Shown one piece after another: positions 1-64,000 of a stretch of 64,000 bases of DNA. Location of the stretch: assembly GCF_019688735.1 (NCBI RefSeq), contig NZ_JAIFYA010000001.1, forward strand, positions 620,001 through 684,000, in the 5' to 3' direction. Within the stretch, counting starts at the first letter, position 1. The number at the start of each line of letters is the position of its first letter. The position numbers and the translations under genes are program-made. The notes below the pieces were generated by a model, which saw only the letters and a list, made by a program, of their open reading frames with translations, ran no database searches and had not been told where the DNA came from. The stretch is from Thermosulfurimonas sp. F29. Lineage in GTDB: Bacteria > Desulfobacterota > Thermodesulfobacteria > Thermodesulfobacteriales > Thermodesulfobacteriaceae.

Positions 1-1881
1 CTCGTGGTGGTGGAGGAGGGACACGCCCTTTACGGCCGCATCCTGCGGGTCGGGGATCTTGCGCTCCCCGGTCCGGCGGAAGAACCGGTGGTCGTCGATC
101 CGGAAACAGAAAGGCCCGTTCCGGCCTCGAAAGTCCTCCGGGCAAAGCTCCTCTGGGAGGGGCGGCTCGGGCTTTCCGATGGTTCTTCCGTGCGGGTCAA
201 GACCGCCTTTTCTCTTTTCCGCGAGGCCGTGTTCGAGCACGCGCTTGATTTTTACGCCGAACGGGCCGGCGTTCCGGTGGAAAAGATCCGAAAGGTGGCC
301 CGGGAATTCGCCGCGGCGGCCCCTTACGCCGCGGCCTACGCCTATCACGGAGGAGGCAACTATCCGGGCGGGGCCTACGCCAGCTTCGCCATAGCCCTCT
401 TGAACCTTTTGGTGGGCAATGTGAATCGTCGCGGAGGCTACCTTCCCGCCGGAGGCGGAGCCGCGGACTGGCAGCGGGGCCCCTACGATCTAAGACACTT
501 TCCCGGGGCCCTTCGCCCCCGCGGGGTAAAAATCTCCCGCGAAAAGGCCTCTTACGAAAACACCGCGGAGTTCCGCCGGCGCGGCTATCCGGCGAGGCTC
601 CCCTGGTTCCCCTTCACCAGGGGAGGGCTTTCGGTCTCGGCCCTGGAGGGCATCGCCGCCGGTTATCCCTATCCCGTAAAGATCCTCTTCACCTACTTCT
701 TCAATCCCCTTTACAGCATTCCGGGAGGGACGCGGTTTGCGGAGGCCCTTTCCGATCCGGAAAGGGTGCCCCTTCATGTCTCCGTGGATGTCACCGTGAA
801 CGAGACCAATGTTTACGCCGACTACATCGTGCCGGATGTGACCTATCTCGAGGGTCACTACGGATTTCTCACCCCCCACGCCCCGGGGGAGCGTTTCACC
901 GCGGTGCGCACCCCGGTGGTGGAACCCCGCACCGGACGCACCCCGGACGGAAGACCCTTCTCGCTGGAGACCTTTCTCGTTGACCTGGCCGAGCATCTCG
1001 GGCTTCCCGGTTTCGGGAAAAACGCCATCCCCGGGAGGGACGGCCGGCTTCACCCCCTGCACCGGGCCGAGGACTTTTACCTGCGGGGAATCGCGAACCT
1101 TGCGGAAAACGCCGGCGTGCCCGAAGCCCCGGAGGAGGAAAGGCGTTTTGTAGAGGAGAACTATCCCGTGGCCCGCTACCGAAAGATTCTTGAGCCCGGA
1201 CAGTGGCGCAGGTGCTGCACGGTGCTCGCCCGGGGCGGGGTCTTTCTCCGGGAGGAAAGGGCCTTCGATTCCCGGGGGAATCTCCGTTCCCGGCTTGAGG
1301 GGCGCTGTCTCTGCCTGTGGAACGAGAGGCTTGCGGCCTCCGGAGACGGGCTCTCCCCCCGCAGATTCCACGGCACCCTGCGCTATCCCTATCGCCGGTC
1401 GAAGGACAGGGGAGAGTTCCCCTTCTTCCTCATCACCCACAAAATGGCCCTTCACACCCAGTCGCGGACCATCTGTTACGAAAGGGCACTGGCCCTCTCC
1501 CCGGATCCGCCGCTTCTCATGAATCCCGGGGATGCCTCCGCCCTCGGCCTTCGGGAGGGAGATCGGGTGCGCGTGGTCTCAGGAGCCCGTCCCGAGGCAG
1601 TGGTGGCCCGGGTGTCCCTTTCGGAAAGGGTGCGACCGGGATGCGTGGTCCTTCCTCATCACTACGGACACTGGCAGCACGGGGCCGGAAGGCTCCTCGT
1701 CCCCGGGGCCGAAAGGGTCTTTCTGGGAGGCCGCAGGGTGAGCCGGGGCGAAGAGGTGATCGCCGACCCGCAAAGGGCCGCCGGGGTCTCTCCGAACCTC
1801 CTCTACGGGGTGCGGGTGGATCCCCTGGGAGGCATACCGGACTTCAGCGGCGAGCGGGTGCGGGTGGAAAAGCTTTCCTGA
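1..1881 (+). CDS. Molybdopterin oxidoreductase, catalytic subunit, C-terminal part (Psr/Phs/Ttr branch, TtrA-like)
   Basis: Only the C-terminal 626 codons are present. The gene enters from the left edge, so the signal peptide, the N-terminal [4Fe-4S] motif and the metal ligand cannot be seen. A HGGGNYPGG loop near residue 118 is followed by NLLVGNVNRRGGY, then by NVYADYIVPDVTYLEGHYG around 270-290. A molybdopterin-dinucleotide-binding domain fills about 470-600 and begins FFLITHKMALHTQSR. This arrangement is known from thiosulfate, polysulfide and tetrathionate reductases. TtrA seems closest to me because of the long insert between the two domains, but this is a judgement by eye. In this family the enzyme is usually periplasmic with an FeS subunit and a membrane anchor; those genes would lie left of the window. 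The next gene starts 13 nt downstream on the same strand. Confidence 0.8.
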   Translation, partial: LVVVEEGHALYGRILRVGDLALPGPAEEPVVVDPETERPVPASKVLRAKLLWEGRLGLSDGSSVRVKTAFSLFREAVFEHALDFYAERAGVPVEKIRKVAREFAAAAPYAAAYAYHGGGNYPGGAYASFAIALLNLLVGNVNRRGGYLPAGGGAADWQRGPYDLRHFPGALRPRGVKISREKASYENTAEFRRRGYPARLPWFPFTRGGLSVSALEGIAAGYPYPVKILFTYFFNPLYSIPGGTRFAEALSDPERVPLHVSVDVTVNETNVYADYIVPDVTYLEGHYGFLTPHAPGERFTAVRTPVVEPRTGRTPDGRPFSLETFLVDLAEHLGLPGFGKNAIPGRDGRLHPLHRAEDFYLRGIANLAENAGVPEAPEEERRFVEENYPVARYRKILEPGQWRRCCTVLARGGVFLREERAFDSRGNLRSRLEGRCLCLWNERLAASGDGLSPRRFHGTLRYPYRRSKDRGEFPFFLITHKMALHTQSRTICYERALALSPDPPLLMNPGDASALGLREGDRVRVVSGARPEAVVARVSLSERVRPGCVVLPHHYGHWQHGAGRLLVPGAERVFLGGRRVSRGEEVIADPQRAAGVSPNLLYGVRVDPLGGIPDFSGERVRVEKLS

Positions 1882-1894
1882 GGAGGAAGCCTCC

Positions 1895-2953
1895 ATGCTC
1901 AGAAAGGCAGTGATCCCGGTTTTTATCCTTCTGTGGCTGGCCGGGACGGTCCGGGCCGCGCGGGAGGTCTCGGGAAAGGTGACCTGGCACCTCCTGCTAC
2001 ACCCTCCAGAGGGCATACACCGGATCCGACTCTGGCTCCCCTATCCTCCGAGTAACCGTTTCCAGCACATATCCGGGCTGGAGATTCGCGGCAACTACCG
2101 GTGCGAGGGGTTCTACACCGACCAACGGGGCAATCCCATTCTCTACTTCGAGTGGAATGATCCTCACCCCCCGGAAGCGGAGGTAACGGTGAGCTGGGCG
2201 GTGCGGCGCCGGGAGGTGGTGCGGCGGGACTTCTCCCGGCAAAGGCCCCTTCCTCCGGATCCGGCGGTGTTCCGGGAATATCTCTCCGGCAATCGTTACA
2301 TCAATCTTAACGATCCCCGCCTCGCCGAAATCCTGGCCGGGGTCCTTCCGGGAAAAAGGACGGTGGTGGAGAAGGCCCGGGCCCTTTACCTCTGGGTGAT
2401 CGCCCATCTGCGTCGGGATCCCCGGGTGAAGGGATGCGGCCCCGGGATCGTGTGCGATGTGCTCAGGAGGGGTTGCGGAAAGTGTGCGGACCTCAACTCG
2501 GTCTTCGTGGCCCTGTGTCGGGCCGCGGGAATTCCGGCCCGCGAGGTCTTCGGCCTGCGACTGGGGCGCGAGCCTCGAGAGACCCTCACCGGGGCCCAGC
2601 ACTGCTGGACGGAGTTCTTCGTGCCGGGCTACGGCTGGGTGCCGGCGGATCCGGCGGATGTGCTCAAGGCCGCCCTGCAAAAGGACCTGGATCCCCTATC
2701 CCCTGAGCTGGCCCCTCTGCGGGAATATTACTTCGGGGCGGTGGACCCTTACCGGGTGGAGCTTTCCCGGGGGCGGGATCTGCTGCTTAACCCCCCTCAG
2801 AGCGGTCCTCCGGTGAACTACTTCGTCTATCCCTATCTGGAATACGACGGGAAACCGGTGGACCTTTTCACCTCCCCCACCGTGGACTTCGAGATCCGCT
2901 GGGAGACCCGGGATCCCGCCGGAAGCGTTGAGAGCCTTGCCGCCGGCGACTAA
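1895..2953 (+). CDS. Exported transglutaminase-like (cysteine protease fold) protein
   Basis: A 352-residue protein with an N-terminal signal peptide (hydrophobic residues 5-18, AAREV cleavage region). The C-terminal half has the transglutaminase-like core, with Cys197 in GCGKCADLN, His236 in GAQHCWTEFF and Asp252 in WVPADPAD giving the expected Cys-His-Asp triad. Bacterial members are mostly uncharacterised exported proteases or peptide-crosslinking enzymes, so the substrate is unknown. An AGGAGG site lies 8 nt before the ATG. The gene follows the molybdoenzyme gene by 13 nt, so the two may be cotranscribed, but no functional link is evident from sequence. Confidence 0.8.
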   Translation: MLRKAVIPVFILLWLAGTVRAAREVSGKVTWHLLLHPPEGIHRIRLWLPYPPSNRFQHISGLEIRGNYRCEGFYTDQRGNPILYFEWNDPHPPEAEVTVSWAVRRREVVRRDFSRQRPLPPDPAVFREYLSGNRYINLNDPRLAEILAGVLPGKRTVVEKARALYLWVIAHLRRDPRVKGCGPGIVCDVLRRGCGKCADLNSVFVALCRAAGIPAREVFGLRLGREPRETLTGAQHCWTEFFVPGYGWVPADPADVLKAALQKDLDPLSPELAPLREYYFGAVDPYRVELSRGRDLLLNPPQSGPPVNYFVYPYLEYDGKPVDLFTSPTVDFEIRWETRDPAGSVESLAAGD

Positions 2954-2964
2954 AATAGAGGGCG

Positions 2965-3600
2965 ATGTCCGTTCCGGAGGTTTTCGGGGCGCTGGTTCTC
3001 GTGGCCCTGGGCGGTCTTTTCCTTTACGCCCTTTCCACGACCCTGGTCCTTCCGAAAACCCGGGGGGCCATGTTCGTGGGGACCTCCCCGCGGAGGATCC
3101 GGGCGGCTCTCGGGGTGCTTGTGCTTTGCCCCGGGGCCCGGGTGGTGGATCTGGGCTCGGGCGACGGGCGCATCCTTCGGGCCCTGTGGCGACGCTACCG
3201 CGTCCGGGCCGTGGGCTACGAGATCAATCCCCTGGCCTACATCCTCTCCCGGGTGTGGAACCTCATGGCCCGGGTGCCGGCAGAGGTCCGCTTCCGGGAC
3301 TTCATGCGGGCCGACCTTTCCGAATACGAGGTCATTTTCTGCTACCTCTTTCCGGATGTGATGCCGCAACTGGCCGAGAAACTGCGCCGGGAGGCCTTAC
3401 CGGGGACCCTGGTGGTGAGCTTCAACTTTCCCCTTCCGGGCTTGAGGCCCTTTCGCGTCCTGAACGAGGGGGAACCCATTTACTTTTATCGCTTAGGAAA
3501 CGAGGAAGGGGAGGACGGTCATAAGCCGGGTTCTGTAACCCCGGGGAGACCCCGGGGCGGCGGCCATTCCTCTGGGCGGCCGGTTACCCGGCCGCTCTAG
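2965..3600 (+). CDS. Class I SAM-dependent methyltransferase, membrane-anchored; 3' end antisense to rnpB
   Basis: A 211-residue protein. Residues about 5-30 form one hydrophobic, probably membrane-inserted segment. A Rossmann methyltransferase core follows, with motif I VVDLGSGDGRI near 55-65 and an acidic residue closing strand 2 (VGYEINP). No substrate can be assigned; similar short proteins are annotated only as class I methyltransferases. The start lies 11 nt after the transglutaminase stop. The reading frame does not end before rnpB. Its last 31 codons (after YRLGNEE) run antisense through the 3' end of the RNase P RNA to a TAG at 3598, so this tail is Gly/Pro/Arg-rich and unlike the rest of the protein. 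Confidence 0.7.
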   Translation: MSVPEVFGALVLVALGGLFLYALSTTLVLPKTRGAMFVGTSPRRIRAALGVLVLCPGARVVDLGSGDGRILRALWRRYRVRAVGYEINPLAYILSRVWNLMARVPAEVRFRDFMRADLSEYEVIFCYLFPDVMPQLAEKLRREALPGTLVVSFNFPLPGLRPFRVLNEGEPIYFYRLGNEEGEDGHKPGSVTPGRPRGGGHSSGRPVTRPL

Positions 3601-3882
3601 CGGCCTACCCGGGGGCATCGGGCGGGCCACCCTCAGGCGCCCCCCTATGCGGCCTTTCTCCGGGCGGGGTTTGCCGTGCCCTCCCCCCTCTCGGGGGGAG
3701 GCGGTGGGCTCTTACCCCACCTTTTCACCCTTACCCCGGACCCGCGGCCCGGGGCGGTCTGTTTTCTGTGGCACTTTCCAGGGGTTACCCCCTCCGGGTG
3801 TTACCCGGCGCCCTGCCCTGCGGAGCCCGGACTTTCCTCCGGAGGCCCCGAAGACCTCCGGCGGCCGCCGACCGTCCTCCCC
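3508..3882 (-). ncRNA. rnpB: RNase P RNA, bacterial type A
   Basis: Read on the minus strand, this 375-nt stretch has the conserved parts of RNase P RNA in order. The 5' P1 strand GGGGAGGACGGTC is followed by GGAGGAAAGTCCGGGCTC, then AGTGCCACAGAAAACAGACC, GGTAAGGGTGAAAAGGTG, GGTAAGAGCCCACC and finally ACAGAACCCGGCTTAT. The 3' P1 strand GACCGTCCTCCCC is a perfect 13-bp match to the 5' end, which fixes both ends. It is the catalytic RNA that matures tRNA 5' ends. It starts 9 nt after the nitronate monooxygenase stop and its 3' end lies under the methyltransferase gene on the other strand. Confidence 0.97.
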
Positions 3883-3888
3883 TGAATA

Positions 3889-3917
3889 AAGTTAAGACCC
3901 TCCCTCCTCGGCTTCAA
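3889..3917 (-). promoter_or_regulatory. Probable promoter of rnpB
   Basis: On the minus strand, TTGAAG (3917-3912), a 17-nt spacer and TAACTT (3894-3889) lie 6 nt upstream of the first base of the RNase P RNA. Spacing and distance to the RNA end fit a sigma-70 promoter. It is embedded in the last codons of the upstream gene. Confidence 0.65.
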
Positions 3918-5019
3918 GCCGGGCCGCGCAATAGTCCCGAATAAGCTCCTCAATCAGTTCCCGCACCGAGACGATCCGGTCCACTCGCCAGGCGTTGGCC
4001 CCGGCGAAGACGAAACCGGCCTCGAGGTTTCCCCGCTGGGCGTTGATGAGGGCCGCAGCTATGCAGTAGGGACTTTTCCGGTAGTCGCAGGTGCGCAGAC
4101 AGTGGTAAATGCACCTGTAGGGTCTCTTTTCCCCGGCCTCCACCCTCTTCAGAAAGGTTCCCTTTAGGGCCCGGCCCGGGAGACCCACCGGGCTCTTGAT
4201 GATGGTGAGATCCTCCTTTCGGGCCCTGACGAAGGCCTCCTTGAAGGCCGGGGAGGCGTTGCACTCGTGGGTGGCCACAAATCGGGTGCCCATCTGGACC
4301 CCGGCGGCCCCGATCTCGTGAAGATACCGGTAGATGTCCCGGCCCGTGTAGATGCCCCCGGCGGCAATCACCGGGATGGCCCTTCCGGCTTTGTCCTCGA
4401 AGGGTTTCATGGCCTCGATGACCCGGGGCACCAGGACCTCTAGCCGCGATTCCTCGGCCTCGAGCTTCTCCGGGGAAAACCCCAGGTGTCCCCCGGCCAT
4501 GGGCCCCTCCACCACCACGGCATCGGGCACATAACCGTATTTGCTCCACCAGCGCTGGGCCACCAGTTTGGCCGCCCGGGCCGAGGACACGATGGGAGCC
4601 AGCCTGGTGGAGGAACCTTCGGGGCGCAATTCGGGAAGGTTCAGGGGCAGACCGGCCCCGGCGAAGATGATGTCCGCTCCGGCCTCGCAGGCCGCCCGGC
4701 ACAAAGGCTCGAAGTCCGTGAGCGCCACCATGATGTTCACCCCGATGATCCCCCCCGGGGCCTTTTCCCGGGCCAGACGGATCTGCCTCTTGAGCCCCCG
4801 GATGTTGGCCTCGGTGGGGTTCCGAAAGAACTCCGCCTCCCCCTCGTAAAACCCCACCAGGGCCGCAGAGATGACCCCCACGGCCCCCTCGCGGGCCACC
4901 GCCGAGGCCAGACCCGCAAGGGAAATACCCACCCCCATGCCTCCCTGCACGATGGGCACCCGGGCGGTGAGATCCCCTATTCTAAGGGGAGGAACCTCAC
5001 AGGGAAAGTCGCGTTCCAT
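3892..5019 (-). CDS. Nitronate monooxygenase / 2-nitropropane dioxygenase family flavoprotein
   Basis: A 375-residue TIM-barrel FMN protein. It starts with LRIGDLTARVPIVQGGMGVGIS, typical of the NPD family, and has GADIIFAGAGLPLNLP, the barrel motif PVIAAGGIYTGRDI and the FMN-phosphate-loop motif GAAGVQMGTRFVATHE. The C-terminal part carries several cysteines (CIYHCLRTCDY..SPYC), seen in a subgroup of anaerobe proteins. Family members oxidise nitronates or act as enoyl-ACP reductases of the FabK type; which applies here cannot be decided. The gene begins 24 nt after trpB2 on the same strand, so the two probably form one operon. Confidence 0.85.
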   Translation of the reverse strand: MERDFPCEVPPLRIGDLTARVPIVQGGMGVGISLAGLASAVAREGAVGVISAALVGFYEGEAEFFRNPTEANIRGLKRQIRLAREKAPGGIIGVNIMVALTDFEPLCRAACEAGADIIFAGAGLPLNLPELRPEGSSTRLAPIVSSARAAKLVAQRWWSKYGYVPDAVVVEGPMAGGHLGFSPEKLEAEESRLEVLVPRVIEAMKPFEDKAGRAIPVIAAGGIYTGRDIYRYLHEIGAAGVQMGTRFVATHECNASPAFKEAFVRARKEDLTIIKSPVGLPGRALKGTFLKRVEAGEKRPYRCIYHCLRTCDYRKSPYCIAAALINAQRGNLEAGFVFAGANAWRVDRIVSVRELIEELIRDYCAARLEAEEGGS

Positions 5020-5043
5020 GGTTCTTCTCGATCCTCCTTGGTC

Positions 5044-6423
5044 TCAGGGTTTGCCTCTTCCGGGTTCAAACCGGGGGACCCTCTCCAGGGCCTCCCGGAT
5101 CTTTTCCTCCGGATACTCGTAATCCTCGAGCCGTCCCTCGAGGTAGGCCTGATAGGCCGCGAGGTCGAAGTGCCCATGACCGCTGAAGTTGAAGACGATG
5201 ACCTTTTCTTCCCCGGTTTCCCGGCACCGGAGAGCCTCGTCTATAGCGGCTCTAATGGCGTGACCGGTCTCGGGAGCGGGAACGATCCCCTCGGTGCGGG
5301 CGAAAAGCACCGCGGCCTCGAAACAGGCCGTCTGGGGATAGGCCCGGGCCCGAACCAGCCCCTCCTTCACCAGCTGACACACCAGCGGGGCGTCTCCGTG
5401 GTAACGCAGCCCCCCGGCGTGTATCCCCGGGGGCTCGAAGGTGTGGCCCAGGGTGTGCATGAGGAGAAGAGGGGTGAGACCGGCGGTGTCGCCGTAATCG
5501 TAGGTGTAAACGCCCTTGGTAAGGGTGGGGCAACTGGCCGGTTCCACGGCCAGTACCTCCGCCGAAAGCCGTCCCTCCAGGATCTCCCCGATGAAGGGGA
5601 AGGTGAATCCGCCGAAGTTGCTGCCTCCACCCACGCAGGCGATGAGTACATCGGGCTTTTCTCCCAGGATTTCCAGCTGTTTTCGGGTCTCGAGGCCTAT
5701 GACCGTCTGGTGCAGCAGCACATGGTTGAGGACGCTTCCCAGGGCGTAATTGGTGTCCCGATGGGTGGCGGCATCCTCCACGGCCTCGGAGATGGCGATC
5801 CCGAGACTTCCGGGGGTGTTCGGATTTTCAGAGAGGATGCGTCGGCCGGCCTCGGTGCGCTCCGTGGGCGAGGGGTGCACCTCCGCACCCCAGAGGTGCA
5901 TGAGGGTGCGCCGGTAGGGTTTCTGCTCGTAGCTTACCCGGACCATGTAAACCGTGCACTCGAGACCGAAGAGCCTACAGGCAAAGGCCAGGGCGCTTCC
6001 CCACTGCCCGGCACCGGTCTCGGTGGCCAGCCGGCGAATGCCCTCCCTCCGGTTGTAATAGGCCTGGGCCACGGCGGTGTTGGGTTTGTGGCTGCCGGGA
6101 GGGCTTACGCTTTCGTCCTTATAATAAATCCGGGCCGGGGTCTTCAGGGCCTTTTCCAGGTTGCGGGCCCGGCGCAGCGGCGTGGGCCGCCAGAGACGGT
6201 AGACCTTCCTTACTTCCTCGGGGATCTCGATCCAGGGCTCGGTGCTCATCTCCTGTTCGATGAGGGCCCGGGGAAAGATCCTCTCCAGGTCCTCCGGGCG
6301 CACGGGCTCCCCGGTACGGGGATCAAGCGGTGGCGCCGGCGGGGAAGGAAGGCGCGGAATAATGTTAAACCAGGCCTCGGGAAGGTCCCTTTCGGAAAGG
6401 ATTACTCTGGTCTCCGAAGACAA
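5044..6423 (-). CDS. trpB2: Tryptophan synthase beta-like PLP enzyme, TrpB2 type
   Basis: A 459-residue member of the long TrpB2 family (TrpB1 is about 400). The PLP lysine lies in the [11 protein letters not shown] segment, and the phosphate loop is [10 protein letters not shown]. TrpB2 condenses indole or O-phosphoserine-derived acrylate with L-serine to make tryptophan. It is common in archaea and thermophilic bacteria and usually acts without TrpA, and no trpA is seen here. I choose the TTG start at 6423 because GGAGGAAG lies just upstream, and no ATG fits the conserved N-terminus. It probably leads an operon with the nitronate monooxygenase. Confidence 0.9.
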
Positions 6424-6450
6424 AACTTCCTCCGGACGAAGGCTTCTAGA

Positions 6451-6478
6451 ACTTTAACAGAAGCCCTCTCCAATGCAA
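6451..6478 (-). promoter_or_regulatory. Possible promoter for trpB2
   Basis: Minus strand: TTGCAT (6478-6473), 16-nt spacer, TAAAGT (6456-6451), about 28 nt upstream of the TTG start codon. The match is moderate. The rest of the 180-bp divergent gap between trpB2 and rtcB shows only a good ribosome site (AAGGAG) for rtcB. Confidence 0.4.
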
Positions 6479-6603
6479 CCACCCGAACCATTCACGCTTT
6501 ACGGCGTCAACGATGTGTTTATTTCGGCTCGCTTTTCTGATGGGGTTGCGGGGAGAAAAAAGATGCGCATTTTTAAAAAGAAACAATATGAAGGAGTCCC
6601 CTG

Positions 6604-8034
6604 ATGGAGCTAAAAAAGCTGGTTCAACGGGACGAGTGCGAGTGGGAGATCCCCCCGCGGGGGGAGATGCGGGTTCCGGGTCGCATCTACGCCAGCCGGG
6701 AGCTCCTGGAGGAGATGGACGAAAAGGTCTACGAGCAGGTGAGCAATGTGGCCTGTCTTCCGGGGATCGTTAAGGCCTCCATAGCCATGCCCGATGCGCA
6801 CTGGGGTTACGGGTTCCCCATCGGCGGAGTGGCGGCCTTTGATCCCGAAGAAGGCGGCATCATCTCCGTGGGAGGCGTGGGCTACGACATCTCCTGCGGG
6901 GTGCGGACGCTTCGGACCGGTCTCAAGCGGGAGGAGGTGCTGCCGGTGCTGGAGCGTCTGGTGGACGAGCTCTTCGAGACCGTTCCCTCCGGGGTGGGAT
7001 CGGAGGGAGAGATCCGGCTTTCGCCCTCCAAGCTCGACGAGGTGCTGGTGGGGGGAGCCCGCTGGGCGGTGGAAAAGGGATACGGCGAGCCCGAGGACCT
7101 GGAATACATAGAGGAGAAGGGGTGTATGCCCGGCGGGGATCCGGCCTGCGTTTCCCCGGAGGCCAAAAAGAGGCAGCACCGCCAGGTGGGTACCCTGGGT
7201 TCGGGCAACCACTATCTCGAGATTCAGTATGTGGCCGAGGTGTACGATCGTGCGGCGGCGGAGACCTTCGGGCTTGAGGAGGACGATGTGGTGATCACCA
7301 TCCACTGCGGCTCCAGGGCCCTGGGGCACCAGATCGCCACGGATTACCTCCCGGTGCTGGCCAAGGCCGCCCGCAAGTACGGCATCCCCATCCGGGAAAA
7401 GGAGCTGGTGTGTGCTCCCATCGAGTCTCCGGAGGGGCAGCGCTACTTCAGGGCCATGATCTGCGGGGTGAACTGCGCGCTGGCCAATCGTCAGGTGATC
7501 ACCCACCTGGTGCGGGAGGTGGTGAACGGGTTCTTCAAGCACGCCCGGGTCACCCTGCTCTACGATGTGAGCCACAACACCTGCAAGGTGGAGTGGCACG
7601 AGGTGGACGGAAAGCGCCGGAGACTCTTCGTGCATCGCAAGGGGGCCACGCGGGCCTGGGGACCCGGACGGGCCGAGCTTCCGGAACGCTACCGGGCCGT
7701 GGGTCAGCCGGTGATCATCGGGGGCTCCATGGGCACGGCCTCCTACATCCTGGTGGGCACCGAGGAGGGAGAAAGGAAGGCCTTCGGCAGCGCCTGCCAC
7801 GGGGCCGGCCGCAGCATGAGCCGTCACCAGGCCCTGAAACGCTTTCGCGGAGAGAGGGTGATCGAGGAACTGCGCAAACGGGGGATCATCGTGCGGGCCA
7901 AGAGCCGCCGCGGGGCCGCGGAGGAGGCCCCCGAGGCCTACAAGGATGTGACCCGGGTGATCGAGGCCACCTGCCGGGCCGGTCTCACCCGTAAGGTGGT
8001 AAAACTCCTCCCCTTGGGTTGCATCAAGGGATAA
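6604..8034 (+). CDS. rtcB: RNA-splicing ligase RtcB
   Basis: A 476-residue protein, the usual RtcB length and without an intein. It has MPDAHWGYGFPIGGVAAF at the N-terminus, the metal-binding motifs SCGVR, LGSGNHYLE, HCGSRALGHQ and HNTCKVE, and the guanylated histidine in SACHGAGRSMSR near residue 400. RtcB joins 2',3'-cyclic phosphate or 3'-phosphate RNA ends to 5'-OH ends using GTP and Mn2+, for RNA repair and, in archaea, tRNA splicing. A companion archease gene is not adjacent. AAGGAG precedes the ATG by 8 nt. The gene stands alone between divergent trpB2 and the downstream kinase. Confidence 0.97.
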   Translation: MELKKLVQRDECEWEIPPRGEMRVPGRIYASRELLEEMDEKVYEQVSNVACLPGIVKASIAMPDAHWGYGFPIGGVAAFDPEEGGIISVGGVGYDISCGVRTLRTGLKREEVLPVLERLVDELFETVPSGVGSEGEIRLSPSKLDEVLVGGARWAVEKGYGEPEDLEYIEEKGCMPGGDPACVSPEAKKRQHRQVGTLGSGNHYLEIQYVAEVYDRAAAETFGLEEDDVVITIHCGSRALGHQIATDYLPVLAKAARKYGIPIREKELVCAPIESPEGQRYFRAMICGVNCALANRQVITHLVREVVNGFFKHARVTLLYDVSHNTCKVEWHEVDGKRRRLFVHRKGATRAWGPGRAELPERYRAVGQPVIIGGSMGTASYILVGTEEGERKAFGSACHGAGRSMSRHQALKRFRGERVIEELRKRGIIVRAKSRRGAAEEAPEAYKDVTRVIEATCRAGLTRKVVKLLPLGCIKG

Positions 8035-8076
8035 GCTCCCCTTGTATTATTCTTCTTACCGTCGTATTTTAGATAT

Positions 8077-10704
8077 ATGAAGCGATTTATATCCTTTTTG
8101 CTCCTCTCCGCCATCTATTCTTTTTTCCTCCAGCCCCTGGCCTGGAGCACACCTGGTACGATTACTCTCGCGGTACTGGCCAAGCGGGGGCGCGAGGCCA
8201 CGGTGAAGCGCTGGCAACCGCTGGTGGACTACCTGAACCGGCTTACCCCCTATACCATTCAACTGGAACCCCTACCTTTTGAGGCACTGGAGAGAGCCGT
8301 ACGCAGCGGAACGGTGGATCTGGTGCTGGCCAATCCGGCCATGTTCGTGAAGTTCGAGATTTGTTGCGGGCTGGCCCCTATAGTGACCATGAAAAACCTC
8401 AAGTTCGGAAGGGCCTATACCCGCTTCGGCGGAGTCATTTTTACCCGGGCCGACCGAAGGGATCTCCGCCGCCTGAGGGACCTGAAGCGGGGGAAGATTC
8501 TGGTGGGGGCGGTGGATCCGGACTCCTTCGGCGGCTGGCTCATGCAGTGGCGGGAGTTCCGGCGGGCCGGGCTCAAACGGGGGAGAGACTTCCGGGTCCG
8601 CTTCTACGGCACCCACGATGCGGTGGTCTACGCGGTGCTGAGGGGGGAGGTGGATGTGGGGTGCGTGCGCACGGACACCCTGGAGACCATGGCCGCCGAG
8701 GGAAAGATTCGCCTCCGGGACTTCCGGATCCTGCACCCCCGCCATCACCCGGGTTTTGACCTCCTGGTAAGCACGGACCTTTACCCGGAATGGCCCCTGG
8801 CCCGCACGCCCCGGCTTTCGGACGAAGTGGCCGAAATGCTGGCCTCGGTCCTGCTGGCCCTGCCCTCCTCCTCGGAGGTGGCCCGCAGGTCCGGGGCGGC
8901 CTGGACCATCCCCCACAATTACCAGCCGGTGCACGAATGCCTGCGGGAACTGGGCGTGGGCCCCTATGCCGAACTACGGGCCCGGCTGCTTGAACAGGCC
9001 CGCAAAAAATACCTGAGAATCGTGGTCTTCCTGTCTGTTCTCTCTATAATCGGCGCCTCTATCACCCTCTATATCCTCTCGCTTCATCGCCGACTCACCC
9101 GGGCTTACCGGGATCTCAGACAATATCGTGATCACCTGGAAGAGCTGGTTCGGGAGCGGACCGTTCACCTGGAAAGACTGGCCCAGAAGCTCCGAGAAGA
9201 AAGAGAACGGCTGGAGGTAATTCTGGTGTCTCTGGCCGACGCGGTGATCGTTACCGATACCAAGGGGAAAATCCTCCTCCTGAATCCCGCGGCAGAAAAG
9301 CTTCTGGAAATTTCGGCCGAGGAGGCGTTAGGAAGAGATTTTTGCAAACTGGCCCCTCTCGAAATGCTGGACAAAGACAAAAAATGCGGAGAATATCTCC
9401 GTACCCTATCGGATACCAACCGGGTGGAGTTTCGAGAAGCCCTTCTAAAGCTACCCTCCGGAAAGAAGGTCCTGGTAGAAGGCACGGCTACGCCCATATT
9501 GGAAGACTCCAGAGAGGTTCAGGGAAGCGTGATCGTGCTTAGGGATATAACCCTGCGCAAGAAACTGGAGGAGGAGGCCCGCAAGACCACCAAGCTCGAG
9601 GCCCTGAGTCTGGTGGCCTCCGGTCTGGCTCACGACTTTAACAACCTGCTGGCCACCATCATGGGGTATCTGGAGGTCCTGCGCCTCAGGGGTGGTGAGG
9701 AGCTGGCCCCGCTGGTGGAAAAGGCGGAACGGGCCTGTCTCACCGCCCGCACGCTTACCCGGGAGCTTCTCACCTACACCGCAGGCGGCGGCCCGGTAAA
9801 ACGCATGGCCTCCATAGAGGAGGTCCTGCGCGAGGCGGTGGAATTCGCCATGGCCGGATCCGGGATCCGGGTGGAGATGGAGCAGGAAACCCTCTGGCCG
9901 GTGGAGATGGATCCGGATCAGATCGCCGTCTGTCTTCACAACATCCTGCTCAACGCTCGGCAGGCCATGGGGGATCGGGGCACCGTGTTCGTGCGGGCCA
10001 CAAACCGCCACCTTCCCCGGGAAAACCCCGCGGGACTTCCCCCCGGCCCGTATGTGGAGATAGAAATCGAGGACACCGGCCCGGGAATCCCGCCGGAGGT
10101 CCTCACCCGTCTCTTCGAGCCCTTTTTCACCACCCGGGAGGGCGGATCGGGTCTGGGGCTCTTCACCTGTCGGCGGATCGTAGAGGCCCACGGAGGGAGG
10201 ATCGTGGCGGAATCCCCTCCGGGCCGTGGGGCCGTGTTTCGCCTGTACCTCCCGGCTCACCCGGAGGTCGAACGCCCGCGGGATACGGAAAAGGAAACGC
10301 GGATCGAGCCGAGGGTGTCGGCCCGAATCCTGGTCATGGACGACGAGGAGGGGGTGCGTGAAACCCTGGCCGAGATCCTGCGACTGAACGGTTTTGAGGT
10401 GGAAACGGCTCGGGACGGGAACGAGGCGCTGGAGAAGTTCCGGAAGGCCCTCTCCGAGGGACGCCCCTTCGGGCTGGTGATCCTGGACCTCACCGTGCCC
10501 GGGGGACTGGGAGGGCGAGAGATCCTTCCCCGGCTAAAGGAACTGGATCCGGAGGTTAGGACCGTGGTGGCGAGCGGTTACTCCCAGGATCCGGTGATGG
10601 AAAACTTCCGGGAGCACGGCTTCGACGGAGCGCTCCTCAAGCCCTTTACCGCCAGAGACCTCATCGAGACCATCTCCCGGATTCTCGCTCCCGGGAGAGA
10701 ATGA
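8077..10704 (+). CDS. Hybrid sensor histidine kinase with PhnD-like periplasmic sensor domain (TtrS-like)
   Basis: An 875-residue membrane kinase. In order: signal peptide 1-24, PhnD/phosphonate-type periplasmic binding domain about 27-295, membrane segment about 312-333, a coiled-coil linker, PAS domain about 377-490, HisKA with phospho-acceptor His519 in LAHDFNNLLA, HATPase (N box NILLNARQAM near 615, G box EDTGPGIPP near 664) and a receiver domain from about 750 with phospho-acceptor Asp804. The PhnD-plus-kinase arrangement is known from the tetrathionate sensor TtrS. A TtrA-like reductase gene lies 6 kb upstream, so sensing of a sulfur oxyanion is a reasonable but untested inference. No separate DNA-binding response regulator is adjacent. 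Its 3' end overlaps gmhB convergently by 44 nt. Confidence 0.9.
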   Translation: MKRFISFLLLSAIYSFFLQPLAWSTPGTITLAVLAKRGREATVKRWQPLVDYLNRLTPYTIQLEPLPFEALERAVRSGTVDLVLANPAMFVKFEICCGLAPIVTMKNLKFGRAYTRFGGVIFTRADRRDLRRLRDLKRGKILVGAVDPDSFGGWLMQWREFRRAGLKRGRDFRVRFYGTHDAVVYAVLRGEVDVGCVRTDTLETMAAEGKIRLRDFRILHPRHHPGFDLLVSTDLYPEWPLARTPRLSDEVAEMLASVLLALPSSSEVARRSGAAWTIPHNYQPVHECLRELGVGPYAELRARLLEQARKKYLRIVVFLSVLSIIGASITLYILSLHRRLTRAYRDLRQYRDHLEELVRERTVHLERLAQKLREERERLEVILVSLADAVIVTDTKGKILLLNPAAEKLLEISAEEALGRDFCKLAPLEMLDKDKKCGEYLRTLSDTNRVEFREALLKLPSGKKVLVEGTATPILEDSREVQGSVIVLRDITLRKKLEEEARKTTKLEALSLVASGLAHDFNNLLATIMGYLEVLRLRGGEELAPLVEKAERACLTARTLTRELLTYTAGGGPVKRMASIEEVLREAVEFAMAGSGIRVEMEQETLWPVEMDPDQIAVCLHNILLNARQAMGDRGTVFVRATNRHLPRENPAGLPPGPYVEIEIEDTGPGIPPEVLTRLFEPFFTTREGGSGLGLFTCRRIVEAHGGRIVAESPPGRGAVFRLYLPAHPEVERPRDTEKETRIEPRVSARILVMDDEEGVRETLAEILRLNGFEVETARDGNEALEKFRKALSEGRPFGLVILDLTVPGGLGGREILPRLKELDPEVRTVVASGYSQDPVMENFREHGFDGALLKPFTARDLIETISRILAPGRE

Positions 10705-11236
10705 GCTCCGCGGCCTCCCGCAGGTCCCGGGCCACGAGGTCGGGCTCGATGCCCTTGCCCGGAAGCACATACTCCAGTTCTCCCCGGCCGTATCCGGTGA
10801 GCACCAGCACCCCGCAGGCTCCGAGGCGCCGGGCCAGCGCGAGATCCACCCAGCGATCCCCCACCACATAGGCCCGGGAGAGGTCCAGATTGAGTTCCTC
10901 GGCGGCCTGTCGGGCCAGCCCGGTTTCCGGCTTCCGGCAGGCGCATCCTGCCTCGGGGTGATGCAGACACACATAGACCCCGTCCACCCGGGCCCCGCGG
11001 GCGGCGAGCCTCCGCAGGAGCTCCCGGTTGACCTCGTGCACCAGCGTCTCGGGAAAGTATCCCCGGGCCGGTCCGCTCTGATTGGTCACGATCACCACGG
11101 CAAACCCCGCCTCCTTAAGACGCCTTATCCCCTCGGCGGCCCCGGGAAGGAGACGCAGACGGGAGAGGTGGTTGAGATACCCCACCTCCTCGTTCACCGT
11201 GCCGTCCCGATCCAGGAAGACCACCGGCCTTCTCAT
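10661..11236 (-). CDS. gmhB: D-glycero-D-manno-heptose 1,7-bisphosphate 7-phosphatase (GmhB)
   Basis: About 191 residues of the HAD superfamily. The nucleophile motif VFLDRDGTVN is at the N-terminus, then VVIVTNQSGPARG. The Cys/His-rich zinc loop CLHHPEAGCACRKP is diagnostic of GmhB, and GDRWVDLALA is the C-terminal acidic motif. It removes the 7-phosphate in ADP-heptose synthesis for the LPS inner core. The ATG at 11236 directly precedes the conserved start (MRRPVVFLDRDG) and overlaps the stop of the small upstream gene in an ATGA. The genes upstream on the same strand lead back to a heptosyltransferase, giving an LPS-core operon. Confidence 0.92.
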   Translation of the reverse strand: MRRPVVFLDRDGTVNEEVGYLNHLSRLRLLPGAAEGIRRLKEAGFAVVIVTNQSGPARGYFPETLVHEVNRELLRRLAARGARVDGVYVCLHHPEAGCACRKPETGLARQAAEELNLDLSRAYVVGDRWVDLALARRLGACGVLVLTGYGRGELEYVLPGKGIEPDLVARDLREAAELILSRERESGRWSR

Positions 11237-11379
11237 CCCCCCCTTTCCTCCCGTTTTATTCTTCCGGCCTCGCTCGACCCGAAAAGCTTTCCCTTCATGG
11301 AGTCCCACAGCACCCGCACGGCCGGATTATCCGGAAGCTTCTTATAGTCCCACAGAAGAATCTCAGGGGGTCTCTTCAT
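11233..11379 (-). CDS. Small hypothetical protein between heptosyltransferase and gmhB
   Basis: A 48-residue frame starting MKRPPEILLWDYKKLPDNP and ending in a basic tail. I do not recognise it. Its stop overlaps the gmhB start by ATGA, the usual sign of translational coupling. Its own start lies within the end of the small frame at 11363-11458, shifted by one base. No membrane segment or cysteine motif is visible. It could be a separate small protein or the second half of a frameshifted one. Confidence 0.45.
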   Translation of the reverse strand: MKRPPEILLWDYKKLPDNPAVRVLWDSMKGKLFGSSEAGRIKREERGG

Positions 11380-11458
11380 CGGGCCTTTTTCCTTCTTTGG
11401 TGAAGCGTTTAAGTTCCTCGGCCCAGGCCGTCTCATAGGCTTCCGCCAGTCTCTCCAC
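11363..11458 (-). CDS. Very small hypothetical frame (31 aa), possibly the first half of the following small gene
   Basis: A GTG-started frame giving a short charged, amphipathic peptide (VERLAEAYETAWAEELKRF and a Lys/Glu-rich end). It begins 8 nt after the heptosyltransferase stop and ends inside the next small frame in a different phase. The composition looks protein-like. No family is recognised, and it may be one gene with its neighbour split by a frameshift. Confidence 0.3.
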   Translation of the reverse strand: MERLAEAYETAWAEELKRFTKEGKRPDEETP

Positions 11459-11466
11459 CCATACGC

Positions 11467-12432
11467 TTAACTGTAAACGATCTCCTCCACGGCTTGAAGG
11501 ACCTCCTCCACCGATACGGTGGTGAGGCAGGGGTAGCCCCGGCTGCAGGTCCTCCGCAGACAGGGGCTGCAGGGGAGCCCTTTCCAGACCACCCGGGCCC
11601 GGGGATTGAGGGGGCCGGTGGCCCGGGGATCGGTGGAACCGAAGATGGCCACCTGGGGGCGTCCCAGGGCCGCGGCCACATGCATGAGTCCGGAGTCGTT
11701 GGAGACGAAGACCGTGGCCCTTTCGATGACCGCGGCGGCGGTGGCCACATCGGTCCTTCCGCAGAGGTTGTGCACCCGGGAAAGGCCGGCGGAAATCCCT
11801 TCGGCGGCGTCCCGTTCGTTTACTCCCCCCACCAGGGCCACGGACCAGCCCCGGCGGACGAGCTCTTCGGCCAGTTTCCGGAACCTATCGGGGGGCCAGC
11901 GTTTGGCCGGTCCGTAGGCCGCGCCGGGGGCCAGCACCGCAAGGGGCCCGGGAAGCCCGGAGAGGAGCTCCCCGGCCCGCCGCCGGGCCGCCTCCGGCAC
12001 CGAAAGGGTAAGGCTCCGCTCCGGCACGGAAAAGCCCAGGGCCTCGAGCAAATACACATAGTAGTCCCGCTGATGGAGGGATTCGGCCGGGGGGTTTACG
12101 GCCCGCGTAAGAAGTAACCGGCGACCGTCCGTGGAAAACCCCATGCGTTCCGGTATCCCGGCCAGAAAGACCAGGAGGGCGGAGGACAGGGAATTGGGAA
12201 GGAGAAGCGCCTCCCTGAAGCCCCGACCTCGCAGGGAACGCGCAGTTCGGAGCAGGCCGAGAGACCCTTCGGAAAGAGCGGAAAAACCCCGCACCCCCGG
12301 AAAGCAAGCAAAAAGCGGTTCAAGAAAACCCCTTCCCAGAAGCCAGACCGTGGTCCTGCGGGAGAGGGCCCGCACCACCGGCGTGGCCATCACCGCATCC
12401 CCCAGCCAGTTGGGCAACCGCACCAGTAACAT
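11467..12432 (-). CDS. waaF: Lipopolysaccharide heptosyltransferase, WaaF (II) type
   Basis: About 321 residues of glycosyltransferase family 9. It opens MLLVRLPNWLGDAVMATPVV, the classic heptosyltransferase II start, and the second Rossmann domain has VLAPGAAYGPAKRWPPDRF, FVSNDSGLMHVAAALG and VAIFGSTDPRATGP. A cysteine cluster (CSPCLRRTCSRGYPC) is typical of WaaF. It transfers L-glycero-D-manno-heptose from ADP-heptose onto the LPS inner core at the inner membrane. I prefer the ATG at 12432 over the TTG three codons upstream because it matches the family start. The gene leads the LPS operon towards gmhB. Confidence 0.9.
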   Translation of the reverse strand: MLLVRLPNWLGDAVMATPVVRALSRRTTVWLLGRGFLEPLFACFPGVRGFSALSEGSLGLLRTARSLRGRGFREALLLPNSLSSALLVFLAGIPERMGFSTDGRRLLLTRAVNPPAESLHQRDYYVYLLEALGFSVPERSLTLSVPEAARRRAGELLSGLPGPLAVLAPGAAYGPAKRWPPDRFRKLAEELVRRGWSVALVGGVNERDAAEGISAGLSRVHNLCGRTDVATAAAVIERATVFVSNDSGLMHVAAALGRPQVAIFGSTDPRATGPLNPRARVVWKGLPCSPCLRRTCSRGYPCLTTVSVEEVLQAVEEIVYS

Positions 12433-12475
12433 CTCCCACAAAATACCACAACCCGGAACCCCGGAAAGAGAATCC

Positions 12476-12492
12476 CTACCTTGACAGTAGGA
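12476..12492 (+). promoter_or_regulatory. Operator copy 1 of the isc operon
   Basis: CTACC TTG ACAGTAGGA: an imperfect dyad (CTAC, 7 nt, GTAG) that covers the -35 element of the isc promoter. The same 17-mer with only the three middle bases changed recurs 35 bp downstream. An Rrf2-type regulator encoded in the operon is the likely binder. Confidence 0.7.
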
Positions 12493-12509
12493 ATTAACGG
12501 GATTATTTT
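12481..12509 (+). promoter_or_regulatory. Promoter of the isc operon
   Basis: TTGACA (12481-12486), 17-nt spacer, TATTTT (12504-12509): a near-consensus sigma-70 promoter. Transcription would begin near 12516, inside operator copy 2. The -35 is inside operator copy 1. Confidence 0.75.
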
Positions 12510-12510
12510 A

Positions 12511-12527
12511 CTACCAAAACAGTAGGA
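12511..12527 (+). promoter_or_regulatory. Operator copy 2 of the isc operon
   Basis: CTACC AAA ACAGTAGGA, just downstream of the -10 and over the expected transcription start. It is a second copy of the dyad at 12476. Two sites bracketing the -10 fit repression by a dimeric regulator. Confidence 0.7.
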
Positions 12528-12543
12528 TTTCGGAGGGGCGGTC

Positions 12544-12798
12544 ATGAGGTTCGTGGAGGACATAAAGGCTGATCTGAGCGTGGATCTGGTCTATCGCATG
12601 TGCCCCATGCACCTTCTCGAGCCGGAGGAGTTCCTCCGGAAGCTCCGGGTGGGGCAGATCCTGGAGATTCTCACGGACTACGACGGCGCCCTGGAGGACA
12701 TCCCGGCCTGGTGCGCCCGCAGGGGACAGGAATTTCTGGGCGTGAAAGAAGACGACGGCTTTTTCCGTCTTTACATCAAAAAAATCCGAGAGGTGTGA
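12544..12798 (+). CDS. TusA/SirA-like sulfur-carrier protein
   Basis: An 84-residue protein with the TusA-like fold signature: VYRMCPMHLLEPEEFLRKLRVGQILEILTD corresponds to the CPxP...L..L..G..L.V.. pattern, with the reactive cysteine in CPMHLL where the usual second proline is replaced. TusA proteins accept persulfide sulfur from cysteine desulfurases and pass it to acceptors in the cytoplasm. It is the first gene of the isc operon and is followed after 1 nt by the IscS homologue. A second cysteine (PAWCARRGQ) is in the position often seen in two-cysteine members. A sulfur-relay partner of the isc proteins is the natural inference. Confidence 0.8.
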   Translation: MRFVEDIKADLSVDLVYRMCPMHLLEPEEFLRKLRVGQILEILTDYDGALEDIPAWCARRGQEFLGVKEDDGFFRLYIKKIREV

Positions 12799-12799
12799 C

Positions 12800-13966
12800 A
12801 TGGGAAAGAAGATCATTTACCTGGATCACGCCGCGGCCTCTCCGGTGCTACCGGAGGTATGGGAGGCCATAAGGCCGTATTTTTCCGAAAGGTTCTGGAA
12901 TCCCTCGGCGGTTTACGATCTGGGCACGGAGATCCGGGAAAAGGTCGAGGAAGCCCGTCGCCGGGTGGCCGGACTCATCGGGGCGGAGCCGGAGGAAATT
13001 ATCTTCACCTCCTGCGGTGCGGAGGCCAACAACATGGCCATCAAAGGTCTGGCCCTGGCCCACGAGAAAAAGGGAAAACGCATCCTGGTGTCCGCCATCG
13101 AACATCACTCGGTATTGAACAGCGCCCGTTTCCTCGAACGGCTCGGTTTTGAGATGGCCCTCATCCCGGTGGACTCCCGCGGTCGGGTCACCCCCGAGGC
13201 CCTGCAGAAAATGCTCACCCCGGACACCGTCCTGGTGTCCATCGGTCACGCCAATAACGAAATAGGAACCGTACAGGACCTGAAACCCCTGGTGGAACTG
13301 ACCCATCAGAACGGCACCTTTTTCCACACCGACGCTGTGGCTTCGGTGGGACAGATCCCGGTGGAGGTAAGGGAACTGGGGGTGGACCTCCTGTCCCTTT
13401 CCGGAATCAGCCTTGGAGCCCCCAAGGGAGTGGGAGCCCTTTATGTGCGCAAGGGCGTACGGATCATGCCCCTCATTCACGGAGGTATCCAGGAACGGGG
13501 ATGGAGAGCCGGAACGGAGAATGTCCCGGCCATTATAGGCCTGGGGGTAGCGGCGGAGATCCAGAAAAACCGCCTCCCGCAAAAAATGAAACGCCTTCGA
13601 AAACTCCGGGATCGGCTGGTGGAGGGGATCCTGGAACGGATCCCGAAAACCCATTATACCGGAGACCCTCAAAACAGACTCCCCGGCCACGCCAGCTTCT
13701 GCTTCGAGGGCCTGGAGGGTGAGGCCCTGGTCTTCATGCTTGCGGCCCACGGAATATACGGAAACACCGGTTCCGCCTGTGCCTCCAAGGCCCTCAAGAC
13801 CTCCCCCGTCCTTAAGGCCCTGGGGCTTCCCGAGGTGGTGGCCCAGGGATCTCTGGTCCTCACCCTGGAGGAGGAAAATACCGACGAAGAGGTGGACCGG
13901 GTCCTGGAGGTCCTGCCGCAGGTGGTAGCCCGCCTGCGGGCCATGAGTCCCATCTGGGAGGACTGA
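12800..13966 (+). CDS. Cysteine desulfurase homologue (IscS/NifS family) lacking the PLP lysine
   Basis: A 388-residue class V aminotransferase-fold protein that is clearly IscS/NifS-like from IYLDHAAASPVLPEVWEA through GAEANNMAIKG, EHHSVLN, GHANNEIGTVQDL, HTDAVASVGQ and RGWRAGTENVPAIIG. The active-loop cysteine is present (Cys327, GSACAS). Where family members have S-x-H-K followed by a GPKG-type turn, this protein reads SGISLGAPKG. The PLP-binding lysine is Ser204 and the preceding histidine is Ile203. The final R-x-S-x-G segment is also changed. It therefore probably cannot form the PLP Schiff base. From memory, the Archaeoglobus fulgidus IscS has a comparable loss and is proposed to serve as an IscU partner. 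The intact operon suggests a retained function. Confidence 0.85.
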   Translation: MGKKIIYLDHAAASPVLPEVWEAIRPYFSERFWNPSAVYDLGTEIREKVEEARRRVAGLIGAEPEEIIFTSCGAEANNMAIKGLALAHEKKGKRILVSAIEHHSVLNSARFLERLGFEMALIPVDSRGRVTPEALQKMLTPDTVLVSIGHANNEIGTVQDLKPLVELTHQNGTFFHTDAVASVGQIPVEVRELGVDLLSLSGISLGAPKGVGALYVRKGVRIMPLIHGGIQERGWRAGTENVPAIIGLGVAAEIQKNRLPQKMKRLRKLRDRLVEGILERIPKTHYTGDPQNRLPGHASFCFEGLEGEALVFMLAAHGIYGNTGSACASKALKTSPVLKALGLPEVVAQGSLVLTLEEENTDEEVDRVLEVLPQVVARLRAMSPIWED

Positions 13967-13969
13967 ACG

Positions 13970-14401
13970 ATGCGTCTTTCCACACGCAGTCGGTATGCCA
14001 CGCGCATCCTCCTCGAACTGGCCAAACATTACCCCCGGGGGCCTCTCCAGCTAAAGGAGATCGCCCGCCGCCAGGAACTGTCCCCTAAATATGTGGAACA
14101 GATTCTCCTGCGACTAAAGAAGGCCGGGCTGGTTCAGGGAGAAAGAGGGGCCCGGGGAGGATATCGCCTGGGGCGTCCGCCGGAGGAAATATCCCTCTTC
14201 GACATCCTCTCCGCCACCGGCGAACGATCCCTTACACCCTGCACCGAAGACCCTCCCCGGTGCTACCGGTTTCCCTATTGTGAGGCCAAGGAGGTCTGGC
14301 GGAACCTCAATCAGCTTCTGATCCGCCGGCTGAAAGACCTTTCCCTGTCCGAAATTCTCGAAAAAGGAGGTTCGCATGTTTACGGAAAAATACACCGATA
14401 A
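13970..14401 (+). CDS. iscR: Rrf2-family transcriptional regulator, IscR-like
   Basis: A 143-residue Rrf2 protein. The winged-helix N-terminus (MRLSTRSRYATRILLELA) includes LKEIARRQELSPKYVEQIL as the recognition region and GGYRLGRPPEEISL as the wing. Three cysteines near 88-102 (C-x6-C-x5-C) match the [2Fe-2S] ligand pattern of IscR-like sensors. IscR represses isc genes when loaded with cluster. The gene sits inside the isc operon, 3 nt after the IscS homologue. Two identical dyads lie at the operon promoter, so autoregulation by this protein is likely. Its 3' end overlaps iscU by 26 nt. Confidence 0.9.
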   Translation: MRLSTRSRYATRILLELAKHYPRGPLQLKEIARRQELSPKYVEQILLRLKKAGLVQGERGARGGYRLGRPPEEISLFDILSATGERSLTPCTEDPPRCYRFPYCEAKEVWRNLNQLLIRRLKDLSLSEILEKGGSHVYGKIHR

Positions 14402-14885
14402 GGTCATGGAACACTTCGCCCATCCCCGAAATGTAGGCACCATCGAGGACGCCGACGGGGTGGGAGAGGTGGGGAACCCGGCCTGCGGCGACATGATGAC
14501 CTTTTACATACGGGTTCAGGATGGTCGAATCGCGGAAATTAAGTACAAGACCTTCGGCTGTGTGGCCGCCATTGCGGTGGCCAGTGTGGTGAGTGAACTG
14601 GCCAAGGGAAAGACCCTGGAGGAGGCCAAGGCCCTCAGAAACGAGGACATCGCCCGGGAGCTGGGCGGGCTACCCAAACAGAAATGGCACTGTTCCGTGC
14701 TGGGATTAAAGGCCCTTCGGGAGGCCATAGAGGATTACGAGGCCCGGGTTAGCGGAAAACCCCGACAAAAAACCACCAGACCCAAACGGAAGCAGACCTG
14801 CCCCTCCTGCGGCGTGGAAAATCCCCTTACGGCCCGTTTTTGCATGAATTGCGGGACCGCACTGGAGGGTTCCTGCGGATCCTAA
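14376..14885 (+). CDS. iscU: IscU-type Fe-S scaffold protein with C-terminal zinc ribbon
   Basis: A 169-residue protein. Residues 1-125 are the IscU/NifU-N scaffold with its three cysteines in NPACGDMM, TFGCVAAIA and WHCSVLG, and the conserved Asp after the first cysteine. A Lys/Arg-rich linker leads to a C-terminal rubredoxin-like zinc ribbon (TCPSCGVENPL...FCMNCG) that ordinary IscU lacks. The scaffold assembles [2Fe-2S] clusters for transfer to apoproteins. The LPPVK chaperone-recognition motif is not visible and no hscA/hscB follow. Its start overlaps the regulator gene by 26 nt. Confidence 0.92.
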   Translation: MFTEKYTDKVMEHFAHPRNVGTIEDADGVGEVGNPACGDMMTFYIRVQDGRIAEIKYKTFGCVAAIAVASVVSELAKGKTLEEAKALRNEDIARELGGLPKQKWHCSVLGLKALREAIEDYEARVSGKPRQKTTRPKRKQTCPSCGVENPLTARFCMNCGTALEGSCGS

Positions 14886-16030
14886 AAAGCGGTCCGGAAG
14901 ATCCTCTTCAAAACCAGGGTGGCGTAGGAACCCTTGGGGAGGAAAAAGCGCAGCCGCACCACTCCTTTCTCCACGATTTCGCAGGAGAGATCCCGGGGGA
15001 AGACCACGGCCTCCCGGGGGTAGGTCTTAAAGATGAGCCCCTTGACCAGGCTGCGGAGGCGAGAGAGTCCCTGGATCCCCTCCCTCCGGAGCACGGCCTC
15101 GTAGAGCTCCGAAAGTTCCGGAGAGAGCCTGAGCCGGGGACTGGGGAGCGGAAGGTGTAGTTGCGAAAGCTCCCCGAGGGTCTCCGGCGGGAGTTCCCCG
15201 TAAAAGTAGAGCTCTCCCAGGAGATAGGGGATGCGGAAGTGGACCAGCGCCCGCCTTTCCAGGTAGAGCTTGAGGACCTCGTTCCAGAGGTAGGCCTGAT
15301 AGGCGTGCGCCAGCATCAGAAGATATTCTCCGTCCACCAGGGCGAAGGCCCGCTTGAAGGTGCGCCGGCTCGGTTGACGGGTGGCCAGGAATTCCACCAG
15401 GCGCCGCTCCCAGGGACTGGGGGCCAGTTCCGCGCAGGGAGCCACCCGGGGCCAGTGCCTGCGCAGGCATTCCCGAAAGGTCTGGGTGCGGGTGTACTCG
15501 TACTGGGAACCCTCCACCAGGAGGAGGTAAAGGGCCCTCTCGAAATTTCCCAGCACCGCCTCCCGGGCGGCAAAACCCTTCCGGTGGCGCACGGAACCGA
15601 AGCGCTGCTCGTCAAAGTAGTTGGGCACCCCGAACCGCCGCACCCTTTCCGCCTCCCGCAAAATCTCGTCCTCAGGCAGGTCCACCTCCCGCACGGTGAT
15701 CTCGAAGAGGTTGCCCCTGAGACGGGCCTTGGACATGGGAGAGGAGACCTGCCCCAGGTACTCCAGGTGCCAGTCTTTCCCCCGGAGGTCCCGCCGGGGC
15801 CCCCGGGGAACGGTCACGAATTGATGGGAGACGGCGTGCCGGTCCTTGAGTCCTCCGTAACCGATCAGGTCCTGACGAAGACGAAGCCTCCGGGCGATCT
15901 CCCCCAGGACATCCCAGGTGGTAAGGCCCCTCTTGCGCAGGCGATAGAGGGCGTACTCCCCCCTCCCCTCCGGATGGATGTCCGCCACCTCGTAGACCAC
16001 GAAATCTTCCGGACGGGCCTTTATCTTCAC
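14882..16030 (-). CDS. truD: tRNA pseudouridine(13) synthase TruD
   Basis: A 382-residue TruD family protein. The N-terminus KARPEDFVVYEVADI is the family start, YALYRLRKRGLTTWDVL follows, and the catalytic Asp lies in GYGGLKDRHAVSHQ near residue 80. A later NYFDEQRFGS motif is also diagnostic. TruD isomerises U13 in the D-stem of some tRNAs. The gene is convergent with iscU (4-nt overlap) and divergent from the GGDEF/EAL gene. Confidence 0.95.
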   Translation of the reverse strand: MKIKARPEDFVVYEVADIHPEGRGEYALYRLRKRGLTTWDVLGEIARRLRLRQDLIGYGGLKDRHAVSHQFVTVPRGPRRDLRGKDWHLEYLGQVSSPMSKARLRGNLFEITVREVDLPEDEILREAERVRRFGVPNYFDEQRFGSVRHRKGFAAREAVLGNFERALYLLLVEGSQYEYTRTQTFRECLRRHWPRVAPCAELAPSPWERRLVEFLATRQPSRRTFKRAFALVDGEYLLMLAHAYQAYLWNEVLKLYLERRALVHFRIPYLLGELYFYGELPPETLGELSQLHLPLPSPRLRLSPELSELYEAVLRREGIQGLSRLRSLVKGLIFKTYPREAVVFPRDLSCEIVEKGVVRLRFFLPKGSYATLVLKRIFRTAF

Positions 16031-16078
16031 GCTTTCCCTTCCGTCTCTTTCAAGTTATAAAATTTTCCGGAGCCCTCC

Positions 16079-17404
16079 ATGAGCGACGACAGGGAAATCC
16101 TCAAAAAACGCCTCTCCGAGTGCGAGGAGGAGCTGGCCCGCACCCGGGAACTTCTCCTTATAGACCCGGTTACCGGTTTTTTCAACGAAAGGGGATTCCT
16201 GCGGGCTCTAAGCGCGGAGATCTCCCGGTGTCTCCGCGAGGGGAGCTTTCTGGCCCTCACCCTGGCGGAGATTCAGAACCTGGAGTCCGTGGAGAATCTT
16301 TACGGACTCTACGGCGTTCAGAAGGTCCTCACCTTCGTGGCCGAACACCTGAAACGCCACCTCCGTGACTACGACCTGCTGGGGATCACCCCGCGCAACC
16401 ACCTGTGGATCGTGTCTTCCATCCGGAAGTCCGGGGAAGGGGCCCGGCTGGCCCAGCGCATCTATCGCCTGCTCAACGAGATCTCCTACGACGACGGGGA
16501 GCTGGTCTTCCCGGTTCGCAGCGCGGTGATAACCCGCATCGTTTGCGGAGGGGCCACCCCGGGGGAACTCCTTAACCAGTCCCTGAAGCTCCTGCCCGAT
16601 GCCCGCCTGGCCCGCGAACCGCTGATCCTCCTCGGCGGTGAAACCCCCCGTCAGAAGACCCTGGAACGGGAGGTCTTCCGCACCATAGCCCGGGGCGAAC
16701 TGGCCATAGCCCTCCAGCCGGTCATCAACATTCAGACCCGCAAGACCGTGTTCTACGAGGTCCTGGCCCGCTTCGTGTCCGAGGAGGATACCTTCTCCGC
16801 CGGCACCTTCATGCCCTCGGTGGAACACCTCGGTCTTTTCGAGGAGATGGATCGTCAGATCCTCTACAAGGCCATGGTCCTTCTCAAGGAATCGCCGGAG
16901 ATCGGTCGAGTGGCGGTGAACATATCCCAGGAATACGCCCTGAGGGACCTGGCCAACGAGGTTCTGGAATGGACCCGTTCCCTAGAGATCTATCCCCAGG
17001 ACCTCATCCTGGAGATCAACGAAAGGAAGAGCCACTTCTCTCCCCTGGCCCTCTCCTCGAAACTCAACTTCCTCAAGGCCGAGGGTTTCACCCTGAGTCT
17101 CGACGACTTCGGGGTGGAGAGCGCCAACCTCTTTCTCCTCCGGGACATTCCTTGGGATCTGGTCAAGGTGGACGGCCGCTTCGTGAGGGGGCTCCTCACC
17201 AACGACTTCGACCGCAAGGTCCTGCGCTTTCTTTCCGATTGTGCCGCGCTGCTGGGGTTCAGGCTGGTGGCCGAACAGGTGGAGGAGGAGAGGATCCTCA
17301 AGGAGGTGGCCCGATTCGGAGTCCTTTACGCCCAGGGGTTCTACTGCGGGGAACCGGAACTCATCCCCGAGACCCGCCTCATCAAACCCCCGCGCAGGGA
17401 TTGA
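16079..17404 (+). CDS. Cyclic-di-GMP phosphodiesterase: degenerate GGDEF domain plus EAL domain
   Basis: A 441-residue cytoplasmic protein with no membrane segment. Residues about 25-180 have the diguanylate cyclase fold (IDPVTGFFNERGFLRAL at the start), but the active loop reads LLGITPRNHLW where GGDEF should stand, so it cannot make c-di-GMP. Residues about 205-435 form an EAL domain. Catalytic and metal positions are largely kept: YEVLARF for EAL, VAVNIS, ILEINERKS, SLDDFGVES, LVKVDGRFV and VAEQVEEE. It is therefore a likely c-di-GMP phosphodiesterase with a sensor-like GGDEF relic. The gene stands alone. Confidence 0.88.
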   Translation: MSDDREILKKRLSECEEELARTRELLLIDPVTGFFNERGFLRALSAEISRCLREGSFLALTLAEIQNLESVENLYGLYGVQKVLTFVAEHLKRHLRDYDLLGITPRNHLWIVSSIRKSGEGARLAQRIYRLLNEISYDDGELVFPVRSAVITRIVCGGATPGELLNQSLKLLPDARLAREPLILLGGETPRQKTLEREVFRTIARGELAIALQPVINIQTRKTVFYEVLARFVSEEDTFSAGTFMPSVEHLGLFEEMDRQILYKAMVLLKESPEIGRVAVNISQEYALRDLANEVLEWTRSLEIYPQDLILEINERKSHFSPLALSSKLNFLKAEGFTLSLDDFGVESANLFLLRDIPWDLVKVDGRFVRGLLTNDFDRKVLRFLSDCAALLGFRLVAEQVEEERILKEVARFGVLYAQGFYCGEPELIPETRLIKPPRRD

Positions 17405-17626
17405 TCACCGCCGGAGGAGATTCAGGATCAGGGTAAGAAGCACGCTCAGGAGGAGACAGGTGGCCAGGGGAAAGTAAAAGGTGAAGTTGCCCCGGCGGAT
17501 GAGTATGTCGCCGGGCAGACGGGGAAGGAAGGAAATCTTGGGAAGGACCCAGACGATCAACCCCGCCAGAACCAGAAAAAGACCGAAGAGGACGAGCATC
17601 TTCCCGAGGTCCGCAAAAGGGTTCAT
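17405..17626 (-). CDS. DUF2905-type small membrane protein
   Basis: A 73-residue protein with two hydrophobic helices (about 9-27 and 50-70) flanking LPRLPGDILIRRGNFTFYFPLATC, the DUF2905 signature. Function is unknown. Its start codon overlaps the queH stop by ATGA, so it is translated with queH. Confidence 0.85.
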   Translation of the reverse strand: MNPFADLGKMLVLFGLFLVLAGLIVWVLPKISFLPRLPGDILIRRGNFTFYFPLATCLLLSVLLTLILNLLRR

Positions 17627-18186
17627 GAGGACCCCCTCCTTCGGCGACGGAGTTTTTTGTCGTAGCGTTCCTCTTCGCTAAAGATACATCCGCAGTAGGC
17701 CTGACGGTAGATCCCCAGCTCCAGGGCCTCCTTCTGGCCCCTGCGGTAGCCCTCCCGAAAGTCCCGGTAAAGAAAAGCAATCCCGAAGCGCCGGGCGAGT
17801 TCCTCGCCCATGTCCCGCAGGAGCTCGTGTTTCTGGAAGGGACTGTAGAGGAGCGTGGTGGAGAAAGCGGGATAGCCGAGGCTTCTGGCCAACCGGGCCG
17901 TCTCGCGCAGGCGAAGGTAATAACAGACCTCACAGCGGTCCTCCTCCCGGAAGACCACCTCCCGCAGAAATTCCCGCAGTCCGTAATCCCGGTGCCAGAT
18001 CACCTCCAGATCGCGCTTTTCCGCCACCTCTCTCAGGGCGGCCATCCGCCTGCGAAACTCTCGGTAGGGATGGATGTTGGGATTGTAAAAGAAACCCACC
18101 GGTTCCACCCCCTCCCCTCTCAGGACCCGGAGGGGATAAAGGGTGCAGGGTCCGCAGCAGGTGTGAAGCAACACCTTCCTTTCCAT
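17623..18186 (-). CDS. queH: Epoxyqueuosine reductase QueH
   Basis: A 187-residue protein with the QueH cysteine pattern: LHTCCGPCTLYPL at the N-terminus, DRCEVCYYLRL in the middle and YCGCIFSEEERY near the end. These bind a [4Fe-4S] cluster and zinc. It reduces epoxyqueuosine to queuosine in tRNA and replaces the cobalamin-dependent QueG. The ATG at 18186 gives the family start MERKVLLHTCCGPC; longer frames upstream have no family match. It is divergent from the zinc-ribbon gene across a 93-bp gap that holds an FNR-type box. Confidence 0.93.
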   Translation of the reverse strand: MERKVLLHTCCGPCTLYPLRVLRGEGVEPVGFFYNPNIHPYREFRRRMAALREVAEKRDLEVIWHRDYGLREFLREVVFREEDRCEVCYYLRLRETARLARSLGYPAFSTTLLYSPFQKHELLRDMGEELARRFGIAFLYRDFREGYRRGQKEALELGIYRQAYCGCIFSEEERYDKKLRRRRRGSS

Positions 18187-18216
18187 CCCTTTCAAAAGTG
18201 TAATCCCTTGGACGGT

Positions 18217-18230
18217 TTGATCCAGATCAA
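18217..18230. promoter_or_regulatory. FNR/CRP-type operator
   Basis: TTGAT CCAG ATCAA is an exact match to the FNR consensus dyad TTGAT-N4-ATCAA. It lies between divergent queH and the gene at 18280. Its centre is 41-42 bp upstream of the start point predicted by the -10 at 18253, which is the class II activator position. Confidence 0.75.
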
Positions 18231-18252
18231 GGTATGCTGGAGAAAAGGGTCC

Positions 18253-18258
18253 TAAATT
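18253..18258 (+). promoter_or_regulatory. -10 element of an FNR/CRP-activated promoter
   Basis: TAAATT at the proper distance from the FNR-type dyad. No good -35 is present, as expected for a class II activated promoter. The ribosome site GAGGAGG follows about 10 nt later. Confidence 0.5.
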
Positions 18259-18279
18259 AAAGGCACGAGGAGGTAAGGG

Positions 18280-18831
18280 ATGCGCTGTCCGGGACAGGAT
18301 ACGAGATACTGGGGCGAGGACGCCATCTTTGAGGAGCCCTGTCCCTTCTGCGGAAGGGAACTGGAGTTCTTCAAGGACGACACCGTGCGGAGGTGCCCCG
18401 GATGCGGCCGTCAGGTGCCCAATCCCCGTATGGACTTCGGGTGTGCGGCCTACTGCAAGTACGCGGAACAGTGTCTGGGAAACCTCCCGCCGGAATTGCT
18501 CGCCCAGAGGGGAGAACTCCTGCGCGAACGGGTGGGACTGGTGGTGAAGCGGACGCTGGGAAGGGACTTCGCCCGGCTGGAAAGGACCCTGGAGCTGGTG
18601 CAAAAGGTGGAGGCCCTGATACGGGTTCACAGGGATTCTCCCGGGGCCTCCCTTATCGCCGCCTACCTCTTTTACCTCTCTCCCGAGGAAAGGAAGCGGG
18701 TGGCGGAGGAAGCCCGGCTCCCGGAGGTGCTGCTGGAGGAGGTTCGGGAAATCCTTTCCGGGATTTCCGGAGAACCCCTTCCGGAAAAATTCCTGAAAAG
18801 GGAGGAAGACCATGGCCAGGACTCTGCGTAA
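18280..18831 (+). CDS. Zinc-ribbon protein of unknown function, operon with ferredoxin-like gene
   Basis: A 183-residue protein. The N-terminal third has two CxxC knuckles (PCPFCGREL, RCPGCGRQ) and then MDFGCAAYCKYAEQCLG with three more cysteines, suggesting a zinc ribbon plus a second metal or Fe-S site. The rest is helical. I recall similar N-termini in proteins annotated as phosphohydrolases, but no HD doublet is visible, so I assign no activity. A strong GAGGAGG site precedes the ATG. Its 3' end overlaps the next gene by 20 nt. The FNR-type site upstream suggests redox control. Confidence 0.7.
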   Translation: MRCPGQDTRYWGEDAIFEEPCPFCGRELEFFKDDTVRRCPGCGRQVPNPRMDFGCAAYCKYAEQCLGNLPPELLAQRGELLRERVGLVVKRTLGRDFARLERTLELVQKVEALIRVHRDSPGASLIAAYLFYLSPEERKRVAEEARLPEVLLEEVREILSGISGEPLPEKFLKREEDHGQDSA

Positions 18832-19540
18832 GATCATCGAGATCGACGAGGAACTGTGCGACGGTTGCGGTCAGTGCGTGACCGCCTGCGAGGAGGGGGC
18901 CATTCAGATCGTAAACGGAAAGGCCCGCCTGGTGGCGGAGAAGCTCTGTGACGGTCTGGGGGCCTGCATAGGAGAGTGTCCGCGGGGAGCGCTTCGCATC
19001 GTGGAACGCGAGGCCGAGCCCTTCGATCACCACGCCGTGGAGGAGCACCTGAAACGCCTCCGTGCCGAGGAAAAACCCCTGAAGCTTGCCTGCGGCTGTC
19101 CCGGTAGTCAGGTGCGGGAATTCGCCCCGGTGAAGGCCCCCGCGGCCCCGGGACACATTCCCTCGGCCTTAACCCAGTGGCCGGTCCAGATCCGCCTGGT
19201 GCCTCCCTCGGCTCCTTTTCTCAAGGGGGCCGACCTTCTCGTCGCCGCCGACTGCGTCCCGGTGGCCTATCCGGAGCTCCACACCCGGCTCCTTCCGGGA
19301 AAAAAGATCCTGATCGGCTGTCCCAAGTTCGATCCCGCGGAGGAGTATGTGGCCCGCCTCAGTGAGGTCCTGCGCCAGGCGAGACCCGGAAGCGTAACGC
19401 TCGCCATCATGGAGGTGCCCTGTTGCCGGGGTCTGGCCCTCATCCTGGAGGAGGCCCGGCGCCGGGCCGAAACGAATATCCCCATACGGGTCGTGGTTAT
19501 AAGCGCCCGGGGCGAAGTCGTCCGCGAGGAGGAACTTTAG
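18812..19540 (+). CDS. 4Fe-4S dicluster ferredoxin-domain protein
   Basis: A 242-residue protein. Residues about 9-65 are a bacterial ferredoxin domain: CDGCGQCVTAC is complete, and the second motif reads CDGLGACIGEC, with Leu in place of the second cysteine. The rest is an alpha/beta domain with further cysteines (KLACGCPGSQ, AADCVPVAY, IGCPKFD, EVPCCRGLAL). Homologues occur beside redox enzymes in anaerobes and are called ATP-binding or ferredoxin proteins; their role is not known. It is translated in an overlapping operon with the zinc-ribbon gene. Confidence 0.8.
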   Translation: MARTLRKIIEIDEELCDGCGQCVTACEEGAIQIVNGKARLVAEKLCDGLGACIGECPRGALRIVEREAEPFDHHAVEEHLKRLRAEEKPLKLACGCPGSQVREFAPVKAPAAPGHIPSALTQWPVQIRLVPPSAPFLKGADLLVAADCVPVAYPELHTRLLPGKKILIGCPKFDPAEEYVARLSEVLRQARPGSVTLAIMEVPCCRGLALILEEARRRAETNIPIRVVVISARGEVVREEEL

Positions 19541-19629
19541 GTGGGTTTCTTCTCGGTCTTTAAAAACCAGAAGAGAAAAACTGCCAGTATTAGGGAAGAC
19601 ATAACGAATAACCAGAATAGAGAGTCCAT
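19537..19629 (-). CDS. 30-residue single-pass membrane miniprotein
   Basis: A short frame starting MDSLFWLFVMSSLILAVFLF and ending in a Lys/Glu-rich tail, giving one membrane helix. AGGAGG lies 7 nt before the ATG, within the last codons of the upstream 60-residue membrane protein gene. The stop overlaps the end of the ferredoxin gene on the other strand. The good ribosome site and coupling to the upstream gene support it. No family is recognised. Confidence 0.65.
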   Translation of the reverse strand: MDSLFWLFVMSSLILAVFLFWFLKTEKKPT

Positions 19630-19630
19630 T

Positions 19631-19813
19631 TTACAGCCTCCTGAGGAGAAGAGTACCGGTAATTACGCTCAAGGTTACAAAACATAAACCACCGATGAGC
19701 GTCTTAAAAGGACCTCCTTTAATCAAAGCACCGACCACTAATCCTCCGAAGCTAATTTTGGCGATATCAAAACAAAACTCGGAAAGCTTTTTCTTCTGTT
19801 CGGCGTTAAGCAT
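19631..19813 (-). CDS. Small two-helix membrane protein
   Basis: A 60-residue protein with a charged N-terminus (LNAEQKKKLSEFCFDIAKIS) and two hydrophobic segments (about 21-33 and 39-57, GGLCFVTLSVITGTLLL). It resembles small uncharacterised membrane proteins of the DUF6722 kind, but I am not certain. It is followed after 1 nt by the 30-residue membrane miniprotein, so the two form a minimal operon between two ferredoxin-type genes that read the other way. The region is more AT-rich than its neighbours. Confidence 0.6.
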   Translation of the reverse strand: MLNAEQKKKLSEFCFDIAKISFGGLVVGALIKGGPFKTLIGGLCFVTLSVITGTLLLRRL

Positions 19814-19843
19814 TTATTCCATTCTATCGAGGAGGAAAATCCC

Positions 19844-20644
19844 ATGCAATGGACTCCCGGGGCGGAGGCTCTCCTAAAAAGGGTGCCCTTTTTCGTGAGA
19901 AAACGGGTAAGGAAGGAGGTGGAGGCCTGGATCTCCGCGCAGGGAAAGGACCTGGTCACCGAGGAGGATTTTCTGCGGGCCAGGGAGACCCTGAGAGGTA
20001 AGGCCGCGGAGGCCCGGGAGGGCTGGTCGGTGGAGGCCTGCTTCGGGGGGTCGGGTTGCGAAAACGCCCTTACCGACTCCCGGGACCTCCTCAATAAGGT
20101 GGAAGAAATTCTGAGGGAGGCCGACCTTACCTCCTTTCTAAGGGAGAGGGTGGGGGGTCCGCTGAAACACCATCACCAGTTTCGGGTGGCCTTTTCGGAA
20201 TGCCCCAACGCCTGTTCCCGGATCCACATCGCCGATTTCGCCGTCCACGGTCGGATCCTTCTCGAAATAGAACCCGGTCTTTGCAGTTTCTGCGAATCTT
20301 GCCTCGAGGTGTGCGAGGAGGAGGCGGTGCGTCTCACCGAAGCCGGTCCCCTGGTGGACGAGGAGAGGTGCGTGGCCTGCGGAGCCTGCACCCGGATCTG
20401 TCCCACCGGGGCTCTCCGGGAAGCGCAACGCGGATATCGGGTGCTGGTGGGTGGGAAGCTGGGTCGTCGCCCCCGTCTGGCCACCGAACTGGTCCCCTTC
20501 ACCGACGCCGAGGGAGTGCTTCGGGCCCTGAAAAGCGTGCTCGCGCTCTACCGGGCCGAAAACCGTCGCGGCGAACGCCTGGGGGCCATCATCGAGCGGA
20601 TGGGCTGGGAGGAGTTTCGGAAAAGAGCCCTTTTAGAAAAATAA
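19844..20644 (+). CDS. Small siroheme sulfite-reductase-like protein fused to 2x[4Fe-4S] ferredoxin
   Basis: A 266-residue protein in three parts. Residues 1-45 (WTPGAEALLKRVPFFVRKRV) match the PCP_red/DVR-like N-terminal domain. Residues about 60-135 are a nitrite/sulfite-reductase half domain with the paired cysteine motifs ACFGGSGCENA and SECPNACSR, the layout that holds siroheme-coupled [4Fe-4S]. Residues about 145-190 are a ferredoxin domain (CSFCESCLEVC and CVACGACTRIC). This is the design of small assimilatory or Dsr-related sulfite reductases of anaerobes. The electron donor and true substrate are unknown. AGGAGG precedes the ATG. The 3' end overlaps the PilZ-like gene by 56 nt. Confidence 0.8.
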   Translation: MQWTPGAEALLKRVPFFVRKRVRKEVEAWISAQGKDLVTEEDFLRARETLRGKAAEAREGWSVEACFGGSGCENALTDSRDLLNKVEEILREADLTSFLRERVGGPLKHHHQFRVAFSECPNACSRIHIADFAVHGRILLEIEPGLCSFCESCLEVCEEEAVRLTEAGPLVDEERCVACGACTRICPTGALREAQRGYRVLVGGKLGRRPRLATELVPFTDAEGVLRALKSVLALYRAENRRGERLGAIIERMGWEEFRKRALLEK

Positions 20645-21443
20645 TCACCTCCTCCGGGAGCTTCTTCACCCACATCATGTGGAGGTAAGTTCGCTCTCCC
20701 TCTACCCGCACCCCGCGGTTGAGCCCCACCAGCCCCAGACTCAGAGCCATTCCCTTATCCCCCTCCGTAAGACCGGTACGGAAGTAAAGGGGAAAGGTCT
20801 CCCTGGGAAAAGTAAGAATCTTACGGATAAAAACGCAGGCCCCGCTGCGGGAGATATCCTTCAGAAAGAAGATCTTTCCCGGGGAGGCCATTATCCTTTC
20901 GAACTCCTCGGCCACATTTTCGCTCTCATCGATGATGAGGTCATAAACATAGAACTTCCCGATGTGTCCCAGGGCCTCCCTCGAGACATTGGTATCCCGC
21001 AAAAGGAAAAACTTTCCGGAAAGCAGGGCCTCGAAGAGTTCCAGCGGAAGCGGAGAAAGAAAAACCACCCTCTCACCGGGAATCTCCAGACGGGGATCCA
21101 CCCGGGGATTAACGAATTCAAGGTAAACCAGAGACTCCCCTATCTTTCTGATGACACCCTGAAGCACATACCGCACCCGATCCGTGGCGATCACCACGAG
21201 AAGATTTTCCTTCTCCTGAAGGGATGGAGGTGTAGAAAGGAACTCCAGCAGGGCGGACTCGGGAGAGGCCTTCTTCACCCGGGCCGGGTGGATCTTTCCG
21301 TCGTGGAAGACCAGAACGGGCCTTTTTCCGGCCAGGACCTCCTTCTTTAGATCCCGGGGCAACCTCTCCAGGGAATTGATCTGAACATTTCTCTTATAAA
21401 GGGTCTCACGGAGGTAGGCCGGAATGACGATCTTCTCGGGCAT
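20589..21443 (-). CDS. PilZ/YcgR-like domain protein (tentative)
   Basis: A 284-residue soluble protein. The middle (LVVIATDRVRYVLQGVIRKI) resembles a YcgR-type N-terminal domain. FLKDISRSGACVFIR near 195 resembles the PilZ D-x-S-x-x-G element that contacts c-di-GMP, but the RxxxR motif is not clear. A role as c-di-GMP effector is therefore only suggested. AAGGAGAG lies 5 nt before the ATG, and the first 38 nt overlap the end of the cbiO gene. The 3' end overlaps the siroheme-ferredoxin gene convergently. Confidence 0.5.
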   Translation of the reverse strand: MPEKIVIPAYLRETLYKRNVQINSLERLPRDLKKEVLAGKRPVLVFHDGKIHPARVKKASPESALLEFLSTPPSLQEKENLLVVIATDRVRYVLQGVIRKIGESLVYLEFVNPRVDPRLEIPGERVVFLSPLPLELFEALLSGKFFLLRDTNVSREALGHIGKFYVYDLIIDESENVAEEFERIMASPGKIFFLKDISRSGACVFIRKILTFPRETFPLYFRTGLTEGDKGMALSLGLVGLNRGVRVEGERTYLHMMWVKKLPEEVIIFLKGLFSETPPSPSAR

Positions 21444-22182
21444 GGATCTCTCCTTTGAGTATTCTGGCGAAAAGGGGCATGTCCAGCCCGAAGCGGTGCA
21501 GGAGCTCCTCGTCTAGGAGAGCGCTACGGGGGTCTCCCGCCTCGGTGGCCCGCCCCCGGTAAAGAAAGATCACGCGATCCGCGACCTCGTAAGCCAGCTC
21601 CAGGTCGTGGGTGGCTATGAGTTTGGTCTCCGGAAGCTCCCTCATTAGCCCCACGAAGCGCCGGCGGGCCCGGGGATCGAGATTGCTGGTGGGTTCGTCG
21701 AGGAGAAGCACCCTCGGACGCATGGAAAGGACCGTGGCCAGAGCCACCCGTCGTTTTTCCCCGAAGCTCAGGTGGTGCGGACTTCGTTCCTCGAATCCGG
21801 AAAGACCCACCCGGGCCAGGGCCTCCCGCACCCGTTCGGCCACCTCTTCCTCGGAAAGGCCCATCTGCCGCGGTCCGAAGGCCACATCCTCAAACACAGT
21901 AAGGGAAAAGAGCTGATGGTCCGGATCCTGGAAGAGAAAACCTATCTCCAGGCGCCGGGGATCCCGGAGACCGGAAAGAGGCCGCCCCCGATAGAGGACC
22001 TCCCCGGAAGAGGGTTCCAGGAGCCCGGCCATAACGAGAAGCAGGGTGGACTTTCCCGCACCGTTCGGTCCCAGAAGGACCACCGTCTCCCCCTCCTGAA
22101 CCTCAAGATCCACCCCGCCGAGGGCCTCCCGGCCCCCGGGATAGCTGTAACGCACCCCCCGCACCACGAAGACGGAGGACAT
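21406..22182 (-). CDS. cbiO: ABC transporter ATP-binding protein, CbiO/ECF type
   Basis: A 258-residue ATPase with Walker A GPNGAGKST, Q-loop FLFQDPDHQLF, signature LSFGEKRRVALA, Walker B VLLLDEPTSNLD and switch His in IATHDLELA. FQDPDHQLF and the spacing are typical of CbiO/EcfA subunits that drive cobalt, nickel or vitamin uptake. No membrane partner (CbiM, CbiN or CbiQ) is adjacent, so its transport partner must be elsewhere. The start lies 2 nt after the helicase stop. Confidence 0.85.
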   Translation of the reverse strand: MSSVFVVRGVRYSYPGGREALGGVDLEVQEGETVVLLGPNGAGKSTLLLVMAGLLEPSSGEVLYRGRPLSGLRDPRRLEIGFLFQDPDHQLFSLTVFEDVAFGPRQMGLSEEEVAERVREALARVGLSGFEERSPHHLSFGEKRRVALATVLSMRPRVLLLDEPTSNLDPRARRRFVGLMRELPETKLIATHDLELAYEVADRVIFLYRGRATEAGDPRSALLDEELLHRFGLDMPLFARILKGEIHAREDRHSGLPP

Positions 22183-22184
22183 GT

Positions 22185-24293
22185 TCAGATCCTTTCCAGC
22201 CTGGCGAATTTGAGGTGGAGGGTCTTTTCACCGTGGCCCGTAAAGTAAACCCTGACCTTCTCGCCCCCCAGCACATCCCGCACCTCGCCCTCCCCGAAGC
22301 GGGGATGCCAGACCACATCTCCAGGCCGAAACCCGTCCCCCGCGGGCTCTTCCTCCGCCGGGGGTTCGGCTTCCTCGCGCCAGGGTTCGTAAAGATCCGG
22401 AGGAATCTCCTCCAGAAAACGCGAGGGTTTCAGGATAACTCTTCCCTCCCCGGGCACATAACCGGTGACCGGATGACACAGGAAGAGATTTTCCCGGGCC
22501 CGGGTGACCGCCACATAAAAAAGCCTCCTTTCCTCCTCGAGGTCCTCCTCGCGGGCGGCGTAAGCCGAGGGAAAACGACCCTCCGAAAGGGAAATCACGA
22601 AGACGGTGTGCCACTCCAGCCCCTTGGCGGAGTGAACGGTGGAAAGGATCAGGTGATCCTCGTCCTCGGTCTCGGGTTCCAGCCCCGCCACCGAGGACTC
22701 CGGAGGCTCCAGGGCGAGATCGGCCAGAAACTCGGAAAGATCCCCGTACTTGTGGGCCAGGGTGAGGAGGCTTTCGAGGTCCCGTTCCCTCTTCGGGTAG
22801 TCGTCGTGATAGATCCTTTCGAGAAGGGGTTGATAGTACTCGATGAGACGGGCCAGTCTCTCCTCCACCGAGGACCCTCGTCTAAGGTCGAGTAAGGTCT
22901 CGGCCAGACGCGTAAGCCCCCTTTCGAAGGAGGGTCGGGCCGGAAAGCGCCGAAGAACCTCCACCGGATCGGGGGCCTGGCGTAGATAGGCGATGATCTT
23001 CTCGGCGGTCCGGGGTCCCACCCCTTCCAGGAGAAGAAGCACCCTGTGCCAGGAGAGAAAATCGCGGGGATTGAGGATGATCCGGAGGTGCGCCACCACA
23101 TCCTTTATGTGCGCGGCCTCGATGAGCTTGAGCCCCCCGTACTTTACGAAGGGCAAATCCCTCTTGGCCAGCTCAAGCTCCAGGTCAAAGGAGTGAAAGG
23201 CCGCCCGAAAAAGCACCGCTATCTCCGAAAGGGGTATCCCCTCCTCCCGGAGCTCCAGGATCCTCTCGGCGATGAAACGGCTCTGATCCGCCTCGTCCCG
23301 GGCTCGATAGAGCACCGGTTTGCGCCCCCCCTCCCGCCTGGTGAAAAGACACTTGGTATACTTTTCCCGGGCCCGGGCGATCACCGCATTGGCCAGATCC
23401 AGGATGGGCTGGGTGCTGCGGTAATTCTCCTCCAGTTTAATGATCCTGGTTCCGGGAAAGAGTTTCGGAAAGTCCAGAATGTTTCTAAAGTTGGCCCCGC
23501 GAAAGGCGTAAATGCTCTGAGAGTCGTCCCCCACCACCATCACATTTCCGTGGCCCTCGGCCATGAGACGCACGATCTCGGCCTGAAGACGGTTGGTGTC
23601 CTGATACTCGTCCACCATGATGAACTCGAACCGCCGGGAAACCTCCTCCCGCACCCCGCGGTGCTCGAGAAGCACCCGGTACCAGTTGAGCAGAAGATCG
23701 TCGTAGTCCATGAGCTGGTGTTCCCGCTTGTAGCGCTGGTACTCCGCAAAGAGACGCTCTATCTCGGGAAGGTGGTCCAGAAAGTGGGGATATTCCCTCT
23801 CCAGGATCTCCTTAAGGCTCCGTCCCTGATTGATGGACTTGCTGAAAAGGGAAAGCAGGGTGTCCTTTTTGGGGAAACGCCGCCCTTTTTCGGAAAGACC
23901 CAGAGCCGAACGGAGGAGGTTTACGGCGTCCTCGGCATCCCCCCGGTCGAGCACGGTAAAGTTGGGACCGTAACCCAGGAGGTATCCGTATTCCCTGAGC
24001 ATCTGGTGGGAAAGCGAGTGAAAGGTCCCCCCGGAGACGCGTTCACAGGAGGCGTCGAGGACCAGAGCCGCCCGCCGGAGCATCTCCCGGGCGGCCTTGC
24101 GGGTGAAGGTGAGAAGGAGGATCCTTTCCGGAGGCACGCCCTCCTCCACCAGCCGGGCCACGCGGAAGACCAGGGTCCGGGTCTTACCGGAACCGGCCCC
24201 GGCGATGACCAGAACCGGCCCGAAAATGGTTCGCACCGCCTCAAGCTGGGCCGGATTTAGCTCCCTCGCGTAGTCCACTCGCCTTCCCATCAT
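22185..24293 (-). CDS. pcrA: UvrD/PcrA-type DNA helicase
   Basis: A protein of about 702 residues of helicase superfamily 1A. Motif I is AGAGSGKTRTLVFRVARL, motif II MVDEYQDTN, motif III VVGDDSQSIYAFRGA, motif IV LEENYRSTQPIL, then HSAKGLEWHTVFVIS and VAVTRARENLFL. A PcrA-like C-terminal tudor domain follows (GDVVWHPRFGEGEVRDV). It unwinds 3'-5' in repair and at stalled forks. I start at the ATG at 24293, directly before the conserved YARELNPAQLEAV; a longer frame adds 37 unconserved residues across the promoter. It is divergent from dnaN. Confidence 0.95.
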   Translation of the reverse strand: MMGRRVDYARELNPAQLEAVRTIFGPVLVIAGAGSGKTRTLVFRVARLVEEGVPPERILLLTFTRKAAREMLRRAALVLDASCERVSGGTFHSLSHQMLREYGYLLGYGPNFTVLDRGDAEDAVNLLRSALGLSEKGRRFPKKDTLLSLFSKSINQGRSLKEILEREYPHFLDHLPEIERLFAEYQRYKREHQLMDYDDLLLNWYRVLLEHRGVREEVSRRFEFIMVDEYQDTNRLQAEIVRLMAEGHGNVMVVGDDSQSIYAFRGANFRNILDFPKLFPGTRIIKLEENYRSTQPILDLANAVIARAREKYTKCLFTRREGGRKPVLYRARDEADQSRFIAERILELREEGIPLSEIAVLFRAAFHSFDLELELAKRDLPFVKYGGLKLIEAAHIKDVVAHLRIILNPRDFLSWHRVLLLLEGVGPRTAEKIIAYLRQAPDPVEVLRRFPARPSFERGLTRLAETLLDLRRGSSVEERLARLIEYYQPLLERIYHDDYPKRERDLESLLTLAHKYGDLSEFLADLALEPPESSVAGLEPETEDEDHLILSTVHSAKGLEWHTVFVISLSEGRFPSAYAAREEDLEEERRLFYVAVTRARENLFLCHPVTGYVPGEGRVILKPSRFLEEIPPDLYEPWREEAEPPAEEEPAGDGFRPGDVVWHPRFGEGEVRDVLGGEKVRVYFTGHGEKTLHLKFARLERI

Positions 24294-24514
24294 AGGTCCC
24301 CTGTAGTATAATCCGCCCCGGAGATCTTTTAAATTCCCCGGAGAAAACCTGTGGAAAAGTCGGTGGAAAGAAGGGGCCTCGAATTTGAACCAAACTTTCA
24401 ACACGATTTTCTACCGCCTGGATGCGCAACTTTCGGCGATTTTAAAACGGGTTATCCCTTTCACGGGTACAATTCACCCGTAACAATAAAAATCTTTTAA
24501 GAAGGGGAAATACC
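24294..24514. promoter_or_regulatory. Divergent pcrA/dnaN intergenic region with promoters and a weak DnaA-box-like site
   Basis: For pcrA (minus): TATACT at 24310-24305 with TTTAAA 17 bp upstream. For dnaN (plus): TACAAT at 24468-24473 inside the dyad ACGGGT-7-ACCCGT (24463-24481), which could be an operator or start-site hairpin. A one-mismatch DnaA box (TTTTCCACA, minus strand, 24350-24358) and a poorer TTATCC stretch at 24452 are present, but there is no clustered array. dnaN and gyrB lie next to the replication origin in many bacteria; dnaA is not here. Confidence 0.45.
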
Positions 24515-29220
<4,706 letters not shown>

Positions 29221-29236
29221 TGAGGGAGGTGGATTG

Positions 29237-29440
29237 ATGGAGTGCAAGAGGGAGACCAATCTCAAGCGTTGCAACTGCACCTACGAGCCCTGTCCCAAGA
29301 AGGGCATCTGTTGCGAGTGTCTCAAGTATCACCTTTCCATGCGCCAGCTTCCGGCCTGCTGTTTTCCCCCCGAGGCCGAGCGGACCTATGATCGGAGTTT
29401 CGAGCACTTCGCCCGTCTGGTCTCGGAGGGGCGGGTCTAG
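29237..29440 (+). CDS. Cysteine-rich small cytosolic protein (DUF6485-like)
   Basis: A 67-residue protein with eight cysteines in the first two thirds (LKRCNCTYEPCPKKGICCEC, then LPACCFPPEAERTYDRSF), which must bind metal or a cluster. It resembles the DUF6485 group of anaerobes, whose function is unknown. GGAGG lies just before the ATG. It ends directly before rsfS, so it is in the same transcript. Confidence 0.75.
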   Translation: MECKRETNLKRCNCTYEPCPKKGICCECLKYHLSMRQLPACCFPPEAERTYDRSFEHFARLVSEGRV

Positions 29441-29818
29441 ATGGTGCGGGATTCGGTGGAGCTTGCGCGCTGGCTGGCCCGCCTGATCGTGGAGAAGAAG
29501 GGCGAGGATCTGGTGATCCTGGATGTGCGGGGAAGGGCTCCCTACACGGACTTCATCCTGATCGCGAGCGCCCGTTCGGCCCGCCATGTGCAGGGTCTTG
29601 CCGAATACCTCGAAGCCGAGACCGCCCGGTACGGAGTTTATCCCATGGGCGTGGAGGGACTAACCCAGGGGCACTGGGTGGTTCTCGATTACGGAGACGC
29701 GGTGGTGCACCTCTTTTACGAACCGGTGCGAGAGGTTTACGACCTGGAGGGGCTCTGGGCCGAGGTACCCAGACTGGCCCCGGAGGAGACGAGGGAGGAA
29801 AGCGGTGGCGGAGATTAG
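29441..29818 (+). CDS. rsfS: Ribosomal silencing factor RsfS
   Basis: A 125-residue RsfS/Iojap protein: KKGEDLVILDVRGRAPYTDFILIASARSARHVQ, then GLTQGHWVVLDYGDAVVHLFYEPVREVYDLEGLW. It binds ribosomal protein uL14 and blocks subunit joining when nutrients are scarce. Its 3' end overlaps gpmI by 14 nt. Confidence 0.93.
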   Translation: MVRDSVELARWLARLIVEKKGEDLVILDVRGRAPYTDFILIASARSARHVQGLAEYLEAETARYGVYPMGVEGLTQGHWVVLDYGDAVVHLFYEPVREVYDLEGLWAEVPRLAPEETREESGGGD

Positions 29819-31346
29819 ACCCCTTCTTTTGGTCATCATGGACGGCTGGGGTTTTCGGGAGGAGGAGCGGTACAACGCCGTGAAACTGGCCGGGACCCCG
29901 AATCTGGACGCCCTGCGCGAGGCCTATCCCTTCACGCTGCTTGAGGCCTCGGGGGAGGCCGTGGGGCTTCCGGCCGGTCAGATGGGCAATTCCGAGGTAG
30001 GACACCTCAACATCGGGGCCGGCCGCATCGTCTATCAGGATCTGACCCGCATAAACCTGGCCATCCGCGAGGGGTCCTTTTTCCGCAATCCCGAACTCCT
30101 GCGGGTGGCCGAACGGGTGCGGGAGACCGGGGGTAAGATCCATCTCCTGGGACTGGTTTCCGACGGAGGGGTGCACAGCTCCATCGAACACCTTTACGCC
30201 CTCCTCGAACTTTACGCCCGGGAGGGGCTTAACGACCGGGTCTTCGTGCACGCCTTTACCGACGGGCGGGATACCGCTCCGGATGTGGCCGATCGGTTCC
30301 TGGAGGCCCTTCTAGGAAAGATGGCGGAGCTTTCCTGCGGCAGGGTGGCCACGGTTTCCGGACGCTACTACGCCATGGACCGGGACCGGCGCTGGGAGCG
30401 TACCCGCCTGGCCTACGAGGCCCTGGTTCTGGGAAGGGGTCTAACGGCCCCAGATCCCCTCACCGCGGTGCGCGAAGCCTTCGCCCGGGGGGAGACGGAC
30501 GAGTTCATCAAACCCACGGTGATCCTAGAGGGGGATCGTCCCGTGGCCACCATCGACGACGGGGACGCGGTGGTCTTTTTTAACTTCCGGGCCGATCGGG
30601 CCCGTCAGCTCACCCGGGCCCTCACCGATCCGGACTTTTCCGGGTTCCAGCGGGAGAAGTTTCCCTCTCTGGCCTACTTCGTGTGTTTCACCCTTTACGA
30701 CGAAACCTTTGACCTTCCCGTGGCCTTTCCCCCGGAAAAACTTCACCGTATCTGGGGGGAGGAAGTGAGCCGGGCCGGATTGACTCAGCTTCGCATCGCG
30801 GAGACCGAGAAGTACGCCCATGTTACCTATTTTTTTAACGGCGGGGAGGAAAGGACCTTCCCCGGAGAGGAGAGAAAACTGATCCCCTCCCCCCGGGAGG
30901 TGCCCACCTATGACCTCAAGCCGGAGATGAGCGCTTACGGCATTACCGAGGAATTAATCCGTCGTCTCCGGGAAAAGCGCTACGGACTGGTGGTGCTCAA
31001 CTTCGCCAACGGCGACATGGTGGGACACACCGGGGTGCTCGAGGCGGCGATCAAGGCCGTGAGGGTGGTGGACGAGTGCGTGGGACGGGTGGTGAGGGCC
31101 TTTCGCGAGACCCACGGTGGACCCGTAATCGTCACCGCGGATCACGGAAACTGCGAACTAATGGCCGACGAGAATGGTCATCCTCATACCGCCCACACGG
31201 GAAATCCCGTGCCCCTCTATCTGGTGGACGATCGTTTCCGGGGTAGAAGGCTTCGTCGGGGAATTCTGGCCGACATAGCTCCCACCGCCCTTCACCTCAT
31301 GGGGATTCCCGTCCCGGAGGAAATGACCGGAAGGGTCCTTTTTTAG
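29805..31346 (+). CDS. gpmI: 2,3-bisphosphoglycerate-independent phosphoglycerate mutase
   Basis: A 513-residue alkaline-phosphatase-fold enzyme of normal length. It starts LLVIMDGWGFREEERYNAV. The phosphoserine is in MGNSEVGHLNIGAGRIVYQD, then VFVHAFTDGRDTAP, YYAMDRDRRWERT and the metal-site motifs FANGDMVGHTG and ADHGNCELM. It interconverts 3- and 2-phosphoglycerate with two Mn2+. A GTG start is chosen because GAGGGAGGAA lies just upstream and the family start follows at once. Confidence 0.97.
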   Translation: MAEIRPLLLVIMDGWGFREEERYNAVKLAGTPNLDALREAYPFTLLEASGEAVGLPAGQMGNSEVGHLNIGAGRIVYQDLTRINLAIREGSFFRNPELLRVAERVRETGGKIHLLGLVSDGGVHSSIEHLYALLELYAREGLNDRVFVHAFTDGRDTAPDVADRFLEALLGKMAELSCGRVATVSGRYYAMDRDRRWERTRLAYEALVLGRGLTAPDPLTAVREAFARGETDEFIKPTVILEGDRPVATIDDGDAVVFFNFRADRARQLTRALTDPDFSGFQREKFPSLAYFVCFTLYDETFDLPVAFPPEKLHRIWGEEVSRAGLTQLRIAETEKYAHVTYFFNGGEERTFPGEERKLIPSPREVPTYDLKPEMSAYGITEELIRRLREKRYGLVVLNFANGDMVGHTGVLEAAIKAVRVVDECVGRVVRAFRETHGGPVIVTADHGNCELMADENGHPHTAHTGNPVPLYLVDDRFRGRRLRRGILADIAPTALHLMGIPVPEEMTGRVLF

Positions 31347-31654
31347 GAATTTTCCGGCTCTCCGAAAAGGACGAGCAAGCGATCCAGCAGGGTCTTTATC
31401 TCTTCCTCCCGCCGAAGGATTTCTTCCATCTTTCTTTCACACCATTCGAGCTCCTCCAGGGAGAGCTGGTGCCAGGTGAGTTTCTTAAAGAAGGAGGAGA
31501 AGAGCCGCCTCTGTCGTAATCTATTCTGAAGTTCCCGGGAGATTTCCACGGAGACCCTGGGTCTTTCCAGAAGGTCCAGCAGAAACTGAAGGTCCTCTTC
31601 CTGTTTTCGGGAGAAGGCCTCAAGCCAGTCCTTTAAAGTGCACAGCCGAGCCAC
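31343..31654 (-). CDS. Small helical (coiled-coil-like) protein of unknown function
   Basis: A 103-residue, highly charged protein predicted by eye to be almost all helix (EEIKTLLDRLLVLFG, CERKMEEILRREEE). I do not recognise it. The GTG start at 31654 has no clear ribosome site. A consensus TATAAT sits so that transcription would begin at the GTG itself, so the message may be leaderless. It converges on gpmI with a 4-nt overlap and follows the LysR-type gene's 3' side. Confidence 0.6.
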   Translation of the reverse strand: MARLCTLKDWLEAFSRKQEEDLQFLLDLLERPRVSVEISRELQNRLRQRRLFSSFFKKLTWHQLSLEELEWCERKMEEILRREEEIKTLLDRLLVLFGEPENS

Positions 31655-31660
31655 GACTTT

Positions 31661-31666
31661 ATTATA
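31661..31666 (-). promoter_or_regulatory. Consensus -10 (TATAAT) that predicts a leaderless transcript
   Basis: Minus strand TATAAT, 6 nt before the GTG start codon at 31654. The -35 region is poor (GAGCCA). The position would place the transcription start on the first base of the coding frame. Confidence 0.45.
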
Positions 31667-31687
31667 ACCCGTTTTTCCCCGAGTGGC

Positions 31688-32584
31688 TCAGGTCTTCTCG
31701 TTTTCACTCTGGCGGTAAAAGTTGAGAAAGGCCTGGGCCGGGGGGGAGAGGGTGCGCCGGGCCGGATAGACCAGAAAGAAGTGGCGCCGGATCTCCAGCC
31801 CCTTTACGGGAAGGATCTGAATTTCCTTTCGGGAGACCTCCTCCTCCACGGCCCTTTTCGAGACGAAGGCCACCCCCAGCCCGGCTCTGACCGCCTGTTT
31901 GACCGCCTCGGTGGAGCCCATTTCCGCCACCAGCGTGAGCTTTTGAAGAGAGATTCCGCACTCTTCCAGTGCCTTGAGGGCCGTGCGCCAGGTCCCCGAG
32001 CCGGGCTCCCGGGCGATGAGGGGGAGCTCGACGATCTTTTCCGGGGTCAAACGCGGGAACTTTTCCCGGGCCGGAGCGATGAGGACGATCTCGTCCTCGC
32101 AACAGGCCTCAAAGGACAACTCCGGATCCTCCTCCCGGGCCCCCACCATGCCCAGCTCGAGTTCCCCTTCCCTTACCTTCTTGATGATCTCCTCGGTGTC
32201 CCCCACCTTGAGAAAAACCGAGATGCCGGGATAGGCGGTGCGGAATTCGGCGATGAGCCGGGGCAGGATGTACTGCCCCGGGATGGTGCTCCCTCCCAGG
32301 TCCAGCTTTCCCGTTTTTTCTCCGCGGAAGTAAGCCATCTCCCGTTCCAGTTCCCGATAAAGGATAAGGAGTTTTTTGGCATATTCATAAAGCATTTTTC
32401 CGGCCCGGGTGGGCACCACGGAGCGGGTGTGCCGGTCAAATAGGCGCAGGCCGAAGTAGTCCTCCAGAGCCTTTATGTGGCCGGATACGGTGGGCTGGGT
32501 GAGGTGGATTTTTTCCGCCGCCTTGGAGAAGCTTCCGGTGTCCACCACCGCAACCAGGGCCTCGAGTTTTCGGAGATCCACCAC
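31688..32584 (-). CDS. LysR-family regulator (CysB/CysL-like)
   Basis: About 298 residues. The N-terminal winged helix is VVDLRKLEALVAVVDTGSFS with KAAEKIHLTQPTVSGHIKAL. The effector domain begins GKLDLGGSTIPGQYILPRLI and includes GELELGMVGAREEDPEL and GMVGA-type ligand loops of the sulfate- or thiosulfate-responsive CysB/CysL and selenium-associated subgroup. Targets are unknown; ispG diverges from it across 64 bp. I start at GTG 32584, six nt after AGGAGG; a TTG six codons earlier would place that ribosome site inside the gene. Confidence 0.88.
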   Translation of the reverse strand: MVDLRKLEALVAVVDTGSFSKAAEKIHLTQPTVSGHIKALEDYFGLRLFDRHTRSVVPTRAGKMLYEYAKKLLILYRELEREMAYFRGEKTGKLDLGGSTIPGQYILPRLIAEFRTAYPGISVFLKVGDTEEIIKKVREGELELGMVGAREEDPELSFEACCEDEIVLIAPAREKFPRLTPEKIVELPLIAREPGSGTWRTALKALEECGISLQKLTLVAEMGSTEAVKQAVRAGLGVAFVSKRAVEEEVSRKEIQILPVKGLEIRRHFFLVYPARRTLSPPAQAFLNFYRQSENEKT

Positions 32585-32648
32585 CGCTCGCCTCCTTGGC
32601 AAAATTTGGATAAAATTTAATCAAACTATCGGCTTTTGTCTATCATTC

Positions 32649-33770
32649 ATGTCTATGAATCGGCGCCGGACCAGGGAAATAAGGGTGGGCTGGGTGCGCA
32701 TCGGGGGTGACAATCCGGTGGTGGTGCAGAGCATGACCAACACGGACACCCGGGATGTGGAGGCCACGGTGGCCCAGATCCGGGAACTGGAGGAGGAGGG
32801 GTGCGAGGTGATAAGGGTGGCGGTGCCGGACGAGGCCGCGGCCGAGGCGGTGGCCAGGATCGTCTCCCGCATCAACATTCCCCTCATCGCGGACATACAC
32901 TTTGACTGGAGGCTGGCGGTCTCGGCCCTTCGGGCCGGGGCACACGGAGTTCGCATAAATCCGGGAAACATAAAGGGGCGCGAGAATGTGCGCCGGATTA
33001 TCGAGGAGGCCCGGGCCCGCGGGGCCTGCGTTCGCATAGGGGTGAATGCGGGGTCCCTGGAGAGGGATCTCCTGCGCAAGTACGGATGGCCCCGTCCGGA
33101 GGCCCTGGTGGAAAGCGCGCTTCGCTGGCTGGACTTCGTGGTGGGGGATCTCGGCTTTGAGAATGTCAAGGTGTCCCTCAAGAGCTCCGATCTGTGGCAC
33201 ACCGTGGCGGCCTACCGGGAATTCTCCCGTCGCTCGGACTTTCCGGTGCACATAGGGGTAACCGAGGCCGGTGGTCTCATCCCCGGAACGGTAAAAAGTG
33301 CCCTGGGTCTGGGAATCCTCCTTTCCGAGGGCATAGGGGATACGCTGCGGGTCTCCCTCACCGCTCCACCGGTGGAGGAGGTGCGGGTGGCCTGGGAGAT
33401 TCTCAAGGCGGTGGGGGTGCGTCGCCGGGGTCTGGAGATCGTGGCCTGTCCTACCTGCGGGCGCTGCGAAATAGACCTCATGGGACTTTACGAGGAGGTG
33501 GAACGCCGGGTGCGCGGGATCAGGGTCCCCCTCAGGATTGCGGTGATGGGTTGCGTGGTGAACGGACCGGGTGAGGCCCGGGAGGCGGACCTGGGACTTG
33601 CCGGGGGCAAGGGGGTGGGACTCATCTTCAGGAGGGGAAAGATCGTGCGCAAGGTTCCGGAAGCACAGCTGCTCGAGGCCTTCTGGGAGGAGCTCCAGCG
33701 GTTGCTCAGGGAGGAATCCGGCTCCGGAGAAATCCGGGGCTTGACATCGAGATCCGGAGAGTTAAATTAA
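32649..33770 (+). CDS. ispG: 4-hydroxy-3-methylbut-2-en-1-yl diphosphate synthase (IspG/GcpE)
   Basis: About 373 residues, the short bacterial form. It starts RREIRVG-like and continues GGDNPVVVQSMTNTDTRDV. The TIM barrel includes PLIADIHFDWRLA and the C-terminal part has the [4Fe-4S] cysteines CPTCGRCEID and VMGCVVNGPGEA. It makes HMBPP in the MEP isoprenoid pathway, fed by ferredoxin or flavodoxin. Two ATGs (32649 and 32655) are possible. The gene lies directly upstream of the rRNA operon promoter. Confidence 0.96.
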   Translation: MSMNRRRTREIRVGWVRIGGDNPVVVQSMTNTDTRDVEATVAQIRELEEEGCEVIRVAVPDEAAAEAVARIVSRINIPLIADIHFDWRLAVSALRAGAHGVRINPGNIKGRENVRRIIEEARARGACVRIGVNAGSLERDLLRKYGWPRPEALVESALRWLDFVVGDLGFENVKVSLKSSDLWHTVAAYREFSRRSDFPVHIGVTEAGGLIPGTVKSALGLGILLSEGIGDTLRVSLTAPPVEEVRVAWEILKAVGVRRRGLEIVACPTCGRCEIDLMGLYEEVERRVRGIRVPLRIAVMGCVVNGPGEAREADLGLAGGKGVGLIFRRGKIVRKVPEAQLLEAFWEELQRLLREESGSGEIRGLTSRSGELN

Positions 33771-33835
33771 GGGCCGTCAGTTGCTCTTTGGAAGTTTTCA
33801 GGATGCTCTTTCACTCGCTCCCCCACAAATGGGGG

Positions 33836-33863
33836 TTGACAGGTTTTCGGGATTGGTTACAAT
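33836..33863 (+). promoter_or_regulatory. rRNA operon promoter
   Basis: TTGACA (33836-33841), 16-nt spacer, TACAAT (33858-33863). A GC-rich dyad (CCCCCAC-4-GTGGGGG-like, 33820-33835) lies just upstream and may be an ispG terminator. boxA-like TGATCTTTGAAAA follows at 33884; similar TTGCTCTTTAAAA precedes the tRNAs at 35647. Confidence 0.7.
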
Positions 33864-33897
33864 AAGAGATCGGCAGTTAAGGCTGATCTTTGAAAAC

Positions 33898-33921
33898 TGA
33901 ATAGTGGCGCATGGGCAGGCC
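33898..33921 (+). other. 5' strand of the 16S processing stem (RNase III)
   Basis: TGAATAGTGGCGCATGGGC plus AGGCC is complementary to 35600-35625 (GGCCTGCCCAT...CCACTATTCA) downstream of 16S. Together they enclose the 16S RNA in a long helix, the usual RNase III substrate. Confidence 0.8.
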
Positions 33922-33989
33922 TCCGTGGTTTCAGCCTCGGCGGCCTGGAATCTCCCCTTGAGGGTGATTCCGGAGCCGGGAGGTTTGAA

Positions 33990-35570
<1,581 letters not shown>

Positions 35571-35599
35571 AGGAGAATTCCTTGAAACTTTGAAAGAAC

Positions 35600-35625
35600 G
35601 GCCTGCCCATGTTAGCCACTATTCA
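35600..35625 (+). other. 3' strand of the 16S processing stem (RNase III)
   Basis: Complement of 33898-33921 with a two-base bulge. Confidence 0.8.
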
Positions 35626-35687
35626 GCTTTCAGGGATCAGTTTTTTTGCTCTTTAAAAGATTTGGTTTGGGGTGAACGGGCAAGGTT

Positions 35688-35766
35688 GGGCCTATAGCTC
35701 AGCGTAGGTCAGAGCGCACGCCTGATAAGCGTGAGGTCGGTGGTTCGAATCCACCTAGGCCCACCA
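35688..35766 (+). tRNA. tRNA-Ile (GAT anticodon)
   Basis: Acceptor GGGCCTA pairs with TAGGCCC, anticodon stem CACGC/GCGTG encloses loop CTGATAA (anticodon GAT), T-arm GGTGG TTCGAAT CCACC, encoded CCA. The D-loop is long (11 nt). Located in the 16S-23S spacer. Confidence 0.95.
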
Positions 35767-35796
35767 TATATTTGGGGGCCGAAGGGCCTCAGGCGT

Positions 35797-35872
35797 GGGG
35801 GTGTAGCTCAGTTGGGAGAGCACCGGCTTTGCAAGCCGGGGGTCGACGGTTCGAGTCCGTTCACCTCCACCA
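35797..35872 (+). tRNA. tRNA-Ala (TGC anticodon)
   Basis: Acceptor GGGGGTG pairs with CACCTCC, anticodon loop TTTGCAA (TGC), T-loop TTCGAGT, encoded CCA. Second tRNA of the 16S-23S spacer. Confidence 0.96.
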
Positions 35873-35935
35873 GCCGACGGGTTTAAGAGAGGGGTGTGGG
35901 CCTTCGCTTAAGCCCGTGGGTTGGGCTTGTTCTTT

Positions 35936-35954
35936 GACAAGTGAATATGGGTAT
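35936..35954 (+). other. 5' strand of the 23S processing stem
   Basis: GACAAGTGAATATGGGTAT pairs with 39748-39766 beyond the 23S 3' end (one mismatch), enclosing the 23S RNA. Confidence 0.8.
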
Positions 35955-36542
35955 CCGTTGGCATCTTGACCGGCCTGAGCATGATTTAAAGGTTTGTGGC
36001 CAAGCTACTAAGGGCCGGCGGTGGATGCCTCGGGCGGGGGAGGCGATGAAGGGCGTGGCAAGCTGCGATAAGCCCCGGGGAGCCGCAAGCAGGCGTTGAT
36101 CCGGGGATGCCCGAATGGGGAAACCCGGCCGGGGTAATACCCGGTCATCCGCGGGTGAATCCATAGCCCGCGGAGGCGATACCCGGGGAAGTGAAACATC
36201 TCAGTACCCGGAGGAAAAGAAATCAACCGAGATTCCCCGAGTAGCGGCGAGCGAAAGGGGAGGAGCCCAAACCGGATGGGTGTCAAAGCCCCTGGGCGTT
36301 GCCCATCCGGGGTAGTGGGGGCGTGCCGGAGGGGGCCAGGGACCCCTCAGGGAGTTACAAAACCGCGCGTCTAGCCGAAGGCGCCTGGAATGGCCCGCCA
36401 GAGAGGGTGAAAGCCCCGTAGGCGAAAGGCGCGTGGTCTCCCGGGGCACGCTACCCAAGTAGCGCGGGACACGGGAAATCCCGCGTGAATCTGGGGGGAC
36501 CACCCTCCAAGGCTAAATACTACCCCCGCACCGATAGCGCAT

Positions 36543-36574
<32 letters not shown>

Positions 36575-37140
36575 GGGAGGGGAGTGAAATAGAACCTGAA
36601 ACCGCCGGCCTACAAGCGGTCGGAGGGGGCTTCGGCCCCTGACGGCGTGCCTTTTGCATAATGAGCCCGGGAGTTGCCGTCGGTGGCGAGGCTAAGCCGT
36701 TTAGGCGGAGCCGTAGCGAAAGCGAGTCCGAACAGGGCGTTTAGTCGCCGGCGGCAGACCCGAAGCGGGACGAGCTACCCCTGGGCAGGGTGAAGGCGGG
36801 CTAAACCCCGCTGGAGGCCCGAACCGGTGGAGGGTGAAAACTCCTCGGATGACCTGGGGGTAGGAGTGAAAAGCTAATCGAGTCCCGTGATAGCTGGTTC
36901 TCCCCGAAATATATTGAGGTATAGCCTCGGGCGGTCGCTGCGGGGGGTAGAGCACTGTTGGGGCTAGGGGGGTTACCGCCCTACCGAACCCCGGCAAACT
37001 CCGAATACCCGCAAGCGCAGCCCGGGAGTCAGCCCTAGGGCGATAAAGTCCTAGGACGAGAGGGGAACAACCCAGACCGCCAGCTAAGGCCCCCAAGTCC
37101 CGGCTAAGTGGTAAAGGAGGTGCCCCTGCTTAGACACCCA

Positions 37141-37172
<32 letters not shown>

Positions 37173-37699
37173 GAGTGCGTAACAGCTCACTGGGTGAGCG
37201 GGGGTGCGCCGAAAATACCACGGGGCTTAAGCCGGGCGCCGAAGCTGCGGGTCTGCGCGCGTTGAGCGCGCAGGCGGTAGGGGAGCACTCCGGTTGCCGA
37301 TGAAGGCGGACCCGCGAGGGCCGCTGGAGGCCCCGGAGGAGAGAATCCGGGCACGAGTAGCGATAAGGAGGGTGAGAATCCCTCCCGCCGTAAGCCCAAG
37401 GTTTCCTGGGGAAGGGTCGTCCGCCCAGGGTTAGCCGGCCCCTAACCCGAGGCCGAAAGGCGTAGGGGATGGGAAGTGGGGTTAATATTCCCCCGCCACC
37501 GGAGTGGAGGCCGAGGGGTGACGCAGGAGGGAAGGGCCCCGGGGCTGTATGGTTGGCCCTCCAAACCTCTAGCCCGATGATGGCCCGAGGCAAATCCCGG
37601 GCCGGAGGGTGAGGGGGAGTAAGTAACCGCGAGCTACGGCTCGCGGGAAGGGGCTCGGACCACACTGCCAAGAAATAGCCTCGCGGCCGTTGAAGCTCC

Positions 37700-37734
<35 letters not shown>

Positions 37735-38003
37735 CAGAATATGCTCAGGCGCGTGGGGTAACCCCGGCTAAGGAACTCGGCAAAATGGCCCCGTAACTTC
37801 GGGAGAAGGGGTGCCCGCGTGTAGGTGTAGGTCCCTCGTCGGACCTGCGCCGAGGCGGGTCGCAGTGAAGAGGCGGTGGCGACTGTTTACCAAAAACACA
37901 GGGCTCTGCTAACTCGTAAGAGGACGTATAGGGCCTGACGCCTGCCCGGTGCCGGAAGGTGAAGGGGCGGGGTTAGGGAGGCAACTCCCGAAGCTCTGCC
38001 CTT

Positions 38004-38774
<771 letters not shown>

Positions 38775-39025
38775 CGCCGCGCTGTCTCGGCCGGGGGCCC
38801 AGCGAAACTGTAGTCTCGGTGAAGATGCCGGGTACCCGCGGTGGGACGGAAAGACCCCGTGGAGCTTTACTGCAGCTTGGCATTGATCTTCGGGGTAGGA
38901 TGTGCAGGATAGGTGGGAGGCTGCGAAGCCGGGGCGCCAGCTCCGGTGGAGCCGCCCTTGAGATACCACCCTTCCTGCTCCGGGGATCTAACCTGCGGGG
39001 GTTATCCCCCCGAGGGACAGTGCCT

Positions 39026-39057
<32 letters not shown>

Positions 39058-39214
39058 GAAAGGTAACGGAGGCGCCCAAAGGTCCCCTCAGGCGGATTGG
39101 AAACCCGCCGTTGAGTGCAAGGGCATAAGGGGGCTTGACTGCGAGGCCGACGGGCCGAGCAGGGGCGAAAGCCGGGCCTAGTGATCCGGCGGCTCCGCGT
39201 GGAAGGGCCGTCGC

Positions 39215-39253
<39 letters not shown>

Positions 39254-39325
39254 ACCCCCAAGAGTTCACATCGACGGGGTGGTTTGGCACCTCGATGTCG
39301 GCTCATCCCATCCTGGGGCTGGAGA

Positions 39326-39359
<34 letters not shown>

Positions 39360-39367
39360 GGGTACGT

Positions 39368-39410
<43 letters not shown>

Positions 39411-39437
39411 CCGCGGGCGCAGGAGGCTTGAGGGGAG

Positions 39438-39469
<32 letters not shown>

Positions 39470-39525
39470 CACCTCTGGTGGCCCGGTTGTCGCACCAGCG
39501 GCACAGCCGGGTAGCCATGTGCGGA

Positions 39526-39563
<38 letters not shown>

Positions 39564-39747
39564 CCCAAGATTAGGCCTCCCGCGGGTGGGGCAACCCACC
39601 CCCTGAAGGGCCCTCCGAGAACAGGAGGTTGATAGGCCGGAGGTGGAAGCCCGGTAACGGGTGGAGCCGACCGGTACTAATCGCCCGTGCGGCTTGGCCA
39701 CAGCTGGCTTTTTAAAAGAATTCTCGGGCCGGCAGGGTGCCGGCGGT

Positions 39748-39766
39748 ATACCCATATTCGCTTGTC
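39748..39766 (+). other. 3' strand of the 23S processing stem
   Basis: ATACCCATATTCGCTTGTC, complement of 35936-35954. Confidence 0.8.
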
Positions 39767-39783
39767 CTAAATTTGGACAGGTT

Positions 39784-39902
39784 TCCCGGGTGCCCATACC
39801 GGAGGGGCCACACCCGTTCCCATTCCGAACACGGTCGTTAAGCCCTCCAGGGCCGATGGTACTGGGGCGTTACCGCCCTGGGAGAGTAGGTCGGTGCCCG
39901 GG
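39784..39902 (+). rRNA. rrf: 5S ribosomal RNA
   Basis: About 118 nt. Terminal helix TCCCGGGTGCC with GGTGCCCGGGG, then CCATACCGGAGGGGCCACAC, CGTTCCCATTCCGAACACGG and TACTGGGGCGTTACCGCCC. Last RNA of the operon. Confidence 0.93.
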
Positions 39903-39914
39903 GTTGATTTTCCG

Positions 39915-39949
39915 GCCCGGCTGGGAGCAATCCTGGCCGGGCTTTTTTT
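39915..39949 (+). terminator. Intrinsic terminator of the rRNA operon
   Basis: GCCCGGCTGGGAGCAATCCT and then GGCCGGGC form a GC-rich hairpin (outer GCCCGG/CCGGGC, inner AGGATT-like loop) followed by seven T. It closes the transcript 12 nt after 5S. Confidence 0.9.
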
Positions 39950-40118
39950 ATTTTTCATCGTCCTAGAAGCAACCAGTAGGTAAAGCTTAGGTGTCTTCGG
40001 TAAATTGACCGTTCTATGGTCGATTTGTAGGGAAAGTTAGCTATTACAATTTTTCCCTGAAGGCTTATTTTAATATAGACTGCTCAAGACGGTTAAGCTC
40101 GGCCGGATTTTTGCAACT

Positions 40119-40691
40119 TCACTCATCGCCAGCCTTTGGGAAGTTTGCAGGGGCCTTTGGTCTTGTGGTTTCCTCCATATCTAATCCCAGATCTTTTGCC
40201 AAGGCTTTTTCTACTTTGGATAGAAGATACTTTATAGTTATGTCAATTAAATCACGAGCAGTTTTAAAATGCTCCCTTGTTAAACAAATATCTTTATAAT
40301 CACGAATTTTCTTTCCTGGATGAACCAAATTCCTCAGTTCTTTCACATAGTTTAAAAGCCAATCGCCTAAATCTCCCTGATCGGGATCATCAATATCTTT
40401 AAAAGGGATCCAGCCTATTTTGAAAGCAATTTGAAGTAAATCACTTAAACTCCAATACCTTGGATCAGTGTATTTTATATTGGGGAGATTCTTTAAAGCT
40501 TTTTGAACTTCTTCTGGAAATACATCAACCATAGCCAATAACATAGCCTCTAAAGCAGAACCTAAAACTATACAACCTGCAAGATAAGCTTGAACAGAAG
40601 CGCATTTGTTTGCTTCTTCTAGTAATTTTTCGATAAGTTTTTGAAGCTCTTCAAATTTACTTTCGTTTAAGAATTTTATGTCTTTAGGCAT
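40119..40691 (-). CDS. HEPN-like domain protein, AT-rich orphan
   Basis: A 190-residue helical protein. It opens with a charged helix (NESKFEELQKLIEKLLEEA), has CIVLGSALEAMLLAMVD, and near residue 138 carries RNLVHPGK, which resembles the R-x4-6-H motif of HEPN RNases and HEPN-like DUFs (R-N-x-x-H spacing). The gene is clearly more AT-rich than its surroundings and lies alone just downstream of the rRNA terminator on the other strand. HEPN proteins are often toxins or defence components, but no partner nucleotidyltransferase or antitoxin gene is adjacent. Family assignment is tentative. Confidence 0.55.
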   Translation of the reverse strand: MPKDIKFLNESKFEELQKLIEKLLEEANKCASVQAYLAGCIVLGSALEAMLLAMVDVFPEEVQKALKNLPNIKYTDPRYWSLSDLLQIAFKIGWIPFKDIDDPDQGDLGDWLLNYVKELRNLVHPGKKIRDYKDICLTREHFKTARDLIDITIKYLLSKVEKALAKDLGLDMEETTRPKAPANFPKAGDE

Positions 40692-40740
40692 TTTTCGTGA
40701 GGATATAGTTTTTCGATATTAAGTTCTTTAATTTCAGCTA

Positions 40741-41184
40741 TTACATCCGCTGGGCCTTGCGCCAGCCGAGGGCCTTAAGACGCTCCACCCGGCGCTGGGC
40801 CCAGGCGCGCAGTTCCTCGAAGTAGCGCTTTGGGTCCTCCTTGAGGAGAGCCACGATCCTCTCCTTTTCGGCCTCGATCTCCGCGAGCTCGCCGGGGTAG
40901 GTCTCCTTCCAGGTGGCGTAGCCCTCGTCGAAGAGAAACTCCGGGGTCACCCGCTCGGGGTCCACCCCCAGTTTCGAGACCGCCATGAAGCGGGCCAGCT
41001 CCATGTCGTAGGCGATGATCCAGTCGCGGTCCCGCAGCATGGTGGCGGGGTCGTAGGGGGCCTCTCGGGAGCACTCCGGGCAGTAAAGCGCGTCCACCAC
41101 CTCCGGCGGCATAATGTTGTCCCGCAGGTTGAAGGCCGCCTCCCGGGCTCCGCAATGGCAACGCACCCGAATCTCCATACACAT
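40741..41184 (-). CDS. Zinc-binding protein of unknown function
   Basis: A 147-residue protein. The N-terminus has RCHCGAREAAFNL and ALYCPECSRE, four cysteines fit for one zinc. The rest is mostly helical and acidic-basic. I do not recognise the family. AAGGAG lies 8 nt before the ATG. Its high G+C contrasts with the neighbouring HEPN-like gene. The 146-bp gap upstream separates it from the divergent dehydrogenase gene. Confidence 0.65.
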   Translation of the reverse strand: MCMEIRVRCHCGAREAAFNLRDNIMPPEVVDALYCPECSREAPYDPATMLRDRDWIIAYDMELARFMAVSKLGVDPERVTPEFLFDEGYATWKETYPGELAEIEAEKERIVALLKEDPKRYFEELRAWAQRRVERLKALGWRKAQRM

Positions 41185-41228
41185 CTTTTCTCTCCTTTGT
41201 TAAGTATTTTTATCTACTATTACATAAA

Positions 41229-41258
41229 TTGACGGAGGCGGTCAAGAGGGGGTAGTCT
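41229..41258 (+). promoter_or_regulatory. Promoter with overlapping dyad for the dehydrogenase gene
   Basis: TTGACG (41229-41234), 18-nt spacer, TAGTCT (41253-41258). The -35 is one arm of the dyad TTGAC-7-GTCAA (41229-41245), a possible operator. A 5'-leader hairpin GGGTC-5-GACCC follows at 41263-41277. Confidence 0.5.
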
Positions 41259-41330
41259 TTATGGGTCAGCGAGACCCTGGGGGATGGTGAGCCGGCGGCT
41301 AAACGGAAATTCCTGCCTCAGGAGGAAGGG

Positions 41331-42173
41331 ATGAGGTTGGGATGGATAGGCGTGGGGGCCTTGGGAAGGGCCATGGTGGAGAGGCTTCTTTCCAGGGGAT
41401 GGAACCTGAGGGTGTGGAACCGGTCTCCGGAAAAACTGACGGATCTTCCCGTAGAGAAGGTGGCCTCACCCGAGGAGCTCCTGGGGGAAAGCGAGGTGGT
41501 GGCCCTGTGCCTTCACGATTCCGGAGCGGTGGAGGAAGTCCTGGGGAGACTCGGCGAAAGCGGCCTTGAGGGGAAGGTTCTGGTGGACTTTACCACCAAT
41601 CACTTCAGGGCCGTGGTGGGTTTCCACGAGAGGGTTCGCCGTTTGGGCGGAAGTTATCTGGAGAGCCCGGTGCTGGGGAGCGTGATACCCGCCTCCCGGG
41701 GGGAGCTCACCGTACTGGTGAGCGGGGAACGAGGTGTATTTGAGAGGGTTCGTGATCTTCTTGAGACCGTGGGGCGACGGGTGTTTTTTATGGGAGGTCC
41801 CGGACGGGCCACCCGATTTAAACTGATAAACAACCTGGTTCTGGGGGGCTTCATGGCGGTATTGGGCGAGGCGGTGGCCCTGGGCGAGGCCCTGGGATTC
41901 GAACGGAACGAGCTCCTGGAGGTCCTGGAAAACGGGGCCGGGCGTTCCCTGGTGCTTTCCGCCAAAAGGGCCAAAATGCTGGCGGAGGATTTCTCCCCGC
42001 ACTTTTCGGTCAAGAACATGGTAAAGGACCTGGACTACCTGGCGGACCTGGCTCGCGAGGCGAGGAAGCCGCTTCCCGTTATCTCCGGGGTGCGCGAGCT
42101 TTACCGGAGCGCTCTGCGCCGGGACCCGGAAAAGGACTTTTTGCTGGTGTGGCAGGTCCTGCGTGAGTTATAA
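41331..42173 (+). CDS. NAD(P)-dependent beta-hydroxyacid dehydrogenase family protein
   Basis: A 280-residue protein of the 3-hydroxyisobutyrate dehydrogenase family. The Rossmann start is GWIGVGALGRAMVERLL. Then come DFTTNHFRAV, the substrate motif ESPVLGSVIPASRGELTVLVSG and the catalytic Lys in RFKLINNLVLGG near 166. It most likely reduces a small semialdehyde such as glyoxylate or succinate semialdehyde; which one is not clear. AGGAGGAA lies 3 nt before the ATG. The 3' end overlaps the convergent methyltransferase by 6 nt. Confidence 0.88.
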   Translation: MRLGWIGVGALGRAMVERLLSRGWNLRVWNRSPEKLTDLPVEKVASPEELLGESEVVALCLHDSGAVEEVLGRLGESGLEGKVLVDFTTNHFRAVVGFHERVRRLGGSYLESPVLGSVIPASRGELTVLVSGERGVFERVRDLLETVGRRVFFMGGPGRATRFKLINNLVLGGFMAVLGEAVALGEALGFERNELLEVLENGAGRSLVLSAKRAKMLAEDFSPHFSVKNMVKDLDYLADLAREARKPLPVISGVRELYRSALRRDPEKDFLLVWQVLREL

Positions 42174-43274
42174 AGAGGCCTTGAGGAAAGCGCAGCGCAG
42201 ACCTCCGTGCTCGGTGAAAAGAAGGGGTTTTAGCCGCAACCCCGTAAGGGTTCGGAGCCTCCGGCCTTCTCTTTCCGGAAAGATCAGGGTGAGTGACCAG
42301 CCCGGGAACCGCTGTTGCAGCACCCGTCCCAGGGTGCGGTAGAGGGAGGGGTGGGGACGGAGACGGCGTCCGTAAGGGGGGTCGGTGACGATGTTCCCCG
42401 TCCGGTAACGGGGTGGGCTCAGGTCCTTTAGTTCCCGGTGCAGGACCCGAATCCAGCCGGAGAGCCCGGCGGCTTCGAGGTTCCTGCGGGTGGCCTCCAC
42501 CATCTCCGGGGAGGCGTCCAGGGCGAAGATGAAGGGGCTTTCCGGGGGAGGCTTTTCCCGTCCCCGGGCCTCTTCCTTTAGTTCCTCCCACAGGGCGGGG
42601 TCAAAGCCGGGCCAGCTTTCGAAGGGGAACCGCCTATAAAGACCGGGGGCCCTGCCGGAGGCGAGTAGGGCCGCTTCGATGGGGATGGTGCCGGTGCCGC
42701 AGAAGGGATCGAGAAGGGGTTTCCTCCCGTCCCAGCCCGAGGCAAGAATCAGGGCCGCGGCCAGGTTTTCCCGCAGCGCCGCAGGCCCGGGGGCCTTTTT
42801 GTAGCCCCGACGGAAAAGGTCTCCCCCGGAGGTGTCCACGCTGACCGTGCACAGATCCCGTACGAAACGGACCACCACCAGCACGCTCCCGGGGGTGCTG
42901 GAAACCTCCCTGCCCAGGCGTCTGGCGATCACGCGCTCGAAACGCTCGCGTATGGCCCCCTCGTGATAGAGCCGCGAACGGTAGGAGGTCACCCGAAGGC
43001 GCACCCCGAATCCCTCCGGGACGAACCTCTCCCAGGGTAACCGCTCGATCTTCTTCTCCAGTTCGGCGAAGGTCTCGGCTCGGAACCGGGCCAGGCGCAA
43101 AAGGACCCGACTGGCCACGCGCAACCAGAGGTTGGCGAGAGCCATTTCCCGGAAACCGCCCCGGAAGCGTACGCCGCCTTCCTCAGAGGAGGCTTCTATT
43201 CCCAGGGCCCTGAGTTCCCGGAGGACGAAGTCTTCCAGACCCGGAGGGGTGACGGCGAAGAACTCGAGAGACAT
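42168..43274 (-). CDS. THUMP-domain class I rRNA/tRNA guanine-N2 methyltransferase (RlmL/Trm14-like)
   Basis: A 368-residue protein. The N-terminus (SLEFFAVTPPGLEDFVLREL) and residues about 50-155 form a ferredoxin-like plus THUMP RNA-binding unit. Residues about 165-365 are the methylase with KPLLDPFCGTGTIPIEAALL as motif I and the catalytic motif IVTDPPYGRRL. This matches the N-terminal half of RlmL (m2G2445) or a tRNA m2G6 enzyme; length favours a single-activity version. It is preceded on the same strand by tRNA-Gln. Confidence 0.9.
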   Translation of the reverse strand: MSLEFFAVTPPGLEDFVLRELRALGIEASSEEGGVRFRGGFREMALANLWLRVASRVLLRLARFRAETFAELEKKIERLPWERFVPEGFGVRLRVTSYRSRLYHEGAIRERFERVIARRLGREVSSTPGSVLVVVRFVRDLCTVSVDTSGGDLFRRGYKKAPGPAALRENLAAALILASGWDGRKPLLDPFCGTGTIPIEAALLASGRAPGLYRRFPFESWPGFDPALWEELKEEARGREKPPPESPFIFALDASPEMVEATRRNLEAAGLSGWIRVLHRELKDLSPPRYRTGNIVTDPPYGRRLRPHPSLYRTLGRVLQQRFPGWSLTLIFPEREGRRLRTLTGLRLKPLLFTEHGGLRCAFLKASL

Positions 43275-43282
43275 AAAAAAAC

Positions 43283-43358
43283 TGGTTCCGGGGCCTGGAT
43301 TCGAACCAGGATTCTGGGAGCCAAAGTCCCATGTCCTGCCAGTTAGACGACCCCGGAA
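43283..43358 (-). tRNA. tRNA-Gln (TTG anticodon)
   Basis: Minus strand. Acceptor TTCCGGG pairs with CCCGGAA, with the U1-A72 pair typical of tRNA-Gln. Anticodon stem TGGGA/TCCCA encloses CTTTGGC (TTG), T-loop TTCGAAT, encoded CCA. Confidence 0.95.
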
Positions 43359-43448
43359 CTACATTTAATAATTTAGCCTTTTCCCCAAAACTGTAAAGAT
43401 CCCGGGGGCTTTTGGGTAAAAATGGCCCCGGACCATCTTTTCGTGTGG

Positions 43449-43476
43449 TTGACAGGGGCCGGGATATGTGTAATTA
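43449..43476 (+). promoter_or_regulatory. Promoter of the porGDAB operon
   Basis: TTGACA (43449-43454), 16-nt spacer, TAATTA (43471-43476). The ribosome site AAAGGAGAGG lies before the ATG at 43519. Confidence 0.65.
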
Positions 43477-43518
43477 GAGGTCTAACCGTCATTTAACTAA
43501 TCGTCAAAGGAGAGGGCC

Positions 43519-44070
43519 ATGATCGAAGTGAGGCTTCACGGACGAGGAGGTCAGGGGGCGGTAACCTCGGCGGAACTGATCGCGGTGGCCGCCATCAATC
43601 AGGGCAAATATGCACAGGCCTTTCCCAGCTTCGGTCCGGAGAGGCGAGGGGCCCCGGTGCAGGCCTTCGTCAGGGTGAGCGAGAAGCCCATTCGCACCCG
43701 GGAAAAGATCTACTTTCCGGATGTGGTGCTGGTGCTGGATCCCTCCCTTCCCACCATTGTTAAGGTGACGGCGGGGCTCAAGGAGGACGGGCTGGTGATC
43801 CTCAATTCCCACAAGAGCGAAAGGGAGCTCCGGGAGATGCTCGGGGGGTGGTCCGGACGGCTTGCGGTGGTGGACGCCACCAGGATCGCGCTGGAGGAGT
43901 TGGGACTCCCCATTACCAATACCACCATGCTGGGGGCCTTTCTCAAGGCCACGGGACTGGTGGATCAGAGGTATCTGGAGGAGGCCCTGGAGGCACGGTT
44001 CGGGCGCCTGGCCGAGAAGAACAAGAAGGCCATGGCCCGGGCCATCAAGGAAACCCAGATCTATCAATAA
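43519..44070 (+). CDS. porG: Pyruvate:ferredoxin oxidoreductase gamma subunit
   Basis: A 183-residue protein, first gene of the por operon. It starts [20 protein letters not shown], the standard gamma-domain glycine-rich start, followed by [20 protein letters not shown]. The gamma subunit forms the 2-oxoacid oxidoreductase core with alpha, beta and delta; four separate subunits are typical of thermophiles. The enzyme interconverts pyruvate and acetyl-CoA plus CO2 with ferredoxin. In an autotroph it would run as pyruvate synthase; the direction cannot be read from sequence. Confidence 0.95.
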
Positions 44071-44082
44071 AGGAGAAGAGCC

Positions 44083-44382
44083 ATGCCCAAAGGAAAAGAC
44101 ACGGCGCTCATGAGCTGGAAGGAGGTGCCTTTCGGTTGCTATGTCCTGGAGCCGGGGAATTCGGCCCGCTTCAAGACCGGCGACTGGCGGTCCTTCCGGC
44201 CGGTTCTGGATCGGGAAAAGTGCGTTAAGTGCGGTCAATGTTATATCATGTGTCCCGAGCCGGCCTACAACCAGGACGAGGAGGGCTACTACATCGTGGA
44301 TCTCACCTACTGCAAGGGGTGCGGGATCTGTGCGGCCATCTGTCCCAAGGGGGCCATTACCATGGTGGTAGAGGAGGTTTAA
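44083..44382 (+). CDS. porD: Pyruvate:ferredoxin oxidoreductase delta subunit (2x[4Fe-4S])
   Basis: A 99-residue ferredoxin-type subunit with CVKCGQCYIMCPEP and CKGCGICAAICPKG, each holding one [4Fe-4S]. It carries electrons from the TPP site to external ferredoxin. It starts 12 nt after porG and ends 1 nt before porA. Confidence 0.95.
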   Translation: MPKGKDTALMSWKEVPFGCYVLEPGNSARFKTGDWRSFRPVLDREKCVKCGQCYIMCPEPAYNQDEEGYYIVDLTYCKGCGICAAICPKGAITMVVEEV

Positions 44383-44383
44383 A

Positions 44384-45559
44384 ATGGGTAAGCGCATAGC
44401 CAAAGAGGTATCCATAGCCATTGCCGAGGCCGTAAAGCAGTGTCGGGTGGATGTCATTGCGGCCTATCCCATCACGCCCCAGACTCACATCGTGGAACAC
44501 CTCAGTGAACTGGTGGCCAACGGGGAGCTGGATGCCGAGTACATCACGGTGGAGTCCGAGCATTCGGCCATCAGTGCCTGTCTGGGGTCGGTGGCCACCG
44601 GAGCCCGCACCTTTACCTCCACTAGTTCCCAGGGGCTGGCGCTGATGCACGAGATTCTCTTCATCGCTCCGGCCCTGCGTCTTCCGGTGGTGATGGTGGT
44701 GGCCAATCGAGCCCTCTCGGCGCCCATCAGCATCTGGAACGACCACGGGGACATCATGGCCGAACGGGACATTGGCTGGATCCAGACCTTTGCCGAAAAC
44801 GGTCAGGAGGCCGTGGATCTGGTGTATCACGCCTTTCGGGTGGCCGAGGATCGCCGGGTGATGTTCCCGGTCATCGTGAACATCGACGGGTTCACCCTGA
44901 GCCACATGATCGAGCCCATAGAGCTTCCGGATCAGGAGCAGGTGGATCAGTACCTTCCCCCCTTCAAGCCCCGCTACAGGCTCGATCCGCGCAAACCCAT
45001 CAGCATGGGGCCGGTGGGGATTCCGGAGATCTACACGGAGGCCAAAAAGGCCCAGGACGAGGCCTTCAAGAACGCTTACCGGGTGATCGTTAAGGCCTGG
45101 GACGAGTTCGAGAAGATCTTCGGGCGCCGCTATCGTCCGGTGGAAACCTATCGGATGGAGGACGCCGAGGTGGCCCTTCTCATCATGGGGTCGCTCGCGG
45201 AGACGGCCATGACGGCGGTGGATCGCCTGCGTGAGGCCGGGAAAAAGGTGGGGCTGGTGCGGATTCGTCTCTGGCGCCCCTTCCCTCTGCGGGACTTCGT
45301 GCGGGCGGTGAAGGGGGTCCGGGTGCTCGGAGTGATCGACCGGGCCCTTTCACCCGGGGCCACCGGAGGGCCGGTGGGCGTGGAGGTGCGCTCGGCCCTT
45401 TACCAGGTGCCGGGGCGTCCCCGGGTGGTGAACTTCGTCGCCGGTCTGGGTGGACGGGATGTCACGGTGGAGGACTTTGAGGAGATGGCCGACAAGGCCT
45501 TCTTCTACATGAAGAAGAAACCCAAGGAACCCTACGAGATGATCGGGGTAAAGGAGTAG
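44384..45559 (+). CDS. porA: Pyruvate:ferredoxin oxidoreductase alpha subunit
   Basis: A 391-residue alpha subunit. The N-terminal pyrimidine-binding domain has [32 protein letters not shown] and [18 protein letters not shown]. The C-terminal domain has [21 protein letters not shown]. It supplies half of the TPP-binding site. The third gene of the operon, 4 nt before porB. Confidence 0.95.
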
Positions 45560-45563
45560 AGCC

Positions 45564-46505
45564 ATGCTGAAAGAACTAGCCAGATTCAAGGGGTTCAGTG
45601 CGAAAAACCTTCCCAAGGAGGAGCCCTTTGCTCCGGGACACCGGGCCTGTCAGGGCTGCGGGGAGGTGCTGGCCTTAAGGCTTGCACTCAAGGCCCTGGG
45701 GATGAATGTTATCGCGGTGAGCGCCACGGGATGCATGGAGATCATCTCCAGTCCCTTTCCCTACACCTCCTGGCGGGTGCCCTGGATTCACATCGCCTTT
45801 GAGAACGCCGCGGCGGTGGCCTCCGGAGTGGAGGCCGCCCTCAAGGCCCTGAAGCGCAAGGGCCGTTTTCCGAAGAATCGCCGGGTGGATGTGGTGGCCT
45901 TTGCCGGAGACGGCGGCACGGCCGACATCGGACTTCAGGCCCTTTCCGGGGCGCTCGAACGCGGTCACGATTTTGTCTACATCTGTCTGGACAACGAGGC
46001 CTACATGAACACCGGGGTCCAGCGTTCGAGCTGTACCCCCTACGGGGCCATGACCACCACCAGTCCTCCCGGGTCGCGATCCTTTGGGCAGATGACCTGG
46101 AAGAAGAACCTGCCGGCCATTGCGGCGGCCCACGGTATTCCCTATGTGGCCACGGCCACGCCGGCCTTCTTCCTGGACCTCATGAACAAGGTGAAGAAGG
46201 CCGCCCTGGTGGAGGGGCCGGCCTATGTGCACATCTATGCCCCCTGCCCCACGGGATGGGGAACCAAGGGTGAGGATTCCATCCGGTTGGCCAAGCTCGC
46301 GGTGGAGACCCGGATCTTCCCCCTCTACGAGGTGATCGAGGGGAAGTATTACATCACCCGCAAGGTGACCAAGCCCAAGCCGGTGGAGGAGTACCTTAAG
46401 CTTCAGCGCCGGTTCCGGCACCTCACCGAGGACCACATTCGCCAGATCCAGGAGCGGGTGGACGCGGAATACGAGCGACTTCTTAAACTGGCGGAGTGCC
46501 TCTAG
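45564..46505 (+). CDS. porB: Pyruvate:ferredoxin oxidoreductase beta subunit
   Basis: A 313-residue TPP-binding subunit. The [4Fe-4S] cysteines are in [23 protein letters not shown] and [10 protein letters not shown]; the TPP-Mg motif is [17 protein letters not shown] with [12 protein letters not shown]. The longer C-terminal arm after CPTGW is as in thermophile pyruvate enzymes. Last gene of porGDAB; the tRNA-Gly promoter begins directly after its stop. Confidence 0.95.
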
Positions 46506-46508
46506 CCC

Positions 46509-46537
46509 TTGACAGGGGCCGAGGGGCCGTTTTAACT
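46509..46537 (+). promoter_or_regulatory. Promoter of tRNA-Gly
   Basis: TTGACA (46509-46514), 17-nt spacer, TTAACT (46532-46537), about 9 nt before the predicted start and 15 nt before the tRNA. Confidence 0.65.
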
Positions 46538-46552
46538 TTTAAATACGCCGGA

Positions 46553-47033
<481 letters not shown>

Positions 47034-47043
47034 GGGGGGCGAG

Positions 47044-47736
47044 ATGGAGATAACCTTTTACGGCCACGCGACCTTTAAGGTGGTTTCCCCGGGTGGGGTC
47101 AAGATTCTGATCGATCCGTGGCTTTCGAATCCTCAGGCCCCGGCCGAGGTGGATCGGGGGCCCTACGACCTCATCCTGATTACCCACGCCCACGGAGACC
47201 ACCTGGGGGATGTACTGGAGCTTGCTCGCGACGAGGCCACCGAGGTGGTGGCCATCCACGAGATCCAGCAGTACCTTTCGGCGCGGGGGATCCCCCGGGT
47301 CACGGGAATGAACATCGGGGGGAGCTACGAGGTCCGCGGTCTCCGGATCACCATGGTGCCGGCCCTTCACAGTTCCTCCTTCCCCGACGGGAGTTACGGA
47401 GGGGAGGCCTGCGGCTTCGTGGTGCGGCTCGAGGACGGCCGTTCCTTCTATCATGCCGGAGACACCGGGCTCTTTCAGGACATGGCCCTCATAGGGGAAC
47501 TTTACGCGCCCGAGGTGGTCTTTCTCCCCATAGGGAGTCACTATGTGATGGGGCCGAGGGAGGCGGCCAGGGCCTGTGAACTCCTCAAACCCAGGCTGGT
47601 TATTCCCATGCATTACGGCACCTTTCCCCTGCTCACGGGCACCCCGGAGGAGCTAGAGAGAGAGCTTTCCTCCCGGGGGCTTTCCCTGGAGGTGCGGGCC
47701 CTTTCGCCCGGGGAGAGCCTTCGTTACGGGGCCTAG
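47044..47736 (+). CDS. UPF0173-type metallo-beta-lactamase-fold hydrolase
   Basis: A 230-residue protein starting MEITFYGHATFKV. It has the metal motif TLHAHGDH-like LITHAHGDHLGD, YHAGDTGLF and MHYGTFPLLTG, the UPF0173 pattern for a two-metal hydrolase. The physiological substrate is not known. It is in a short run with the aspartic protease upstream and mobB 3 nt downstream. Confidence 0.9.
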   Translation: MEITFYGHATFKVVSPGGVKILIDPWLSNPQAPAEVDRGPYDLILITHAHGDHLGDVLELARDEATEVVAIHEIQQYLSARGIPRVTGMNIGGSYEVRGLRITMVPALHSSSFPDGSYGGEACGFVVRLEDGRSFYHAGDTGLFQDMALIGELYAPEVVFLPIGSHYVMGPREAARACELLKPRLVIPMHYGTFPLLTGTPEELERELSSRGLSLEVRALSPGESLRYGA

Positions 47737-47739
47737 CCC

Positions 47740-48402
47740 GTGGTGCCGGTGGTGACCTTCATCGGATTCCACTCCGTGGGGAAGACCACCGTGGCCACCG
47801 CGGTGGTGGGGGCGCTGCGGAGGCGCGGCTTACGGGTGGGGGTGCTCAAGTCCACCAAGGAGCCCCGGGGAGAGACGGATCGGACCGGGACGGACACCTT
47901 CCGCTACAGGGAAGCCGGGGCCGAGCCGGTGGCCCTCTGGGCCGGAGAGGAAGCGGTGGTCTATTACAAGGCCCCCTCCCGGGAGGAGTTCTGGGCCTTC
48001 GTCTGGCGACACTTTGCGGACTGTGATCTGGTGGTGGCGGAAGGGTTCAAGACCCTGGCCTTCCTTCCCAAGATAGAGGTGGTGCGCCGGGACCTCAGCC
48101 CCCGGCTTCTGGCCCGGGAGGTGCCCGGAGTGGTGGCGCTCGTGGCGGACTTCTCTCCGGGGGTCAACCTTCCGACTTTTGCGCCGGAGGATACCGAAGG
48201 GCTGGCGGACTTTATCCGGGAAAGGTTCGTGCGGAGTTTCTCCCCCCGGGTGAGCCTTCTGGTGGACGGAAGACCGGTGGGGCTCAACCGGTATGTCCGG
48301 AGCGCTCTGGCCGGGGTGGTGCGGGGCTTTCTGGGGAGTCTCCGCGGCCTGCCCCACCGGTTCTCCAGGGTAGAGGTCAGGCTGGAGGGCTCAGAAGACT
48401 AG
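47740..48402 (+). CDS. mobB: Molybdopterin-guanine dinucleotide biosynthesis adaptor MobB
   Basis: A 220-residue P-loop GTPase starting at GTG. The Walker A is GFHSVGKTTVA, followed by GVLKSTKE and TDTFRYREAGAEPVAL and then VVAEGFKTLAFLPKIEVVR, all MobB features. About 50 extra residues at the C-terminus (LLVDGRPVGLNRYVRSALAG) are a known extension in some anaerobes. It aids MobA in making the bis-MGD cofactor of enzymes such as the molybdoenzyme at the left edge. Confidence 0.9.
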   Translation: MVPVVTFIGFHSVGKTTVATAVVGALRRRGLRVGVLKSTKEPRGETDRTGTDTFRYREAGAEPVALWAGEEAVVYYKAPSREEFWAFVWRHFADCDLVVAEGFKTLAFLPKIEVVRRDLSPRLLAREVPGVVALVADFSPGVNLPTFAPEDTEGLADFIRERFVRSFSPRVSLLVDGRPVGLNRYVRSALAGVVRGFLGSLRGLPHRFSRVEVRLEGSED

Positions 48403-48479
48403 CACCTCGTCGGCCTGCTCCACCATCTCGTAAAGAATTTTCGAGGTCCGGGTAAACCCGGTGGAGTTGCCGTGAGGCC

Positions 48480-49838
48480 TTATTGCAGGAGGAGGTACAA
48501 GAGGCCGCAGGTGATGAAAAGAAGGTTGATGAGGAGGTAGTTTTTAAGGGGGACCAGACCTTCGAATTCCCTTCGGTAGAAGTAGTGGGCTATGTAGAAT
48601 CCTCCGGCGAGGCCCAGAAAGATCAGGAAAAAGGAAATGAGTTTTATCCAGAAAGGATCCACGGTGAAGCGGTAGTTTTCCAGGAAGGTGAGGTGGATCT
48701 GTCGGCCCAGGGTGGGGAGGAAGTCACCCGCTTCGCGCAGGAAGTACCGCAGCCTATAGACCAGTTCTCCGGTGAAGGCCAGAGGCATCACCACCGGGAT
48801 CATGGGCGAGAAGCGCCCGAAGAGTTCGTCCTCGTAATAGACGAAGAGGACGGAGCCGGCCTTTATCAGTTCGATGAAAAAAAGGGTGGCCACCGCGAAG
48901 AGAAAGGTAAAGGTGAGGGCGTTTCCGAACCCGAGGAGATTTTTGAAAAAGGAGAAGTGGGGGCCTTCGTAAACGAAGCGGGCGACCTGGGAGCCCATGA
49001 GGAGGGGGATGACATAACCGCAGGTGATGTAGCGCCCCTTGTTGATGATCTGTTCGCGCAGGGGGTGGCGGAGATAGAGGGCCGGGGAGTCCCTTTCGCA
49101 GAGGACCAGGCAGTGTCCGCAGACCAGGCACACCAGGTTGTTTTTGGCGTGATAGGCTCCCAGGAAGACCGGACAGGGTCGCAGGCCCTCGCGTCCCCTG
49201 CGACAGGAGAAGGTGCGACAATCCCTGCATTTTTCGTAATCCGAGCGGAATTCGGTCAGGGCCATGGTGGCCGCGGAACCGATGATCTTGCCCAGGGGAC
49301 AGAGGTAGCGACACCAGGTATATCCCCGGTAAAGAACTCCCAGGAGGGTGGCGCCGGCCACGATGCTCAGTAAAAGTAGGGCGGTGAGGAGGGGGGAGTG
49401 TTTCATGTCGGTTACGGTCTCCGCCCATATTATGAAGAAGAAGCCCGCGGTGGCCAGATGAAGTCCCTTGCAGGTCATCCACCTGGGGGGATTTTTGAGC
49501 CTGGAGAGCCCCAGGTTCTGGAGGAGCCGGGCCAGTCCGGGGAAGGGACAGAAGGCACACCACATTCGCCCCACGAAAAACCAGGAAAGCACCACGCTGG
49601 TCCACCACACGCCCCAGGCCAGGAAGAGCATGACATTTCTCCGGGGATCCTGGGGACCGAAGAGTCCCAGAAGGATGAGCCCGAGGAAGACGATGTCCCC
49701 GAAGGTCCTGATCCAGGCGAAGTAAGTACGGTTGTAGAAAAAGCGTTTCAGCCAGGGGAAGAGCTCAAACAGGTTGAGTCTTCCGTCGGTGAGATCCAGG
49801 ACGAATACGGTACGAAGTATCTGTTTCCATTTTTTCAT
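48480..49838 (-). CDS. Membrane polyferredoxin-like protein (NapH/NosR-type 4Fe-4S protein)
   Basis: A 452-residue membrane protein with about ten hydrophobic helices. Two cysteine pairs near membrane ends (WCAFCPFPG, WCRYLCPLGK) and cytoplasmic clusters CRDCRTFSC and CLVCGHCLVLC match the NapH/NosR/CcoG group that moves electrons across or within the inner membrane. The true partner is unknown. I start at the ATG at 49838 (MKKWKQILRTVFVLDL); the longer frame upstream lies over the promoter gap. It stands alone and divergent from ricT. Confidence 0.82.
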   Translation of the reverse strand: MKKWKQILRTVFVLDLTDGRLNLFELFPWLKRFFYNRTYFAWIRTFGDIVFLGLILLGLFGPQDPRRNVMLFLAWGVWWTSVVLSWFFVGRMWCAFCPFPGLARLLQNLGLSRLKNPPRWMTCKGLHLATAGFFFIIWAETVTDMKHSPLLTALLLLSIVAGATLLGVLYRGYTWCRYLCPLGKIIGSAATMALTEFRSDYEKCRDCRTFSCRRGREGLRPCPVFLGAYHAKNNLVCLVCGHCLVLCERDSPALYLRHPLREQIINKGRYITCGYVIPLLMGSQVARFVYEGPHFSFFKNLLGFGNALTFTFLFAVATLFFIELIKAGSVLFVYYEDELFGRFSPMIPVVMPLAFTGELVYRLRYFLREAGDFLPTLGRQIHLTFLENYRFTVDPFWIKLISFFLIFLGLAGGFYIAHYFYRREFEGLVPLKNYLLINLLFITCGLLYLLLQ

Positions 49839-49955
49839 GAAAGTTATTTTAACCGGTTTCTTCCTCAAAAAATAGGATCCGATCCCATTTTTGGGGTGGA
49901 GGGGGTTAACAAGAGTAGGGTTCGGGAGTATTTTCTCCTCCCGCGGAGGCGTGAT

Positions 49956-50792
49956 ATGGAGGAGAATCGGGAAAGATCCCCTTACTATGTTACCGAGGCG
50001 GTGTTTCGGGAGGGATATCCCGGAATTCATGTGGAGTCCACCTTTCCCATCCGTCCCAGGAGTTATGTGCTGGTGCAGGTGGAGGAAAAGCGGCGCGAGG
50101 TGCTGCTGACGGTGTCCCGAAGCGTGCCTCTTCCCCTTGCCGAGGGCACCCTGCCCCGGGTGCTCCGTATGGCCAATCGCAGGGAGATACGCCGTTTCCG
50201 CGAAAATCTGGAATTTGAAAGGAAGGCCGAGGGTTATTGCCGTCAGTTTGCCGCGGACCTGGGTCTTGCGATGAAGCTGGTTCGGGTGGAGCGGTTCTTC
50301 GACCGCAGTAAGGTGATCTTTTACTACACGGCGGAGGGGCGCATCGACTTCCGGGAACTGGTGAAGCAGCTGGTGCGGGCCCTCCGGACCCGGATTGAGA
50401 TGCGCCAGATCGGGGTGCGCAACGAGACGGCCATGTGCGGGGGGCTGGCGGCCTGCGGGCGGGAGCTGTGCTGCGCGGCCTTTCTTAAACAGTTTGCTCC
50501 CATTTCCATCAAGATGGCCAAGGAACAGAGCCTGCCCCTGGATCCGGAAAAGATTTCCGGTCTCTGCGGGCGGCTCCTCTGCTGCCTTCTTTACGAATAT
50601 CAGGTCTACCAGGAGCTCTCGCAGAGCCTTCCCAAGATCGGCAAGAAGATCCAGACCCCGGCCGGTCCCTGCCGGGTGGTGCGATACAATATCTTTCGTC
50701 AGACCGTGGTCCTGGAAAACCAGGAGGGACGGGAGGTGGAGATCCCGGCCGAGGAGTTGCGGGAAATACTCTCTCAGGGAGGGGCGGCCTGA
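49956..50792 (+). CDS. ricT: RicT/YaaT PSP1-domain protein
   Basis: A 278-residue PSP1 protein. Conserved IFYYTAEGRIDFRELVKQL, RIEMRQIGVRNETAMCGGL, CGRELCCAAFL and GLCGRLLCCLLYE give the cysteine pattern of RicT, which in Bacillus binds Fe-S with RicA and RicF and affects RNA processing. Here its role is unknown. ATG 49956 follows GGAGG. The stop overlaps the metG start (ATGA). Confidence 0.92.
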   Translation: MEENRERSPYYVTEAVFREGYPGIHVESTFPIRPRSYVLVQVEEKRREVLLTVSRSVPLPLAEGTLPRVLRMANRREIRRFRENLEFERKAEGYCRQFAADLGLAMKLVRVERFFDRSKVIFYYTAEGRIDFRELVKQLVRALRTRIEMRQIGVRNETAMCGGLAACGRELCCAAFLKQFAPISIKMAKEQSLPLDPEKISGLCGRLLCCLLYEYQVYQELSQSLPKIGKKIQTPAGPCRVVRYNIFRQTVVLENQEGREVEIPAEELREILSQGGAA

Positions 50793-52684
50793 TGGCTTAC
50801 TACATCACCACCCCCATCTACTATGTAAACGCCGAGCCCCATCTGGGGCACGCCTACACCACCGTGGTGGCGGATACCGTGGCCCGGCTCAAGCGCCTCA
50901 AGGGGGAAGAGGTCTTTTTCCTGACCGGCACCGACGAACACGGGGACAAGATCGTGCGGGCCGCCGAAAAGGTTGGCCTTACCCCTAAGGAATATGTGGA
51001 CCGGATAGCCGCCAAGTTCCGGGAGACCTGGCCCATCCTTCACATAGAATACACCCGCTTCATCCGCACCACCGATCCCGGGCACAAACGGGTGGTGCAG
51101 CGGGTGCTCCAGACCCTCTACGACAGGGGAGACATTTCCTTCGGAGAATACGAGGGGCTCTACTGTTTCGGTTGCGAGCGTTTCCTCACGGGGAAGGAGC
51201 TGGTGGACGGCCGGTGTCCGGATCACCAGAGCCCACCCACCCCCCTTAAAGAGAGCAACTATTTTTTTGACCTACCCCGTTACCAGGACTGGCTTCTAGA
51301 TCACCTGAAAAGGCATCCCGATTTCATCAACCCTCCGGGATATCGGGAGGAGGTTCTCGGGCTTCTCCGCGAGGATCTGGGGCCCCTCTGCATTTCCCGC
51401 CCCAGGAGTCGCCTTTCCTGGGGCATAGAATTCCCCTTCGACGAGAACTATGTCACCTATGTGTGGTTTGACGCCCTGCTGAACTACCTTTCCGGAATCG
51501 GGTATCCGGAGGATCCCTCGTGGGAGAAGTGGTGGGCCGTGGCGGAGCATGTGATCGCCAAGGACATCCTCAAGCCCCACGCCATCTACTGGCCCATCAT
51601 GCTCCGCGCCCTGGGACTTCCGGTCTATCGCCGTCTCCATGTGCACGGCTACTGGAACATGCATCACGCCAAGATGTCCAAGAGCCTGGGCAATGTGGTG
51701 CGCCCCCGGGATCTGGTGGAGCGCTACGGGGCGGATCGGGTGCGTTACTTTTTGTTGCGCGAGATGGCCTTCGGACAGGACGCGGAGTTCAGCGAGGAGG
51801 CGCTGGTGGTGCGTACCAACGCGGAACTGGCCAACGATTTCGGAAACCTGGTTTTCCGCACCCTTTCCATGGTGAAAAAGTACCACGGTGGTCGGGTGCC
51901 CGGGCCCGGGCCGGAAACTCCGGCGGATCGGGCCCTTGCCGAAAGGATTCTCACCGCGGTGAGGGAGTACTTCTCCGAAATGGAGGCCTTCCGGTTCCAT
52001 CGGGCCCTCGCCCTTATCAACGAAGCGGTGGGAGAGGCCAATAGGTATGTGGATCGGGAGGCCCCCTGGGAACTCCGCAAGAAGGGAAACACGGAGCGCC
52101 TTTCCCGCGTGCTCTACACCCTGCTCGAGGCGTTACGGATCTTCGCGGTGGCCCTGTGGCCGGTGATGCCCCGATCCATGGAGACCCTCCTCCGCAATCT
52201 GGGGCTTTCCCCCCGGGAGGCCCTTTCCGCGGAGGAGGCCCTCTCGTGGGGAAGACTCCGGCCCGAGGGAGCCACGGAGCGAGGGCCGGTCCTCTTCCCG
52301 CGGCTGGAAAGACCCGTTTCTTCTCCGAGTCCGGAATCGCAAAAGGAGGAAGAGATGGAGACCAGGGAACTTCCCATCGAGGAATTCAGGAAGTGGGACC
52401 TCCGGGTGGCTGAGGTGGTGGCTGCGGAAAGGGTTCCCGGCACCGATCGTCTCCTCAAGCTCACGGTGCGTTGCCCCGAGGAACGCACCGTGGTGGCCGG
52501 TATAGCGGAATACTACCGGCCGGAGGAACTGGTGGGCAAGAAGGTGGTGCTGGTGGCCAACCTCAAGCCGGCCAAGATCAGGGGAGTCCTCTCCCGGGGA
52601 ATGATCCTCGCCGCCAGAGACGAAACCGGCCTCAGGCTTCTCGTTCCCGAGGGGGAGGTCTCCCCGGGTGCGGAGGTGGGCTAA
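50792..52684 (+). CDS. metG: Methionyl-tRNA synthetase
   Basis: A 630-residue class I synthetase with HIGH motif as NAEPHLGHAYTT, KMSKS motif AKMSKSLGN, a single-zinc connective peptide (CFGCERFL and CPDH) and a C-terminal tRNA-binding OB domain (about 525-630, FRKWDLRVAEVVAAERV). It charges tRNA-Met and initiator tRNA. It is coupled to ricT by ATGA and its stop overlaps the next gene by one base. Confidence 0.97.
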   Translation: MAYYITTPIYYVNAEPHLGHAYTTVVADTVARLKRLKGEEVFFLTGTDEHGDKIVRAAEKVGLTPKEYVDRIAAKFRETWPILHIEYTRFIRTTDPGHKRVVQRVLQTLYDRGDISFGEYEGLYCFGCERFLTGKELVDGRCPDHQSPPTPLKESNYFFDLPRYQDWLLDHLKRHPDFINPPGYREEVLGLLREDLGPLCISRPRSRLSWGIEFPFDENYVTYVWFDALLNYLSGIGYPEDPSWEKWWAVAEHVIAKDILKPHAIYWPIMLRALGLPVYRRLHVHGYWNMHHAKMSKSLGNVVRPRDLVERYGADRVRYFLLREMAFGQDAEFSEEALVVRTNAELANDFGNLVFRTLSMVKKYHGGRVPGPGPETPADRALAERILTAVREYFSEMEAFRFHRALALINEAVGEANRYVDREAPWELRKKGNTERLSRVLYTLLEALRIFAVALWPVMPRSMETLLRNLGLSPREALSAEEALSWGRLRPEGATERGPVLFPRLERPVSSPSPESQKEEEMETRELPIEEFRKWDLRVAEVVAAERVPGTDRLLKLTVRCPEERTVVAGIAEYYRPEELVGKKVVLVANLKPAKIRGVLSRGMILAARDETGLRLLVPEGEVSPGAEVG

Positions 52685-53436
52685 TGGAGGGACGGAAGGT
52701 TTCCGAACTCATGTTGCGCACTCTGCGTCTCTACCACGAGCCGGTGGCGGTTTACTTTCTGGAGGGGGAACCCTCCCGACCCCTGGCCCGTCCCAAAAAC
52801 CGGCTTTCCATCTGCCAGGTGGTGGCCCATGTGCGGGAGGTGGGTGAGGGCGTTTTTCTCACCCCGGAGGGGCTTCACTGTCAGACCGCGGCCTTCGTAT
52901 GCGGTTTTCCCTTCAGGGAGGAAAGGGTCAAGAAGACCCTCCACAAGTTTCTCCAGCCCGAGGCAGCCGAGAGGCTCTATGCGGAGAGGTTGAGGCTTCC
53001 CGAGGGGAGGTTCCGGGGGATGGCCTTTTTGCCCCTTGAGGAGGTTACGGAGCGTCCGGACGCGGTGCTCATGGTGGTGGACGCCCTTCAGGCCGCGCAT
53101 CTCCTGGATTTCTACCTCTTCGGCTCCGGCAGGTCCGAGCTTCCGCTGGTGCACTATCCCAACGCCGCGGTCTGCGGCACTATGGTCAGGGCCTATCTTA
53201 CCGGCGAGCCGGCCCTGAGTCTTCCCTGCCCCGGGGCCTTTTCTTCCGGCAAGATGGATCGCGGGGAGCTCTTTCTGGCCTTTTCCGGTCCGGCCTTTGA
53301 GACGGTGCTCCGCGTGCTCGAGGACAAGGCCGGCAAAGGACGGGTGTCCTTCCTGGGTGGTCCCCGGCTGGTGGGAGAGGACACATGTCGCAACTGTCCT
53401 CTCATTTCCTTCCGCGTCCCCGGGGAAGATCGATGA
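52684..53436 (+). CDS. DUF169-family protein
   Basis: A 250-residue protein: LRLYHEPVAVYFLEG at the N-terminus, then ICQVVAHVREVGEGVFLTPEGLHC, FCFG-like FVCGFP, MVVDALQAAHLLDFYLFG and LSLPCPGAFSSGKM, typical of DUF169. The family is common in anaerobes and methanogens and its role is not known; conserved cysteines suggest Fe-S or metal binding (TCRNCP at the end). Its stop overlaps the M20 peptidase start (ATGA). Confidence 0.88.
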   Translation: MEGRKVSELMLRTLRLYHEPVAVYFLEGEPSRPLARPKNRLSICQVVAHVREVGEGVFLTPEGLHCQTAAFVCGFPFREERVKKTLHKFLQPEAAERLYAERLRLPEGRFRGMAFLPLEEVTERPDAVLMVVDALQAAHLLDFYLFGSGRSELPLVHYPNAAVCGTMVRAYLTGEPALSLPCPGAFSSGKMDRGELFLAFSGPAFETVLRVLEDKAGKGRVSFLGGPRLVGEDTCRNCPLISFRVPGEDR

Positions 53437-54506
53437 GGGAAAGGCTTGCGGAACTGATCCTTAGGCTGGCGGAGATCCCCAGTGAAAGCGGTCGAGAGGG
53501 GGCGATCCAGGACTTCATCGCCCGCTGGTTGCGGCACCGGGGGCTCGAGCCCATCTTCCAGGAGGTTTCGCACTGCGGGCCGAACCTCCTCCTGTTTTTT
53601 TCCGAGGATCCGCATCTGCTGCTCACCACCCATGTGGATACGGTGCCCCTCCATCTGGGGATTTATCCCCCCCGCCGGAGGGATGACGAGCTTCTGGGCG
53701 TGGGAGTCTGCGACGCCAAGGCCGGGGTGGCCCTTCTTCTCCTCCTGGCCGAGGAGTTACATAGGCAGGGGTTACGCCCCTCCCTGGCCCTGGCCTTTCT
53801 GGTGGACGAAGAGAACGAGGGGCGGGGATCCCTCGAGCTTTCCCGAGCCTACCGTTTCCCGTACGCGGTGGTGCTCGAGCCCACCCGTCTCACCGTGGCC
53901 GTATCCGAAGGGGGATCGGTGGAGTACGAGATAGAGGTGCGGGGGAGGGCGGTCCACGGAAGTCTGGCCTTTCGGGGGGACAACGCCATAGAGCGGGCCA
54001 TGGATCTGGTGAGCGGTCTCAAGAGGCTCTCTTTTCTCTACGAGGAGGATCCCCTGATCGGGCCTTCCGGGTTCAATGTGGAAAAATTCGTGGGGGGCGA
54101 CGGCGAGCTCAGGGTGCCGGATCGGGTGGAACTCGAGATCGAGTTCAGGATCCTTCCCGGCCAGGATCTTTCGAGAATCATGAAGGAGATCGAGGATTAC
54201 CTGGGGCGTTTCCCCTGGGTGAGTTATCGGGTGAAGGATGTTTCCGAGGCTTACAGCCTGGGGGCCGAGGCCGAGGTGGCCAGGAGGCTGGGGGAGGCCT
54301 ATCGCCGGGCCACGGGTAGGAAACCCGTTTTCTCCGGAATGCCCAGCTGGACGGACGCCGCGCATCTGGTGGCCGCCGGTACCGAGGCCGTGGTCTTCGG
54401 CCCCGGAGACCTTTCCCTGTGTCACACCCCGGAGGAGAAGCTCCCCCTCTCCGAAGCGGAGACGGCGCTGGCGGTGCTCCGGGAGCTGGTGCACTCTTTT
54501 TCCTGA
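53433..54506 (+). CDS. M20-family metallopeptidase/deacylase (ArgE/DapE type)
   Basis: A 357-residue di-zinc hydrolase. Metal ligands are in TTHVDTVPLH, GVGVCDAKAGVAL, LVDEENEGRGS, VVLEPTR and LCHTPEEKLPL. A dimerisation insert spans about 165-270. Members deacylate N-acetyl-ornithine, N-succinyl-diaminopimelate or related amides; substrate not assignable. Translationally coupled with the DUF169 gene. The 3' end overlaps a GNAT gene by 85 nt on the other strand. Confidence 0.88.
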   Translation: MRERLAELILRLAEIPSESGREGAIQDFIARWLRHRGLEPIFQEVSHCGPNLLLFFSEDPHLLLTTHVDTVPLHLGIYPPRRRDDELLGVGVCDAKAGVALLLLLAEELHRQGLRPSLALAFLVDEENEGRGSLELSRAYRFPYAVVLEPTRLTVAVSEGGSVEYEIEVRGRAVHGSLAFRGDNAIERAMDLVSGLKRLSFLYEEDPLIGPSGFNVEKFVGGDGELRVPDRVELEIEFRILPGQDLSRIMKEIEDYLGRFPWVSYRVKDVSEAYSLGAEAEVARRLGEAYRRATGRKPVFSGMPSWTDAAHLVAAGTEAVVFGPGDLSLCHTPEEKLPLSEAETALAVLRELVHSFS

Positions 54507-54979
54507 AGTTCCTTTTCCATGCGCAACCAGATGCCCACCCTGTCCGTGATCCTGAATCCCAGTCGGCGATAGAACCGCTGCGCCCGGAAGTTGTATTCCC
54601 CCACCCAGAGGGCCACCCGCCTCCAGCCTCTTTGCCGGAGGTAGGCGAGGGCCTCCTCCATGAGGCGCTCGGCGAGTCCCCGACCCTGCCATTCCGGAGC
54701 GACCACGATCTCGTGGATCTCCGGCACCGGATCGAGTTCCTCAAGGGCCAGGAAGCCCACCGGCTTTTCCCCGGACCAGGCGATCCAGAAGGCCCCCCGG
54801 GCGTGCCTCAGCAACCAGCGGAGATACCGGCGGATTCGTTTAGACCCCTTCTCCGAATAAAGCTCGTCGTCCCGATAGGCAGCCTCGTAGAGGGCGACGA
54901 GGGACTTGAGTTGATCCGGTCCGACCTCGGTGACTCTTTCCAGTCGCGGCTCCCGGACCTTGGCAACGGATGAGCTCAT
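54422..54979 (-). CDS. GNAT-family N-acetyltransferase
   Basis: A 185-residue protein with the acetyl-CoA loop VAPEWQGRGLAERLMEEAL near 95-112 and the C-terminal VGEYNFRAQRFYRRLGF, both standard for GNAT enzymes such as RimI. The last 28 residues (Ser/Thr-rich) lie antisense to the peptidase gene and look non-conserved. The ATG at 54979 has no strong ribosome site, so a later start is possible. Substrate unknown. Confidence 0.82.
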   Translation of the reverse strand: MSSSVAKVREPRLERVTEVGPDQLKSLVALYEAAYRDDELYSEKGSKRIRRYLRWLLRHARGAFWIAWSGEKPVGFLALEELDPVPEIHEIVVAPEWQGRGLAERLMEEALAYLRQRGWRRVALWVGEYNFRAQRFYRRLGFRITDRVGIWLRMEKELQEKECTSSRSTASAVSASERGSFSSGV

Positions 54980-54989
54980 AGTTTAAAAT
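54960..54989 (+). promoter_or_regulatory. Promoter of tRNA-Leu
   Basis: TTGGCA (54960-54965), 18-nt spacer, TAAAAT (54984-54989), 10 nt before the tRNA. It overlaps the start of the divergent GNAT gene. Confidence 0.55.
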
Positions 54990-54999
54990 TAAGACCGAC

Positions 55000-55087
55000 G
55001 CCGAGGTGGCGGAACTGGCAGACGCGGTGGACTCAAAATCCACTGGGCCTTGCGCCCGTGCGGGTTCGACTCCCGCCCTCGGCACCA
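55000..55087 (+). tRNA. tRNA-Leu (CAA anticodon), island integration target
   Basis: 88 nt. Acceptor GCCGAGG pairs with CCTCGGC, anticodon stem GTGGA/TCCAC around CTCAAAA (CAA), a long variable arm (class II), T-loop TTCGACT, encoded CCA. An integrase gene faces it 158 bp away. Confidence 0.96.
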
Positions 55088-55245
55088 TCTTTTCCTTGAT
55101 TATCAAGGCTTTCAGAGACTACAAATCCCTCTTGGGGACAACCTGGGGACAAATTCTCGGAAACTCTTGATACACAAGGGATAGAGACCTGAGACTCTTT
55201 CTCAATAAGAGGGGTTTTAGGAATTTGACTTCCTATTTTGGCTGA
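55088..55245. other. Probable attachment-site side of the island (attL/arm region)
   Basis: Gap between tRNA-Leu and the integrase. It holds two direct GGGGACAA repeats 11 bp apart (about 55134-55152), a near-dyad CCTTGAT-TATCAAGG at 55096 and CTTGATACACAAG at 55167. Such short repeats fit integrase arm sites. A second copy of the tRNA 3' end was not found in the window. Confidence 0.45.
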
Positions 55246-56595
55246 TTATTCCCGATTAGAGGAAGCCTTCTTTTCCCGCTTTTCAACCCAGTCCCCAAGG
55301 GAAACCAGCTTACGGGACCGGTCCTCCACCTCGGAAAGAGTGATAAGCTTCGGGTTAAGGCGGGCATACTTCCGAGTGGTTCTCACATCCGAATGTCCCA
55401 TGTAAGCTCCAATCTCCTCATAGGAAAGTCCCTGTTTGAGCAGCTGATAGGCGAAAGAGTGCCTCACGCCCTCATAAAGACTAACTCCTTCAAGACCTAT
55501 CTCAGCGCAAGCCTTCCTCCAGAGCTTTGAAAGCAGGGCCTCCCCGTAGTGGTCCGCCCTCGAATGCGAGAACACAAAAAGGGACCTTTTGCGCCGGGCA
55601 AGCTCTCTCAGGATCTCCTCGATCCCGGAGTGCATGGGTAAAACCTTCCATTTTCCCTCTTTGGGAAGCTCCACAAGCTTCCGGTGGCTGAAAGTCCGTT
55701 TGATAAGTATCTCTTTGGACGAAAAGTTAACGCAATCCCACATCAAGGCCCTTGCCTCGCCGGGACGACAACCGTAGGTCATCATGAACTGAAAGATGGG
55801 GCGGTGTTCAACCGAAATGCGTTTTAAGATCTCAAGCTGAACCTCAAGATCCAAGCCCGCCGGTATGCGTTCGGGAAGCTTTATCTCCGGAAACTGCGGC
55901 ACCTTTTCCAAATCTTCCCGCCGGTGGGCGTAGTTTAGAAGCGCCTTTAACTCGGCCACGATGTTGTAAATCGTCTTGGGAGCTTTCCCTCTTTTACGCA
56001 GATGATCCACGAATTCCTCGATGTGTTTCTTCCGAATGTCTCGAATGTCGTCTATCCCCAAAGACATGAAAAACCCCAGAACATGGGTCCTCAGGATTCT
56101 CTTGCGATCTTTCAAGGCGCTGGGTTTAAGACCCTTTCTTTCGGAGTGCTCTATAAACCTTTCAATGTAGGTCGGGAACAAAAATTCCTTCTGGTCCCGA
56201 AGGACATACCTTGAGGGATCAAAAGTGCGGTTTTCTATCTCAAAGGCGATGACTTGCTGGAGCTGTTTGGCCTGCTCAAAGCTACTCAAAGGGTTTCCCT
56301 GTTTGTCGGAATAGAGCCGGATGCGTCTTCCCTGCCAGGAAAGGTCTATGAAGTAGCGTCTCGGTGTGGTGAAGCACTTGGGGCAGATGAGACCCACCGG
56401 GGTTTCCTGAAAGTTCCTTTTGCACCGGGGGCACTTCTCTTTGGTACGAATGTGCACTCGGCCCCTCCGTAGCTCCCCGGACTCGAGGAACTTTTCCAGG
56501 ATGATCAACCACGCGGCCCTTTTTCTGTCAAGAAGTTCCCCACCCCCGATCAGTCTCCGCCCCCAAATTTCCATCTCTTTCTTTTTTGTGGCCAT
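55246..56595 (-). CDS. Tyrosine recombinase (site-specific integrase) with N-terminal zinc ribbon
   Basis: A 449-residue integrase. A zinc ribbon (CPRCKRNF...LICPKC) near 54-75, SAM-like core-binding domain (about 165-265) and catalytic domain follow. The catalytic Arg lies in TYGCRPGEARAL, Lys in PKEGKWKVLPM, then GVRHSFAYQLLKQG, GHSDVRTTRKYARL with the nucleophile Tyr. The His of the usual HxxR box is Glu here. The gene points at tRNA-Leu, as expected for an element inserted in the tRNA 3' end. G+C is lower than in the core genes. Confidence 0.92.
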   Translation of the reverse strand: MATKKKEMEIWGRRLIGGGELLDRKRAAWLIILEKFLESGELRRGRVHIRTKEKCPRCKRNFQETPVGLICPKCFTTPRRYFIDLSWQGRRIRLYSDKQGNPLSSFEQAKQLQQVIAFEIENRTFDPSRYVLRDQKEFLFPTYIERFIEHSERKGLKPSALKDRKRILRTHVLGFFMSLGIDDIRDIRKKHIEEFVDHLRKRGKAPKTIYNIVAELKALLNYAHRREDLEKVPQFPEIKLPERIPAGLDLEVQLEILKRISVEHRPIFQFMMTYGCRPGEARALMWDCVNFSSKEILIKRTFSHRKLVELPKEGKWKVLPMHSGIEEILRELARRKRSLFVFSHSRADHYGEALLSKLWRKACAEIGLEGVSLYEGVRHSFAYQLLKQGLSYEEIGAYMGHSDVRTTRKYARLNPKLITLSEVEDRSRKLVSLGDWVEKREKKASSNRE

Positions 56596-56763
56596 GCGGC
56601 GTATGCTGGCTCTTTTTCAATTTTTGATCTTTCACTTTTTCGGAGAAAAAAACTTTCGGGGGTGGAGAGATCTCCCTAGTCTAGAGGAACAGCCTGATCA
56701 AATGTTTTCTTGTCTCTTCTTTTTTTAAAAGGACCAAAAAGCACTTAAGCAGAGAGTCGTATT

Positions 56764-57871
56764 ATGAGAAGGGGCTTGAAGCCTTTTCTGCGGTGGGTGG
56801 GAGGCAAGAGGTGGCTTACCGTAAGGTATGGGGATATGTTTCCCAGAGAGTTCAACCGCTACATCGAGCCCTTTCTGGGCTCCGGAGCAGTCTTTTTCTC
56901 TCTTCTTCCCGAAAAGGCCATTCTCGGAGACATAAACGAAGATCTGATCCTTACCTATGAGGCACTGCGGGAGGACTGGTGCCGTGTCTACGAGCTTCTC
57001 AAGGTCCACTACGAAAAACATTCAAAGGAGTATTACACCCGAGTTCGGAGAGAGCGGCCTGAAAGGATCTTTGAGCGGGCCGCATGGTTCCTGTATCTAA
57101 ACAGTGCCTGTTTCAATGGGCTTTGTCGGTACAACATGCGGGGCGAGTTCAACGCTCCCCATGGGAAAGAGGATCAGGGCTCTTCCGCCCCCGGAATTCT
57201 GGGAGGAGGTTTCCTGGGCCCTTCAAGCTGCGGATCTCCGCGTGAGTGATTTTGAGGCCCTGGTAGATCTAGCGGGTGAGGGTGACTTTCTCTTTATAGA
57301 TCCTCCGTATGCGCTTCGCGAAAAAGTAGGGTTCAAAGACTATGTGCTCAAGGCCTTCGGATGGGAGGATCAGGAGAGGCTCCTCAAGGCTCTATCGCGG
57401 GCGCTTGAGCGGGGAGCCGTGATCCTGGGGACGAATGTTTTTCACGAGGGGCTTGTTGAGATGTACCGGGAGGTCTTCGGGGAGAACCTGGCCCTGGTGG
57501 AGAGGGTAAGCTGTTTGGCCGCTAAAAAGGAAGGGCGAGGGAAGTATCGGGAGTTCATCTTCTGGGGGAACCTGGAGATCTCGGCCGAGCTGAGGCCCGG
57601 GTTACCTCTTGAGGATCTTCCTCGGAATTGCGTTTCGCTTCCGATCTCGGAGGGCAATTTTTCGAAAGATGGTTTTCAAAACACTTCCCCTTCTGAGTCT
57701 TCTAGAGAGGGGATAGGTTGGATAGTGACGGAGATCGCCACTTGGCGGTGGCCGTATGTTTCTAAGGAATGCCACCGTGCCGCAGGCTTGGTAGCCGTAA
57801 TCAAATCCGTTTTCAAAAATTGGTCTCGAGTAAGAGACGGTCCTTTCATGGAGGATCAAGGCTTTACCTGA
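56764..57871 (+). pseudogene. dam: Dam-type DNA adenine methyltransferase, frameshifted
   Basis: The N-terminal part (56764 to about 57170) has FLRWVGGKRWL, FLGSGAVFFSLLPEKAILGDINEDL and NSACFNGLCRYNMRGEFN, the SAM-binding half of a Dam/MboIA-type enzyme. From about 57165 homology continues in the +1 frame (RALPPPEFWEEV...), with the catalytic DPPY at 57299-57310 (GDFLFIDPPYALREKVGF) and KYREFIFWGN. One base too many near CATGGGAAAGAGG explains the switch. Beyond about 57600 the second frame continues for another 270 nt with no family character. It is either broken, a sequencing error, or recoded. Confidence 0.85.
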
Positions 57872-58411
57872 AGAATGATCCGACTCAGGCATCTTTAAGT
57901 TGCAGTAATGTAGGCCTCTTCTTCTCAAAGGCTGGCCGAAAGAGGGATATTGCGAAAAAAATCGCCTGCCAGAGGCCTCTCTGGATCGAGCCCTTTTCTT
58001 CTGCGGACTCCCCCAGACCCTTCCCACAGGAAGAGTCTCAGCAGAATCAAAAAAATGATCGAAAATGATGACCGTTCCACGAATTTCTGCCATACTGAGT
58101 TTTTTCGAAAATCGTTTTTCAATTTGAGAAGGCGTCGTTTTTCGACAACCGTTGGGCATTTTTAGGACAGACTTGCCGAAAACCTGCTGGCCACCCCAGT
58201 AGAGGGAGAACCTGGCTCTGAGATAGCAGGAGATCTACTCTTTGGCGGGAAGGATCGACTCTGCCAGGAAGAACTAATCATTATTGGATCTATATATTCT
58301 TCCACGAGACCCCCTCTGAGACCCTTCTGAAAGCTTTCTTAGTCCTTCCGGAAAGATCTTTTCCTCGGATCTTTCTTTAGGTGAGGACACCGAAGGGAAG
58401 GACGAAAGGAA

Positions 58412-58552
58412 ATGGATCTTGGTCTGGATCTGGATCTCATGGCGATCTTGGTTGCGCTGGTTCCGTGGTGCTCCTCCTTGTGCGGAGTTTCCGGATATCC
58501 GGACCTGCGGTATCCGCTCCTTCAGAGAGGCCCAATAGTGAAAAAAACTTAA
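58412..58552 (+). CDS. Possible 46-residue hydrophobic small protein
   Basis: A frame starting MDLGLDLDLMAILVALVP with one short hydrophobic stretch, then a Cys/Pro/Tyr-containing tail ending KKT. AAAGGA lies 3 nt upstream, which is close. It ends 7 nt before a strong hairpin. No family is recognised; coding status is uncertain. Confidence 0.25.
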   Translation: MDLGLDLDLMAILVALVPWCSSLCGVSGYPDLRYPLLQRGPIVKKT

Positions 58553-58553
58553 A

Positions 58554-58594
58554 AGCTAGCCCCGAGGAGGGGCCGGCTAGGCCACTCCTCGGGG
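58554..58594 (+). terminator. Strong hairpin with a competing alternative stem
   Basis: CCCCGAGGAG (58560-58569) and CTCCTCGGGG (58585-58594) form a perfect 10-bp stem. The overlapping pair CTAGCCCC / GGGGCCGGCTAG (about 58555-58580) forms another stem that excludes the first. No T run follows on the plus strand, so it is not a simple terminator. Confidence 0.45.
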
Positions 58595-58714
58595 AGTTCA
58601 GGAGGCAGTGGATAATAAGCAGCTGGTTGTTTTAAAATTACTACAGATTTAATCTGACGGTGAGGACTCCCCAAGGGGGCCAAAATTCGGAGCATATCAA
58701 CCAAAGTATCGGAC

Positions 58715-59644
58715 TTAATTTAAGAATGATAACGCTTTACATAACATTGTGGCTAAAGCTAAAGCATGAGATTTTGAGTACATAGAACCAGCGGATTTTT
58801 CTAGAAAATTAAATAACTCTTTAGCCCTCCTGGAGCTTAGACCTTTTCGGATAGCGGAGCGAACAAATTTCTCCCGCTGGAATTCTATCTCCTCCCTAAA
58901 TTTTCTTCCCAAGATCCGAGCAAACCAATAAGCTTCCTCCAGGGAGTATCCAGTAACCAGATGGGCTATATCCATGTATTGTTCACGGAAAATAAGCACA
59001 CCGCGTGTTTCTTTCAAAATATGGACTATCTCTGGAAGTAAAGGTCTAGTTTTTCCCTTTGGGGCTTCAATGTATTGGTCCGCTAGCCCGAGCTCGACCG
59101 GTGCCGGTCTGAAGAGGGCAATGACCGTGGCTAACTCAATTAAACTTGTAGGGCGAGCTTCAAGAATAAACTCCCGGAATTCATTCGAATACTCAGGTTC
59201 TAATACTTCTAGGACCTTACTTTCGGCAAGATATTTCCATGGTTCGCCTTTTTTGAGAGAGTTCCAATTTTGGTCCCACCCTTCACGGCTCTCTAGATAG
59301 TCTAGCAGAGAAAAACTTTTAATTTCGACTGGAAGCTTTTTTTCTACGATCTGGCTTTTTAGCCAGATACTGCCTTTGCTCGAGAGAACTAAAGTAATAA
59401 CGGGCTGCTCCCGGCAAGCGAAACACTCGAAATGGAGTCCGTACTCTAAGGGATCAATAGCTGTTATTTCGTAATAATAGGCCAAAAAAGACGAGGGCAT
59501 AACATCAAATCCCGGCCCCACCACAAAACCCTTTTTCCGGGCCTCTTTTACCCATCTAGCGGCTTCCATAAAAACATGCTCAAGGTTTAATTTTGCGATC
59601 ATACGAAGTTCTTTTTGAAGTCTGGCAGTTATATAATCCCTCAT
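58715..59644 (-). CDS. DnaE-derived protein lacking the polymerase catalytic core
   Basis: A 309-residue protein related to the bacterial Pol III alpha subunit. Residues 8-73 correspond to the segment R-L-x-x-E-L...VGPGRGSAAGSLVAY...IDPL.YGL.FE (here VVGPGFDVMPSSFLAYYYE and AIDPLEYGLHFE). Residues about 165-305 match the fingers: LIELATVIALFRPAPVELG, ETRGVLIFREQYMDIAH, GYSLEEAYWFARILGRK and KSHALALA. Between them, about 150 residues of DnaE with the PDxDxD catalytic aspartates and the third Asp are missing. PHP, tau-binding and beta-binding parts are also absent. It cannot polymerise. It is the last gene of a four-gene overlapping operon (start overlaps the WYL stop by ATGA). Confidence 0.75.
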   Translation of the reverse strand: MRDYITARLQKELRMIAKLNLEHVFMEAARWVKEARKKGFVVGPGFDVMPSSFLAYYYEITAIDPLEYGLHFECFACREQPVITLVLSSKGSIWLKSQIVEKKLPVEIKSFSLLDYLESREGWDQNWNSLKKGEPWKYLAESKVLEVLEPEYSNEFREFILEARPTSLIELATVIALFRPAPVELGLADQYIEAPKGKTRPLLPEIVHILKETRGVLIFREQYMDIAHLVTGYSLEEAYWFARILGRKFREEIEFQREKFVRSAIRKGLSSRRAKELFNFLEKSAGSMYSKSHALALATMLCKALSFLN

Positions 59645-60615
59645 TCGGTCTTACTGAGAAAGTCTTCCAAGTCTCTTTCGATTTTTTGAGCGAGGCTCTG
59701 AGGAGCTATTACCTTGAAATAAGGTATCCAGCGATAAAGCCAGTGTTTGAATCCTTCCAGTCCCCGGATCATAAAGCGCACCTCAAGCCATCCGTTCCCA
59801 AGTTCCCGGCACGACTGATCTTTCACCCATTTGCGGCGCAAAAAATATTGCCTTACTTCAGGGGCGAAATGTACGATCACCTCCTGCGGACACTCATCTA
59901 CGTAAGGCCCGAAGGTTTCCTGAATCTCTTCAACCGAAGGAAGTTCTTTTCGAGGAACAAAGTAGCGATCCGTGAGCTGCCAGGTACGGATCTTGTCGAG
60001 GGCAAAGGTTCGCTGTCCTTCTTTGGTGCGGCACCAGGCATGTACATACCAGAATTCCCCGGTGAAAAACACGAAGTATGGCTCGATTTCTCGTTCCTCC
60101 GGTGTCTCTCCAGGCTCCCGCTCATACTCGATTTTCACCACCCGGTGCTCCCGGATGGCGGAAGACAAGTCCTTTAGGAGATCCAGTAGATGGGGCGGGT
60201 CACAGAGGCCCTGAACTCCGAAGACCTCGGTGAAATGCGAGAATCTTTCCCTGGGGGAGGCCGTTATTTTGTTCTCTATTTGATTTAGCGCGCGGGCCGC
60301 CGCCTCCCCCAGCAGAGGTTCGAGGAACCTCCGGGCGAGTGCCAGCACCAGGGCCTCTTCGGTCTCAAGAAGAGCCCGGCGCAGGCTGAAGTTCGAGGTA
60401 AAGGCGTAAGTGCCGCGCTCCTTGTCGTAGTAGATGGGAAAGCCGGCCTCCATGAGGGAATTTAGGTAGCGGTAAACCGTGCGTTCGCTTACCTCAAGCT
60501 CCTGCGCCAGCTCCGGCACCCTCACCCGCTCCCGCCGATCAAGCTTGTTCAGTATGTAGAGCAGCCGATCGAATTTGTTCATGGCCTCATAATAATCTTC
60601 TTGATCTGACACCAT
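59641..60615 (-). CDS. WYL-domain transcriptional regulator
   Basis: A 324-residue protein. The N-terminal winged helix reads MNKFDRLLYILNKLDRRERV with LAQELEVSERTVYRYLNSL. A WYL domain spans about 140-225 (YFVFFTGEFWYVHAWCRTKEGQ...FALDKIR) and a WCX-like C-terminus follows (VRFMIRGLEGFKHWLYRW). WYL regulators commonly repress defence and phage-response operons and sense a nucleic-acid-type ligand. The first ATG overlaps the PIN toxin stop (TAATG); an inner ATG at 60582 fits the HTH start equally well. Its stop overlaps the DnaE-like gene. Confidence 0.92.
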   Translation of the reverse strand: MVSDQEDYYEAMNKFDRLLYILNKLDRRERVRVPELAQELEVSERTVYRYLNSLMEAGFPIYYDKERGTYAFTSNFSLRRALLETEEALVLALARRFLEPLLGEAAARALNQIENKITASPRERFSHFTEVFGVQGLCDPPHLLDLLKDLSSAIREHRVVKIEYEREPGETPEEREIEPYFVFFTGEFWYVHAWCRTKEGQRTFALDKIRTWQLTDRYFVPRKELPSVEEIQETFGPYVDECPQEVIVHFAPEVRQYFLRRKWVKDQSCRELGNGWLEVRFMIRGLEGFKHWLYRWIPYFKVIAPQSLAQKIERDLEDFLSKTE

Positions 60616-61082
60616 TATGTCATGCGCACAAGGGGTTTTCCTCCGTTCTCACCAAAGGCCAGGAGCAATCCCTCTTTTTCCGCCGCTTCCGTCAATCTAC
60701 TATCGAAGGCCCCGAACCATATTTCCTCTCTGCTCATTTTTAGAAACAGTGCTGAAGCCAGATGTATTCCGTCGAAGCCTCTCAATCCATGCTTCAGAAT
60801 CAAGTCCCTGGCCGTTTCCAAGACCAAATCGCTCACCCTCACCAAAGTGTAACCTCCACCTCGCCAGTCATTTTCGAATTTACGGATTGCCTCCTTGAAG
60901 CCCTCTTCCGTAATCCTTCTCTCCACCCGAAAAGCCCTCCTGAAAGCCGAATAGGCCTCGGTATAAGCCACGACGCTGGTCGCTATTTCCTGCGCCCGCC
61001 CTCTGTACGCCCTTACCATATCGCTCCCCGGCTCCTTGATATAAAGCTTTACCAGTGCTGAAGTGTCCAGATAAAGAATCAT
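60615..61082 (-). CDS. PIN-domain ribonuclease toxin, VapC type
   Basis: A 155-residue PIN protein. The acidic catalytic residues are in MILYLDTSALVKLY, AYTEAYSAF, RGFDGIHLASAL and FGAFDSRLTEAA. VapC toxins cleave tRNA or rRNA and are neutralised by an antitoxin encoded upstream, which is the case here. Start overlaps the antitoxin stop (ATGA); stop overlaps the WYL start (TAATG). The coupling with WYL and DnaE-like genes is unusual for a plain toxin-antitoxin pair. Confidence 0.92.
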   Translation of the reverse strand: MILYLDTSALVKLYIKEPGSDMVRAYRGRAQEIATSVVAYTEAYSAFRRAFRVERRITEEGFKEAIRKFENDWRGGGYTLVRVSDLVLETARDLILKHGLRGFDGIHLASALFLKMSREEIWFGAFDSRLTEAAEKEGLLLAFGENGGKPLVRMT

Positions 61083-61342
61083 CTCCTATCCTCTATAACC
61101 ATTTCAGAGACCAGTTTTCCTTCTCCCTGGAGTTCTACCTCTGCGCCCTCGGGCTTGCCTCTAGCCCTAAGAATCTCCCCTTCTGTTTCTTTCAAGAGAT
61201 CCTCCATGAGTTTCAACCGGATCAGAGTCCTATACCCTATGCCCAGCTTGGCCGCCTTCTTCTTGTAATGCTCTATAAGAACCTCTGGAAGAAGAAGAGT
61301 GATCTGTTTCAACTCCTGTTTCCTTATCTTGTGGGGCTGCAT
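61079..61342 (-). CDS. Ribbon-helix-helix antitoxin of the PIN toxin
   Basis: An 87-residue protein with a CopG/BrnA-like ribbon-helix-helix (KQITLLLPEVLIEHYKKKAAKLGIGYRTLIRLKL, about 12-45) and a Glu/Gly-rich C-terminal tail that would wrap the toxin. GGAGGAG lies before the ATG. First gene of the four-gene operon. It probably represses its own promoter, where a 7-11-7 dyad lies (61367-61391). Confidence 0.85.
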   Translation of the reverse strand: MQPHKIRKQELKQITLLLPEVLIEHYKKKAAKLGIGYRTLIRLKLMEDLLKETEGEILRARGKPEGAEVELQGEGKLVSEMVIEDRR

Positions 61343-61366
61343 CTCGCTCCTCCAAACTCATTTTTT

Positions 61367-61391
61367 ATCTAAAGAATAACCAATTTTAGAT
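61367..61391. promoter_or_regulatory. Perfect inverted repeat between the toxin operon and the AAA+ gene
   Basis: ATCTAAA, 11 nt, TTTAGAT. It lies in the 58-bp divergent gap and could serve both directions. The likely binders are the ribbon-helix-helix antitoxin or the WYL regulator. Confidence 0.6.
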
Positions 61392-61400
61392 CTTTAAACA

Positions 61401-63621
61401 ATGTTTTATAGATCTTTTTCCGGTTCGATCCAGATCTTGAAATTTACTGACATAAGGGTGTCACTATCCCTTTCCATAATTAAAGATGCGGAAAATTACA
61501 AAAGCACGGAGGTGATAACCTTGGAGGAAATTTTTTTAGAGAACGGGCTTGTGGCCTACTGGATCGCCAAGTTATCTATTATTTGTAGGCCGCGTATTGA
61601 ATTAAGACTTAGAGAAATTTTTGAAGCTTTTGATTATCATAGTCAAAATTGGGTAAATCTCCTATTATCGTATTTTGACAAAGATGCTCTTGAATTTCTT
61701 GTTGAAAAGAAAAACATTCCTGCTTCAGCTAAGAGTGAATACTTTTTTGATCAACTCTATAAATTGCTACCAAAAATTGAAAATAAAGCTGAAATTTCCG
61801 ATCCAATTTTAAAGAAAAATTTAGAAATTTTTTCTAAAGCTCGGTTTAGATGAGAAAGAGGAGCTTCTTTTTATCTTTGCTTTATTAGCTTCTAGCGAGC
61901 CAATTCTTGAAAAATTTTTGCAAGATCTGGGAGAGATGTCTCTAAATTTTGCCTTAAACTGTTTGGCACAACTTTTTAACTTATCTCTGGGAGAGCTTTG
62001 TCAAGTTTTAACAACTGGACGTCTTATTACAGGAAAATTGCTTTCTATAAAAGAATTATGGCAAGGAGGGATGACATGTTTACACAATCTTTTTGAAATA
62101 GAATACAAAACATTTCTTTTACAATTTTTTGTTTCGCATCGGGATCGGTGGGAATTCTTTTCCGGTTACTTCCGTCGAGTTTCTTCTTCCGCCTTCCCAT
62201 TAGAAAGATTTTCCCATATTCCGGAGTTAGAAATTCTTGTAGGTTATCTTGATAAAGTCCTTCGGGAAAGGCGTCCCGGAGTAAATGTGCTTCTCTACGG
62301 GCCTCCGGGGACTGGCAAGACCGAACTTTCCAAAGCCTTAGCTTCCCATCTCAAGGCCCATCTTTTTGAGGTGGCCTTTCTCAAGCCGGATCTCGAACCT
62401 TTCACGCCTGCGGATCGCCTCAGGGCACTCTTTGTGGCTCAGCAGGTCCTCTCCTCCGGCCCGGAGCGTTCCATTATTCTTCTCGACGAAGCCGAGGACA
62501 TTTTGGGAGGAATGAATTCGTTAGGCCCTTCCAAGAAAGATCTTCCGAGCAAAATCCAGGTCAACCGTTTCCTCGAAAGCAATCCGATTCCGGTGATCTG
62601 GATAGTAAATGTCCTGAGAGGCATAGACCCGGCCCATCTGCGTCGTTTCGACCTTGTGGTTCCGGTGGAGAGCATGCCTGTGGAGATCCGCCTGCAGTTA
62701 ATTCGGGAGGCCACGGAGAGGCTTCCGGTGAGCGAGGTCTGGCGGCAAACCCTGGCCCGGGAGGAGATCCCTCCGGCCCTCATCACCCGGGCCGCGCGGG
62801 TGGTGGCCACGGTAAACTCCGGAGAGCCCGAGCGCGACCTGGAAAGACTCCTTTCCTCCACCCTCCAGGTTATGGGGAAAGGGCCCGTCTCTGCCCGTAA
62901 GAGCCGGCCCCAGCTCCCCTTCCGAGCGGAGGTCCTGAACACCAGCCCGCCTATCGAGGAGATCTTCGCCCTGACCGAAAGCGACTATCCTGCCCGACTT
63001 CTTTTCTACGGGCCACCGGGAACCGGAAAGACCGAGCTTGCCCACCGCCTGGCCGAACGCCTGGGGCGTCCTCTCCTGGTGCGCCGGGCCTCGGATCTCT
63101 TCTCTCCCTATGTAGGCGAGACGGAAAGAGCCATCGCCGCCATGTTCCGGGAGGCCGAGCGGAAGGGGGCGGTTCTTCTCCTCGACGAGGTGGACAGCTT
63201 TCTGCGCACGCGCCGCGAGGCCCGTCACTCCTGGGAGATCACCTGGGTCAACGAGATGCTCACCGGGATGGAGAGATACGAGGGCTGGTTCATCTGCACC
63301 ACCAATTTTGCCGAGATACTGGATGAAGCCACGGCCCGGCGGTTTGACCTTCGGGTGGAATTTCGCCCCATGGAGCCGGAGCAGGCCTGGCGACTTTTCG
63401 TGGCCCTCTTTGGGGATGCGGCCCGAGAGGAACACCGCCGGCGCCTTTACACCCTGAGGCTCACCCCGGGAAACTTCGCCACCGTTTATCGCCGACTTTC
63501 TCTTCTTGGCGCGGAGAAAGATCCCGCCCGGTTTTTACGGGAACTGGAACGCGAGACTGAAGGCCTGCGTTCTCGACCTTCGATAGGGTTTGCCGTGGAC
63601 AAACCCGGTTTTTTAATTTAG
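61401..63621 (+). pseudogene. Tandem AAA+ ATPase, split by a frameshift in a T6 run
   Basis: One gene in two frames. 61401-61853 encodes an N-terminal helical domain of about 145 residues. The reading then continues in the +1 frame (from about 61830) through LGLDEKEELLFIFALLA to 63621. An extra T in GAAATTTTTTCTAAAG would cause it. The second part has two AAA+ modules: GPPGTGKTELSKALAS at 62299 with IILLDEAEDI at 62472, and GPPGTGKTELAHRLAERLG at 63010 with LLLDEVDSFL at 63177 and the sensor stretch FICTTNF. The whole protein would be about 740 residues. The N-terminal third is AT-rich, the AAA+ part GC-rich. No ribosome site is seen at 61401. Function unknown; some two-AAA proteins of this kind occur in mobile islands. 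Confidence 0.8.
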
Positions 63622-63633
63622 AAAATAGCCTAA

Positions 63634-63807
63634 ATGCGCTATTATTTCGAATGGGATCCACAAAAAGCGAAGCTCAACCTTCAAAAACATAAAGTTTCCT
63701 TTGAGAGAGCATGTACAATTTTTAAAGATCCTAACGCTTTATCCATTTACGATGAAGAACATAGTGAAAAAGAAGATCGTTGGATTACTTTAAGTGAAGG
63801 GCTTTGA
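63634..63807 (+). pseudogene. brnT: Shortened BrnT-type toxin
   Basis: A 57-residue frame beginning MRYYFEWDPQKAKLNLQKHK and VSFERACTIFKDPNAL, the BrnT start. BrnT RNases are about 90-100 residues; after RWITL the frame reads SEGL and stops. The C-terminal half (normally G-x-x-xGR-x-L-x-V...IRIISAR.A) is missing. It is either a decayed toxin or a minimal version. The next gene starts 1 nt after the stop. Confidence 0.8.
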
Positions 63808-63808
63808 A

Positions 63809-64000
63809 ATGAAAAAAGAATACGATTTTTCCAAAGGAGAGAGGGGAAAATTTTACCGTCCTGATGCCGAATTCTATATTCCGATTTATTTAGAACGTGA
63901 AATTCTAGAAGAGCTTGAAAAGATTGCTTTAAAAAAGAATTTAGAAATAAATACTATCGTGAACCAATTTTTAAAGAAAGAATTAGAAATTATAAAATAT
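63809..64000 (+). CDS. brnA: BrnA-like antitoxin, right edge open
   Basis: At least 64 residues, MKKEYDFSKGERGKFYRPDA at the start, matching the BrnA/CopG-type antitoxin family (EYDFSKG.RGKFY), followed by a ribbon-helix-helix (YIPIYLEREILEELEKIALK). No stop is reached before the window ends. It lies 1 nt after the shortened BrnT frame. Confidence 0.8.
   Translation, partial: MKKEYDFSKGERGKFYRPDAEFYIPIYLEREILEELEKIALKKNLEINTIVNQFLKKELEIIKY

Follow-up and report, generated by a model that had tools for sequence, protein, structure and literature searches.

Conserved paired TAC-N7-GTA dyads over an isc promoter of Thermosulfurimonas as probable operators of an Rrf2-family regulator

The promoter of an isc-type operon (tusA-iscS-rrf2-iscU) carries two similar inverted-repeat sites, named O1 and O2, in the window, which here means the whole 64-kb stretch of DNA that was analysed. 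Judged from the sequences, the motif is real and very probably an Rrf2 operator pair. We hold with good confidence that O1 and O2 are the operators of an Fe-S-cluster-sensing Rrf2 repressor, which would exert feedback on this operon. The 25-bp form of the site, the position of the -35 hexamer in its spacer, and the persistence of both sites without a neighbouring regulator gene are new here. The pair offers a concrete, cross-validated candidate target for Rrf2 control of Fe-S assembly; the literature searched contained no such operator for this lineage. The window genome is referred to as G000; it was compared with the congeners G226, G227, and G229, and with G029 and G181, which belong to another family. 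The features are listed in Table 1.

Table 1. Promoter elements, candidate operators and genes of the isc operon in the window
Feature	Position	Strand	Evidence or remark
Candidate operator O1, 25-bp dyad AATCCCTACCTTGACAGTAGGAATT	12471..12495	none	core CCTAC-N7-GTAGG at 12475-12491
Candidate operator O2, 25-bp dyad TTTTACTACCAAAACAGTAGGATTT	12506..12530	none	core ACTAC-N7-GTAGG at 12510-12526
-35 hexamer TTGACA	12481..12486	+	promoter search; invariant in seven promoters
-10 hexamer TATTTT	12504..12509	+	17-nt spacer; alignment of relatives permits 12503-12508
TusA/YedF-like small sulfurtransferase, first gene of operon	12544..12798	+	PF01206, 65.4 bits
Cysteine desulfurase, NifS/IscS type	12800..13966	+	TIGR03402, 484.3 bits (under cut-off of 530.75); PF00266
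Rrf2-family regulator Rrf2-A, candidate ligand of O1/O2	13970..14401	+	Cys91/98/104
IscU/NifU-type scaffold with C-terminal zinc ribbon	14376..14885	+	PF01592, PF13240

The preliminary description had reported a 17-bp operator in two copies. An exact-match search found the 17-mer CTACCnnnACAGTAGGA at 12476-12492 (CTACCTTGACAGTAGGA) and at 12511-12527 (CTACCAAAACAGTAGGA). The copies are 35 bp apart from start to start and differ only in the three middle bases, as had been claimed. Both copies are real, but each 17-mer is cut off-centre from a larger site, a 25-bp dyad of approximately AATTCCTAC-N7-GTAGGAATT. A single sigma-70-like promoter was detected in positions 11400-15000, where shuffles predict 0.5. 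The -35 hexamer sits within the N7 spacer of O1, the -10 hexamer falls between the cores of O1 and O2, and the predicted start, at about 12516, would lie inside O2, so that the arrangement first proposed, with the copies bracketing the -10 and covering the -35 and the start, was borne out. The position of the -10 is uncertain by one base because the TATAAT of G227 and G181 aligns one base earlier (16-nt spacer). A heptosyltransferase II-like gene (11467-12441, minus strand) diverges from the isc operon, with a possible TTG start codon some 30 nt away from O1. As this gene is close to O1 and the DNA upstream of it looked similar in the congeners by eye, O1 could affect this gene too.

In the 102-nt intergenic region, the closest direct repeat of 17 nt matched at 14 of 17 positions, a value that 5 of 1000 dinucleotide shuffles reached. 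Across the window, 53 offset pairs matched at 14/17 or better within 17-60 bp, and 46 of them had spacings divisible by three, as expected of repeats in coding DNA; the repeat by itself is therefore weak evidence. When up to 3 mismatches to the 17-mer were allowed, 4 matches were found in the window against 3.23 expected, and 42 of 100 shuffles also reached 4. Since such matches are no commoner than in shuffles, it is only the exactness of the two copies that is notable. CTAC-N7-GTAG occurred twice in the window, both times at these sites, with 0.98 expected by a uniform-composition estimate. The composition profile showed nothing of note. The case for the putative sites is decided by their conservation across genomes, not by the repeat.

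O1 and O2 were found 35-36 bp apart in all seven promoters compared, namely the isc promoters of the six genomes and a second, efflux-type copy in G029. The motif was thus present upstream of the orthologous isc operons of five other genomes, where its absence would have counted against the preliminary description. The left arms of the sites in the seven promoters were TAC or TAT, and the spacing was N7. The alignment contained 27 invariant columns: 17 in O1, 9 in O2 (one of them shared with the -10), and 1 just before the -10. Six of the 17 columns of O1 are the -35 hexamer and 11 lie outside it, so the conservation of O1 is partly due to the -35 itself. Profiles trained without the window sites ranked O1 first and O2 second in the 64-kb window, with scores of 33.7 and 23.8 (next, 10.4). 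When 395 genomes of the phylum, a set without G226 and G229, were scanned with the O1 20-mer at no more than 1 mismatch, 7 matches in 6 genomes were obtained; the reversed-pattern control gave 2. Double-operator promoters accounted for 5 of the 7 matches; those in G372 and G090 were lone sites without O2.

In the related operons compared outside these genomes, the CCTAC-type pair was not found. The genes tusA, iscS, and rrf2 (the last located by tblastn) occurred together in 25 of the 120 loci having an Rrf2 relative, which left 21 operons after removal of same-contig repeats. A CCTAY-N7-RTAGG pair was present in three of the 21, those of G000, G029, and G181. The other 18 operons came from Desulfobacterales/Desulfobacteraceae (7), Syntrophobacterales or Syntrophales (2), Desulfobacca (1), Deltaproteobacteria (6), and others (2). 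None of them had the CCTAC-type pair, and their best single match had at least 3 mismatches in 10, except in G162, where a spot with 2 mismatches looked unrelated. A variant dyad, TATAC-N7-GTATA, was matched with at most 2 mismatches in 15 of 17 tested rows, often over the -10; it was missing in L054 (5 mismatches) and L070 (3). By shuffling, 9 of the 17 rows had p under 0.05 (combined, 1.6e-9), in a test that is partly circular because the pattern was drawn from the same promoters and the sequences are related. The 17 rows were taken from 25 orthologous rows. Eight were dropped: the rows of clade A with its duplicates (L009, L010, L011, L039, L040, and L049), L016, which repeats the operon of L045, and L024, whose upstream sequence was truncated. 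For L024, the fuller stretch L159 came within 2 mismatches of the CCTAC form at best, in an unrelated place, and within 3 of the TATAC form. In four isc promoters of other Deltaproteobacteria (L082, L099, L104, and L106), the TATAC-N7-GTATA-like site is accompanied by another such dyad with 2 mismatches at an offset of 15 bp, which makes a paired operator of another kind.

In the window operon, the third gene, which lies downstream of O1 and O2, encodes the Rrf2-family protein Rrf2-A. It belongs to the Rrf2 superfamily by PF02082 (122 bits vs 30) and by the NCBIfam model rrf2_super (TIGR00738, 113.9 bits, above the cut-off of 73.3), but it scored below the cut-off of the IscR equivalog TIGR02010 (99.6 vs 207.55 bits). 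The earlier claim of an IscR-like regulator encoded in the operon holds as far as the Rrf2 family, not as far as IscR proper. Cys91, Cys98, and Cys104 are invariant in the 3-row alignment of A proteins and may bind the cluster. Residue 107 is Lys in Rrf2-A of all three genomes; the His107 that serves as fourth ligand in E. coli IscR is absent. Rrf2-A has Lys40, Glu43, Gln44, and Arg59, while the E. coli IscR sequence has Ser40, Glu43, Gln44, Arg59, and His107, so that the two differ at residues 40 and 107. Among solved structures, the nearest were 4cic (a BadM/Rrf2 regulator, Thermincola IscR; E 9.3e-24) and 4hf0 (E. coli IscR; E 1.9e-18). As to the other genes, the TusA-like protein reached 39.9 bits with the best NCBIfam YedF model, under the cut-off of 79. 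The IscU-type open reading frame overlaps the 3' end of rrf2 by 26 nt, and in G029 the C-terminus of IscU is likewise rich in Cys.

The gene arrangement of the window operon does not recur in G226, G227, and G229. These genomes have tusA-iscS-iscU with no rrf2 between iscS and iscU, and both operators are kept. A regulator encoded in the operon is therefore not a general rule: it is missing in three of the four genus genomes with an isc operon. The link between Rrf2-A and the motif is likewise not exclusive, because the sites persist in these three genomes without Rrf2-A. The Rrf2 matches of G000 were A, a divergent C-type protein, and one below the family cut-off, with no B; G226, G227, and G229 had B plus C, their C being 75-77% identical to that of G000. 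A or B occurred in four of six genus genomes, those having the isc-type tusA. A, B, and the isc-type tusA were not found in G228 and G230, which are fragmentary drafts (89 and 90% completeness). The Rrf2-B gene is divergent to a gene for a PLP enzyme of Cys/Met metabolism, which was found in G226, G227, and G229 and not in G000, G228, or G230. Upstream of B, there is a TATAC-N7-GTATA site with the TAC/GTA core exact in G227 and G198 and weaker in G226 and G229. Phylogenetic analysis of 33 rows placed the A proteins of the three genomes in one clade (97/99), within which A of G000 had the longest branch, and A plus B in another (95/98); B alone was weakly supported (90/52). In G198 (L133), the gene directly before tusA-iscS-iscU encodes a third type of Rrf2, which falls well clear of the A and B groups.

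This distribution suggests a simple history in which an ancestor had both regulators, A was lost in the sisters, and B was lost in G000; the alternative is transfer of A. A patchy spread of rrf2 genes beside Fe-S loci is reported in PMC9973013, whose authors suggest several independent recruitments. Such a patchy spread fits the distribution of A and B in the genus.

Because the sites outlast Rrf2-A, they might belong mainly to another Rrf2 protein, B in the congeners and the C-type in G000. We regard this as unlikely, although it is the strongest of the alternatives. Besides the retention of the operators where Rrf2-A is absent, it can draw on the C-type Rrf2, which each of the six genus genomes searched contains (75-90% identity to the G000 protein; in G228, a piece of 77 aligned residues only), and on the TATAC-type profile, which derives partly from the B promoters and also detects the isc O2 of G227 (E 0.72). 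However, G000 has no B, and its C, encoded near a threonine-synthase-like gene, is without the K40/E43/Q44 recognition segment by inspection of the sequence. The 130 nt before the C gene have at least 3 mismatches in 10 to either dyad, and C is also present in G228 and G230, where the isc-type tusA was not found. That the sites are not operators at all, but a strong conserved promoter with a chance inverted repeat, is very improbable. The -35 does lie inside O1, and the direct repeat alone arises in about 1 in 200 shuffles. Yet across seven promoters with near-fixed spacing, among them the copy before the efflux-type operon of G029, the 11 invariant positions that O1 has besides the -35 and the 9 of O2 exceed the needs of a promoter. 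The idea that O2 works in RNA, as a stem of the 5' leader, can appeal to its position over the predicted start, hence to its partial transcription, but it is scarcely credible, because this start falls inside O2 and most of the left arm would not be transcribed, and because O1, which has the same dyad, lies upstream of the -10 and cannot be in the leader.

In the mechanism that we propose with an Fe-S-cluster-sensing Rrf2 repressor, a cluster-loaded dimer would sit on each TAC-N7-GTA dyad. Occupancy of O1 would hide the -35 and occupancy of O2 would hide the start, so RNA polymerase would be excluded and the operon would stay low while clusters are plentiful. Exclusion of the polymerase by dimers on O1 and O2 is inferred by analogy with P. 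aeruginosa IscR and M. xanthus RisR. Loss of the cluster, or damage to it, would release the protein from the DNA and induce the isc operon. In G000 the regulator is most likely Rrf2-A, the product of the third gene, which would close a feedback loop. In the congeners without Rrf2-A, O1 and O2 are probably bound by Rrf2-B, whose gene is not linked to the operon. More tentatively, we consider it possible, if somewhat short of probable, that the isc operator pair outlived its regulator, with A serving in G000, G029, and G181 and the unlinked B in the three sister species. A single TAC-N7-GTA code would then serve two interchangeable Rrf2 groups, leaving the -35 in the unread spacer, and the efflux-type pump of G029 would have come under the same control through the promoter copy. 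This would amount to a natural experiment in which cis sites survive a change of regulator.

The motif had also been expected near other Fe-S genes, and none was found there in G000, neither in the profile scan of the genome nor in the stretch around sufB. With the R1 profile, which includes the window's own sites, O1 and O2 were the sole matches at E <= 10 (150 of 382 candidates scored); a second profile search (R2) scored 150 of 256 candidates. Weak sites may escape these scans because at most 150 candidates were scored per genome. G000 has sufB, and in its 3,684-nt stretch the nearest matches to CCTAC-N7-GTAGG had 2 mismatches and lay downstream of the gene. A genome scan with the 17-mer at no more than 2 mismatches gave 5 matches, two of them the known sites; the other three were taken as chance because the reversed control gave 17. 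In G227, an extra single R1 dyad was found before a Thi4-type gene (L205, C1:1684023-1684046, E 0.28); the other five genomes of the genus do not share it, and it was therefore dropped as a regulon target. As far as the scans reach, the motif marks one promoter in G000. The proposal of an Rrf2-family motif for this lineage thus stood in that the motif is kept at related isc promoters, but it did not extend to other Fe-S genes of G000. In G029, a second, similar double-operator promoter lies upstream of isc (L219, C3:108500-119500; copy at C3:116952-116971, minus strand). It is followed by a 109-codon open reading frame without a Pfam match and by genes whose products are an outer-membrane efflux protein, a CusB/HlyD-type adaptor, an AcrB-type pump, and a histidine-biosynthesis-type protein. 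The isc promoter comes next. The CusB-type domain may point to a role in metal export.

The motif was not described in the literature searched, which consisted mostly of open papers, RegPrecise itself lying outside the search. The accessible parts of PMC9973013, PMC9338935, PMC6599224, PMC12594620, PMC4911364, PMC3828012, PMC9218516, PMC2869319, and PMC9239247 did not describe it, and the T. dismutans paper among them (PMC4911364) made no mention of Rrf2, IscR, or isc in its accessible text.

With the -35 exactly between the half-sites of the putative repressor, promoter and repressor would share the DNA with little conflict. The type-1 consensus of E. coli IscR is ATASYYGACTRwwwYAGTCRRSTAT, with GAC as the half-site. 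O1 and O2 share its 25-bp dyad form, its AT-rich ends, and the N7 that separates the inner triplets; the GAC-N7-GTC triplets themselves are not found in them. In P. aeruginosa, as described in PMC6599224, the iscR promoter has two tandem type-1 IscR sites, both needed for repression, and repression of isc requires cluster-loaded IscR. The likeness is that in both cases an isc operon that includes an Rrf2 gene has a tandem pair of sites at its promoter. However, site A of P. aeruginosa is upstream of the -35 and site B is between the -35 and the -10, whereas here the -35 is in the spacer of O1 and O2 is over the start; the half-sites of P. aeruginosa resemble E. coli type 1, whereas the half-site here is TAC (PMC6599224). 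The footprinted sites of M. xanthus RisR are GAC-N7-GTC, with the consensus Tt/gGAC-N7-GTCCt/a, according to PMC9973013. RisR is a three-Cys Rrf2 protein that represses isc, and its N7 imperfect palindrome overlaps promoter hexamers, as O1 and O2 do. The N7 spacing agrees, and the GAC triplet does not (TAC here). Moreover, RisR protects one region of approximately 30 bp per promoter and also controls suf, whereas there are two sites here, and its ligand Cys residues are 92/102/108, compared with 91/98/104 in Rrf2-A (PMC9973013). The operator of the S. pneumoniae Rrf2 repressor SifR, TGTAA-N9-TTACA (PMC9218516), is also near-palindromic but has another half-site and another spacing. The clostridial IscR and CymR motifs of RegPrecise resemble each other, according to PMC3828012; a possible parallel is that Rrf2-B here adjoins a gene of Cys/Met metabolism.

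Follow-up and report, generated by a model that had tools for sequence, protein, structure and literature searches.

A lysine-less IscS homologue encoded with TusA and IscU in Thermosulfurimonas: a possible persulfide relay

How anaerobes without a cysteine desulfurase supply sulfur to their Fe-S clusters is an open question. A gene of Thermosulfurimonas sp. F29 bears on it, in the stretch of 64,000 nucleotides analysed here (the window; contig NZ_JAIFYA010000001.1, positions 620,001 to 684,000). The gene encodes a lysine-less IscS homologue of the IscS/NifS type (12800-13966, + strand, 388 amino acids) in one operon with IscU. What can such a protein contribute to cluster assembly if the lysine that binds PLP is missing, and where would the sulfur come from?

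The lysine-less IscS protein

The residues S201-G202-I203-S204 (codons 13400-13411, + strand) take the place of S203-G204-H205-K206 in E. coli IscS, and an ungapped alignment puts Ser204 at the position of Lys206 and Ile203 at that of His205, as the initial annotation had read the site. The surrounding sequence is L-S-G-I-S-L-G-A-P-K-G-V-G-A-L-Y in the window protein and F-S-G-H205-K206-I-Y-G-P-K-G-I-G-A-L-Y in E. coli IscS, and the flanks LSLSG...APKGVGALYV align without gaps to E. coli IscS, to the Lys-bearing paralogue of the same genome and to more than 200 relatives. A shifted alignment that brings a lysine back was found with none of these sequences and is ruled out, both flanks of SGIS being ungapped.

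The roles of the PLP- and substrate-contacting residues are known from established IscS/NifS structures, in which Arg354 binds the carboxylate of cysteine. By alignment with E. coli IscS, the window protein has lost more than the lysine and histidine first noticed. Thr76, which binds the PLP phosphate, is replaced by Ala74 (codon 13019-13021), the PLP-binding Gln183 by Ala181 (13340-13342) and the carboxylate-binding Arg354 by Val353 (13856-13858). The mobile-loop cysteine, already noted as kept, is indeed present as Cys327 (13778-13780; C328 in E. coli; all codons on the + strand), together with the equivalents of His104 and Asp180 (His102 and Asp178) and a C-terminal tail, RLRAMSPIWED. From the set of residues expected of an IscS/NifS desulfurase, the Schiff-base lysine K206, Arg354 and Gln183 are absent and the mobile-loop cysteine is retained.

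Overall homology and the aminotransferase class V fold are preserved (PF00266, 258.6 bits). A predicted structure model (mean pLDDT 78.7) gives TM scores of 0.86 to 4eb5 and 0.87 to 1p3w, and its top PDB fold match is 4eb5, the IscS of Archaeoglobus fulgidus. The scores fall below the curated NCBIfam cut-offs of TIGR03402 (484.3 against 530.75) and TIGR02006 (357.3 against 643.2). The nearest PDB sequences are variant 'cysteine desulfurase' chains (9wep, 9wer, 9wew, 9wf8, 9wfb, 9wfe, 9wfy); 9wfe carries Q to P and R to V changes at two positions that the window IscS has also lost.

The SGIS motif is common to four genomes of the genus, and the proteins of the three congeners are 81-84% identical to the window IscS. 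With dN at 0.11-0.14 and dS at 1.06-1.15 (dN/dS about 0.11), and with SGIS kept by the congeners, the gene is under purifying selection. The earlier supposition that it functions in a different way is borne out.

The operon and the sulfur genes of the genome

The gene belongs to a tight set on the + strand, with the gene content initially described: a TusA-family sulfur carrier (12544-12798, 84 amino acids; PF01206 65.4 bits against a cut-off of 28.6), the IscS homologue, an Rrf2/IscR-family regulator (13970-14401, 143 amino acids; PF02082 122 bits) and the scaffold IscU (14376-14885, 169 amino acids). The next gene, a TruD-like ORF named from sequence reading, lies on the opposite strand. The set is not a full ISC operon, as none of iscA, hscB, hscA and fdx lies beside iscSU at this locus. 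The motif of E. coli TusA is CPxP; in the window TusA the active-site Cys20 is found in CPMH instead. CPxH occurs in 36 of 86 aligned linked TusA sequences, and the active-site cysteine is present in all 85 of the 85 aligned linked TusAs. IscU is the only one in the genome and has all cluster ligands (equivalents of C37, D39, C63, H105 and C106), as well as a C-terminal zinc ribbon at 14793-14867 (CPSCGVENPLTARFCMNCG) that is retained in the three congeners. A sister genus carries a second, degenerate IscU-like gene after IscU (L013:3074-3466, also at L015 and L014).

The regulator scores 99.6 bits with the IscR model TIGR02010, below the cut-off of 207.55, and has three cysteines in the cluster-ligand region. 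Inspection of the promoter region (12475-12530, + strand) revealed two near-identical palindromic sites, CTACC-TTG-ACAGTAGG at 12476-12491 and CTACC-AAA-ACAGTAGG at 12511-12526, the first of which is overlapped by a -35/-10-like pair (12481-12509). With up to one mismatch, CTACCNNNACAGTAGG sites occur only twice in the 2.35-Mb genome, both at this promoter; exact matches to the palindromes were not found in the congeners' loci. The two CTACCNNNACAGTAGG palindromes are candidate operators, probably bound by the operon's own IscR-like protein.

The genome further contains four TusA genes in all and one SufB with SufC upstream. This SufC-SufB pair (G000:C2:111601-112284, L121) is SMS/SUF-like and has no adjoining SufS-type PLP desulfurase. 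A search for a second, normal cysteine desulfurase was successful: there is a single Lys-bearing enzyme of the IscS/NifS type (C1:237506-238606). It lies beside no IscU, and the IscU dock is missing from it, with neither Glu311 nor the C-terminal tail on which IscU depends. Deletion of the C-terminal tail of E. coli IscS abolishes IscU binding (PMC2854127). Among 30 genomes of the window's family, IscU is found in 9 of the 9 with a Lys-less IscS, one of these cases being a contig-end fragment, and in 0 of the 21 without (Fisher p = 7e-8, with the 30 genomes taken as independent of kinship). IscU in this family therefore goes with the Lys-less and not with the Lys-bearing protein. This exact co-occurrence, together with a docking tail and mobile-loop cysteine in all 105 Lys-less proteins considered below, fits well with the original idea that the protein holds IscU. 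Judged by its residues and its gene neighbours, the window IscS is very probably a partner of IscU and not a cysteine desulfurase. The recurrence of such a protein in many bacteria and archaea, almost always with the gene of a small sulfur carrier at its side, suggests that these cells supply cluster assembly with sulfur by another route.

The Lys-less family and its link to TusA and DsrE

Full-length IscS relatives, 105 of them Lys-less and 117 Lys-bearing, were collected by a genome scan and by surveys of the window's phylum and of the archaeal class and phylum round a Methanosarcinales genome. Since Lys-less proteins served as the queries, the counts describe the group and are not natural frequencies. 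The Lys-less proteins come from at least eight phyla. Bacterial carriers are Thermodesulfobacteriota, Nitrospirota, Chloroflexota, Omnitrophota, Elusimicrobiota, Margulisiibacteriota and a MAG labelled Myxococcota; archaeal carriers are Bathyarchaeota, Thermoplasmatota and the phylum containing A. fulgidus. An odd gene confined to one genus is ruled out by these relatives in many phyla. In trees built by quick and fasttree methods the lysine was lost at least twice, with one bacterial and one archaeal origin, and the loss in the window lineage is not shared by common descent with A. fulgidus.

The loss is concerted. K206 and R354 are missing from all 105 Lys-less proteins, Q183 from 102, H205 from 89 and N155 from 67, and the lysine site is occupied by D (49), Q (26), A (12), S (7), P (4), L (3), T (2), V (1) or I (1). 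The residues C328, S326, E311 and S384 are present in 105 of 105. The same holds for the PLP-ring contacts His104 and Asp180, and other PLP and substrate contacts drift; on account of these two residues, a loss of PLP binding is not taken as certain. Of the residues of the E. coli TusA site, looked at as a signature of TusA binding, W45 and E49 are not conserved in Lys-less IscS, and the change of D52 to E is not specific.

The initial annotation had taken the operon, TusA included, as a regular isc operon, and this did not stand. With TusA and DsrE counted up to 1.5 kb from IscS and in its orientation, one or both were found at 94 of 105 Lys-less loci but at only 2 of 116 Lys-bearing loci; restricted to loci with at least 1 kb of flank on each side, the figures are 85 of 93 and 2 of 103. 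Use of E. coli TusA as the query, as a control for profile bias, placed TusA at 84 Lys-less and 3 Lys-bearing loci, which adds one Lys-bearing locus and otherwise leaves the result unchanged. The ratio of 94 to 2 does not count independent events: its independent part consists of two lineages, bacterial and archaeal, which both show the link, and of its persistence across deep branches despite rearrangement. A tree-corrected test had only two independent pairs and no power. The arrangements are TusA-IscS-IscU, TusA-DsrE-IscS-IscU in archaea, and IscS-IscU-DsrE2-TusA in Dehalococcoidia. No TusA or DsrE lies within 1.5 kb of 11 Lys-less genes, some of which are at contig ends. Both Lys-bearing exceptions (L051 and L061) lack Gln183, L051 also Arg354, and they are transitional. 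The IscS at L051:3920-5155, which retains SGHK, adjoins TusA and is basal to the bacterial Lys-less clade, is a possible intermediate toward that clade.

In the surveyed archaeal class, one IscU gene next to an SND-type IscS encodes a fusion of IscU with a Pyr_redox_2 flavoprotein (L161:150-1481, 443 amino acids), and the IscU ORFs at L162, L167, L170 and L171 are of similar length. The fused pyridine-nucleotide-disulfide flavoprotein could plausibly provide the electrons with which a persulfide is reduced.

Lys-less IscS proteins as such are already known from A. fulgidus and, as IscS1, from Methanosarcina acetivorans (PMC7585200). Their breadth, the concerted loss and the TusA/DsrE operon appear to be new. 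In the open-access papers searched, no report was found of the bacterial Lys-less group, of the concerted loss or of a link between Lys-less IscS and TusA or DsrE; subscription papers, which lie largely outside that set, may differ.

Possible sulfur routes and comparison with known systems

TusA gives the best hint at where a persulfide might come from. We propose that the desulfurase-dead IscS serves as a dedicated docking partner of IscU. A persulfide would be carried by TusA, in many relatives also by DsrE, and handed to the mobile-loop Cys327, which would deliver the sulfur to IscU for cluster building. Either the separate normal desulfurase or inorganic sulfur could charge TusA in the window genome. 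Since most bacterial carriers possess a Lys-bearing desulfurase too, that enzyme could be where TusA picks up sulfur for the Lys-less IscS. For A. fulgidus, and for 8 of the 11 further Archaeoglobi genomes searched, Lys-less IscS is the only kind found (E <= 1e-15), so cysteine is no source by an IscS-type route, and the sulfur on TusA would have to be inorganic. Contact between TusA and the loop cysteine is geometrically possible, because Cys328 lies about 4 A from Cys19 of TusA in the E. coli IscS-TusA crystal (PMC2854127). However, sulfur in E. coli moves from IscS to TusA and not in reverse, and there TusA is a competitor of IscU for binding to IscS (PMC11302665). The unconserved TusA-site residues W45 and E49, the 11 Lys-less genes with neither carrier nearby and a link resting on two origins also speak against the relay. 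PLP may also still bind, in view of His104 and Asp180 and of the A. fulgidus complex, which is drawn with PLP (PMC9769115, figure legend). Weighing these points, we rate the full relay from TusA, with or without DsrE, through Cys327 to IscU, with sulfur flowing in that direction, as somewhat better than an even proposition. Whether it amounts to a widespread second kind of ISC system, in which the scaffold meets no cysteine desulfurase and a dead IscS acts as a TusA/DsrE-fed persulfide relay of at least two origins in many phyla including A. fulgidus, is an evenly balanced call.

The main rival of the relay is that the Lys-less IscS is only a platform for IscU and contributes Cys327 to the ligands of the cluster, that free sulfide is the sulfur source, and that TusA and DsrE serve something else encoded nearby. 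For A. fulgidus the published view is that sulfide is used and IscS donates a ligand (cited in PMC7585200). The A. fulgidus IscS, which is the closest fold to the window model, is without desulfurase activity and its Cys321 ligates the [2Fe-2S] cluster in the crystal, two properties known for A. fulgidus only (PMC7585200, PMC9769115); moreover, SmsCB of Methanocaldococcus jannaschii can use sulfide (PMC12192291). This reading leaves unexplained why TusA/DsrE are neighbours of so many Lys-less genes (94 of 105, in two lineages) and hardly ever of their Lys-bearing relatives, and why the TusA cysteine is retained, and we consider it possible but rather doubtful. A reverse or lateral flow, in which another desulfurase or polysulfide charges the Lys-less IscS, which then feeds both TusA and IscU, would agree with the role of E. 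coli TusA as sulfur acceptor of IscS (PMC2854127) and with the normal desulfurase of the window genome. It is nevertheless unlikely: a dead hub would bring no gain to TusA, which could draw straight from the normal desulfurase, and nine Archaeoglobi genomes have no Lys-bearing desulfurase. A little less likely still is a PLP protein with other chemistry, holding PLP non-covalently through His102 and Asp178 and acting on a different substrate. The conservation of these two residues in all 105 proteins and the depiction of the A. fulgidus complex with PLP (PMC9769115, figure legend) speak for it, and the loss of Gln183, Asn155, His205 and above all, in every protein, the carboxylate-binding Arg354, along with the drift of the lysine position among nine residues, against it. 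A pseudogene or a frame, assembly or sequencing error, for which the missing lysine alone speaks, is ruled out for practical purposes by SGIS in four genomes, the dN/dS of about 0.11 and the tight, intact operon, and the gene is neither an error nor decaying.

If the relay is correct, a TusA/DsrE-fed IscS-IscU pair free of desulfurase would provide such anaerobes with a concrete and testable sulfur route. The puzzling A. fulgidus IscS-IscU complex, so far read as donorless, would gain a source of sulfur, and the Lys-less IscS would represent a pseudoenzyme retained for its docking surface and mobile cysteine alone. For annotation there is a warning in any case: about 100 sampled genes that family models would call cysteine desulfurase encode proteins unable to bind PLP through the lysine bond.

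Among known systems, the minimal MIS and SMS systems (PMC12192291) resemble the window locus in having an IscS/IscU pair without adjoining Hsc, IscA or ferredoxin genes, and the window genome also has a SufC-SufB pair. MIS differs in being described with a working cysteine desulfurase (PMC12192291), and SMS in that the SmsB model scores 168.7 in the window genome, below the cut-off of 650. The E. coli IscS-TusA and IscS-IscU complexes comprise the same three proteins, with Cys328 facing Cys19 of TusA (PMC2854127), but there IscS is an active desulfurase, TusA is the acceptor and tusA lies outside the isc operon. M. acetivorans IscS1/IscU1 is, like the window pair, a Lys-less IscS with its own IscU, although archaeal; four genes described as being without known function cluster with it, and TusA is not named in the paper (PMC7585200). 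Related archaeal loci of the same class have TusA and DsrE beside Lys-less IscS and IscU.

The closest counterpart is A. fulgidus IscS 2 (4eb5, 4eb7, 4hvk, 4r5f), to which the window IscS is 46-48% identical. The likeness had been pointed out in the initial annotation and is upheld by the best fold match and the same SND/ATA/LLL changes. It differs in having SND and not SGIS, in the separate archaeal origin of its lysine loss, in the presence of DsrE, in an operon without IscR and in a genome without a Lys-bearing IscS-type desulfurase. A D199K form has been crystallised (4r5f, from the PDB titles); with the lysine alone restored, Arg354 and Gln183 would still be missing. In both proteins the lysine is replaced (SSND in A. 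fulgidus), Q has become A, R is lost (L in A. fulgidus), the mobile-loop cysteine is kept and IscU adjoins. TusA-DsrE lies upstream of one of the two A. fulgidus IscS copies (TusA-DsrE-IscS-IscU, with DsrE-IscS-IscU at the other). With its replaced lysine, its mobile-loop cysteine and IscU in the same operon, the window IscS is of the A. fulgidus Lys-less type.
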